Below, in pieces: positions 1 through 34,839 of a stretch of DNA of 34,839 bases. Positions within the stretch are counted from its first letter, which is position 1. Every line of letters starts with the position of its first letter. A model generated the notes under the pieces. The model saw only the letters and a program-made list of their open reading frames with translations. It did no database searches and had not been told where the DNA came from. The DNA is from an uncultured Planctomycetota bacterium (GTDB lineage: Bacteria; Planctomycetota; Phycisphaerae; Sedimentisphaerales; UBA12454). The position numbers were made by a program, and so were the translations under genes. The stretch spans positions 1 through 34,839 of the forward strand of contig CAINDG010000004.1 in the NCBI GenBank assembly GCA_903847315.1, read 5' to 3'.

Positions 1-6
1 ATAAAT

Positions 7-756
7 CTATGGTATCTTAGCGATAATATCATCTGGGATATCGAAGTTGGCATAGACATTTTGTATATCATCGTGGTCTTCCAGTTCCTCCATAAGCCCG
101 AGAATCTTTCTGGCGGATTCCGAATTGGATATAGGAATGGAATTTTGCGGCACCATCGACAATTCGGATATCTGAAGGGGTATTTGTTTTGCCTCGAGGG
201 CTTTTTTCAAACCTTCATAAGCTGCTGGGTCGCAGGTTATCTCATACACCTCGCCGGTATTCAGCAGATCCTCGGCACCGGCCGAAAGGGCGATTTCCAT
301 CAGATTATTTTCGTCAACATCTTTGGTTGGAACGGTAATCAGGCCTTTTTTGTGGAACAGGTAATTTACGCAGCCGGTCGAGCCGAGTGAGCCGCCGTGT
401 TTTTCGAAAATTTTTCTTATCTCCGGCGCTGTTCTATTTCGATTATCGGTCAGGGCCTCAGCCATTATTGCTATGCCGCCGTGAGCGTAGCCTTCATAAA
501 GCACCGGAACAAACGCGATAGCATCGCCGCCGCCGGCTCCTTTTTTAACGGCTTTTTCTATGGTGTCTTTCGGCATATTGGCCTGTTTGCCCTTATCGAT
601 GGCGTATCTCAAAGCGAGATTTTGTGAAGGGTCGGGGCCGCCGTTTTTGGCTGCGACTATGATTATACGGGCGATTTTGCTCCAGACCTTGCCTCGCTTA
701 GCGTCGTTCGCCGCTTTTTTATGTTTTATTCCTGCCCAGTGTGAATGTCCTGACAT
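7..756 (-). CDS. yebC: YebC/PmpR family transcriptional regulator / TACO1-like factor
   Basis: A 249-residue protein with the family's characteristic N-terminus (MSGHSHWAGIKHKKAANDAK), which is close to the near-invariant YebC opening GHSKWANIKHKK. The acidic C-terminal part (residues about 200-249, LMEELEDHDDIQNVYANFDI) matches the family's closing motif, so the gene is full length. The family has been linked to DNA-binding regulation and, for YebC and mitochondrial TACO1, to translation of difficult stretches such as polyproline. It is the last gene of the nusA operon: its ATG is 7 nt after the hisG stop, and its GAGG Shine-Dalgarno overlaps the hisG TGA, which suggests translational coupling. 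Cytosolic. Placement beside translation genes fits a role in translation, but the precise target cannot be read from sequence. Confidence 0.96.
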   Translation of the reverse strand: MSGHSHWAGIKHKKAANDAKRGKVWSKIARIIIVAAKNGGPDPSQNLALRYAIDKGKQANMPKDTIEKAVKKGAGGGDAIAFVPVLYEGYAHGGIAIMAEALTDNRNRTAPEIRKIFEKHGGSLGSTGCVNYLFHKKGLITVPTKDVDENNLMEIALSAGAEDLLNTGEVYEITCDPAAYEGLKKALEAKQIPLQISELSMVPQNSIPISNSESARKILGLMEELEDHDDIQNVYANFDIPDDIIAKIP

Positions 757-763
757 AATATCC

Positions 764-1639
764 TCAGTGAATAACTTTATTAAGCGGATAAGTAATAATT
801 CCGGAAGCGCCTGCGCGTTTCAATTTCGGCACAATGGCTCTTTCCACAGTCGTATCGACGACGACTTCAACCGCGACAAAATCGCTGTCGGCAAGCGATG
901 AAATAGTGGGGCTTTTTTCGGCCGGCAGAATCTTCAATACTTTAGCAATGCTGTCTTTTCTCACATTCATTTTAAGACCGACGGTTGTTTTGGCGTCGAT
1001 TGCCGCGTTTAACAGAATAGATATATTTTCAATCTTTTCACGCTTGAATTTGTCTGTCCAGGCTTTCTTGTTGGCGATGAATCTTGTTGTCGAGCTCATA
1101 ATGGTATCGATTATTCTCAGATTATTGGCTCTTATACTTGAGCCTGTTTCCGTAAGTTCAACGATAGCATCGACGAGCCGGGCTTTTACTTCAGTCGCTC
1201 CCCAGCTGAATTCGACTTTTACATTGATTTTTTTACTTTTGAAATATTTTTTTGTAACACTGACCAGCTCTGTTGAGACGATGCCGTTGCGGAGGTCCTG
1301 AGGCTTTTTAACCTTTGATTCGTTGGGAACCGCCAAAACCCATCTGGCGGGGTTGGAAGTTGCCTTGCTGTAAAGCAGCTGGCATACCTCGTGAACGGAC
1401 GATTTGTTTTCAAGTATCCAGTCGTGTCCTGTGAAACCCGCATCAATCGTGCCGTCTTCCACGTATTGGCTTATTTCCTGTGCCCGCAGCATTATAAGCT
1501 GAATTTCAGCGTCGTCTATTTGCGGAAAGTAGCTTCTTTCGTAACCTGTTATGTGGAAACCGGCCTTTTCAAAAAGCTCTAAAGTAGCCTTTTCAAGACT
1601 GCCCTTGGGGATACCGAGTTTTAAAATCTGTTTTGGCAT
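764..1639 (-). CDS. hisG: ATP phosphoribosyltransferase, long form
   Basis: First step of histidine biosynthesis: ATP + PRPP to phosphoribosyl-ATP. At 291 residues it is the long, HisZ-independent form. The catalytic bilobed domain covers roughly 1-215, with GHDWI at 71-75 and the phosphoribosyl-binding signature ELTETGSSIRAN at 161-172. A C-terminal ACT-like regulatory domain (about 218-291) in this class mediates feedback inhibition by histidine. The AAGGAG Shine-Dalgarno lies in the 9-nt spacer and reaches the TAA of the preceding HhH-GPD-like gene. No other his gene is present, so hisG is here an isolated passenger in the nusA-infB-rbfA operon. This is unusual but not suspicious, since the domain structure and catalytic motifs are intact. 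Confidence 0.96.
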   Translation of the reverse strand: MPKQILKLGIPKGSLEKATLELFEKAGFHITGYERSYFPQIDDAEIQLIMLRAQEISQYVEDGTIDAGFTGHDWILENKSSVHEVCQLLYSKATSNPARWVLAVPNESKVKKPQDLRNGIVSTELVSVTKKYFKSKKINVKVEFSWGATEVKARLVDAIVELTETGSSIRANNLRIIDTIMSSTTRFIANKKAWTDKFKREKIENISILLNAAIDAKTTVGLKMNVRKDSIAKVLKILPAEKSPTISSLADSDFVAVEVVVDTTVERAIVPKLKRAGASGIITYPLNKVIH

Positions 1640-1648
1640 AACGGCTCC

Positions 1649-2317
1649 TTATTTTCCGGGTTTTTGTTTCGCGGGTTTTTTGCCTTCAGAAAGTATCTGT
1701 GCGGCTTTGGGATTAGCCATTTCGCTGTCGTGCCGGATAATTTCATAACAGCCGTAAGCTTCAGAGGCTGAAACCTGTTTTTCGATAAATGCGATTATCT
1801 GTGTATTGTCCCACTCACGGTCGACGAGATTGTATGTTTTGAAATATTCAATCATCTTATCGGTAAGCGGTACGGTATGTGCGTTCAATACTGTAAGGGT
1901 TACGAAATTACGTATGAAATCCGTCATTCCGTTGAATTTTTCGAGAATTTCCCGTGCGTTCTTTTTGCCTGTTTCGGAGAAATCTTCAGGAGCCAGGCTG
2001 TCGTATTTCTGGAATATGGAATTAAGCAGAGAAATAATCGTCCCGGCAGCTTTCGGAGCGTCTGTTATATCGGAACCTGTGACCTCTACTATTTCTTCCA
2101 CACGGGCGACTCGCAAATCGTTGTTGTCCACAAAGTGAGACTGAATTTTTTTCAATGCCGCTTTTGCCGCCGACTCGGGAGAATCCTGGCACAGCGCAGC
2201 GAAAATAATCGCCTCGACAAGGTCCTGATAAACCGGCTTTTTGGGTTTTTCTGCGCCTTTTTTAAGGGCGTTGAGTAATTTCTTTATCTTCTGAGAATAT
2301 TGGTTTGTATTTTTCAT
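1649..2317 (-). CDS. Endonuclease III (HhH-GPD)-like protein, catalytically degenerate
   Basis: A 222-residue protein whose core (about 25-165) follows the endonuclease III fold: an opening like Nth's 'ELLIAVLLSAQ' (QDLVEAIIFAALCQDSPESA), then the helices before the helix-hairpin-helix, and a counterpart of Nth's VDTH helix. The defining residues are not kept. The LPGVGRKTA hairpin with the catalytic lysine is replaced by FNGMTDFIRNFV. In the VDTHIFR segment the aspartate position reads LTDKMIEY, one residue out of register. The C-terminal Cys4 iron-sulphur loop is absent, and the tail is Lys/Pro-rich (KKPAKQKPGK). Its start overlaps the rbfA stop (ATGA) and hisG follows 9 nt later, so it is cotranscribed with translation genes. 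It may bind DNA or RNA without glycosylase activity. The fold assignment is fair; the function is unknown. Confidence 0.7.
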   Translation of the reverse strand: MKNTNQYSQKIKKLLNALKKGAEKPKKPVYQDLVEAIIFAALCQDSPESAAKAALKKIQSHFVDNNDLRVARVEEIVEVTGSDITDAPKAAGTIISLLNSIFQKYDSLAPEDFSETGKKNAREILEKFNGMTDFIRNFVTLTVLNAHTVPLTDKMIEYFKTYNLVDREWDNTQIIAFIEKQVSASEAYGCYEIIRHDSEMANPKAAQILSEGKKPAKQKPGK

Positions 2318-2688
2318 TTTTGTTCGCTATCAGTTTTGAATTCCTTTGAGACTTCGTCTATAAGTTTCAAGGTCTCCATCGTTTTTTTAAGCCGCTCGTC
2401 CCAGTGGAAGTAAAGATGAGGACAGAACCTTGCTTTTACATAATCACCTAAAAGAGCCTGAATATGACCCGCTGCGTGCTGAATGGCTTTAAAAGTCAAT
2501 TGCTGCTTGGCCTCGTTTCCCGCCATAATGCTCAAAAAAACCTCAGCGCTTTTAAGGTCAGGCTCCATCCTTACCTCGGTTATACTGATAAAACCTTCTA
2601 TTCTCGGGTCCTGCATATGGTTGTTAATTATATCGCTGACCGCTTCTTTTATGACACGCGACATTCTTTCCTGTCTTCGGCTTGGCAT
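2314..2688 (-). CDS. rbfA: Ribosome-binding factor A
   Basis: A 124-residue KH-like protein that acts in maturation of the 30S subunit, around the 5' end of 16S rRNA. The N-terminal helix RQERMSRVIKEAVSDII, the strand DPRIEGFISITEVRMEPDL and the segment 'VKARFCPHLYFHWDERLKK' near 85-103 match the RbfA pattern, whose family consensus is R..PeL.F..D. Length is typical. It lies 12 nt downstream of infB, the classic infB-rbfA order, and shares an ATGA overlap with the next gene. GGAA lies about 6 nt before its ATG. Cytosolic and ribosome-associated. Confidence 0.95.
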   Translation of the reverse strand: MPSRRQERMSRVIKEAVSDIINNHMQDPRIEGFISITEVRMEPDLKSAEVFLSIMAGNEAKQQLTFKAIQHAAGHIQALLGDYVKARFCPHLYFHWDERLKKTMETLKLIDEVSKEFKTDSEQK

Positions 2689-2700
2689 AGCTATTCCGGT

Positions 2701-5343
2701 TTAAATCGTTCTCTGAACCTTAACTATTTCATAAACCTCGAAGATATCGCCTGTTTTTATATCGTCAAAGCCGGCAATTTTTATGCCGCATTCAAGTCCG
2801 GCGCGAACCTGCCTGGCGTCGTCCTTGAAATGTTTCAGCGATTCTATCTGGCAGGTGTCCCTAAGGATAATATTGTCGCGGATGAGCCTGATTTTGGCGC
2901 TCCGGGTGACTTCACCCTGTTCGACATAACAGCCCGCGATAGTGCCTACTCCGGTAATCTTGAATGTGTCGCGGACGGCGACTCTGCCCAGACTTCTGAA
3001 CTGTTCTTCAGGTTCGAGCATTCCGGACATAGCTTTCTTGAGGTCGTCGGTTATTTTGTAAATGATATTATACAGTCTGATATCGATGCCTTTTGATTCG
3101 GCAATTTTCGCAGCCTTGTCTTCCGGCACAACATTAAATCCTATAATCAGTGCGCCTGACGCCTCGGCCAGTACGACATCGCCTTCCGTAATCCCGCCGA
3201 CCGCGGCGTGTAAAACCTTAACCTGTACTTCGCCCGTGCTGAGTTCCGAAAGATATTTTGTCAAAACATCGACAGAACCCTGAACGTCGGCCCGTATGAT
3301 AATATTAACTTCTTTTGTCTTGCCCGCCTCAATCTGGCTGAACAGATTTTCCATCGTTACAAGCGAACGAGATGTAAGTGCCGCCTTGCGGGCAATGAAC
3401 TTTTTATCTTCCGCTGCCGCCTTGGCGCGGTTTATGTCGCTCAGACAGTAAAACCGGTCGCCTGCCTGCGGCACATTATTAAGGCCGGATACTTCTACCG
3501 GCATTGCGCTTATAGCCGAACTAATTGACCGGCCGGTGCTGTCTTTTAATGTCCTGATTCTGCCGTAGCCTGCGCCGGCAAGAATAATATCGCCTTTTTT
3601 AAGTTTTCCTTCCTGTATGAGCAGGGTGGCCATAGGGCCTTTGCTCGGATTTAGTTTTGCCTCAACTACCCAGCCGACTGCCGGTATTGTCGGATCGGCT
3701 TTCAGTTCGAGAATCTCGGTCGCAAAATCCAGATGCTCCAGAAGCTCTTCAATTCCTATGTTTTTGGTGGCGCTTGTTTTGACGACGTCTGTTTTGCCGC
3801 CCCATTCAGATGGAGCAAGGTCGTGTTCGGCAAGCTGGCCGTAAATCCTGTTTATATCCACGCTGGGCAGGTCAATTTTGTTCAAAGCGACAATTATATG
3901 AACGCCTGCTGCCTTGGCGTGATGAATCGCCTCGATTGTCTGCGGCATTACACCGTCGTCGGCGGCGACAACAAGCACGACAATATCCGTCATATTCGCT
4001 CCGCGGGCACGCATCGCCGTGAAGGCTTCGTGGCCGGGTGTATCGAGGAAAGTAACTTTCTTGGGATTAGTCTTATCGCCCCATGTTACCTGATAAGCGC
4101 CGATATGCTGGGTTATGCCGCCTGCTTCGCCCGCCGCCACTTGTGCCGAGCGGATTCTGTCCAGCAGACTGGTCTTGCCGTGGTCAACGTGTCCCAGCAT
4201 CGTAACAACCGCTGAACGTTTCTGAAGATTATTTTTCGGTCTGTTTGCGAATTCTTCCGCTATCTGCTGCTCGATGGACAATCTTTGCTGTACGATGAGT
4301 TCTGTGCCGAAGTCGATAGCAATAAGTTGAGCCGTCTCAGCAGGAATAATCTGGTTGGCTACCGCCATAATGCCGTGGGCGATAAGTTGTTCCACGATTT
4401 CAGCCGTTTTTACTAACAGCGCCGCGGCCAGATCTTTTACGGTTATAGGCTCAAACACAACAGCCTTTTCCGGTTTTATTTTCGGTGCTTCTTCAGCAGT
4501 TTTTTTCGTCTCGATTTTTCGTATCGGCCTTAGCCGCATACCTTCGCCGCCGGCCGCTTCCAGCCTCGCGCGTCTTTCCTCAATGTCTCGTGTCAGAAGT
4601 TTGCGGGCAGTTTTCTGCAGCCGCAGCGGCTCTTCGCCAACTATTGTGTCATCGTGTCTTCGGCCGTGCGTTTTTTTCTTGCCTTTGCCAGCTTTGCCCG
4701 GTGTTTCAGCGATTTGTGGTGCGCTTGCCAGCAGCGGTTCGGTGGCCTGCTGTTTATAAGCCGGTTTTGAAAACCTCGGTTTTGGTCTGTGACGATCCAT
4801 CTCTTCCGGTTTTTCGACCCGTATAACTCTTGGGCCGGAAAGCTTGGCTGGTCTTGGTTTACCGAGTTTCGGACCTGCCGGAATTACCGGTGCTGTCGGT
4901 CTCGGCGGTTCTTTTTGTATTTCCGGTGCTGCAACCGGCGGATGTTTTGGCACCGCTCGGCCGACTTGAGGCTCTGCGATTTTTTTGGGTGGTGCGGCTT
5001 CCGCGACAACAGCAGCCTGTGGAGCCGCGGGTTCCTGTATTGCGGTTTGGGGCTCTGCCGTCTGCTCGACGGGCACAGGAACAATTTCTTCTTCCTGTGG
5101 TTTCGGCTCGATTTTTTTCTTTTTCCTGACGCGGGCTTTGACAAGGTCAACAGGGGCGGCTGTCTCTACGGCAGTAGTGTGTGAGCCTTCGCTGAACCAT
5201 TCCCGAATCGTTGCCGCAAGGCCTGCGGAAATTGTGGACATATGATTTTTTACGTCGAGGCCCTCGGCCTGGCATTTGTCTATAATAGCCTTGCTGCCGA
5301 CGCCCAGCTCTTTAGCTAAAAGATGAACTCTTGTGATTGCCAA
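2701..5343 (-). CDS. infB: Translation initiation factor IF-2
   Basis: GTPase that brings fMet-tRNA to the 30S subunit and promotes subunit joining. The 880 residues comprise an IF2_N domain at 1-52, a long low-complexity Pro/Ala/Lys linker (about 55-295), a second IF2_N-like domain (about 298-350), and the G domain with GHVDHGKT (384-391), DTPGH (434-438) and NKID (488-491). The C-terminal beta-barrel and fMet-tRNA-binding domains follow. The start is TTG at 5341-5343, because no ATG or GTG lies in frame between the preceding stop region and the conserved [14 protein letters not shown] opening. A GGAG stands about 10 nt upstream. It sits between nusA and rbfA. A TTG start on an initiation factor gene is worth noting as a possible translational control point. 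Confidence 0.97.
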
Positions 5344-5383
5344 TCTAAGCGAACTCCAAAAATATTATAAAACGCGTTTCGAA

Positions 5384-6622
5384 CTACTGGATGATTTCCT
5401 GTTCAGGCTCTACTTTCTTTATTTGTTCGACCAGCAGGCTTTCTGCGATAGTCGGTGCGGATTCCGCAGTTTGTTTTTTAGCAAGGTCTTCCGCCAGGTG
5501 TATTACTTTCTCCGCCATTTCAGGCGACAGACCGATTTCTTTAACCAGAGGATCTTTGCCGATTTCTGCAAGGTCAAGTACGGAAATAATCCCCAAGGCG
5601 ATAAGCTTATCGATGAAAGTATCATCAAGACCCTCGATGTCCTTAAGACCGGCGGTGAGTCTTTCAACTTCCTGATTATATTCCTCCGGCGTTAATATAT
5701 CGATGTCCCAGTCGGTAAGTCTGGCGGCAAGTCTGACGTTCTGTCCGTGTTTGCCGATAGCCAGGCTTAACTGGTCTTCCGGAACAACAACCGTTGCGCC
5801 GCCGAGCTCGAAACACAGCGCCACCTGACTGCATTTTGCAGGCATAAGGGCGTTGGCAATTAATTCGTGCGATGATTCGTTCCATCGTACGATGTCTATT
5901 TTTTCGCCGCCGAGCTCATCAACGATATTTTTTATCCTGCTTCCGCGAACGCCGACGCACGCGCCGACCGCGTCAACTTTCGAATCATTCGATAATACCG
6001 CTATCTTGGTTCTATATCCCGCCTCGCGGGCAAGAGCCTTGATTTCTATTATTCCTTCAGCCACCTCAGGCACTTCAAGCTCGAAAAGCCGGCGTATAAA
6101 ATCTGGGTGAGTGCGGGAAAGAATAATTTTTATCTGGCTGGAGCTTTCACGTACATCGAGAATCAGGCAGCGGATTCTTTCGCCGACATGATGACTTTGG
6201 CCGCTAATCTGCTCGCTTTTCGGCAAAATAGCTTCGGTTCTGTTATTAAGATTTATAATTAACGAACCGCCTTCATAACGAATAACCGCGCCGCTGACGA
6301 TGTCGCCTTTTCGTTCCACAAACTCTTCATATACGCTCTGCCGTTCGTCGGCCTTGATTTTTTGTATCATAACCTGCTTGGCGGTTTGGGCGGGTATCCT
6401 GCCCAAACGCTTAATGTCTATTTGCTGGCCGTCCTTGAATGCTACCATATCGCCGGTCTGGCGGTCGATGCTGACCTGAATATCGGCTTCAACATCGGTT
6501 TTCCCGAAGTATTTTTTTGCTGCAGATACCATAGCTGATTCGAGGTCCAAAAATATAGACTCCCGGTCGATATTCTTATCGCGGGCAATGTTGTCTACTA
6601 TCCTTATTAACTCCTGATTCAT
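5384..6622 (-). CDS. nusA: Transcription termination/antitermination factor NusA
   Basis: RNA-polymerase-binding factor for pausing, termination and antitermination. Taken from the ATG at 6620-6622, the protein has 412 residues beginning [20 protein letters not shown], which is the family's usual opening. An upstream extension in the same frame would run through a terminator hairpin and is Arg/Cys-rich, so it was rejected. Domains in order: N-terminal RNAP-binding domain (1 to about 90), S1 domain (about 90-160), KH1 ([20 protein letters not shown]) and KH2 ([19 protein letters not shown]) to about 320, then one HhH-like C-terminal repeat near 345-395. The Shine-Dalgarno is GGGAAAGG. It heads the operon with infB 40 nt downstream. 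rimP, which commonly precedes nusA, is not there. Confidence 0.96.
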
Positions 6623-6652
6623 TCTGTACCTTTCCCTGCAACAATCCTGTAT

Positions 6653-6690
6653 AAAAAAAAGCGGAAACATCCACAAAAGAACGTTTCCAC
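6653..6690 (-). terminator. Intrinsic terminator / attenuator in the nusA leader
   Basis: The minus strand reads GTGGAAAC, a 14-nt loop, GTTTCCGC (8 bp with one G-T), then eight T residues. It ends about 30 nt before the nusA ATG and downstream of the promoter, so it would terminate the operon's own leader unless bypassed. A further AAAAAAGCGG upstream (around 6700-6709 on the plus strand) can also pair with the CCGCTTTTTT portion. Confidence 0.6.
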
Positions 6691-6902
6691 ATCTGAGCCG
6701 CTTTTTTCTGTTTTCTGCCGTTTTACATCTACACTTCCTCCGCGACAGATTCAAATAAAGTTGCTTTCCAAGCGAAAGCGTTCATCAGCCACGCGTAACC
6801 GCAATGCAGCAAACCAGATGTAGCCGCCCGGCTACGCACAGCTGTTAATTCTCATAACTATTATCATAATCTAACCTTATTTTAATAATAAGTTAAAACA
6901 CG

Positions 6903-6930
6903 ATTATACTTGAGCAAATAGGTTTGTCAA
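6903..6930 (-). promoter_or_regulatory. Sigma-70-type promoter of the nusA-infB-rbfA-hisG-yebC operon
   Basis: On the minus strand TTGACA (6930-6925), 16 nt, then TATAAT (6908-6903): both hexamers are exact consensus. The predicted start is near 6896, giving a leader of about 270 nt before nusA. No other good promoter is visible between here and yebC, and the spacers within the operon are short. Confidence 0.75.
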
Positions 6931-7040
6931 ATATTTAAAAAGGGGGAAATTAGTAAAAAATATCTATGTAGATTAAAAATATCCTGAAACTATCGGGCTT
7001 TTTACGGAAAACCAGCCTTATAGCGGGGGATTACACGGTT

Positions 7041-8021
7041 TTATTCTACAACACGAAGTTCGGAAAATCCTGCCTCGAACATATCGTAAAGTTCAGTCAG
7101 TTCGCCGTTGTAAAGGCGGATGCAGCCGCGTGAGCTTCTTGTACCGATTGTTGTCTCGTCGTTTGTGCCGTGGATTGCGATACCTTCTATGCCGCGGGTC
7201 CTGTTGTCTGTTCCTTCCAGCGATATCCAGCCTGAGCCGAGCGGATAATCCGGGTCTTCAGCGTGATATGTTTTTCCGGTATCCGGGTCAGTCCATGTTG
7301 GCTTGATCATCTTTCCACCGACTTTTGCCTTCCACAGGCCGATAGGAGTTTCGTGTCCTACTTTGCCAAGACCGATTTTATAAGTTTTCACATAGATGTT
7401 CTGAAGGTAGAGGTCCATCGTAAAAGATGAGCTGTACACTATCGCGTGGAAGGGACCCTGGACTACTTTTATCACTTGGTCTGAGCGGAGACTTTTCTCG
7501 CTGCCAATATTATTTATCTTCATCAGGAACTTATAAGGGACTTTACACTTGGCGGCAATCTGCGCAAACGAATCACCCGACTGAACTTTGTAATTCGAGC
7601 AAAGGTCGTCGCCCAACTGCACCGTTTTACTGAAGAGCCATTGCCCTGCGAGGTCTGTCATCTGTTTTTTAACCATTTCTCTGGTAGATTCAGTTGGAGA
7701 CATATTAAGAACATCATTGAGAGTATTTCTTGCGGCAACAATCTTTCCATCGGCGATGCAGGTTTGTGCGTCTTTAAGCAATGCCGCCACTCGCGGATTT
7801 TCGCCGCTATTGACATCGGCAAGAGTGGTTTTTCTGCCGCCGGATATTGTATTCTGGTCCTGCCGGCCTGTTGCGGCAGGGGACGCGGCGTTTTCATCGG
7901 TTTTTTTATTTTTGCCAAACGGATAGAGGAAAAACGCCGCCGCTGCAAGTATAATGATAGCGATTGCCGCATAATAAATTATTGCTCTTTTTTTGTTGGG
8001 GTTATAACCGGAAATAGCCAT
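7041..8021 (-). CDS. Membrane-anchored L,D-transpeptidase (YkuD) with LysM domain
   Basis: The protein has 326 residues. A short basic N-terminus precedes one transmembrane helix (about 16-36), then a Ser/Thr/Lys-rich linker and a helical segment with a tetratricopeptide-like look (about 72-130). A LysM peptidoglycan-binding repeat runs from about 142 to 188 (YKVQSGDSFAQIAAKCKVP). The C-terminal YkuD domain carries the catalytic signature HGTN at 274-277 and SRGCIRL with Cys290. Enzymes of this family form 3-3 cross-links in peptidoglycan or attach proteins to it, in the periplasm. It is 23 nt downstream of the folate gene and points toward the nusA promoter. Its presence, with mur genes elsewhere in the window, indicates a genuine peptidoglycan wall. 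Confidence 0.93.
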   Translation of the reverse strand: MAISGYNPNKKRAIIYYAAIAIIILAAAAFFLYPFGKNKKTDENAASPAATGRQDQNTISGGRKTTLADVNSGENPRVAALLKDAQTCIADGKIVAARNTLNDVLNMSPTESTREMVKKQMTDLAGQWLFSKTVQLGDDLCSNYKVQSGDSFAQIAAKCKVPYKFLMKINNIGSEKSLRSDQVIKVVQGPFHAIVYSSSFTMDLYLQNIYVKTYKIGLGKVGHETPIGLWKAKVGGKMIKPTWTDPDTGKTYHAEDPDYPLGSGWISLEGTDNRTRGIEGIAIHGTNDETTIGTRSSRGCIRLYNGELTELYDMFEAGFSELRVVE

Positions 8022-8044
8022 TTTATATTTTCCCTTAGTTTATA

Positions 8045-8617
8045 TTATTTTTTATTAAAATATGTTACGCCCATATCTGTAACCATCATATCTACCGGCC
8101 GGTCGTGTTCCATAATCGGCACGCTCTCCAAAAGCTGCTCGGAAAAACCGAAACCGCACTTTATGGCCTGAAGTTTTTCATTCTGGAAAAATCTGTCGTA
8201 GTAAGAGCCGCCGCGTCCCAGCCGATTGCCTTGGCCGTCAAAGCCCAGACCGGGCGCCACAACAAGGTCGATGTCCTCCAGCGGAACCGGCACACCCGTA
8301 ACCGGATTGCGAAGCCCTCCGACTTCGGTCGCGATTCCCGTTTCGAGCGAATTAATCACAACCGCTATCATATGTCTCTGCTGCCAGGAAACCTTCGGCA
8401 CCGCGATAGTCTTGGAATGCTGCCAGGCATAAAGGATAAATGACGCCGTATCCGCTTCGTGAGGCATCGAGAGATATGCCATTATCGTGTTGGCGTTGCG
8501 AAATTCTGGTGTATCGACCAGGTTTTTACATGCTTTTTGACTCTTGTCAATCCGTTGCTGACTCGTCATTATGCAAAGCTGCGTTCTTATCTGCTGGCGA
8601 AGCTGCTGTTTGTCCAT
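8045..8617 (-). CDS. 5-formyltetrahydrofolate cyclo-ligase (MTHFS)
   Basis: ATP-dependent conversion of 5-formyl-THF to 5,10-methenyl-THF, a folate salvage and housekeeping reaction. The length of 190 residues is standard. Family marks are the basic N-terminal helix (KQQLRQQIRTQL), the centre IMAYLSMPHEADT, the lysine in IAVPKV, and the signature LVVAPGLGFDGQGNRLGRGGSYYDR near 118-142, with the ATP-binding GRGGSYYDR. The SD GGAGG stands well placed before its ATG. It is separated by 19 nt from rarA upstream and 23 nt from the transpeptidase downstream, so the three are probably cotranscribed. Confidence 0.95.
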   Translation of the reverse strand: MDKQQLRQQIRTQLCIMTSQQRIDKSQKACKNLVDTPEFRNANTIMAYLSMPHEADTASFILYAWQHSKTIAVPKVSWQQRHMIAVVINSLETGIATEVGGLRNPVTGVPVPLEDIDLVVAPGLGFDGQGNRLGRGGSYYDRFFQNEKLQAIKCGFGFSEQLLESVPIMEHDRPVDMMVTDMGVTYFNKK

Positions 8618-8636
8618 TATACCTCCGTTGTATTTA

Positions 8637-9989
8637 TCAGGACTTTACCTCTTTTAACATATTTTCTAATTTTTGCAAATAATCCTTCATAATTTTTTCT
8701 CTTCCCCGCCCGGTTGGGTTGTAATATGCCGCCGTCTTGCCCGGCAGGTATTCCTGCCCTACAAACCCTTCCGGCCAGTCGTGCGGATACTTATATTCCG
8801 CTCCATAACCCTGTTTTTTCGCTCCGCTGTAGTGAGAGTCCTTCAAATGTTTCGGCACAGGTATGGTTCGTTTGCCTTTGACATCGCTCATAGCCGACCA
8901 TATCGCCTTTGCCGATGCGTTCGACTTCGGAGCACAGGCGATATAAATCGCCGCCTGAGCCAGCGGAAGCTGAGCCTCCGGAAATCCGATAAATTCCGAT
9001 ATTTGCATCGCTGCCGCCGCCAGAATTGTCGCCGTCGGGTCGGCATTGCCGACATCTTCAGCTGCGCAAACCGCTATTCGTCTTGCGATAAATCGCGGGT
9101 CCTGTCCGCCCGCTATCAGCCTGGCAAGCCAGTAAACTGTCGCGTCAGGGTCCGAACCTCGCATACTTTTTTGCAATGCGCTGGCAAGGTCGTAATGCGA
9201 ATCGCCCGTCGGGTCAAACACAATCGCTTTTTGCTGGATGGATTCTTTGGCGATTTCAATATCGAATTTTATCGACTCAATCCCGGAATTTTTTTGCGAC
9301 ATCACGCCGATTTCAAGAGATGTCAGCGCCTTTCGCCCATCACCGTCGCTCATTATCGCTATATATTCCAAAGCCTCTTCAGTTGCCCGGACATCCAAAC
9401 TGCCCAGACCTCTTTGCTTGTCCGTTATCGCTCTTTTAAGCAGTTCGATAATATCGTTTTTCTCCAGAGACTTGAATTCAAAGATTGTGCTGCGAGAAAT
9501 AAGAGGGGAATTGATTGAGAAGTACGGATTCTCGGTAGTCGCGCCGATGAGAATAATCACGCCGGTTTCGACATCGTTTAAAAGTACATCCTGCTGAGCG
9601 CGATTGAACCGGTGAATTTCATCTATAAATAAAACGGTTTTTCCGCTATTGGTTATGAGTCTGTCTCTTGCCTTTAGAATAATTTCGCGAATATCCGCGA
9701 CGCTCGCGGCCGGTGCGCTTAGATAGTGGAATTTAGCGTTGGTTAAGCTGGCGATTACCGTTGCCAGCGATGTTTTTCCAGTTCCCGGCGGGCCGAAGAA
9801 TATCAAACTGCTTAGCGACCCTGCGTCTAACATTCGCCGCAGAAGTTTACCTTGCCCGATGAAGTCTTTTTGGCCTGCGAATTCTTCCAGGTTCCGCGGC
9901 CGCATCCGAGCCGCAAGTGGGGCGTTTGACTGTAGTTGCGCCTGCTCTATATCTGTGAAAAGCGAATTATTTTTTCCTTTTTCCGGCAT
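8637..9989 (-). CDS. rarA: Replication-associated recombination protein A (RarA/MgsA AAA+ ATPase)
   Basis: A 450-residue clamp-loader-like ATPase that acts at stalled replication forks. The opening APLAARMRPRNLEEFAGQ is typical. Walker A GPPGTGKT is at 66-73, Walker B FIDEIHRF (D123, E124) follows, and sensor 1 is TTEN at 151-154. The C-terminal MgsA tetramerisation region (from about 270) has DPDATVYWLARLIAGGQDPRFIARR and the family's VGQEYLPGKTAAYYNPTGRG near 410-430. The start is the ATG at 9987-9989. No Shine-Dalgarno is visible, and a TATAAT lies only about 8 nt upstream, so the transcript may be leaderless or nearly so. The next two genes downstream follow closely. Confidence 0.96.
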   Translation of the reverse strand: MPEKGKNNSLFTDIEQAQLQSNAPLAARMRPRNLEEFAGQKDFIGQGKLLRRMLDAGSLSSLIFFGPPGTGKTSLATVIASLTNAKFHYLSAPAASVADIREIILKARDRLITNSGKTVLFIDEIHRFNRAQQDVLLNDVETGVIILIGATTENPYFSINSPLISRSTIFEFKSLEKNDIIELLKRAITDKQRGLGSLDVRATEEALEYIAIMSDGDGRKALTSLEIGVMSQKNSGIESIKFDIEIAKESIQQKAIVFDPTGDSHYDLASALQKSMRGSDPDATVYWLARLIAGGQDPRFIARRIAVCAAEDVGNADPTATILAAAAMQISEFIGFPEAQLPLAQAAIYIACAPKSNASAKAIWSAMSDVKGKRTIPVPKHLKDSHYSGAKKQGYGAEYKYPHDWPEGFVGQEYLPGKTAAYYNPTGRGREKIMKDYLQKLENMLKEVKS

Positions 9990-9997
9990 AACCCATT

Positions 9998-10026
9998 ATT
10001 ATACCGCCGGAAATTTTAAATTTCCA
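9998..10026 (-). promoter_or_regulatory. Possible promoter giving a near-leaderless rarA mRNA
   Basis: The minus strand has TATAAT at 10003-9998, and 17 nt upstream TGGAAA at 10026-10021 (four of six matches to TTGACA). The expected transcription start, about 9991, is two bases before the rarA ATG, and no SD is seen. The -10 hexamer is exact, but the surrounding DNA is AT-rich, so chance is possible. Confidence 0.3.
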
Positions 10027-10052
10027 ATTTCAAATTATTGAACATCAATCTT

Positions 10053-11312
10053 CTATTCGTGCCTCAGCGCCTCTATCGGGTCGAGCCTGGCCGCCTTTAT
10101 CGCTGGAAATATCCCGAAACATATCCCCACAGTCGCCGCAAATGCAAACGAAAGCACTATCGCCCAGGCGGGTATATATGTTCTCTCCAGCAGCGGATTA
10201 GAATGTGCTATCGCTAAAGTCAAAAGTTGTCCTATTCCAACTCCAACAATACCGCCCACAAAGCAGAGTATCACCGCCTCTACGAGGAACTGCATTAGTA
10301 TCGCGGACTTTTTGGCGCCCACCGCCTTTCGCAATCCTATTTCCTTTGTCCGCTCCGATATCGATACGAGCATTATGTTCATAATACCGACGCCGCCGAC
10401 CAGTAACGATATTCCCACTACTCCGCCGGCAACCAGCGTAACCATTATCGATATTTTATTGAATGTCTGAATCGCGCTTTTCAGCGACTCAACTGAAAAT
10501 GTATCCTGTTCATCCGGCTGGATATGTCGTGTCCGGCGAAGAAAAAATTTCAGCTCCGCTACCGCTTCATCCAAAACTTCCGGCGACTTGCTCTCTGCTA
10601 ACGCCCATACCCAGAATTCCTGCCTGAACTTTGCTGTCATTTCAAAAGGAATTATTATTTCGTATCGCTCCTGCCCGCCTCCGCCGATTCCGAGGTCAGG
10701 CCGCTTCTCTATTACTCCCACAATTCTAAAATTCCTGAACCCGATTCGAATCGATTCCCCAACGCAGTCCTTTTCCAACCCAAGCTTGTCGCGAAGCTCC
10801 GGCTCAATCAAACATACGGCCCGGCCCTCATCTATTACCGATATTCCGCGACCGACCACTATGCCCCGGTGTTCTATATCGTGCCACGCCGGTTCTACGC
10901 CGTGTATTTGCGCATATTGCACAGATTTCTCGCCGTATTTGACCATTTGCTGTCCCGCCTCACCTATCAGTGCATATCGCTCCAGCGACGGACAATGCTC
11001 TAAAAGCCCGGCAAATTCTTCTGTCCTGAACCTCAACTGCCTCCACGACATATTTTGCTTGGGCCCGGTATCAGGCCATCTCACCTCTATGATTATGGTA
11101 TTGTTCCCGAATGTCTCAACTTGACTAAGAATCTTTGCTTTCAATCCCGTCAATGCCGCTATAACCGCCGTTGTTGACGCTACCCCTATCACGATTCCTA
11201 TTGTCGTAAGTATTGACCGGGTCTTATTCGCCCATATCTGACTAAGCGACAGATACACACTTTGATACACAAACTGGATGAACGCCAGAAAGGCATAAAA
11301 CAGACCTTTCAT
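10053..11312 (-). CDS. MacB/FtsX-type ABC transporter permease
   Basis: A 419-residue permease of the MacB/LolCE (type VII) architecture. The first helix is near 32-55 (TIGIVIGVASTTAVIAAL). A large extracytoplasmic domain (about 56-280) follows, then three C-terminal helices near 285-315, 340-370 and 380-405, with the FtsX cytoplasmic motif SERTKEIGLRKAVGAKK between the second and third and the usual end ARLDPIEALRHE. The ATPase is a separate gene, unlike E. coli MacB. Its start overlaps the ATPase stop (ATGA), with GGAG upstream. Such systems transduce force across the membrane to export macrolides, peptides or lipids through a MacA-like adaptor. The substrate cannot be told. Confidence 0.94.
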   Translation of the reverse strand: MKGLFYAFLAFIQFVYQSVYLSLSQIWANKTRSILTTIGIVIGVASTTAVIAALTGLKAKILSQVETFGNNTIIIEVRWPDTGPKQNMSWRQLRFRTEEFAGLLEHCPSLERYALIGEAGQQMVKYGEKSVQYAQIHGVEPAWHDIEHRGIVVGRGISVIDEGRAVCLIEPELRDKLGLEKDCVGESIRIGFRNFRIVGVIEKRPDLGIGGGGQERYEIIIPFEMTAKFRQEFWVWALAESKSPEVLDEAVAELKFFLRRTRHIQPDEQDTFSVESLKSAIQTFNKISIMVTLVAGGVVGISLLVGGVGIMNIMLVSISERTKEIGLRKAVGAKKSAILMQFLVEAVILCFVGGIVGVGIGQLLTLAIAHSNPLLERTYIPAWAIVLSFAFAATVGICFGIFPAIKAARLDPIEALRHE

Positions 11313-12076
11313 AACTTCTCCTTCCCGGGAATATCGCCGCCAGACTGACTTTTCGCCTCGTCCTGCTCTGATGTCAGGTCGGTGAGAATCCGACCGTCCT
11401 GCATCCGGATTATTCTTTTTGCGTGCTGGGCAACATCTCGCTCATGCGTTACTATTATTATCGTCTGACCCTGTTTGTGAAGCTCCCCGAAAAGCTCTAA
11501 TATGTTCTCGCTCGTTTTGCTGTCCAAATTTCCCGTCGGCTCGTCGGCAAGCAGTATGCTCGGATTGCACACAAGCGCGCGAGCAATCGCTACACGCTGT
11601 TTCTCACCGCCGGAAAGCTGATTCGGCTTGTGTTTCATCCGGTCACCGAGACCGACTCGCTCAAGAGATTTCTTCGCTCTGGCGGACCGGCCGAACCATC
11701 CGTTGCTCGCATATAGAAGCGGCATCTCCACATTCTTCAACGCGTTCAACTGCGACAAAAGCTCGAAAGACTGAAATACAAAGCCAATCCTCTTGTTGCG
11801 TATGCTCGCCAACTCCGCGTCGCCCATCCTGGTTACGTTTTCCCCGTCAATCTCATAGCTGCCTTCGCTCGGCCTGTCCAGACACCCGAGAACGTTCATC
11901 AATGTGCTTTTGCCCGAACCGGAATGGCCCATCACTGCGATATATTCGTTTTCTCGTACCTCTAACTCTACGCCGTCAAGTGCATGAATTTCCTCTACGC
12001 CGACCCGATAGAATCGCTTTAGCCCCTGCAGTCGGATTATCACATTACCGTTTGTGCTACTTGCCTGCTGGCTCAT
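11309..12076 (-). CDS. MacB/LolD-type ABC transporter ATP-binding protein
   Basis: A 255-residue ATPase with Walker A GHSGSGKS (50-57), Q-loop FQSFELL near 101, signature LSGGEKQR (154-161), Walker B LLADEPTGNLDS (D178, E179) and H-loop VTHERD. The EPTGNLDS form is typical of the LolD/MacB/YknY branch. It energises the permease whose gene overlaps it by 4 nt. It overlaps the adaptor gene upstream by 20 nt, so the three are translated together. No clear SD stands before its ATG, consistent with coupling to the preceding gene. Cytoplasmic, membrane-associated. Confidence 0.96.
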   Translation of the reverse strand: MSQQASSTNGNVIIRLQGLKRFYRVGVEEIHALDGVELEVRENEYIAVMGHSGSGKSTLMNVLGCLDRPSEGSYEIDGENVTRMGDAELASIRNKRIGFVFQSFELLSQLNALKNVEMPLLYASNGWFGRSARAKKSLERVGLGDRMKHKPNQLSGGEKQRVAIARALVCNPSILLADEPTGNLDSKTSENILELFGELHKQGQTIIIVTHERDVAQHAKRIIRMQDGRILTDLTSEQDEAKSQSGGDIPGKEKL

Positions 12077-13478
12077 TGGTGTCGCTCTTGCTCTTTTTAC
12101 TGTTTGGCTTTTTTTCTTTCGCCTTTTTCTCCGCCTCGACCTGGCGCTCGTCGCGCAGCTTCTGGTCGTGCTTGAGACTGTCTAAAATCTTGTAAGGTCC
12201 TATTACTACCTTGTCGCCATCATTAAGCCCGGACAAAATTATAGTATGTGTCAAATCTCCCTGTCCTATTTTTACGGGCGTCACCACCGCCTTGCCGTCG
12301 ATGTATCTGAATACCACCGGCACAAACTTCTTATCCTTGTTCAGCTGGCCGGCTTTCTCGCGAATCTCCAAAGGCAGAGAGTCAATTTCTCTGGCGATTA
12401 CCGCCTGGCTGGGAACCTTGATTATCCCGCTGTGTTTTTGCGTCTCAATATCGACATTTGCCGTCTGTCCTGTATATAGCTTCAAAAGGTTCGGGTCGTC
12501 ATGAAGCAGAATCTCCGTGCGGTAATATCTCGTTTTGTTGTCGTTGAATCGGCATTTGAGTTCAATCTTATTAACAACTCCCTTGAACTTGATATTTGGA
12601 AAGGCCTGTATGCTTACCGCCGCCTCCTGGCCTGGTTTCAGTTCGCTCACATCTGTCTCATCTACCTGTGCCACAACTAATATCTGAGACAGGTCCGACA
12701 CTTCCATAATTACCGTTCCGGAATTATTCATCGTTCCCGTCATCACCATTTCACCTACCTTGGCGTTGACGCGAGTTACCACCCCGTTTATCGGCGACGT
12801 TATCGTCGTATAGCTCAATGCCTCTTTCGCCTCCGCTATTTTTGCCTCTGCCGCGTCTAAATTGTGTTTCATCACCACAAGATTCTGTTTCGCCGCGTCC
12901 AAATTGAATTTGGCACTTTCGTTTTCTGCGCGAAGCGAGTCCACCTTGTATTTTATCTGCTCGAAATCGGCCTCGCTTACGGCTCCGGATTTAACCAGTC
13001 CCTGTTTGCGTTCCATTTCATCTTTCGCCTGCGCCAATAAAGCTGCAGACCCCGCCAGGGTTGCCTTGCTGCTTTCAGCCTTTGTCTTCTCAACTTCTAT
13101 CTGTGCCTCTTCGGCGTTTCGGCCTGCCGTCGCCATTCGCAACTGACTCTCCAAATCCTTAGAATCGAGCTGCACTAATATCGAGGCCGGTATCGGCGGA
13201 TTCGCATTTGGATTACCGCAGGTCACTGTGTTTCCCTCGTTGAAGGGCATCGCTATAATCCGCGCAGATATTTTTGCGCTTATCTGAACGTAAGTTTTTG
13301 GCTCAATCTCTCCCGGTGCGCTAACTCGCTCTATCAATTCGCCTTGATGGACATCCTCAATACGCGCCACTACATCTTTGTTGTTACCTTTGTAGTTTTT
13401 TTTGGCCAGCCAGCCAATCACCAGCAGCACCGAAATCACAGCAACAATAGTGATAATCCATTTATGTCGTTTCTTCAC
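12057..13478 (-). CDS. MacA/HlyD-type periplasmic adaptor (RND/MFP family)
   Basis: A 473-residue membrane-fusion protein starting with GTG (13476-13478). It has one N-terminal transmembrane helix (about 7-26), a first lipoyl half and barrel segment, and an alpha-helical hairpin with strong coiled-coil character (about 110-220, rich in Ala, Glu and Lys). The second lipoyl half (TTITSPINGVVTRVNAKVGE) follows, then a beta-barrel and the membrane-proximal domain (VKIGQGDLTHTIILSGLNDGDKVV). The charged tail is Lys/Glu-rich. It is the first gene of the exporter operon and would bridge the MacB-like pair to an outer-membrane channel. No TolC-like gene lies in the window. Confidence 0.94.
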   Translation of the reverse strand: MKKRHKWIITIVAVISVLLVIGWLAKKNYKGNNKDVVARIEDVHQGELIERVSAPGEIEPKTYVQISAKISARIIAMPFNEGNTVTCGNPNANPPIPASILVQLDSKDLESQLRMATAGRNAEEAQIEVEKTKAESSKATLAGSAALLAQAKDEMERKQGLVKSGAVSEADFEQIKYKVDSLRAENESAKFNLDAAKQNLVVMKHNLDAAEAKIAEAKEALSYTTITSPINGVVTRVNAKVGEMVMTGTMNNSGTVIMEVSDLSQILVVAQVDETDVSELKPGQEAAVSIQAFPNIKFKGVVNKIELKCRFNDNKTRYYRTEILLHDDPNLLKLYTGQTANVDIETQKHSGIIKVPSQAVIAREIDSLPLEIREKAGQLNKDKKFVPVVFRYIDGKAVVTPVKIGQGDLTHTIILSGLNDGDKVVIGPYKILDSLKHDQKLRDERQVEAEKKAKEKKPNSKKSKSDTNEPAGK

Positions 13479-13807
13479 AGCTATTTCTTTCGTACGAAAA
13501 ATAATACCTTTTTATCATCGATACTCTCAATAATACGGACGCACTGGATAGGTATATGTTAAGAAATTTTGGAATTTCTCAAATACGCATCCTCTGCCGA
13601 CCATACTTACCAATCCTGCCTTTATTATAACACGCAATGTTACCGTTTTATTACCATTTTCCCCTTTTTGGGCGTTTTTTTGCCTTTTTCCTGATACTAA
13701 GTCAGAAAAAAATGAAAAATAATAGTAAATTTAATGATTAGCCTTTGGATTTGTTTATTTTTTTGCATAGACGGGAAATCGGCCATAACCATTTATTTGC
13801 AAGGCAG
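13479..13807 (-). other. Gene-free AT-rich interval between the exporter and the diguanylate cyclase
   Basis: No open frame with coding character is visible. A minus-strand TATAAT (13629-13624) could serve the exporter operon, but its -35 is poor. A 7-bp hairpin AGAAATT-TTGG-AATTTCT (13562-13579) lies between that site and the adaptor start. The part from 13660 to 13800 is T-rich on the plus strand with no convincing terminator for the cyclase gene; a weak CATAAC/GTTATG pair flanks that gene's stop. Confidence 0.4.
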
Positions 13808-14893
13808 TTATGTCTGATTTTGTGTATTGAAAACTCTTACCGTATTTTTGCCGGCCTGTTTTGCGGCATAAAGCGCTTCATCGCTGTGGTGGGTTATATC
13901 TTCCGGCCGCATATCGCCTTCATATTGGCCCACGCCGATGCTGATGAACAGTTGAATTTTCTCTCGTTCCCAGATTATTGGTGTCTGCGAAACTTCCCCG
14001 ATCATTCTCTCGGCTGCGATAACGGCATCTGGAATTGAAGTGTTTGGCAGTATAATTGCGAATTCATCTCCGCCGTATCTGGCCGCAACATCGATTTTGC
14101 GAATACAGGCAGCTATTTTCCTGCTGACCCTTTTTATTGCTATATCGCCTGCACGATGGCCGTAAGTGTCGTTAATGGATTTCAAATTATCTATATCAAC
14201 CATTATTATGGAAATCTGTCCGCCGTATCGCTGGCACCTGCGAAGTTCCTTTTCAAGAAGCTCGTAGAACGTTTTATGATTGACCAAACCGGTCAGGCCG
14301 TCGGTCTTGGCCTGGAGCTGGGTTTTCTCGAAAAGTTTTATATTGCCGATGGATGCTCCGATAAGATGTCTGAATAACTCGATTACGGCGATATCCTCAT
14401 TGGTAAATTTTTCACCATCGATTTTATCGGCGAGATTAAGCACGCCGACCACCCTGTTCTGGCAGACAAGCGGGGCGATTATGCATGTCGAGGAGTTGTA
14501 GTTTTGGGTAAACCTTCGGCTGCATTTATCCGCAGCAGGGGATTTGTGCAGCTCGGTGTTCTCAATAACGATAAGTTCCTTGCTTTGAACAGCCTTTATC
14601 ATTGGCGACAGATTGGCCTGGTTCAGAGAGACTATGTTATTGATAAGATAGGAGTGGTTGTGGTTCTCAAGATGCAGCATATCGCTAACCTCGTCAAGTA
14701 TATATAAGGATGCGAAACAGGCGTTGATTAGCTTCGGTATCTCTTCAACACAGATTTTGCTAATCTGCTGCAGGTCGAGGCAGTTTATCTGCTGCACAAG
14801 CGGGGTGATAGCATCCAAACAGCCGGTATGGATTTTTGTCTCTGGCTGACTTTGAGTCCCAAAATCATTATTATTGTCTATATTATTGTCCAT
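13808..14893 (-). CDS. GAF-GGDEF diguanylate cyclase
   Basis: A soluble 361-residue signalling enzyme making cyclic di-GMP from two GTP. A GAF-like sensor domain occupies about 40-185. The cyclase domain runs from 195 to 355, with DxLTGLxN-type entry TDGLTGLVNHKTF, the metal/GTP motif VDIDNLKSINDTYGH, and an intact active site GGDEF at 274-278. The inhibitory site RxxD (RKID, 265-268) stands exactly five residues before GGDEF, so product feedback is expected. No transmembrane helix. It is transcribed divergently from the MerR-FlgB-like-FlhG-FliA block across a 355-nt interval, which makes a link to motility control plausible. The GAF ligand is unknown. Confidence 0.94.
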   Translation of the reverse strand: MDNNIDNNNDFGTQSQPETKIHTGCLDAITPLVQQINCLDLQQISKICVEEIPKLINACFASLYILDEVSDMLHLENHNHSYLINNIVSLNQANLSPMIKAVQSKELIVIENTELHKSPAADKCSRRFTQNYNSSTCIIAPLVCQNRVVGVLNLADKIDGEKFTNEDIAVIELFRHLIGASIGNIKLFEKTQLQAKTDGLTGLVNHKTFYELLEKELRRCQRYGGQISIIMVDIDNLKSINDTYGHRAGDIAIKRVSRKIAACIRKIDVAARYGGDEFAIILPNTSIPDAVIAAERMIGEVSQTPIIWEREKIQLFISIGVGQYEGDMRPEDITHHSDEALYAAKQAGKNTVRVFNTQNQT

Positions 14894-15248
14894 AACTCTC
14901 TTGTTTTTAATGATTTATGTCATAAATATACTGTAAGCCGGCTATTTTTGCACCGGCAAATCAGATATATTTCTTTCCTAACTTAAAGGTCCGAGAAAAA
15001 TCACTTAAAGGATACTCCCTGAGCTTTATGCCATTGGTGCTACTTAAAGAATAGGAAGTCTTTACGCCAATTCCAAATAGGGACTAAAAAATTTTAAAAA
15101 AATCCGAAAAAGTCATTGACGGTTATCGGAATATGATTTACATTTTATAAAACGTAAAAGCTATTTTTACGAACACGAACTGATATTAAGGGACTTAAAA
15201 ACGAGTCCTGCATCTGCCTGCGGCGGATAAATCTGGAAGGATTTGACA
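14894..15248. other. Divergent intergenic region between cyclase and motility block, with repeated ACTTAAAG
   Basis: No gene seen. The octamer ACTTAAAG occurs on the plus strand at 14981-14988, 15003-15010 and 15042-15049, with a near copy ACTTAAAA at 15193-15200. A GCCGG/CCGGC hairpin with an 11-nt loop lies near 14938-14957. A fair promoter towards the MerR gene is at 15116-15144, leaving an untranslated leader of about 100 nt. The arrangement of three identical octamers ahead of that promoter resembles a set of activator or repressor sites, but no known regulator motif was recognised. Confidence 0.4.
15116..15144 (+). promoter_or_regulatory. Probable sigma-70 promoter of the MerR-FlgB-like-FlhG genes
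   Basis: TTGACG (15116-15121), 17 nt, TACATT (15139-15144): five and four of six consensus matches with ideal spacing. It lies about 100 nt before the MerR ATG and downstream of three ACTTAAAG octamers. Confidence 0.45.
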
Positions 15249-15533
15249 ATGTTTGAGATTCATCAGTCAGATTCGCAAAGAAGTGAAAAGAAAGGCTTTG
15301 CCGCTCCCGAAAAATTATACCGAATCGGTGAAATCGTTCGCTACACTCCTTATTCACGCCAGACAATTCACAACTACACAATTATGGGTCTTATAAAAGA
15401 ATCATCGTGGACCGATGGCGGCCACAGATTATATGACGCAAGCGTTTTCGAAAGACTTTCGCAAATATCGGAACTGAGAAAAACGAAAACGTTAAATCAG
15501 ATAAGAGAACTGCTGAAAGATAACAGTAATTGA
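15249..15533 (+). CDS. Small MerR-family DNA-binding protein
   Basis: The protein has 94 residues from the ATG at 15249, which has GGAAGG 8 nt upstream; a TTG six bases earlier is too close to that SD. A MerR-type winged helix-turn-helix is visible from about 23 to 85. LYRIGEIVRYTPYSRQTIHNY is the helix-turn-helix, GLIKESSWTDGGHRLYD the wing with the family's 'GG.R.Y' feature, and a short helix ends the protein. There is no C-terminal effector domain, so it likely acts as a compact DNA-binding protein. It begins the motility control block, with the FlgB-like gene 37 nt downstream. A direct flagellar role is inferred from position only. Confidence 0.85.
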   Translation: MFEIHQSDSQRSEKKGFAAPEKLYRIGEIVRYTPYSRQTIHNYTIMGLIKESSWTDGGHRLYDASVFERLSQISELRKTKTLNQIRELLKDNSN

Positions 15534-15570
15534 ATTTATTTATAAGACGGTAAATCGCAGGAATACTGAA

Positions 15571-16044
15571 TTGACAGACAACACGAGACAAATGGATTTG
15601 ACATCGCTGATACAGGATAACATTGATGAGATACTTATCAAAGTTATTCAGTTTACCCATATATACCACAACCTGATTTCCGAAAATATTCGAAACTGCC
15701 GAGTCGCAGGTTTTGTTCCCAGATATATAGATGCCGAAGATTTCGCGAAGGTTATTTCCGCTGCGCTGGCCGAACATCAGATGAGCAAACGTCTTGCCCT
15801 GTGCGATAGCGGAACAGTCAGCTTTCTGCCGGGCGGAGATTTCCGTTTGGAACCTCAGATAGATATGGAAGCGGCCAGACTGATTGGCAGTGATTTCGAG
15901 GCGTACATCAGACTCCAAAAAAACAGGTTACAAGATAACTCGATAAACAATAAAACCGCCTGCGCTCTGCTGGAGCATAAACTGTATAAGGCCCGGAGAT
16001 TAGAGAATCAAACGAAAGATAACGCGATTAAAAGCAAAGCTTAA
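15571..16044 (+). CDS. Divergent FlgB-like (flagellar rod-type) protein
   Basis: 157 residues from TTG at 15571, with AGGA 8 nt upstream. Residues about 22-63 align with the start of flagellar rod protein FlgB: the pattern F....HN.L..NI.N....GF....D...F...I..AL is seen in FTHIYHNLISENIRN followed by CRVAGFVPRYIDAEDF. In genuine FlgB the middle reads NIAN.DTPGY; here it is NIRNCRVAGF, so the rod signature is eroded. The central region has a Gly/Leu-rich turn, and an acidic-basic helical tail (about 108-157) replaces the usual FlgB end. It is cotranscribed with a MerR gene and flhG-fliA. It could be a rod paralogue, or an adaptor derived from one. The family link is reasonable, the function open. 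Confidence 0.6.
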   Translation: MTDNTRQMDLTSLIQDNIDEILIKVIQFTHIYHNLISENIRNCRVAGFVPRYIDAEDFAKVISAALAEHQMSKRLALCDSGTVSFLPGGDFRLEPQIDMEAARLIGSDFEAYIRLQKNRLQDNSINNKTACALLEHKLYKARRLENQTKDNAIKSKA

Positions 16045-16100
16045 CTTTTTACTAAATAAATAGTTGTATACAAGGACTGGATTCATTCATGGAGGAATCG

Positions 16101-16949
16101 ATGAGTCAGGGAAGCGTTCAGGAGCTGGCAGCACTTGCCGCCGATAGCGGCAAAAAAGCTATGATTCTAACGATAGCCAGCGGAAAAGGAGGAGTAGGCA
16201 AGACGAATATCGCGGCCAACCTTGCGATATGTCTTGCTGCGGCCGGAAAAAGAGTAGCAATTCTCGATGCGGATTTCGGCCTTGCAAATCTCGATATCAT
16301 TCTCGGCATCAGCAGTAAATATAATCTGTCTCATTTCATAAAAGGTGTAAAAAATCTGGAGGAGATATCCCAGCCGGTCTGCCAGGGCGTTGATATTTAT
16401 TGCGGCCTGTCGGGAGTAGAGCATCTGGCACAGATGACGGATTTTGCCAGAGAAAGAATTATCACGGCACTGGATAGTCTGGCGGACAACTACGATATCG
16501 TTGTGGTGGACACGGCGGCAGGTATCGGCAAAACAGTGCTGGCGTTCTGTATGGCCTCAGACCATACGATACTTGTTGGAACACCCGACCCCGCGGCGAT
16601 AACAGATGCCTATACACTTTTAAAAGCACTTGTAATCAATAAATATAACGGCAGAACGAGTCTGCTTGTAAATATGGTACACGATGACGCTCAGGGCAGA
16701 AAGGTTTACAGACAAATAGCTTCAGCGGCAGCGCAATTTCTCAACGTTAAACTCAATATGGCTGGAGTGATGTTAAGGGACGAGCATTTAATATCTTCCG
16801 TCCAGAAAAGAGAGCCTGTTGTGCTGGCTTATCCGAAAAGCTCCACAGCGAAGTCTCTTATGGCCGTTGCCGCAAGACTCGGCAGGGTGCCGCTGTCATC
16901 TTCAACAGACGAAGGATTTTTCAGAAAAGTTGTTAACTGGTTTTTCTAA
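16101..16949 (+). CDS. flhG: FlhG/MinD-like ATPase (flagellar number regulator)
   Basis: A 282-residue SIMIBI ATPase. The deviant Walker A is GKGGVGKT (28-35), with the AILDADFGLANLDIILG switch segment and VVVDTAAGIG Walker B region. The C-terminus DEGFFRKVVNWFF is an amphipathic membrane-targeting helix as in MinD and FlhG. Location directly before fliA argues for FlhG (MinD2) rather than MinD. The N-terminal DQA..LR-like FlhF-activating motif is only weakly echoed (VQELAALA). The start chosen is the ATG at 16101, which has GGAGGA upstream; an ATG at 16089 contains that SD inside its own reading frame and has none of its own. FlhF is not in the window. Confidence 0.88.
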   Translation: MSQGSVQELAALAADSGKKAMILTIASGKGGVGKTNIAANLAICLAAAGKRVAILDADFGLANLDIILGISSKYNLSHFIKGVKNLEEISQPVCQGVDIYCGLSGVEHLAQMTDFARERIITALDSLADNYDIVVVDTAAGIGKTVLAFCMASDHTILVGTPDPAAITDAYTLLKALVINKYNGRTSLLVNMVHDDAQGRKVYRQIASAAAQFLNVKLNMAGVMLRDEHLISSVQKREPVVLAYPKSSTAKSLMAVAARLGRVPLSSSTDEGFFRKVVNWFF

Positions 16950-16977
16950 TAAACATCTATTTTCAATAGGCCGATAT
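16950..16977 (+). promoter_or_regulatory. Sigma-28/SigmaD-type promoter directly before fliA
   Basis: TAAA (16950-16953), 16 nt, GCCGATAT (16970-16977). This matches the established Bacillus SigmaD consensus TAAA-N14-16-GCCGATAT exactly. It overlaps the end of the flhG stop region and lies about 40 nt before the fliA start. It suggests that the sigma factor amplifies its own expression. It also argues against an ATG at 16976 as the fliA start, since that codon lies in the -10 element. Confidence 0.7.
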
Positions 16978-17017
16978 GAAAAGAGCCGCTAAAGGCATTG
17001 ATTTTGGAGAATATACA

Positions 17018-17809
17018 ATGACGACAGCAAAAAAAGCGACATCAGAAGTTGATAGTATTGATGCGGTATGGAAAAAGTTCTTTAAGGAACATTCCGAAGA
17101 GCTGCGCAACAAACTGATGGAGCATTATCTGCCGCTGGTCAAGTACACGGCAGAACGCATATATGTCAAACTGCCCGACAAAGTAGAAGTTGACGATCTT
17201 ATCAGCGCCGGCATATTCGGCCTGATGGATGCGATAGACGCCTTCGACCCAAAACGAGGCGTAAAATTCGCCACCTACTGCACGCCGCGTATAAGAGGAG
17301 CTATTCTCGATGAACTTCGCAGTATGGACTGGGTGCCTCGCCTTGTCAGGGCAAGGGCGCATCAGCTTGGAAATGCCACAAGAACGCTTGAAGCGCACCT
17401 CGGCAGGATTCCTACCGAGCAGGAAATCGCCGGCGAACTCGAAATGGATATGGAGAATTTTCATCGCCTCCAGCGGGATGCGAGCGCTATAGGCATTGTT
17501 TCGCTCAGTAATAATCTCGACTTCGAAGGCGACAATGATATCTGCGAAATAGACGTAATCGAGGACAAAAAGAGCGAAGACCCGATGACCGAAGCCCAGA
17601 AACGCGACCTCAAAAGCCTTTTGACTAAGGGATTAAGCAGGGCCGAACGCCTTATCCTTGTTCTCTATTATTATGAGGAAATGACTATGAAAGAAATCGG
17701 CGCAACCCTTGATTTATCCGAATCGAGAGTTTCGCAGATGCATTCTTCCATAATCGCCAGGCTCAAAGCCCAGATGGGAACGCGCAAAAAAGAATTTGCC
17801 CCCAAATAG
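17018..17809 (+). CDS. fliA: Flagellar sigma factor FliA (sigma-28, WhiG/SigmaD type)
   Basis: 263 residues from the ATG at 17018, which has TTGGAGA 7 nt upstream. Region 2 is present (LVKYTAERIYVKLP, VDDLISAGIFGLMDAIDAFDP, the -10-contacting KFATYCTPRIRGAILDELRSMDWVPR), then region 3 (QLGNATRTLEAHLGRIPTEQEIA). Region 4 helix-turn-helix is TMKEIGATLDLSESRVSQMHSSII near 221-244. The 'RGAILDELRSMDWVPR' string is diagnostic for sigma-28. It directs late flagellar and chemotaxis genes. It follows flhG, and its own SigmaD-type promoter is recognisable immediately upstream. Downstream, an 18-bp inverted repeat starts at the base after the stop codon. No FlgM anti-sigma gene is visible nearby. Confidence 0.95.
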   Translation: MTTAKKATSEVDSIDAVWKKFFKEHSEELRNKLMEHYLPLVKYTAERIYVKLPDKVEVDDLISAGIFGLMDAIDAFDPKRGVKFATYCTPRIRGAILDELRSMDWVPRLVRARAHQLGNATRTLEAHLGRIPTEQEIAGELEMDMENFHRLQRDASAIGIVSLSNNLDFEGDNDICEIDVIEDKKSEDPMTEAQKRDLKSLLTKGLSRAERLILVLYYYEEMTMKEIGATLDLSESRVSQMHSSIIARLKAQMGTRKKEFAPK

Positions 17810-17914
17810 ACCCCCACACCAATTTGTGTTGTGGTTGGGTAAATAAAATCTAAGAAAAACAGCTTTAGCGGCAAGTTTTGACTTTATTCCTTTTATACAA
17901 ATTGGTGTGGGGGT
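17810..17914. repeat. Element with perfect 18-bp terminal inverted repeats (MITE-like or large stem-loop)
   Basis: Arms 17810-17827 and 17897-17914 are exact reverse complements (ACCCCCACACCAATTTGT and its complement), separated by 69 nt of AT-rich DNA. The left arm begins at the first base after the fliA stop. No T-run follows the right arm on the plus strand (AAAAAAATAG does), so it is not a standard intrinsic terminator. Inside, TGTGTTGTGGTTGGGT can form an imperfect alternative hairpin with the left arm. No open frame of note. Confidence 0.8.
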
Positions 17915-17990
17915 AAAAAAATAGTCTTTATTTTTTACAATAGTTTTAGTATTTTAATGTACTGAAACTCCGTCTATATTTGAGGGATAT

Positions 17991-18836
17991 ATGCGTTTTA
18001 CGAAAATGCACGGGCTTGGCAACGATTATATCTTTGTCAACTGTTTTGAAGAACGGGTTGAAAACCCGGCGGAACTTGCCCCGGCCGTAAGCGACCGCCA
18101 TCGCGGCGTCGGCGCAGACGGTCTAATTTTGATATGCCCGTCTGATATCGCGGATGTGAAAATGAGAATTTTCAACGCCGATGGTTCCGAGGCCCAGATG
18201 TGCGGCAACGGAATACGATGCGTCGCCAAATATGCTTACGAACATAAACTTGCCAAAAACAGAAAACCGTCTATGAAAATCGAGACCGGCAGGGGCGTGC
18301 TTACGCTTGGTCTTGAGATTGATAAAAAAGACAAAGTCGAAAAAGTCTGCGTAAATATGGGTCAGCCCATTCTTGAGCCTGCGAAAATTCCGGTTACTCT
18401 TGACGGCGATAGTATAATTGAAGCCGCCATAGACGTCCGCAATCAGCGGATGCTGATGACGTGCGTCTCGATGGGAAATCCGCACGCGATGTTTTTCGTT
18501 GACGACCTTTCGTCAATTGAACTTGAGAAAGTCGGGCCGGTAATCGAGCATCACGAACTTTTCCCGCAGAGAGTAAACGCCCATTTTGTCAGGGTCGATT
18601 CACAGAACGAATTTACGATGATGACATGGGAAAGAGGCAGCGGCGTTACCCTCGCCTGCGGCACGGGCGCCTGCGCCTGCTGCGTGGCTGCCGTCCTTAC
18701 GGACAGATGCAAAAGAACTGTAACGGCTCACCTGCCGGGCGGAGACCTGCTGATTAACTGGTCAAAAGAAGACAACTGCGTTTATATGACAGGTCCTGCG
18801 GTAGAAGTCTTCACCGGCGATTGGCTGATAAGCTGA
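17991..18836 (+). CDS. dapF: Diaminopimelate epimerase
   Basis: Interconverts LL- and meso-diaminopimelate, supplying lysine and the peptidoglycan cross-linking residue. The 281 residues have the canonical beginning MRFTKMHGLGNDYIFV. The two catalytic cysteines stand in CGNGIRC (C71) and in ACGTGAC (C223). GVGADGLILI and MGNPHAMFFVDD are further family blocks. The SD GAGGG is well placed before the ATG. Its stop lies 5 nt before the queG ATG, so the two are cotranscribed. Cytosolic. The asd, dapA and dapB genes are not here. Confidence 0.96.
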   Translation: MRFTKMHGLGNDYIFVNCFEERVENPAELAPAVSDRHRGVGADGLILICPSDIADVKMRIFNADGSEAQMCGNGIRCVAKYAYEHKLAKNRKPSMKIETGRGVLTLGLEIDKKDKVEKVCVNMGQPILEPAKIPVTLDGDSIIEAAIDVRNQRMLMTCVSMGNPHAMFFVDDLSSIELEKVGPVIEHHELFPQRVNAHFVRVDSQNEFTMMTWERGSGVTLACGTGACACCVAAVLTDRCKRTVTAHLPGGDLLINWSKEDNCVYMTGPAVEVFTGDWLIS

Positions 18837-18841
18837 TAGCA

Positions 18842-19765
18842 ATGAGAATTGAAGAAGAAATAAAGCAAAAAGCATTCTCTTTGGGGTTTGATATAGCCGG
18901 TATAACTTCTGCCGCTGACATCGATTCAAAACAAATCGAAAAATACAAACACTGGCTCAATGCGGGCTTCAATGGTCAAATGGCCTTTTTAGCGAGAAAT
19001 ACCGAACAGCGTTTCAGTCCTGTTTCCATCCTGCCGGGTGCAAAATCCGTAATATGCGTTGCGATTAATTATAAATTGGCGAAGCCTGCCGCCAAAGGTT
19101 CGCTTAAAATCGCCTCTTATGCCCTTTATCCCGACTATCATAAATTTATAAAGGCAAAACTTTCCGAACTTGCGGATTTTTTAAAAAACAAAGACAAAAA
19201 TCTGAAATTCAAAATATGTGCGGATTCTTCGCCTATTATCGAGAAGGTTTTGGCGATGCGGGCAGGGCTGGGATTTATAGGTAAAAATCGTCTGCTTACA
19301 AATCCACAATTCGGCTCGTTTTTACTGCTCGGCGAACTGGTAACCAATCTTTCATTAAAACCTGACAGTCCTTTCAAAGGATTATCCTGCGGCAGCTGCC
19401 GAAAGTGTATTGAAGCCTGTCCAACCGGCGCATTGTCCGATGAGGATTTCGATGCCCGCAGATGTATAAGTTATCTTACGATTGAACATAAAGGCAGGAT
19501 TCCTGCCGAACTGAAAATTAAAATGAATTCTCATCTTTTCGGCTGTGAAAAATGTCTGCTTGCCTGTCCTTATAATGATAAGTCGCCTGTATGCGAAAAG
19601 CAAAAGTATGGTTTTGCCGCCCGAAAGGCCGAGCTTAAACCTGATGATGTTTTGGGGTGGTCGAAAAAAGATTTTGAAGATTTTGCCGCAAGTTCCGCGA
19701 TGAAACGCACCGGCCTTTGCCGGCTGAAACGAAACGCCCTTATCTGCAAGAAAAATCGAGGCTGA
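18842..19765 (+). CDS. queG: Epoxyqueuosine reductase
   Basis: Final step of queuosine synthesis in tRNA: reduction of epoxyqueuosine using cobalamin and iron-sulphur clusters. The 307 residues have the N-terminal reductive-dehalogenase-like domain, with ADSSPIIEKVLAMRAGLGFIGKN near 130-152 holding the conserved acid. The two 4Fe-4S motifs are CGSCRKCIEACPTGAL and a later C-x2-C-x3-CP (CEKCLLACPYN). The HEAT-repeat tail seen in longer QueG proteins is missing. The ATG at 18842 was chosen; a TTG 21 nt earlier would overlap dapF. No SD is evident, so translation probably depends on dapF termination. It converges on the AhpD-like gene with only 4 nt between the stops. Confidence 0.93.
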   Translation: MRIEEEIKQKAFSLGFDIAGITSAADIDSKQIEKYKHWLNAGFNGQMAFLARNTEQRFSPVSILPGAKSVICVAINYKLAKPAAKGSLKIASYALYPDYHKFIKAKLSELADFLKNKDKNLKFKICADSSPIIEKVLAMRAGLGFIGKNRLLTNPQFGSFLLLGELVTNLSLKPDSPFKGLSCGSCRKCIEACPTGALSDEDFDARRCISYLTIEHKGRIPAELKIKMNSHLFGCEKCLLACPYNDKSPVCEKQKYGFAARKAELKPDDVLGWSKKDFEDFAASSAMKRTGLCRLKRNALICKKNRG

Positions 19766-19769
19766 TTTT

Positions 19770-20108
19770 TTACTTCCCCAGCGCCTCTAAGGCGTCCATA
19801 ACTTCGGTGACATACATATACGCAGGTCCGCCGCCCATTACCACAGCGACTGATGCCGCTTCAAGTATCTGCTCTTTACTTGAGCCGGATTCGAGGCATT
19901 TTTTAACGTGCGCCCTGATACAGGGGGAACATCTGCCGGCTACTGCTATGCCCAGGGCTATGAGTTCTTTTTCTTTCAGGCTGATGGTGCCGTCTGTCAT
20001 AACCTTACTGAAAAGTCCGCCGAAACCGGCCATCATCGAGGGGGCATCTTTTTTCATTTTTTCCATTTTTCCGCCTATTTTCGCGAAAAATTCTTTTGCA
20101 TCCGACAT
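19770..20108 (-). CDS. AhpD-like / carboxymuconolactone decarboxylase family protein
   Basis: A 112-residue all-helical protein of the CMD/AhpD family. The redox pair C60-x2-C63 followed by His67 (RCSPCIRAHVKKCLE) is the alkylhydroperoxidase-type motif. The stretch TISLKEKELIALGIAVAGRC is the usual helix before it. The last part has EQILEAASVAVVMGGGPAYMY as in the family. Likely a small thiol-disulphide or peroxide-related enzyme, substrate unknown. It is the third gene of a probable queF-zinc ribbon-AhpD operon, with 15 nt to the preceding gene. Confidence 0.9.
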   Translation of the reverse strand: MSDAKEFFAKIGGKMEKMKKDAPSMMAGFGGLFSKVMTDGTISLKEKELIALGIAVAGRCSPCIRAHVKKCLESGSSKEQILEAASVAVVMGGGPAYMYVTEVMDALEALGK

Positions 20109-20123
20109 TTTCAGCCTCTCGAT

Positions 20124-20618
20124 TTATATTCTTTTTATCAGATTTTTAATGAAGGCTTCGAGCACTTTTTTCGGCACATTCGCCAGTTCCGGTTCGGGCA
20201 TTTTAGCGTTTAAAAGATTTTCAAGAACGGTCTTGGCTGCCGCTTTGTAGGGTATAATTTTTTCCGCAACTTTATTAGCCTCGTCGAGCGAACCATCGGC
20301 CATCAGTCTTAGATAATCGATTATCAGTGCCGAAGGTTCTTTTTCGCCGGCATTTCTGGCTGGGCCGGTATCGGGTGGTTCCTGTTTCTGGTGGAGAAGT
20401 GTTTTGGTAATGTTATGTGTCTCTCGCATCATCCGCTGATATTGTGTCTCTTCACTCTCGTCGACGGGAGCAAGCTTCAATTCCTCATCGTTGTCGCTTG
20501 GCGGCAGGGGTATATAGCAACGATGGTTGCAGAACGGACATTTGCCCCATTTGCCGCCCGCGTCGTCAGGTGCGTTAATTTTCTTCTTGCAGTTTTCGCA
20601 GTGAAAAGTAATTGGCAT
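20124..20618 (-). CDS. Zinc-ribbon protein of unknown function
   Basis: The protein has 164 residues. The N-terminus (1-38) is a zinc ribbon with two CxxC-type knuckles, CENCKKK and CPFCNHRC, joined by INAPDDAGGKWGK, the form common in planctomycete regulatory and membrane proteins. An acidic, Pro-rich linker (about 40-95) follows, and the C-terminal 60 residues look helical (YLRLMADGSLDEANKVAEKII, then VLEAFIKNLIKRI). No transmembrane helix. The perfect AAGGAGG SD predicts good expression. It lies 15 nt from both queF and the AhpD-like gene. Function unknown; a link to queuosine synthesis rests on position only. Confidence 0.8.
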   Translation of the reverse strand: MPITFHCENCKKKINAPDDAGGKWGKCPFCNHRCYIPLPPSDNDEELKLAPVDESEETQYQRMMRETHNITKTLLHQKQEPPDTGPARNAGEKEPSALIIDYLRLMADGSLDEANKVAEKIIPYKAAAKTVLENLLNAKMPEPELANVPKKVLEAFIKNLIKRI

Positions 20619-20633
20619 TTGCAGCCTCCTTCT

Positions 20634-20975
20634 TTAGGGATACTGAGATGTGACTTCAGTCGTGATGCCGCCTCTTGGTGTAAACTTTGAAGTCACTTTC
20701 ATTTTCGCCGGTTTGCACACCGAAACAAGCTCGTCAAGTATCTGATTCGTCAGCGCCTCGTAAAAGATTCCTTTATTCCTGAAACTTTGCATATAAAGTT
20801 TCAGGCTTTTCAATTCGATACAGCTTTTATCCGGGCAGTAGTCGATAACAATTTCGCCGAAGTCCGGCTGGCCCGTTTTCGGACACAGGCTGGTAAATTC
20901 CGGACAATGAATGCTAATCGTATATTCCCGGCCGGGCCGCGGATTATCGAAAAGCTCTATTTTCGGCTGGTTCAT
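20634..20975 (-). CDS. queF: NADPH-dependent 7-cyano-7-deazaguanine reductase (unimodular)
   Basis: Reduces preQ0 to preQ1. At 113 residues it is the short, unimodular QueF of the T-fold superfamily. The nucleophilic cysteine is C31 in [14 protein letters not shown] with Asp38, and the QueF signature [14 protein letters not shown] begins at residue 54. The end of the protein (YTPRGG-like [11 protein letters not shown]) completes the fold. The SD GAAGG is well placed before the ATG. It is divergent from queC across 80 nt and heads an operon with a zinc-ribbon gene and an AhpD-like gene. Cytosolic. Confidence 0.96.
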
Positions 20976-21007
20976 CGAGTTACCTTCTTATATAATCTGG
21001 CAACAAT

Positions 21008-21036
21008 ACTATAATATAATATCTCGATTTTTGCAA
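21008..21036 (-). promoter_or_regulatory. Possible promoter of the queF operon
   Basis: On the minus strand TTGCAA (21036-21031), 17 nt, TATAGT (21013-21008). Matches are four and five of six. It lies in the 80-nt AT-rich divergent interval to queC. No preQ1 riboswitch was recognised on either side. Confidence 0.4.
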
Positions 21037-21055
21037 GTAGAGTAATACTGTATTT

Positions 21056-21754
21056 ATGGCGAAAAAAACTAAAAAGGCCGTTATTTTGCTAAGCGGAGGC
21101 CTCGATTCAGCCACAACTCTGGCTATCGCTAAAAGCAGGGGCTTTAAATGTTTCGCCCTGACATTTCGTTACGGCCAGAAACACAGCATCGAAACCAAGG
21201 CCGCCAAAAAAATAGCGGGTTTTCTCGGCGCTTTTCAGCACATAATTATCGATATCAGCCCTTCGATATTCAAAAATTCTGCCCTGACCGACAAATCAAT
21301 CAAGGTTCCGCTCGACAGGAAAATCGACCCTTCGAAAATACCTGTTACGTATGTGCCGGCAAGAAACACGATATTTTTAAGCTATGCCCTGGCCTTTGCA
21401 GAGTCCATCGGCTCTTTCGATATTTTCATTGGTGTAAACGCGACGGACTACAGCGGATACCCCGACTGCCGGGGCGAATATATCAAAGCCTTTGAAAAAA
21501 TGGCCAACCTTGCCACGGCCGCTGCCGTTCAGAAAAAAGGCAGGTATAAAATTCATACCCCGATAATAAAAATGTCCAAATCGCAAATTATAAAAACCGG
21601 CGTTTCGTTAGGCGTCGATTATTCTCTGACACACAGCTGTTATAATCCCGGCAAAAACGGCAAGCCCTGCGGCAGATGTGATTCCTGCCGGCTTCGTCTC
21701 AATGGCTTTGCGCAAGCCGGCCTTAAAGACCCAATCAAATATGCAGAACGCTGA
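21056..21754 (+). CDS. queC: 7-cyano-7-deazaguanine synthase
   Basis: ATP-dependent conversion of 7-carboxy-7-deazaguanine to preQ0. The 232 residues have the N-type ATP pyrophosphatase loop LLSGGLDSATT (about 11-21). The segment TFRYGQKHSIETKAAKKIA and the middle VPARNTIFLSYALAFAE are QueC hallmarks. The zinc site at the C-terminus is CYNPGKNGKPCGRCDSCRLR, with four cysteines. It overlaps queE by 14 nt, and the two would be transcribed together. QueD, which supplies the preceding pterin, is not in the window. Confidence 0.97.
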   Translation: MAKKTKKAVILLSGGLDSATTLAIAKSRGFKCFALTFRYGQKHSIETKAAKKIAGFLGAFQHIIIDISPSIFKNSALTDKSIKVPLDRKIDPSKIPVTYVPARNTIFLSYALAFAESIGSFDIFIGVNATDYSGYPDCRGEYIKAFEKMANLATAAAVQKKGRYKIHTPIIKMSKSQIIKTGVSLGVDYSLTHSCYNPGKNGKPCGRCDSCRLRLNGFAQAGLKDPIKYAER

Positions 21755-22415
21755 AATAAAAATTTCTGAAATCTTTTATTCAATCCAGGGCGAAGGACTT
21801 CTCGCCGGCAGACCAAGTGTATTCATCAGGCTTGCAGGCTGCCCCTTGCGATGTAAATTCTGCGATACGGCTTATGCCGTCGATTCAAAAGCGGGAACAA
21901 TGATGGCTGTTGAAAAGATAGTAAAGCAAATAAAACGATATAAAACGGATTATATTGTCATCACCGGCGGGGAGCCGATGATTAGTCCAAATTTGTCCGG
22001 GCTTTGCAAGGCGTTAAGAAATTATCATATTACAATCGAGACGGCAGGCGTTAAATTTGTCCCCGGCCTGAAATGCGACCTTATGAGCATCAGTCCGAAA
22101 CTTTCCAATGCTTATAAGAACAAAGCCGATAGAAATCGGTATCTGAAAATTGGTTCGCTGCAAAAATTGATAAGAAATTACGATTATCAGTTAAAATTTG
22201 TGATTGAAAAAGAAAAAGATATCAGGGAAGCGGAACAAATCCTTAAAAAGCTGAAAAATGTCGGTCATTCAAAGATTATGCTTATGCCGCAGGCCAAAAC
22301 TTTTTCTGAATATCTTAAAAAGAGTTTTCTTGTTGCCCGATTGTGCAGGAAATATGGTTTTGCCTTTTCTCCCCGCCTGCAAATTATGCTCTGGAACAAC
22401 AAAAGAGGAAAGTGA
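21741..22415 (+). CDS. queE: 7-carboxy-7-deazaguanine synthase (radical SAM)
   Basis: Radical SAM ring contraction that makes 7-carboxy-7-deazaguanine from carboxytetrahydropterin. From the ATG at 21741 the protein has 224 residues, with the family opening ISEIFYSIQGEGLLAGRPSVFIRLAGC. The cluster motif CPLRCKFC is of the C-x3-C-x2-C type, and the SAM-binding TGGEPM is near residue 77. The start codon lies inside queC (14-nt overlap) and lacks a clear SD, so translation is probably coupled. A GTG further up (21678) would create a longer, non-conserved N-terminus. Confidence 0.94.
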   Translation: MQNAEIKISEIFYSIQGEGLLAGRPSVFIRLAGCPLRCKFCDTAYAVDSKAGTMMAVEKIVKQIKRYKTDYIVITGGEPMISPNLSGLCKALRNYHITIETAGVKFVPGLKCDLMSISPKLSNAYKNKADRNRYLKIGSLQKLIRNYDYQLKFVIEKEKDIREAEQILKKLKNVGHSKIMLMPQAKTFSEYLKKSFLVARLCRKYGFAFSPRLQIMLWNNKRGK

Positions 22416-22509
22416 TTCTAAAGCGGTTTTCACTATAGATTATCATTGCAACAAGCCGATTTTATATCTATAAATAAAACCTGGAAATTAAGAAAAACGG
22501 AGTTTTTAC

Positions 22510-23979
22510 TTGAAGATAGCCGATTTAAGACCTGTTAAATGTGCACATCAGTATTATGTGCCGATTGGTAACAAAAATATGGAAAAGAAGTCGCCAGCGG
22601 AAGGTAAAAAATATCATTTTATCGGAATCGGCGGCGTTGGCACCAGCGCACTTGCCGCTGTGTTGATGAAGGAAAAAGCGATTGTCAGCGGTTCCGATGC
22701 ACAGGATTCAGTCCTGACCGAGCGTCTTTCGGCCGGCGGGGCGACTGTAAAGTCAGGACATACCGCCGATAATCTGCCAAAAGAAGTGGATGGGGTGGTT
22801 ATTTCCGCTGCCGTAAAAGACGACAATCCGGAGCTTGTGGAAGCCAGACGTCGGAAAATAATGGTTTACAAATATGCCCAGATGCTCGGCCTTGTGATGG
22901 ACAGGTACAAAGGCGTTGCGATTTCCGGCACTCACGGCAAAAGCACAACGACCGGCTGGCTTGTTTATGTACTGAAAAAACTCGGCATTGAGCCTAACTT
23001 TGTTGTCGGCGCGGACATTTCACAGTTTGGCGCATCGTCGGGCATCGGCAGCAGCGATATTTTTGTCGCTGAAGCCTGCGAATATGACAGGAGTTTTCTC
23101 AATCTTCGTCCGCAAATCGGAATTATTCTTAATATTGAGCCTGACCATCTGGATTATTATTCGGACATCGGCGAGATTGTCTCAGCTTTTGGCGATTTTG
23201 CCAACGGCATCAGGACAGATGGAATTTTGATAGCTGGAGGAGAGGATGCGAATGTCGCGAAATTGATTCCTGCATTGAGGGATAGGCACATTTTGACGTT
23301 TGGTTTGAAAGACAAGTTTGACTATTCGGCAAATCAGATAAAATTATTTCCCGACAGGACAGAGTTTACCTGTTTCAATAAGCAGAGAGAGATTGGCAAA
23401 GCAGTAATAAAGCTTGCCGGCGAGCATAATGTCAGGAACGCTCTTGCAGTGATTGCTGCCGCTGAGGCGATGGGTCTTGACGGCAAAGATGTGCTCGGCG
23501 TTCTCGGCGGTTTTGAAGGTATGGATAGGCGCGTAATGAAAAAGGCCGAGATAAACGGCATCACTATTTATGATGATTACGCACATCATCCGACCGAGAT
23601 AAAGGCGAGTCTGAAGGCTATGAGGCAAAAATATGACGGCAGGAAGATTTTCTGTGTCTTTCAGCCGCACCAGTACAGCAGGACGCGGTTTTTGCTTAAG
23701 GATTTCGCCGAAAGTTTCAAACTTGCCGATATGACTATTGTGCCGGACATCTACTTTGTCAGGGACACGGAAAAGTCAAAAAATGAAGTTAATTCGCAAA
23801 TGCTTGTAAATGCGATAAAACAGAAGGGCAGTAACGCTGTTTTTATCGATTCTTTTGAAAAAATTTGCGATTTTCTCAAAGATAGCGTAAAATCCGGTGA
23901 TATTTTAATAACTATGGGAGCCGGCGATGTCTGGAAAGTTGCGGACGAATATATTCAGTGGCTTAGAAGAAATAGTTAA
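22510..23979 (+). CDS. murC: UDP-N-acetylmuramate-L-alanine ligase
   Basis: Adds the first amino acid of the peptidoglycan stem. Family blocks are the dinucleotide-like YHFIGIGGVGTSALA, the ATP loop AISGTHGKSTTTGWL, EACEYDRSFL, the metal and substrate segment NIEPDHLDYY, and DDYAHHPTEI with FQPHQYSRTRFL near the end. I use TTG at 22510, because GGAG stands 7 nt before it; this gives 489 residues with about 30 residues ahead of the conserved part. An ATG at 22579 would start just before the conserved fold but has no SD. The 3' end overlaps murB by 53 nt. First gene of murC-murB-ddl-ftsQ. Confidence 0.93.
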   Translation: MKIADLRPVKCAHQYYVPIGNKNMEKKSPAEGKKYHFIGIGGVGTSALAAVLMKEKAIVSGSDAQDSVLTERLSAGGATVKSGHTADNLPKEVDGVVISAAVKDDNPELVEARRRKIMVYKYAQMLGLVMDRYKGVAISGTHGKSTTTGWLVYVLKKLGIEPNFVVGADISQFGASSGIGSSDIFVAEACEYDRSFLNLRPQIGIILNIEPDHLDYYSDIGEIVSAFGDFANGIRTDGILIAGGEDANVAKLIPALRDRHILTFGLKDKFDYSANQIKLFPDRTEFTCFNKQREIGKAVIKLAGEHNVRNALAVIAAAEAMGLDGKDVLGVLGGFEGMDRRVMKKAEINGITIYDDYAHHPTEIKASLKAMRQKYDGRKIFCVFQPHQYSRTRFLLKDFAESFKLADMTIVPDIYFVRDTEKSKNEVNSQMLVNAIKQKGSNAVFIDSFEKICDFLKDSVKSGDILITMGAGDVWKVADEYIQWLRRNS

Positions 23980-24823
23980 AAAGGACTATTCCTTAGGCGA
24001 GAACACATGGTTTGGTCTCGGCGGCAGGGCGGAATATTTTATTTGCCCTCGAACCGTTGACCAGCTTGCGGATGTTGTCAAACGCTGCGGCGAGAACAAT
24101 GTGCCGATACGGATTCTGGGCTTCGGGTCGAATCTTCTTATCAGGGACCAGGGCGTCAAAGGCGCGGTGGTAAAACTCGACAGCGAAGAATTCAGCAAAA
24201 TCGAATGTAACGGCCTTGTCCTCAATGCCGGAGCTGGTGCGGACCTGGGAAAATTGGTGCTCGACTGCGTTCGCAAGGGAATGGGCGGAATGGAAGTGCT
24301 TGCGGGCATACCGGGTTCTATCGGCGGAGCGGTGAAAATGAACGCCGGCGGAATCTTCGGCGACTTGGGCTCGTCCGTAGAATCGGTTACGCTGATGGAC
24401 AATCAGGGCAATGTTTTTGAGAAGTCCAAGCCGGAGCTGTCTTTCGATTACAGGCAGACCAATATCACGGCCAAATTCATACTTGCTGCGCAAATCAAAC
24501 TATACGAAGCGGACCCGCAGCAGCTTTTGAATATGGTCAAGGAAATATGGATTTACAAGAAGAACACCCAGCCTTTAAATACGAGAAGTGCCGGCTGCGT
24601 TTTCAAAAATCCTCGCGGTATGAGCGCCGGGGCAATGATTGACCGTACCGGCCTGAAAGGCACAAGGGTCGGCGGCGCGGTTGTCAGCGAAAAACACGCC
24701 AATTTCATTGTCGCCGAGAAGGACTGCAAAAGCGGCGATGTGATTTCGCTGATTGAAACTGTCAGGAAAAAGGTGAAAGAGAAGTTTGACGTTGAACTCG
24801 AACTTGAAATAGAAATATGGTAA
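23927..24823 (+). CDS. murB: UDP-N-acetylenolpyruvoylglucosamine reductase
   Basis: FAD enzyme that reduces enolpyruvyl-UDP-GlcNAc to UDP-MurNAc. The 298 residues have NTWFGLGGRAEYF, the FAD-binding GFGSNLLI and GIPGSIGGAVKMNAG blocks, and Tyr-Arg in FDYRQTN (175-176). The active-site loop reads SAGCVFKNP, so the proton-donating serine known from E. coli MurB (Ser229) is a cysteine (C224) here. The remaining acid is in the closing ELELEIEIW. The start has GGGAG 6 nt upstream and lies inside murC (53-nt overlap, different frame). A palindromic intergenic element separates it from ddl. Confidence 0.95.
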   Translation: MSGKLRTNIFSGLEEIVKKDYSLGENTWFGLGGRAEYFICPRTVDQLADVVKRCGENNVPIRILGFGSNLLIRDQGVKGAVVKLDSEEFSKIECNGLVLNAGAGADLGKLVLDCVRKGMGGMEVLAGIPGSIGGAVKMNAGGIFGDLGSSVESVTLMDNQGNVFEKSKPELSFDYRQTNITAKFILAAQIKLYEADPQQLLNMVKEIWIYKKNTQPLNTRSAGCVFKNPRGMSAGAMIDRTGLKGTRVGGAVVSEKHANFIVAEKDCKSGDVISLIETVRKKVKEKFDVELELEIEIW

Positions 24824-24834
24824 TGACCGTCAAG

Positions 24835-24930
24835 CGGTTGCGGTTGCGAGGCTCGTATCGGTTGCGTCGAACGTAAATCGTCATTCAATACGCAACCGTA
24901 TGACGATATACGAAACGAGCATCGCAACCG
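24835..24930. repeat. Palindromic intergenic element built from CGGTTGCG units
   Basis: In the murB-ddl spacer the octamer CGGTTGCG occurs five times in 96 nt: direct at 24835, 24841 and 24859, and inverted at 24891 and 24923. The outer arms 24841-24856 and 24915-24930 match at 15 of 16 positions. Inner perfect pairs are CGGTTGCGT (24859-24867) with ACGCAACCG (24890-24898), and ATCGTCAT (24877-24884) with ATGACGAT (24900-24907). The last two pairs are interlocked, so they cannot form simultaneously except as a pseudoknot. No coding potential. Possibly a REP/MITE-type repeat or an RNA regulatory element. Confidence 0.8.
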
Positions 24931-24964
24931 ACAGACGAAATACGAAAAGAATGGCATAATATAA

Positions 24965-25906
24965 ATGAATCTGAATAATTCGGGTGGATTGAAAGTTGCG
25001 GTTTTGATGGGGGCTGTTGGTTCAGAACGCCAGGTCAGCCTGGCAAGCGGAAAGTGCGTAGCCGAGTCCCTCAGAAAAACCGGAATGCTGGATGTAGTGG
25101 AGCACGATTTTCTGCCGGACAAGCCCTGGATTCTGGACGATGATAGCATAGACGTTTTTTTCCTCGTCTTTCACGGCCAGTTCGGCGAAGGCGGAGATAT
25201 GCAGGAAATCTGCGAACAAAAAAAACTGCTCTTTACCGGCTGCGATTCAAGGTCGAGCAGGCGGGCATTTGATAAAATGGCCTGCAAGAAAGCTCTCGAA
25301 AATGCTAACGTACCCGTTCCGCAGGCAGTCGAGGTCAGAAAATTTTCAGAACTGCCGGGCATTGATTCAAAGCTGAAAGTTATGGGCGAAAAGTTTGTGA
25401 TTAAGCCCATAAAACAGGGCAGCAGCGTCGGTGTTCAGATTGCCGAGGGGTATCAAAAAGCGAAAAGCGCCGCCGAAGAGTGTTTTGACGAATTCGGCGA
25501 TTGTATGGTAGAAAAATTTATCGCAGGCAGAGAAGTTACCGTGGGCATTCTCGAAGATAAAACTTTGCCCATTATTGAGATTAAAACCGCCCGGCAGTTT
25601 TATAATTATACTGCCAAATATAATGACAACGATACGCAGTATTTATTCGATACTATCCAGGATGTCCAGACGCAGTACAGGATAAACGATACCGCGATGA
25701 GAAGTTTCAAGGCGCTGGGCTGCAGGGATTTCAGCAGGGTCGATATAATTGTCGGCACTGACGGGATTCCTTATGTTATAGAGATAAATACGATTCCCGG
25801 CTTTACGACACATTCGCTTTTGCCCAAGGCGGCGGCAAAGGCAGGGATGGATATGAGTCAGTTATGTACGAAAATAATACAGACTACGCTTAAAAGGAAA
25901 GCCTGA
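24965..25906 (+). CDS. ddl: D-alanine-D-alanine ligase
   Basis: ATP-grasp enzyme making the D-Ala-D-Ala dipeptide of peptidoglycan. The 313 residues have the N-terminal GSERQVSLASG (family GG.S.ERE.SL.SG) and HGQFGEGG near 76-83, where most Ddl proteins have HG..GEDG. The ATP-grasp core contains FVIKPIKQGSSVGV, MVEKFIAGREVTVGIL and RVDIIVGTDGIPYVIEINTIPGFTTHSLLP at the metal site. The start has no clear SD. It follows the palindromic element, and its stop TGA abuts the TTG of the FtsQ-like gene. Substrate preference (D-Ala versus D-lactate) cannot be stated with certainty. Confidence 0.94.
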   Translation: MNLNNSGGLKVAVLMGAVGSERQVSLASGKCVAESLRKTGMLDVVEHDFLPDKPWILDDDSIDVFFLVFHGQFGEGGDMQEICEQKKLLFTGCDSRSSRRAFDKMACKKALENANVPVPQAVEVRKFSELPGIDSKLKVMGEKFVIKPIKQGSSVGVQIAEGYQKAKSAAEECFDEFGDCMVEKFIAGREVTVGILEDKTLPIIEIKTARQFYNYTAKYNDNDTQYLFDTIQDVQTQYRINDTAMRSFKALGCRDFSRVDIIVGTDGIPYVIEINTIPGFTTHSLLPKAAAKAGMDMSQLCTKIIQTTLKRKA

Positions 25907-26839
25907 TTGGCTGAGAAAGAAAAAAAATCCTGGTTCAGCTTCAGTTTTAAAAAGAAGCTCACGAAAACCGAGAAAAAGGAGCGGTCGCGAGCAGTCCGCA
26001 ATACAATTACTATCTTCACAGTTATTATTGTATTTGTGGCTTTGACGGCGGGATTTATTTTTTTTGAGAGGTTTGTGAAAAAAAGTTTCAACTTCGGCAA
26101 AGAAGCTATCCGTTTGGAACTGGTTAACGTGCCGGACTGGGTAAGTACCGACCTTGAGCAGAAAATAGTTGAAACGGCAAATAAAGGCGGCGTCAAATTC
26201 ATCCTCAGCGAAACGACGGCAAGACAGGTCGGCGAAAATCTGCAGACCCTCGCCTGGCTGTATAATACGCAGGTAACGGTCGGCCGAGAGGCTATAGTAG
26301 TAAAGGCCGACTACAGAAAACCGATAGCCTTAATAAATGCAGAGGACAGCCAGTTTTATATAGATTCCCAATCGGTGGTGCTCGATTTCGTTCCGGTCAA
26401 TAAGCTGGCGATTGTGGAGATAACAGGCGTATCGACTCATTTGCTTACGTCGCGTTCTGTTGGCACAAAATGGCAAAGCGATGATGCAACTGCCGCTGTC
26501 GAGATAATTGAACTTTTGGACAAGATGGACAAACAGGTTGAGCCGAATAAACCTTTGCTTGCCGAGATAAAATCGGTCGATGTAAGCAATTTCAACGGCA
26601 GGCGAAGTACTGCCCAGCCGCATATCGTCCTTTATGCCAAAGACGGTACGGAAATAAGATGGGGCGCACAAAAAGGCCAATGGCACAAAAATCTCGAGGC
26701 GAGAGACGAGGAAAAGCTCGCAATTCTCTATAACACATACAAGGAATTCGGCACAATTCAGATAAGGGCCGCTCAAAAGGGCAGTTTCATTGATTTGACA
26801 AAATCGCAGCACCTTTCGCTGCCAATCGACAGATACTAA
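25907..26839 (+). CDS. ftsQ: FtsQ-like cell-division protein
   Basis: The protein has 310 residues from TTG at 25907, directly after the ddl stop, with AAGGA 8 nt upstream. The topology is that of FtsQ/DivIB: a basic cytoplasmic N-terminus of about 32 residues, one transmembrane helix (about 33-53, ITIFTVIIVFVALTAGFIFF), then an extracytoplasmic domain. A POTRA-like part lies at about 65-135 and an FtsQ-type beta domain follows, with LYAKDGTEIRWG and an IQIRAAQKGSFIDL end. Position after murC-murB-ddl supports the call strongly. Direct sequence conservation is low, as usual in this family. ftsA and ftsZ, which normally follow, are absent. Confidence 0.8.
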   Translation: MAEKEKKSWFSFSFKKKLTKTEKKERSRAVRNTITIFTVIIVFVALTAGFIFFERFVKKSFNFGKEAIRLELVNVPDWVSTDLEQKIVETANKGGVKFILSETTARQVGENLQTLAWLYNTQVTVGREAIVVKADYRKPIALINAEDSQFYIDSQSVVLDFVPVNKLAIVEITGVSTHLLTSRSVGTKWQSDDATAAVEIIELLDKMDKQVEPNKPLLAEIKSVDVSNFNGRRSTAQPHIVLYAKDGTEIRWGAQKGQWHKNLEARDEEKLAILYNTYKEFGTIQIRAAQKGSFIDLTKSQHLSLPIDRY

Positions 26840-26867
26840 GAGAAAATTAAAAATTAAATATTAAAAA

Positions 26868-26987
26868 TCAAAAATGCGGAACGGCTGCGGCCGATGAGTT
26901 TTTAGAGGCGGTTTTAAATTTATCGAAACATTCGGAGCATAGTTTCTGGCCGGATTCGAGGGCTATTTTGTATTTGGACTCCAGACA
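26868..26987 (-). pseudogene. Remnant of a Cys-containing (zinc-ribbon-like) gene, 3' end only
   Basis: An open frame of 39 codons without start: it runs from just after a TAA (26988-26990) to TGA (26868-26870) and reads CLESKYKIALESGQKLCSEC, continuing FDKFKTASKNSSAAAVPHF. It has natural amino-acid composition, a CxxC pair, and GC content like the surrounding housekeeping genes, unlike the AT-rich gene it abuts. It overlaps the end of the next gene by a few codons in another frame. I infer the tail of a truncated gene left after a rearrangement. The parent family is not recognised. Confidence 0.4.
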
Positions 26988-27772
26988 TTACTTACTTTTT
27001 CATATAAGTTAGCATCGGTTTGCATTAACAACATCAAGATAGATGTTTTGGCAAGGGTGGTATCAATAAAGGTTTTTTTACTAAGTTCTTCAAATTTTAA
27101 TTTAGCTTCCGCACTATCAGGGTTTTGAAAATAAGACGTGATTGATTTCTGAAAAGCACTTTCTGTATTTATAGCATTTAGTAAACTCTGATAACAAGAT
27201 TGCAAATTTCCATTATCCGGAATATTGAGTTTATAAGCCTGCAAATACAAATCTTCTAATTGAGACTTTGTTATTTGGACAACGGACAAAAAAGAATGCA
27301 AACCAGCATTATTTTTCAAATCAAAATCTCTGGCAGCATTTGCCCGTACATTACATAAAGTATCGAGTTTATATATATAACCTTGCAAAACAAAGCACAT
27401 TGCAAAATTCAAATCTGATGAGGACGATATAATATCAGTTTTTGGTTCCTGCATAATTGTACTTTTATTTAAAAATTTTGGGATACTCATAAAATAATAC
27501 GCGAAAGCGAGAGCAGATAGGACGCCCAAAGTGGCCAGAAATGAATTTTTGTAATAGACAGGTGAACCATTCCATAATTTAGCAAAAAGATTTTGCGGAT
27601 GAACCGAAGGAATAAGTTTATTTGCCAGTTTTGGCAAATCAGGAAAGGTAGGGTCGGTTTTTGGAGGTTCGATTACAAAAAAATTCTTACATTTTAAACA
27701 TTTAACCTTTTTGTCAACATAAGAATCCGGTGCCTTGAATTTGGCCTGACAAGTCGGACATTGAATCTTCAT
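26963..27772 (-). CDS. Zinc-ribbon membrane protein, hypothetical
   Basis: The protein has 269 residues. The N-terminal zinc ribbon of MJ0042 type (CPTCQAKFKAPDSYVDKKVKC, then LKC) covers 1-33. A Pro-rich linker leads to one transmembrane helix near 77-97 (LATLGVLSALAFAYYFM). The rest (about 105-269) is a helical domain with several Tyr, Leu and Gln residues, probably outside the membrane. The gene is AT-rich compared with its neighbours and with most of the window. It lies 12 nt downstream of another unknown gene, with which it is probably cotranscribed. No function can be given. The cytoplasmic ribbon plus membrane anchor pattern is frequent in Planctomycetota. Confidence 0.75.
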   Translation of the reverse strand: MKIQCPTCQAKFKAPDSYVDKKVKCLKCKNFFVIEPPKTDPTFPDLPKLANKLIPSVHPQNLFAKLWNGSPVYYKNSFLATLGVLSALAFAYYFMSIPKFLNKSTIMQEPKTDIISSSSDLNFAMCFVLQGYIYKLDTLCNVRANAARDFDLKNNAGLHSFLSVVQITKSQLEDLYLQAYKLNIPDNGNLQSCYQSLLNAINTESAFQKSITSYFQNPDSAEAKLKFEELSKKTFIDTTLAKTSILMLLMQTDANLYEKVSNVWSPNTK

Positions 27773-27784
27773 ATTTCAAGCCTT

Positions 27785-28303
27785 TTATTTTTGGAGTTTC
27801 TCAATAGCTTTTGCATAATGATAACCCATTCCTATCAATATCATTTTCATTTTGTCCTCTGTAATATTATCTGTCCAGGATGTGCTGAATTCTGTGTTAC
27901 CACTAAAATTTTTAAAATCAATTTTATCAATATCAAAGGTTACGAGAACTGCGCCAAGGTTACGATTGTCCAATTCCCTCATAATTTCAGAAATAGATGC
28001 TTTTGTTAAAGCATCTTCATAAGCCGGAAGCTGTTCGTCCTGTTCTTTGAGTTTTGCATTGATTAATTGGCTTATTTCTATTTTGCCGATGTCAGGGGGG
28101 AATTCTATCTCCAACGATTTTGCGTATTCTTTTTGTGCATCCGTAGCGGGCATTTCGGGGAGTTGCCGAATCTTATCAACTTCAACAATCGTGCCTTCGG
28201 CGGACGCTATTGCTATAGCAGCCTCTTTGTCAGCGGCGTTATAAATATTAACTCGCTTACGTCCTGTCTCGCGTCCGATGCCCACTACTTCAAAACGCGG
28301 CAT
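27785..28303 (-). CDS. Hypothetical protein with planctomycete-type N-terminal domain
   Basis: The protein has 172 residues with SD GAGGG 8 nt before the ATG. Residues 1-47 (FEVVGIGRETGRKRVNIYNA, AADKEAAIAIASAEGTIVEVDKI) look like a short alpha/beta module, resembling the leading module seen in many secretion-related and planctomycete proteins. Residues about 53-87 carry DAQKEYAKSLEIEFPPDIGKIEISQLINAKL, a helical motif of the 'KQ..YAK.LGI..P....K.ELS.LI' kind. The C-terminal half is unassigned. It is AT-rich and lies 12 nt upstream of the zinc-ribbon membrane gene. Function unknown. Confidence 0.75.
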   Translation of the reverse strand: MPRFEVVGIGRETGRKRVNIYNAADKEAAIAIASAEGTIVEVDKIRQLPEMPATDAQKEYAKSLEIEFPPDIGKIEISQLINAKLKEQDEQLPAYEDALTKASISEIMRELDNRNLGAVLVTFDIDKIDFKNFSGNTEFSTSWTDNITEDKMKMILIGMGYHYAKAIEKLQK

Positions 28304-28419
28304 ATAAATACCCTCTACGCTTTTTTGTGTTTTAGAATTATCTTCGGTTCTTTTGGGCCGAGAGTTTTTATAACAAAATCTGCAATCTCATTTTCTTCCT
28401 TCTCCAAAAGCAGCTTACT

Positions 28420-28447
28420 ATTATAGACATTTTTTGTTTATAATCAA
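28420..28447 (-). promoter_or_regulatory. Probable promoter of the AT-rich gene pair
   Basis: The minus strand has TTGATT (28447-28442), 16 nt, TATAAT (28425-28420). The -10 is exact and the -35 matches at four of six positions. The predicted start near 28413 gives a 110-nt leader before the 172-codon gene. Confidence 0.5.
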
Positions 28448-28467
28448 GAAAAAAATAGAGTAAATGT

Positions 28468-28513
28468 TAATCAGAATAATCCGTGAAAATCCGTATAATC
28501 AGCGAAATCAGCG
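28468..28513. repeat. Degenerate tandem repeat of about 10 bp
   Basis: On the minus strand about five imperfect copies of a unit like CGCTGATTT / CACGGATTA follow each other, downstream of the SNase gene. The adjacent 28530-28574 sequence includes a GCCACTAAGGCACAAAG-like stretch and an inverted repeat (TGCCTTAGTGGC 28542-28553 with GCCACTGAGGCA 28563-28574, 11 of 12) that spans the SNase stop codon. I recall such phrases as recurrent intergenic repeats in unrelated environmental genomes; that is memory, not a search. Confidence 0.5.
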
Positions 28514-28545
28514 TCTAAAAAATAAATTCTTCGTGTCTTTGTGCC

Positions 28546-29214
28546 TTAGTGGCTATGTTGTCGCCACTGAGGCATTTGGTCGGGCGTAACTTTTTCCCAC
28601 AATCCTTTTTTCTGTTCCCTTGCTGTTTTTTCGAGCTGAATATATTTTTCATAATAACTATGGGGGAAACGTGTATCGGCATAGGCGAATCCTTGTGAAA
28701 CAAGCTCTTCATTTAGAATTCTGCCGCTCGTGCTACGTAGCGTACTACGCAGAGTAGTATCGGCAAACCTTACAAAAGCGAGCAGTCGGTGATATTTGTC
28801 GCGCGTTTTTGATAATTTATCCAGGAGGACGGTAACTTTTTGCCCCAATGCCGTTTTGGTGGTAAATTCGCTTGCCTCTTTACCATAATACATCGCCCCT
28901 TTGGGACTTTTTTCGGTTTCAGGCGTGTCAATGGCGAGCAGTCTGATTCGGGTAGTTTTGTAACTTGCGTCCGGTATGTCTATGTCGATTGTGTCGCCGT
29001 CAACGACCTTTACTATCGTAAAAGTTTTTTCATTATATTTGTTCCAATCGCTGTCCTGCGTAATTGAAGTTGGGACAGAAGTTTTGAGAAAGGGGTGAAA
29101 AGTTCTGTCGAACCATACAGCCGCCGAGAGCAATAAAAAAGCCGATGCCAGCAGAACATTCCGCTGTAATCGACTTTGTGCATATTTTATTTTTTTGTTT
29201 TCCAAATTAGACAA
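28546..29214 (-). CDS. Membrane-anchored thermonuclease-like (SNase) protein
   Basis: A Staphylococcal-nuclease-fold protein of 222 residues. One N-terminal transmembrane or uncleaved signal helix (about 19-35, VLLASAFLLLSAAVWF) is followed by the SNase domain at about 63-205. Active-site residues are in place by comparison with S. aureus nuclease: VDGDT (D74), IRLLAIDTPE (R91, D96, E99) and R143 in KYHRLLAF. An internal repeat TLRSTLRSTSGR sits near 154-165. The start is TTG, at 29214 or at 29205; the latter has better SD spacing to GGGGG. A hairpin lies immediately upstream and would hold that G-run. Likely an extracytoplasmic nuclease for DNA or RNA degradation. Confidence 0.87.
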   Translation of the reverse strand: MSNLENKKIKYAQSRLQRNVLLASAFLLLSAAVWFDRTFHPFLKTSVPTSITQDSDWNKYNEKTFTIVKVVDGDTIDIDIPDASYKTTRIRLLAIDTPETEKSPKGAMYYGKEASEFTTKTALGQKVTVLLDKLSKTRDKYHRLLAFVRFADTTLRSTLRSTSGRILNEELVSQGFAYADTRFPHSYYEKYIQLEKTAREQKKGLWEKVTPDQMPQWRQHSH

Positions 29215-29235
29215 CCCCCAACATAAAGTTGGGGG
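29215..29235 (-). terminator. Hairpin between lysC and the SNase gene
   Basis: An 8-bp perfect stem CCCCCAAC/GTTGGGGG with a 5-nt loop fills the 30-nt spacer. On the minus strand it is followed by TTGTCTAATTT, which is a poor U-tract, so termination of the lysC transcript is likely but incomplete. The same G-run is the only SD candidate of the SNase gene. Confidence 0.5.
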
Positions 29236-29244
29236 CTTTCGGAT

Positions 29245-30498
29245 TTATTTTACATAACTTCGCTTATTGACCGGTTTATCGAGTTCAAAGGTTTTGCATA
29301 CGCAGATTAGCGCCTTATCGCCCTGTGCCTTGTCAACGAGGCAGCTTATCCGTATTTCGCTTGTGGTTATCGAGTCGATATTGATTTTTTCCTTCGCCAG
29401 CGCACTAAACATCATATTCGCGACGCCGTAATGCGTTCTCATACCGACGCCGATTACGGAAACTTCGGCGATGTCGTCACGGTAGAAGACATTTTCGCAT
29501 CCGACCTTATCCTTGATTGTTTCGACGGCTTTCTTGGTGTCGTTAAAGTCGTTCTTGTTTACCGTAAACGAAACGTTGGCTTTTTCCTTGCTTACTTCGG
29601 TCTGGATGATGTCGTTGACGCTCACTTTTGCCTCGGCAAGATGCGCGAAAATTTTTGCCGCGTTGCCGGGCTTGTTATCGACGCCGACCAAACTTACTTT
29701 AGCGAGATTCTTTTCAATCGTCGCTCCTGATACAAGAATACCTTCCATTTGTGGGACCTCGTGAGTAATTAAAGTTCCTTTTTTATCCGACATACTGCTT
29801 CTGACGTGAATGACTACATTATATTTTTTGCCGAACTCGATAGACCGGCCGTGCATAACTCCTGCACCAAGACTTGCCATTTCGAGAACTTCATCATAAC
29901 TGATTTGATCAAGTTTGACGGCATCCTTGAAGATTCGCGGGTCTGTCGTGTAAACGCCGTCAACGTCGGTATAGATATCGCACGTATCGGCTTTCAGAGC
30001 CGCGGCCAGTGCGACTGCGCTGGTATCCGAACCGCCTCTGCCGAGCGTTGTAATGTCTTCGTTCTCGTCGATGCCCTGAAAACCTGCGACGATGACGATA
30101 TTGCCCGCGTTGAGATATTTCTTTATTTTTTCAGTGTCAATACTCTTGATTCTCGCCTTTGTATGAACGCTGTCGGTAATCATTCTGATTTGTGCGCCGG
30201 TCAGACTTATAGCTTTATAGCCCATTCCTTCAATTGCCATAGCCACAAGAGAAACCGTCTGCTGTTCGCCTGTGCTCAAAAGCTGGTCCATTTCCCGCTT
30301 TGGCGGATTGGGATTAACCTCAAGTGCATCGGCAATCAGTACATCGGTCTGCTTTCCGCGTGCCGAGGCGACCATAACAACCTGTTTTCCCTGCTTGAAT
30401 TCATTGATAGCCTTTTGGGCGGCTCGTTTTATTTTTTCCGCGTTGGCTACCGATGACCCGCCGAATTTTTGTACGATAATTTCTTTCTTTTCGCTCAT
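29245..30498 (-). CDS. lysC: Aspartate kinase
   Basis: First step of the aspartate family pathway. The 417 residues have the kinase signature VQKFGGSSVANAEKI at 9-23, the substrate and regulatory region TTLGRGGSDTSAVALAAAL near 150-168, and DIYTDVDGVYTTDPR. Two ACT domains follow from about 260, with VSLVGVDNKPGNAAKIFAHL and VSVIGVGMRTHYGVANMMFSAL, as expected for feedback control by lysine and/or threonine. It is the last gene of a hom-(PGM-like kinase)-lysC operon, with 2 nt to the preceding gene. The monofunctional form lacks a fused homoserine dehydrogenase. Confidence 0.97.
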   Translation of the reverse strand: MSEKKEIIVQKFGGSSVANAEKIKRAAQKAINEFKQGKQVVMVASARGKQTDVLIADALEVNPNPPKREMDQLLSTGEQQTVSLVAMAIEGMGYKAISLTGAQIRMITDSVHTKARIKSIDTEKIKKYLNAGNIVIVAGFQGIDENEDITTLGRGGSDTSAVALAAALKADTCDIYTDVDGVYTTDPRIFKDAVKLDQISYDEVLEMASLGAGVMHGRSIEFGKKYNVVIHVRSSMSDKKGTLITHEVPQMEGILVSGATIEKNLAKVSLVGVDNKPGNAAKIFAHLAEAKVSVNDIIQTEVSKEKANVSFTVNKNDFNDTKKAVETIKDKVGCENVFYRDDIAEVSVIGVGMRTHYGVANMMFSALAKEKINIDSITTSEIRISCLVDKAQGDKALICVCKTFELDKPVNKRSYVK

Positions 30499-30500
30499 AG

Positions 30501-31688
30501 TCAGCTCTTTATAAAGTATTCCATCAGTTCACAACCTTTTTCAATTTTCAGTCCCGACTGCGCCGCGTACGCCTCGCTGAACGGGTTATTCATTGTAGGG
30601 CTGATTCCAGTCCCAGCCATAGCAAAAGGCACGGGTTTGCCCGAATGAGACTGGCTTTTGACCGGCGTCGGATGGTCGGGCATCACAAGTATCCGCCAGC
30701 TTTCATATTTTTGCAGGGCTTTATATACCGGCCCGACTATGTATTTATCAATACGCTCAACCGCTTTTTTCTTCATCTCGGCGTTGCCCGCGTGGCCGGC
30801 CTCGTCGGGGCCTTCGATATGCACAAAAACAAGATCATATTTGTCAAGTGCATCGATTGCCGCCTCTGCTTTTCCTTTGTAATTTGTGTCCGCAAAGCCG
30901 GTTGCTCCCTCGACTTTAATAAGGTCGAAACCTATCAGCTTGGCAAGTCCTCTGACAAGGTCAACAGCGGTTATCGCCACGCCTTTCAGTCCGAACCTGC
31001 TTTGGAAACTGTCCATCGCGGCCTTTTTGCCCTGACCCCACAGCCAGATTGAGCTTACGGTATTTTCGCCCAAATCGCGCCGGATTTTGTTGATATCGTG
31101 GTCGATAAGCATCTGTCTCGACTTTGCCATCAGGTCAACAAGAAGCTCGGCGTTTTTGCCGCGGGGCAGATTTTTCACCACCTCCCGCCCGATTATGTCG
31201 TGCGGCGGCTCGGTATAAACGTCGAAATCCATCCCTTTTATAACGCAAATATGCCTGTAACTAACGCCGGGATAGAATTTGATATTTTCATTGCCGAGAA
31301 TTTTGTTTAAGTCCTCGACTATTTTTGCGCCTTCTGCGCTGGATATATGCCCGGCGCTGTGGTCAACCATTTTCTCGTCCGCGATTGTTACCAGGTTGCA
31401 CCTGAAAACCCAATCCGTCGGCTCAAGCTGAATATTCATCGCGACCGCTTCAATCGGTGCTCTGCCGGTGTAATATCTTTGCGCATCGTAACCCAGCAGA
31501 CCCATCATCGCGACATCGCTGCCGGGAGACATCTTTGCCGGTACTGTCTGGACTAATCCCTCTCTGCCGGTCTGGCTTATCTTATCGATGTTTGGAATCT
31601 CAGCCGCTTCGAATATCGTCTTGCCGCCGAACTGCTCGATAGGCTCATCGGCTGCACCGTCAGGAATTATTATCGCGTACTTCGTCAA
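30501..31688 (-). CDS. Archaeal-type phosphoglycerate mutase-like protein, probable homoserine kinase
   Basis: A 395-residue alkaline-phosphatase-superfamily protein like archaeal cofactor-independent phosphoglycerate mutase (ApgM). Metal and catalytic blocks are PDGAAD (9-14), SPGSDVAMMGLLGYD with the nucleophile Ser57, VHIEGPDEAGHAGN and VMPDHPTP. It sits between hom and lysC, starting with TTG inside the hom stop (TTGA overlap) with GGAGG 8 nt upstream. Related bacterial proteins in threonine operons have been proposed as non-orthologous homoserine kinases, and neither the usual ThrB nor thrC is seen here. The operon position supports homoserine kinase; the sequence alone allows mutase activity. 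Confidence 0.85.
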   Translation of the reverse strand: MTKYAIIIPDGAADEPIEQFGGKTIFEAAEIPNIDKISQTGREGLVQTVPAKMSPGSDVAMMGLLGYDAQRYYTGRAPIEAVAMNIQLEPTDWVFRCNLVTIADEKMVDHSAGHISSAEGAKIVEDLNKILGNENIKFYPGVSYRHICVIKGMDFDVYTEPPHDIIGREVVKNLPRGKNAELLVDLMAKSRQMLIDHDINKIRRDLGENTVSSIWLWGQGKKAAMDSFQSRFGLKGVAITAVDLVRGLAKLIGFDLIKVEGATGFADTNYKGKAEAAIDALDKYDLVFVHIEGPDEAGHAGNAEMKKKAVERIDKYIVGPVYKALQKYESWRILVMPDHPTPVKSQSHSGKPVPFAMAGTGISPTMNNPFSEAYAAQSGLKIEKGCELMEYFIKS

Positions 31689-33007
31689 TCGCTGTCCTCC
31701 GGTATATCGACTATCCTTATGCAGACCGGCTTGCTTTTTACTATCTCCAGTTTGGCAAAGTCGGCCAGCGCCGCTGTTATTTTTTTCTGCTGCGTCAGAT
31801 GAGTTATCACAATCGCCGGCACCACGTTGGCGGTATTATGCTCTTCGTGCTGAAGAACGCCTGAAAGACTTATTTCGTGGTTGGCAAGGACGGTGCAAAT
31901 TTGCGCGAAAACGCCCGGCTTGTCCGAAACCTTCAATTTTATATAAAATCTGCTGGCAAGTTCGTCTATTTTGCCGATTGAAGAGCTGATTTTATTCCTC
32001 GGCTCAAGCGTCAGATGCTTGAAAAGTTTTTTGGAGTTGCCCATCGCGATTTCGATAATGTCAGCCACAACAGCAGAAGCGGTAGGCATCATTCCCGCTC
32101 CGCGTCCGTAAAACATCGTTTGTCCGACCGCGTGGCCGAATATGCTTATCGCATTGAAAGGACCATCGACCCTCGCAAGGGCGTTATCGCTGGATATAAA
32201 CGAAGGATGAACCCGCAGGAAAAGTTTGCCGTCATCGGTTTTTTGCCCGATTGCGAGGAGCTTGAGGGTATAGCCCATCTCTTTGCCGTAGCGGATATCG
32301 ACTATGTCGATGTTTTCAATGCCCTCGACGAAAATATCGCTCGGCAGAATCTCGCAGCCGAAACTGATTGACGCCAGTATCGCAAGTTTGTGTGCGCTGT
32401 CGTGTCCGTTAATATCCAGTGCGGGGTCCGCCTCTGCGTAACCTTTGTCCTGGGCCTGCTTCAGTGCCGTGCGGAAACTCTCGTCCTTCTTTGACATATT
32501 GGAAAGGATGTAATTGCACGTGCCGTTTAATATGCCGTAGATTGCCTTTATCCTGTTGGCAGCCAGTCCTGTCCGGATTGCTGAGATTATCGGTATTCCG
32601 CCCGCGCAACTTGCCTCGAATGCGATACACTTATCGGCTTTGTGCGCTGCGGTATAAAGTTCGTTGCCGTGCTCAGCCAAAAGCGCCTTGTTGGCTGTAA
32701 CCACATCTTTGCCGGCAGCGAGCATTTTCAATTGGATTTCCTTTGCGATTTTCGTCCCGCCGACAAGCTCAATGCCGATTTGAATATCCTTATCGTTGAG
32801 CAGACTGTTCAAATCGCTGGTAAGGATTCCCGCAGGCAGTTTTACAGGCCGTTCTTTTTTCGTATCGATGTCCACGACCCTGGCAAGTTCGAGTTTTAGA
32901 CCTGTTCTTGCCTTGATGTAGTCGCCGTCTTCGAGCAGAATCTTCGCTACTCCGCTGCCTACGGTGCCGAAGCCGACCAATCCTATTTTTATAGCTTTTT
33001 CAGACAT
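31685..33007 (-). CDS. hom: Homoserine dehydrogenase
   Basis: NAD(P)H-dependent reduction of aspartate semialdehyde to homoserine, leading to threonine and methionine. From the ATG at 33005-33007 (GGAAG 6 nt upstream) the protein has 440 residues. The Rossmann loop is GLVGFGTVGSGVA at 10-22, the catalytic core has FEASCAGGIPII and GILNGTCNYIL, and AEADPALDINGHDSAHKLAIL is the substrate-binding hallmark. A C-terminal ACT domain (about 350-440, KLKVSDKPGVFAQIC) suggests threonine feedback. A longer reading frame with an upstream ATG was not used since its leading residues are not conserved. First gene of a threonine operon. Confidence 0.96.
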   Translation of the reverse strand: MSEKAIKIGLVGFGTVGSGVAKILLEDGDYIKARTGLKLELARVVDIDTKKERPVKLPAGILTSDLNSLLNDKDIQIGIELVGGTKIAKEIQLKMLAAGKDVVTANKALLAEHGNELYTAAHKADKCIAFEASCAGGIPIISAIRTGLAANRIKAIYGILNGTCNYILSNMSKKDESFRTALKQAQDKGYAEADPALDINGHDSAHKLAILASISFGCEILPSDIFVEGIENIDIVDIRYGKEMGYTLKLLAIGQKTDDGKLFLRVHPSFISSDNALARVDGPFNAISIFGHAVGQTMFYGRGAGMMPTASAVVADIIEIAMGNSKKLFKHLTLEPRNKISSSIGKIDELASRFYIKLKVSDKPGVFAQICTVLANHEISLSGVLQHEEHNTANVVPAIVITHLTQQKKITAALADFAKLEIVKSKPVCIRIVDIPEDSD

Positions 33008-33024
33008 AATATCTTCCAAGTTAT

Positions 33025-33042
33025 GTAAACATAGAAGTTTAC
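33025..33042. promoter_or_regulatory. Palindrome upstream of hom, possible operator
   Basis: GTAAAC-N6-GTTTAC is a perfect 6+6 dyad in the 69-nt rluD-hom spacer, about 18 nt before the hom start. It resembles a dimer-binding site. No regulator of the pathway is identified, and no riboswitch is seen. Confidence 0.35.
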
Positions 33043-33076
33043 CGAAAAAAGGCCGAATCTGCAAGCGAAAATCAGA

Positions 33077-33871
33077 CTATTGTGGGATATCCAGCAATAA
33101 CGGTTCAGCGTTCAAAAGTCGCTGAAAATTCTGGTCATTTACAAAGGCTGCAAGGCCTTTTGGGTTGTATTTTGTGAGCATTTTAACCGCTGCCTTGAAC
33201 TTTTTCTCAAGCGGGGCGATAAAATGGTGATTCTCAATCTCCAGTTGATATGCGCAAAGGGTAAGTCTTTCTATCAGGGGGATTTCTTTTTCGGCGTTTC
33301 TGGAAAGTTTGTAACCATGTTTGAAACTCGAAAGCATCAGCGGCTCATTTGTCCCGTACAGCGGGTCAATAGCGAGCGGCATACCGGCGTGGCTGAAATG
33401 GACTCTTATCTGGTGCGTTCTGCCGGTTATCGGCCGGACGGCGAGAAGGCTGATACTGCCGAAATTGGCCAGAAGCTGCCATCGCGTTTTGGCCTCTTTT
33501 CCTTTTTTGCTGTTAACCTCCATCCTTCGGGGGTCTTTGTCGCTTTGTATAATCAGGGCGTCAATTTCGCCGGTGGCGCTTTCCGGACAGCCTGTTACGA
33601 GAGCAAGATATGTTTTTTTGACGTTTGATTCCTCGAACAGGCTGCAAAATTTGCTCTGCGCCTCTTTATTTTTGGCTACTAATATTATGCCGCTTGTGTC
33701 TTTGTCGAGCCGGTGAATAATCCTTAAATCTTCTTCCCTGGTTTCTCTTTGTAAAACTTCGATAAGGTCATCCTTGCCGCTGCGGTCGTGCGTAACGCTT
33801 ACCCCTGCCGGCTTATTGACGGCGATTATATCGCTATCCTGATAAAGAATTTCTATTCGTTCTTTTGCCAT
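33077..33871 (-). CDS. RluA/RluD-family RNA pseudouridine synthase
   Basis: A 264-residue enzyme that isomerises uridine in rRNA or tRNA. The catalytic motif HRLDKDTSG is at 53-61, with Asp56. ILYQDSDIIAVNKPAGVSVTHD is the typical opening, and ITGRTHQIRVHFSHAGMPLAIDPLYG the conserved centre near 163-188. The N-terminal S4 domain of full RluD is absent, so it resembles shorter RluA/RluC/TruC-like members, and the exact target base is unknown. It lies 69 nt upstream of hom and may be cotranscribed. No SD is visible, although a TATACT sits just ahead of the ATG. Confidence 0.92.
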   Translation of the reverse strand: MAKERIEILYQDSDIIAVNKPAGVSVTHDRSGKDDLIEVLQRETREEDLRIIHRLDKDTSGIILVAKNKEAQSKFCSLFEESNVKKTYLALVTGCPESATGEIDALIIQSDKDPRRMEVNSKKGKEAKTRWQLLANFGSISLLAVRPITGRTHQIRVHFSHAGMPLAIDPLYGTNEPLMLSSFKHGYKLSRNAEKEIPLIERLTLCAYQLEIENHHFIAPLEKKFKAAVKMLTKYNPKGLAAFVNDQNFQRLLNAEPLLLDIPQ

Positions 33872-34041
33872 AGTATATTGTTTATGTTAAAACAGCGGAA
33901 AATTCAACAAACTTTTAAGATATCAGGGGACATCGCGGCTCGACAGAGAGGCAATTTGTCGAAAATTTCCGCCGGCCGGGCTTATCCATTGGCCATGGAG
34001 ATAACCGCTTGTAAATATTGTTCTTACATACGGGTTTTCTC

Positions 34042-34070
34042 TTGCTTTTGGATAGACATTTAATTAAAAT
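34042..34070 (+). promoter_or_regulatory. Possible promoter of the PEP-CTERM gene
   Basis: TTGCTT (34042-34047), 17 nt, TAAAAT (34065-34070): three and five of six matches, placed 32 nt before the start codon. The region is AT-rich. Confidence 0.35.
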
Positions 34071-34101
34071 AATATTGAATAGCGGTAAGGAAGAAAACAT
34101 T

Positions 34102-34728
34102 ATGAGAACAGGAAGAGGAATTCTCTTGGCTGTATTGCTGTGCGGGTTTCTGCCGGTAGTTTCCAGCGCCCAGTTAATCACTATCGGCTTTACTGGAACA
34201 ATTATCCGTGCTGACGACCTGCGGAATGTTTTTGGCGGCCAAATACATCTCAACGATACGATAACAGGAACTTATAGTTATAACACATCTACGCCGGATT
34301 CTAACCCGTCTGATATGAGTATAGGAGACTACTGGCATTACACCGCACCTTATGGCATCTCCGTTTATATTGGCGACCTTGTATTTAAGACCAACAGTAA
34401 CAATGTGCAGTTTTTGGTCGAGATAGTGAATAATGATCCTGTAGATGATTATCTGATTCGTAGTAGAAGTAATATATGCTCAAATGGTGCTTTGGTCGAG
34501 GGTATTAGTTGGCAACTTGAGGATTACAGTAGTACAGCACTTTCGAGCGATGCATTGCTGACAACGGTACCCAATCTTGCCAATTGGAATGATTATGGTT
34601 TAACTATTACTGGTCCAATTGGATGGGATTATCTGCTGCGAGCAGATATTACTTCTGTTACCCTTATACCGGAACCAGCTACATTACTATTGATAGTTTT
34701 CGGCGCAGTATTCTGTAAACGCCGATAA
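34102..34728 (+). CDS. PEP-CTERM sorting domain protein
   Basis: The protein has 208 residues from the ATG at 34102 (AAGGAAG upstream), beginning with a signal peptide (RTGRGILLAVLLCGFLPVVSS, cleavage likely after SSA near 23). The secreted part has many Thr, Asp and Asn residues, as in beta-rich extracellular proteins. The last about 20 residues are the PEP-CTERM sorting signal IPEPATLLLIVFGAVFCKRR: PEP motif, hydrophobic helix and basic end, recognised by exosortase/archaeosortase-like enzymes. The family role is exopolysaccharide- or surface-associated. No exosortase is in the window. An upstream extension in the same frame to 34018 lacks an SD and was not used. Confidence 0.9.
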   Translation: MRTGRGILLAVLLCGFLPVVSSAQLITIGFTGTIIRADDLRNVFGGQIHLNDTITGTYSYNTSTPDSNPSDMSIGDYWHYTAPYGISVYIGDLVFKTNSNNVQFLVEIVNNDPVDDYLIRSRSNICSNGALVEGISWQLEDYSSTALSSDALLTTVPNLANWNDYGLTITGPIGWDYLLRADITSVTLIPEPATLLLIVFGAVFCKRR

Positions 34729-34761
34729 ATTGGGCTGCCCCGCGAATAACCTACTTTTGGG

Positions 34762-34789
34762 TTGACAGATACTCAAATTCAGCTATACT
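34762..34789 (+). promoter_or_regulatory. Promoter near the window end
   Basis: TTGACA (34762-34767), 16 nt, TATACT (34784-34789). The -35 is exact and the -10 has five of six matches. GGAGG (34825-34829) is followed 5 nt later by TTG (34835), so a gene with TTG start may begin as the window ends, but only two or three codons are visible. Confidence 0.55.
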
Positions 34790-34839
34790 ATCCGGTCTTT
34801 AAACCAAATAACTTCCTGTCAGATGGAGGTTAGATTGGC

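Follow-up and report, generated by a model that had tools for sequence, protein, structure and literature searches.

A FlgB-derived relict gene beside fliA in Sedimentisphaerales, with a likely non-flagellar role

What does a gene resembling flgB do among regulatory genes in a bacterium that appears to lack a flagellum? The question is raised by a locus in a 34,839-nucleotide stretch of contig CAINDG010000004.1 (assembly GCA_903847315.1, an uncultured planctomycete of the order Sedimentisphaerales), called the window below. The gene, here termed relict flgB (product P0001, a FlgB-family protein), lies at 15571..16044 on the + strand and encodes 157 aa if read from TTG 15571 and 150 aa if read from ATG 15592; the alignment showed that the in-frame ATG matches the conserved family start better. 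On its 5′ side are a small MerR-type regulator, essentially a DNA-binding domain alone (15243..15533, +), and a divergent GAF-GGDEF diguanylate cyclase with an intact GGDEF motif (13808..14893, −). On its 3′ side are a FlhG/MinD-like ATPase (16089..16949, +, likely start ATG 16101), a FliA/WhiG sigma-28 factor (16976..17809, +, likely start ATG 17018 preceded by GGAG) that scored 267.5 bits against TIGR02479, above the cut-off of 189.6, and dapF (17991..18836, +), which is thought to lie outside the module. A match to a sigma-28-type promoter, TAAA-N16-GCCGATAT, stands before fliA (16950..16977, +). The preliminary description had placed the gene with regulators and not with flgC and fliE, and MerR, the FlhG-like ATPase and FliA were all confirmed beside it.

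Similarity to FlgB was found to exceed chance at the family level only, since the single protein has almost no profile signal and the family does. P0001 alone matched no Pfam family at E≤10; against NCBIfam it reached FlgB at E=0.016 with 15.6 bits, below the curated cut-off of 163 for NF009264. A PDB sequence search with P0001 alone returned a HigA antitoxin and nuclear-receptor chains, which were rejected as chance hits. Relatives turned up in most of the 59 related genomes that we then searched, and 37 sequences were aligned (alignment A1), with 12 columns invariant across six families. The FlgB model TIGR01396 matched 26 of these 37 members (best E=7e-9); the FlgB of family f4, described below, clears the cut-off of that model (69.9 versus 59.05). 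The family profile in turn recovered planctomycete FlgBs with E-values as low as 2e-18; when it was compared with a profile of planctomycete FlgBs, the result was E=6e-26 across nearly the entire length, versus 2.8e-5 for a second type of FlgB. When the A1 profile was run against 392 genomes of the phylum, its own family, which was confined to this order, scored 180–191 bits and other matches 20–68 bits, the best of these being full-length FlgBs. No homologue was found in the plasmid sequences searched, and close relatives in assembled genome contigs amounted to two loci only.

Sequence comparison also located what has changed. As described earlier, NIRNCRVAGF occupies the NIAN.DTPGY position of FlgB; FlgB-like text such as NITNVNTPGFIPKDLDV is preserved in more distant family members. 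The C-terminal helix that had been called unusual is, according to the alignment, the FlgB helix itself without its last ~12 residues, and what is foreign is the unrelated hydrophilic tail that follows; the complete C-terminal polymerisation helix of FlgB is absent. F51 is invariant in the family, and its alignment to F45 of Salmonella FlgB, an export signal in that protein (PMC9307174), is ambiguous by three residues. The AlphaFold model (pLDDT 95.4, pTM 0.86) has the FlgB fold: the top 21 Foldseek hits were all proximal-rod entries, and superposition on proximal-rod FlgB gave Z 10.5 (VIA) over 100 residues at 2.5 Å, the sequence of the matched chains (7bin_Q/7cg0) being named FlgB. The earlier claim of FlgB likeness holds, and profile searches bear it out at the family level, with almost no signal from P0001 alone. 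The open reading frame is genuine and is a homologue of FlgB.

We next considered whether a flagellum could be present. In this genome (G000; a 2.44 Mb draft in 54 contigs, 97% complete), searches for FlhA, PF00460 rod/hook proteins and the flagellin N-domain found none, and the controls were positive. The suggestion that the protein takes part in motility control does not fit such a genome, and the canonical flgB that had been proposed as a check is missing here, as no PF00460 protein was found; flagellated relatives outside f4 do carry a separate FlgB. FlhA and PF00460 were both missing in 12 of the 59 relatives, and nine of the 12 retain relict flgB (G000, G003, G005, G010, G018, G034, G037, G045 and G055), although most of these genomes are metagenome-assembled and single absences are weak. 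Within genera g1 and g26, FlhA is present in some members and missing in others, so the flagellum was lost more than once while relict flgB was kept. In family f3, three single-contig genomes (G014, G019 and G023) have lost flagella, relict flgB and the adjoining FliA together, and a fourth, G031, retains relict flgB. Since the export gate and every other rod protein are missing from G000, the protein would no longer be able to build a rod there, and with no export gate it is probably cytosolic. We filed it as a FlgB-derived relict and not as a rod protein because the functional features tested fail, namely the curated score, the complete C-terminal helix and the presence of partners.

The origin of the locus was indicated by gene order. 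Family f4 is flagellated and lacks relict flgB, and its flagellar cluster reads NtrC-flgB-flgC-fliE-fliF-fliG-...-fliI-...-flgE-motA-...-fliR-flhB-flhA-flhF-flhG-orf-fliA-dapF, where names other than those of FlgB, FlgC, FliE, FliA and the MinD-like ATPase were assigned from sequence and order. The orf between flhG and fliA is small (~100–123 aa, for example L124:11061-11432) and conserved at the corresponding place in other f4 clusters. In two f4 genomes (G015 and G020) the same divergent pair of GGDEF and MerR genes stands 5′ of the whole flagellar cluster, and dapF is the shared anchor downstream. The window thus has the f4 flanks in the f4 order, with the divergent GGDEF and MerR genes followed by relict flgB, flhG, fliA and dapF; the other relict loci checked have this order as far as their sequence extends, with MerR 5′ of relict flgB in all of them. 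By synteny, the locus corresponds to an f4-type cluster minus the genes that separate MerR from flgB and flgB from flhG. As to direction, collapse seems the better reading than insertion because the protein is a diverged FlgB and f4-type FlgBs are found elsewhere in the phylum. Everything between flgB and flhG would have been lost in a common ancestor of most families of the order, and relict flgB would be the flgB that survived from an ancestral flagellar supercluster. The idea of a repurposed rod paralogue is therefore kept in part: repurposing is the best reading, and the gene, rather than being a relocated duplicate, occupies the ancestral flgB position in a collapsed cluster.

Outside f4, flagellated genomes have a second flagellar system, which includes a FlgB and a FliA of its own (FlhA ~42% and FliA ~30% identical to those of f4), and its ~120-aa FlgBs form one clade in the tree (100/100). 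Constraining relict FlgB with these FlgBs was rejected (AU p=0.03), and constraining it with f4 FlgB was not (AU p=0.23). Because the relict stem is long (1.6), the tree alone cannot place the family securely with f4 FlgB, and it is synteny that carries the ancestry.

Of the 46 genomes of the order outside f4, we found relict flgB in 41, including nine that have no flagella, and the FliA of the locus accompanies it in all 41 (the G012 copy is truncated by a contig end). Four of the five non-f4 genomes without relict flgB (G014, G019, G023 and G056) also lack this FliA, and the fifth, G027, is uninformative. Taken together with the homology and the origin of the locus, we consider it probable (about 0.75) that the protein is a relict FlgB retained for a role outside the flagellum that is linked to FliA, although neighbour position alone may explain the joint retention of the two genes. 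In several f6 genomes a third FliA/WhiG-type sigma factor is encoded outside the two flagellar loci (G025:C43, G029:C5:162070, G033:C1:2562838, G039:C7:219868, G041:C41 and G057:C49).

A partnership with the MinD/FlhG-like ATPase or with MerR, in which relict FlgB might serve as a small coiled-coil adaptor that places the complex at the membrane and its proximity to fliA is incidental, appears improbable. It would suit the position of flhG directly 3′ of relict flgB in most loci, the Walker motif and membrane-binding tail (FFRKVVNWFF at the C-terminus) retained by the ATPase, and the occurrence of MerR at every locus checked. However, flhG is missing between relict flgB and fliA in six genomes (G034, G037, G045, G048, G050 and G052) that retain both flanking genes. 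Relict flgB therefore tracks FliA and not FlhG, and of the conserved flhG-fliA association expected earlier, the fliA half extends across the order.

Still less probable is that the protein remains of rod type, serving the second flagellum as an accessory rod protein and lingering as a fading remnant where that flagellum was lost. The retained fold and N-terminal FlgB region agree with this, as does the fact that flagellated relatives carry both proteins, but the second system already possesses a FlgB, the polymerising helix lacks its last ~12 residues, and the nine genomes without FlhA or PF00460 nevertheless keep the gene. Moreover, pairwise dN/dS was 0.07–0.26, and the aflagellate pairs G000/G003 and G037/G034 gave 0.14 and 0.26, respectively, indicating purifying selection. 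That the gene encodes an ordinary FlgB for a flagellum hidden by gaps in a 54-contig draft, and has been moved out of its operon, is very improbable and is already contradicted by the absence of FlhA, rod/hook proteins and flagellin at 97% completeness, by the absence of FlhA and rod/hook proteins in eight further genomes with relict flgB, by the loss of the NIAN.DTPGY signature and the C-terminus, and by the separate FlgB of flagellated congeners. Least credible of all is a passive coding sequence, a translated leader or translational coupler of flhG or fliA without protein function, which would account for the gene always lying directly 5′ of one or the other but not for the amino-acid constraint seen in dN/dS and the 12 invariant columns, nor for a fliA promoter located 3′ of relict flgB.

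To return to the role tied to FliA, the regulatory sequences around the locus seem to have been rewired. Promoters were identified as sequence matches, and a loose-pattern scan of the whole G000 genome for sigma-28 sites gave numbers near background (22 versus 16 in the reversed control), and we used sites only where they were conserved across genomes. Of 40 relict loci, 31 have a sigma-28-type promoter, TAAA-N15..17-GCCGATAA/T, before fliA at a score of at least 10.5, compared with 3 of 980 shuffles, none of five f4 loci and none of four loci of the second-system FliA. A similar promoter precedes the gene of an ~80-aa protein, which occurs in 55 of the 59 genomes, in families f1, f2 and f7, whether flagellated or not, and is absent before this gene in f4. 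On this evidence, fliA and non-flagellar genes appear to have acquired sigma-28-type promoters. The ~80-aa protein (A2; L180, L166 and others; G000:C38:45062-45289) reads QLVLNKG..KFIFRY..G.ED.LLDAL...FDWFDAAVLSFKL, with a beta-hairpin and two helices; this putative sigma-28 target had no family in Pfam and no structural match in the PDB, and in the f7 loci read its gene lies between radical-SAM-like and xerC/D-like genes. Separately, we noted a 34-nt element, ATTTAAAGCTATCTTCTTTTTTTGCCGATATTTA, shared without any change by four genomes from two genera, with diverged flanks (L100, L156, L240 and L236; G000:C16:12234-12261); it lies 5′ of a NAD-dependent sugar epimerase/dehydratase gene and resembles a sigma-28 promoter, but its spacer is conserved too.

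The ATPase has changed as well. The N-terminal DQAxxLR, by which FlhG stimulates FlhF (PMC12826062), is missing from the FlhG in the window, as it is from every other relict-locus FlhG examined, and is present in five of five f4 FlhGs (DQAQKLR in L125). Furthermore, a protein with the FlgM signature is encoded away from the locus in aflagellate G000, G003, G010, G034 and G037. In the genomes read, this gene for a FlgM-like anti-sigma factor (L133:2694-2981 in G000:C44) lies near spoVG and ispE. Its retention in these five genomes weakened the idea that relict FlgB replaces FlgM.

These data suggest that a structural building block has become part of a regulatory circuit. The remnant locus would have turned into a flagellum-independent sigma-28 circuit as fliA gained a sigma-28-type promoter of its own, and non-flagellar genes would have joined by acquiring such promoters. 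The mechanism we favour is that relict FlgB acts as a cytosolic partner that sets FliA activity, by binding FliA or titrating FlgM, and so might stand in for the release of FlgM by secretion through a flagellum. A counterpoint is that FliA already has a possible regulator in the FlgM-like protein. Direct binding to FliA or FlgM is put forward tentatively, with the odds somewhat against it; and it is a shade less likely again that, throughout the order, a rod protein has turned sigma-28 regulator whose cytosolic binding of FliA or FlgM replaces the secretion-coupled checkpoint, leaving a flagellar transcription switch without the flagellum.

Relict FlgB explains a class of unannotated genes adjoining fliA in Phycisphaerae, and the locus cautions that fliA, flhG or flgB-like genes in metagenome-assembled genomes are not proof of motility. 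Our search of the open-access literature returned no FlgB described as retained in such a sigma-28 module; Legionella is already known to keep FliA and FlgM after losing the flagellum, and among the papers searched we found no report of a rod protein surviving with both in several separate flagellum-less lineages. Relative to FlgB of the proximal rod (TIGR01396; Salmonella 7cg0, 7bin and 8wk3), the relict shares the fold, the N-terminal helix region, the place ahead of flgC and fliE in the ancestral cluster and a near full-length profile match to planctomycete FlgBs, but its signature is eroded, its last ~12 residues are replaced, it scores under the curated cut-off of the sole model it reached, and it persists in genomes that lack the export gate and any other rod protein. 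The FlhF-FlhG switch (PMC12826062) likewise employs a MinD-like ATPase with a membrane-targeting tail, whereas here the locus contains no flhF and its FlhG has lost the DQAxxLR enhancer helix. In the WhiG-RsiG system of Actinobacteria (PMC8325347), a FliA/WhiG-family sigma factor is also in non-flagellar use, and a diguanylate cyclase adjoins the locus here, but relict FlgB has the FlgB fold and there is no evidence of RsiG likeness. A parallel for a sigma-28 factor and FlgM outlasting the flagellum is non-flagellated Legionella oakridgensis, which keeps FliA and FlgM and has to regulate their interaction with no secretion step (PMC5655016), FlgM release through a flagellum being unavailable in either case; there only FliA and FlgM homologues persist, whereas here a rod protein, a FlhG-like ATPase, MerR and GGDEF form one locus across the order, which offers a natural experiment both on the sigma-28/FlgM switch where secretion of FlgM is impossible and on the exaptation of a self-assembling subunit.

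Follow-up and report, generated by a model that had tools for sequence, protein, structure and literature searches.

The gene between hom and lysC

In the DNA stretch analysed here (34,839 nucleotides in full length, hereafter the window), a gene whose product resembles archaeal-type phosphoglycerate mutases (ApgM) lies between hom and lysC, which raises the question of whether this protein serves glycolysis or provides the homoserine kinase step between hom and threonine synthase. The gene and its neighbours are as follows.

28546–29214, reverse strand: staphylococcal-nuclease-like protein (PF00565)
29245–30498, reverse strand: lysC, monofunctional aspartate kinase (PF00696)
30501–31688, reverse strand: TIGR02535-type protein (ThrB2, "proposed homoserine kinase"), 395 aa, TTG start
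31685–33064, reverse strand: hom, homoserine dehydrogenase with ACT domain (PF00742)
33077–33871, reverse strand: RluA-like pseudouridine synthase, upstream of hom

The original prediction described a phosphoglycerate-mutase-like gene overlapping hom by 4 nt and followed by lysC after 2 nt, with its catalytic serine and metal motifs intact, and the coordinates, the Pfam matches and the residues all agree with this description. The gene comprises 395 codons plus a stop, its TTG start is closely preceded by GGAGG, the TGA stop of hom sits inside TTGA, the first bases of the gene, and the ATG start of lysC lies 2 nt past its stop. Pfam gives only PF10143 (183 bits) and PF01676 (146 bits) for the protein, the GHMP kinase domain PF00288 not being found in it. 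The 459-aa frame of hom is probably over-long, and its real start is probably the ATG at codon 20 (33007), which fits the position where most homologues begin matching.

The key residues of the window protein are D10, S57, R76, R96, N98, D109, S111, H114, Y144 and R145, together with W217, D243, E292, D295, E296, H299, R332, D338, H339 and H348. By the established roles in the superfamily, Ser57 is the nucleophile and D10, D295, H299, D338, H339 and H348 are the metal ligands. The serine and the metal ligands are each found in 103/103 aligned relatives, apart from D10 (101/103), and this retention of the catalytic residues in 101–103 of the 103 TIGR02535-type proteins is unlike the degenerate sister class described below.

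Other genes of the window were also inspected. Of 80 named loci searched with tblastn, 41 carry the staphylococcal-nuclease-like gene on the same strand downstream of lysC, and 15 have an RluA-like pseudouridine synthase upstream of hom; the latter is probably unrelated in function to the threonine pathway. The protein at 34018–34728, with no match in Pfam, ends in the motif IPEPATLLLIVFGAVFCKRR, which we take to read like a PEP-CTERM sorting signal. At 22510–26839, genes for a Mur ligase, MurB and D-Ala-D-Ala ligase stand in a row as an ordinary cell-wall cluster, and the frame that follows them has no Pfam match and is FtsQ-like by position only.

Family models, published record and fold

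In NCBIfam, the window protein matches TIGR02535 with 515.8 bits against a cut-off of 446.3 (residues 3–394). This model is already named "proposed homoserine kinase", and therefore the idea behind the original prediction pre-exists in the family library. The protein also passes NF003242, "cofactor-independent phosphoglycerate mutase" (523 bits, cut-off 426), and the broader apgM model TIGR00306 (494.1 bits, cut-off 320), and remains below the cut-offs of the mutase-clade models PRK04024 (304.2 versus 489) and PRK04135 (186 versus 468). In ten proteins scanned with NCBIfam, the scores of NF003242 and TIGR02535 go up and down together; therefore, the mutase name is no guide to function, and for the TIGR02535 clade it is probably a misannotation. 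According to the residue classes defined below, the two class A proteins among these ten pass both PRK04200 and TIGR02535, the four of class B match PRK04024 or PRK04135 best (three of them above cut-off), and the four of class C fall below the cut-offs of PRK04200 and TIGR02535.

The original prediction also stated that related proteins had been proposed as homoserine kinases, which the model name and two papers confirm (PMC7311316; PMC9026213), so that the proposal is not new as an idea. In the first of these, mutants of BT2402 from Bacteroides thetaiotaomicron needed threonine in minimal medium, an Escherichia coli thrB mutant did not grow with BT2402, and homoserine kinase was among the commonest gaps predicted by GapMind in amino-acid pathways, with low confidence in 29/148 organisms (PMC7311316). 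The second gives the name ThrB2, its operons and a largely complementary occurrence with thrB in gut genomes, where 278 of 300 ThrB2 genomes are without thrB and, by subtraction, 22 carry both (PMC9026213). A third paper regards BT2402 as an alternative homoserine kinase and describes its zinc sites as conserved (PMC9765024). The window protein is like ThrB2 in belonging to the same family above cut-off, in its pathway context and in a similar complementarity with thrB; in contrast, our case concerns Planctomycetota and flanks of hom and lysC, and the gut study Bacteroidetes and Firmicutes with asd, hom or thrC as neighbours. No enzyme assay of a TIGR02535 protein was found in the open literature, nor any paper other than PMC9026213 that deals with homoserine kinase in Planctomycetes.

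An AlphaFold2 model of the window protein built from 37 sequences (mean pLDDT 95.1, pTM 0.91) matches 2zkt_B best among solved structures (Z 45.7, rmsd 2.3, 368 residues aligned), followed by 3kd8_A (Z 35.0, rmsd 4.7, 355 aligned) and 3idd_A (Z 33.6, rmsd 5.0, 352 aligned), with GpmI-type mutases next, near Z 22. The modelled protein folds like a phosphoglycerate mutase of the archaeal type, and the substrate is not told by the fold. Profile alignment to GpmI was tried for mapping the substrate residues and set aside: the TIGR02535 set gave no usable alignment, and that of the mutase set, at 81% probability and with long gaps, was too weak for mapping single arginines.

Homoserine kinases and mutases in the genome and its relatives

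The genome from which the window comes (2.44 Mb, 97% complete) holds PF10143 once. Its single GHMP kinase is IspE (199.6 bits, cut-off 138.7), a protein that reaches 58.7 bits with the thrB model against a cut-off of 168.25, and neither thrB_alt nor GpmA has a match in this genome. In contrast to GpmA, GpmI is present over the whole length of the model (643.7 bits), and thrC, for threonine synthase, is found above cut-off elsewhere in the genome. A homoserine kinase of the shikimate-kinase type, as noted for Desulfovibrio (PMC5764234), was considered and rejected. The genome has a single PF01202 protein, which is presumably its shikimate kinase. The original prediction had held that the homoserine kinase step was missing between hom and threonine synthase, and had named a normal thrB together with the lack of any other phosphoglycerate mutase as the combination that would speak against it; both halves came out in its favour, as no known homoserine kinase was found in the genome next to its thrC, and a full-length GpmI is present.

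A set of 118 genomes of relatives, our own included, was also searched; its closest named members, at most 88% identical, are drafts from Planctomycetota, some of which bear the title Phycisphaerae or Phycisphaerales. Scores above cut-off were obtained for TIGR02535 in 104/118, for GpmI in 108/118 and for thrB in 0/118. The thrB model was above cut-off in 11/14 control genomes, and therefore the search works. Weak thrB matches (E 0.001) occur in 109 of the 118 genomes, the one in our own genome having been classified, as IspE. As to the mutase role, this set is less clear-cut than the phylum sample below: among its seven genomes without GpmI, G058 and G088 carry a second, mutase-type paralogue, and in the other five, all drafts, neither GpmA nor a mutase-type second gene was found. 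Among these five, G076 is also without TIGR02535 and G066 has two partial TIGR02535 matches.

Mutual exclusion with thrB across Planctomycetota

A sample of 196 Planctomycetota genomes with a completeness of 85% or more contains 52 with TIGR02535 above cut-off and 61 with a thrB match of E 1e-25 or better (54 of these above cut-off), and no genome among the 196 holds both. The families with TIGR02535 (17) and those with thrB (21) have none in common. The Fisher value for this exclusion is 9e-11 when relatedness is ignored and about 8e-4 when the genomes are collapsed to families, taking an estimated count of 69 families. However, 83 of the 196 genomes have neither thrB nor TIGR02535 above cut-off; therefore, the absence of thrB alone is common, which counts against reading the protein as a homoserine phosphotransferase.

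An exclusion of thrB by any ApgM-like gene was also considered and rejected, since 7 of 23 mutase-type and 6 of 28 degenerate relatives typed by their residues co-occur with thrB (the other degenerate ones are in genomes without thrB), compared with 0/48 for class A, each counted by the genome of the typed protein. Therefore, only the TIGR02535 clade shows the exclusion.

GpmI matches are present in 107 of the 196 genomes, 101 above cut-off. Among the 52 TIGR02535 carriers, 23 have GpmI and none of these 23 has a second ApgM-type gene, and 26 of the 29 carriers without GpmI do have one, some of the 26 being partial matches or lying outside the matches listed. Residue typing of nine of these 26 assigned every one of the nine to the mutase type. 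GpmA, sought in 13 genomes, is present in two of the remaining three carriers (G179, 400.6 bits; G299, 397.3 bits); in the third, the 86%-complete draft G166, no GpmI, second ApgM-type gene or GpmA was found. Thus, 51 of the 52 carriers have another mutase candidate (GpmI, GpmA or a second ApgM-type gene), as expected if the TIGR02535 protein is not glycolytic, and the phosphoglycerate mutase role looks to be filled by other genes in the carriers.

Gene context in two phyla

In the tblastn search of the 80 named loci, 66 have hom upstream and 72 have lysC downstream, in each case on the same strand; the alignment ends lie less than 150 bp apart in 43 of the hom cases and 56 of the lysC cases. 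The counts include one weak hom match (L072) and one weak lysC match (L082) and are both limited by contig ends. Therefore, the arrangement is not due to chance. In 16 loci thrC is also found upstream (tblastn), all within the 23 loci L094–L116, 22 of which are titled Omnitrophota or Omnitrophica. Two of these (L104 and L108) present the order hom, thrC, a phosphopantothenoylcysteine-synthase-like gene, the TIGR02535 gene, lysC and a citramalate-synthase-like gene, with a carbon-starvation-protein-like gene before lysC in L108; these three "-like" names were assigned by reading the translations.

In a wider set, hom, lysC or thrC lies within about 3 kb in 19 of 45 TIGR02535-type loci (in a single case through a weak match to hom), and none of the three was found within about 3 kb in the other 26, some of which have a shorter flank, so that a fully linked operon is ruled out as the rule. 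Such linkage was observed in 0/15 loci of the other ApgM types and in 0/10 degenerate-class loci with flanks, two groups that partly overlap.

Residue classes and phylogeny

The alignment joined 103 TIGR02535-type proteins, after three of 100 loci had been dropped as too short (360 aa or less), to 15 ApgM-type proteins of other kinds and to the solved chains 2zkt and 3idd. D10, S57, R76, R96, N98, D109, R145, D295, D338, H339 and H348 form a frame common to the whole alignment, and H299 is present in 103/103 TIGR02535-type proteins and both solved chains and replaced by E in 9 of the 17 others. The window protein has the fold, the catalytic serine and most of the metal site of ApgM (2zkt, 3kd8, 3idd). 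In contrast, where 2zkt and 3idd have R111, R114, H144, R217, K292 and V332, it carries S, H, Y, W, E and R, so that the four basic positions of the mutase clade (R111, R114, R217 and K292) are occupied by S, H, W and E. We infer that the loss of these four basic residues and the gain of acids would fit an amino-acid substrate better than phosphoglycerate.

Residue typing of 199 proteins distinguished three classes, class A being defined by W217, E292 and the catalytic set, class B by R217 and K292, and class C as the rest. This typing took in 44 of the 52 carrier genomes together with G213, G147, G118 and G058, leaving out G249, G259 and six genomes of the organism's own order. All 144 class A proteins have D243 and E296; their position 111 is S, T, C or A, and position 114 is nearly always H (128) or Q (12). 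In the 25 class B proteins, which include 2zkt and 3idd, R111 is found in 25/25 and R114 in 24/25. Class C has 30 members, two of them placed there only by a gap at residue 10 and one (L163) grouping with class B; the remaining ones mostly keep W217 and R332 and have lost parts of the metal and serine site. In a midpoint-rooted FastTree reconstruction of 114 sequences, class A forms a clade (61/61, support 0.863), 27 of 28 class C proteins branch as its sister with a support of 0.656, and both together are supported at 0.974.

Class C proteins are found among L132–L179, with further examples at L221:3340-4593, L223:3424-4890, L225:3451-4701 and L226:3226-4779, and from their residues they may be non-enzymatic or altered in function. 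In three of six degenerate-class loci scanned, a valyl-tRNA-synthetase-type gene directly follows the mutase-like gene, as observed in a scan of ten frames:

L221, 4590–7289: valyl-tRNA-synthetase-type gene (PF00133, PF10458)
L226, 4813–7509: valyl-tRNA-synthetase-type gene (PF00133, PF10458)
L228, 816–3641: valyl-tRNA-synthetase-type gene (PF00133, PF10458)

Alternative functions

The protein could be a glycolytic phosphoglycerate mutase of the ordinary archaeal type whose gene stands in an amino-acid gene cluster by happenstance, as its fold and catalytic frame, with 2zkt_B as best match, and the names of NF003242 (scoring slightly above TIGR02535) and TIGR00306 would have it. Indeed, Foster et al. 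count the archaeal-type genes of bacteria as phosphoglycerate mutases, the sole form in 18 genomes, and report that three Dehalococcoides each have two such genes with separate ancestries (PMC2964296); Dehalococcoides and B. thetaiotaomicron are in turn listed without any known homoserine kinase in another source (PMC5764234). Nevertheless, the full-length GpmI of the genome, the other mutase candidates in 51/52 carriers of the phylum, the absence of thrB from all 52, the exchange of the four basic residues that mutase-type proteins conserve and the scores under the PRK04024 and PRK04135 cut-offs make this reading very unlikely. A bifunctional protein, acting both as phosphoglycerate mutase and as homoserine phosphotransferase, would account for the intact catalytic frame and for the draft carriers without GpmI that show no mutase-type candidate (G047, G066, G090 and G096); the same 51/52 carriers and the loss of the basic residues of the mutase-type clade speak against it, and we consider it no likelier than an ordinary mutase, if anything less so.

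The phosphorylation of another hydroxy amino acid must also be weighed, for example of L-threonine, an isomer of homoserine, for cobamide assembly. Such a role as L-threonine kinase was proposed for Dehre_1608 of Dehalobacter, a TIGR02535-related gene within a corrinoid operon (PMC4285132). However, the neighbours here are hom and lysC, and a threonine kinase would leave the absence of thrB in all carriers of the phylum sample unexplained, so that this role seems very improbable.

Proposed function and mechanism

We consider it very probable, from these comparisons of sequences, that the TIGR02535 gene encodes the homoserine phosphotransferase of this organism, a non-orthologous replacement of ThrB between the hom and thrC steps. 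This reading is favoured because thrB is absent phylum-wide in the carriers, the operon context recurs in two phyla and the active-site changes agree with it. Counting against it are the failure of BT2402 to restore growth of the E. coli thrB mutant, the 22 gut genomes with both genes, the mutase names of NF003242 and TIGR00306, the 26 wider loci without linkage and the five draft relatives in which no other mutase candidate was found. The protein would have in common with the GHMP homoserine kinase ThrB (TIGR00191) the proposed product and the pathway step, unlike which it belongs to a different protein family. The original prediction of a probable non-orthologous homoserine kinase is thus upheld as to the phosphotransfer role, by the absence of thrB, the presence of GpmI, the gene context and the residue changes, the activity itself being inferred; in contrast, ATP as the donor, as assumed in its suggested assay, is not suggested by the phosphoserine chemistry of the superfamily.

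Phosphoserine chemistry is the established mechanism in this superfamily, and because of it we propose that Ser57, lying between two metal ions, would take the phosphate from a phosphorylated donor to give a phosphoserine enzyme, which would then pass it to the side-chain hydroxyl of L-homoserine. E292, E296 and D243 may hold the amino group of homoserine, and the loss of R111, R114, R217 and K292 would spoil phosphoglycerate binding, the changed residues having been assigned to the pocket by alignment rather than from a ligand structure. Phosphoenolpyruvate, another phosphomonoester or an acyl phosphate would be a more natural donor than ATP for this superfamily. PhpG (NF038358) is an ApgM-related transferase whose name gives 3-phosphoglycerate as its substrate. 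The window protein is related to it in sequence (226 bits) and lies far below the PhpG cut-off of 545; the name of PhpG suggests that the ApgM scaffold can serve transfer between two molecules.

More tentatively, and with slightly more doubt than belief, the TIGR02535 clade as a whole could represent a separate chemistry of homoserine phosphorylation, a two-metal phosphoserine transferase with a donor other than ATP (phosphoenolpyruvate or an acyl phosphate, for example the aspartyl phosphate of lysC). It would have arisen within the phosphoglycerate mutase family as basic pocket residues gave way to acidic and aromatic ones, and would take the place of thrB in much of Planctomycetota as well as in Omnitrophota.

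What is new here is that thrB is absent from 52/52 carriers sampled in one phylum, with glycolysis accounted for, to which are added the cluster with thrC in a second phylum and a residue signature that appears to separate two functions. The curated models give these proteins both names, phosphoglycerate mutase and proposed homoserine kinase, and W217 and E292 with D243 and E296, taken together with the absence of thrB and the presence of another mutase candidate, provide a rule separating the two functions. The signature residues also point to targets for mutation, and the rule would correct the annotation of glycolysis and threonine biosynthesis in many environmental genomes.
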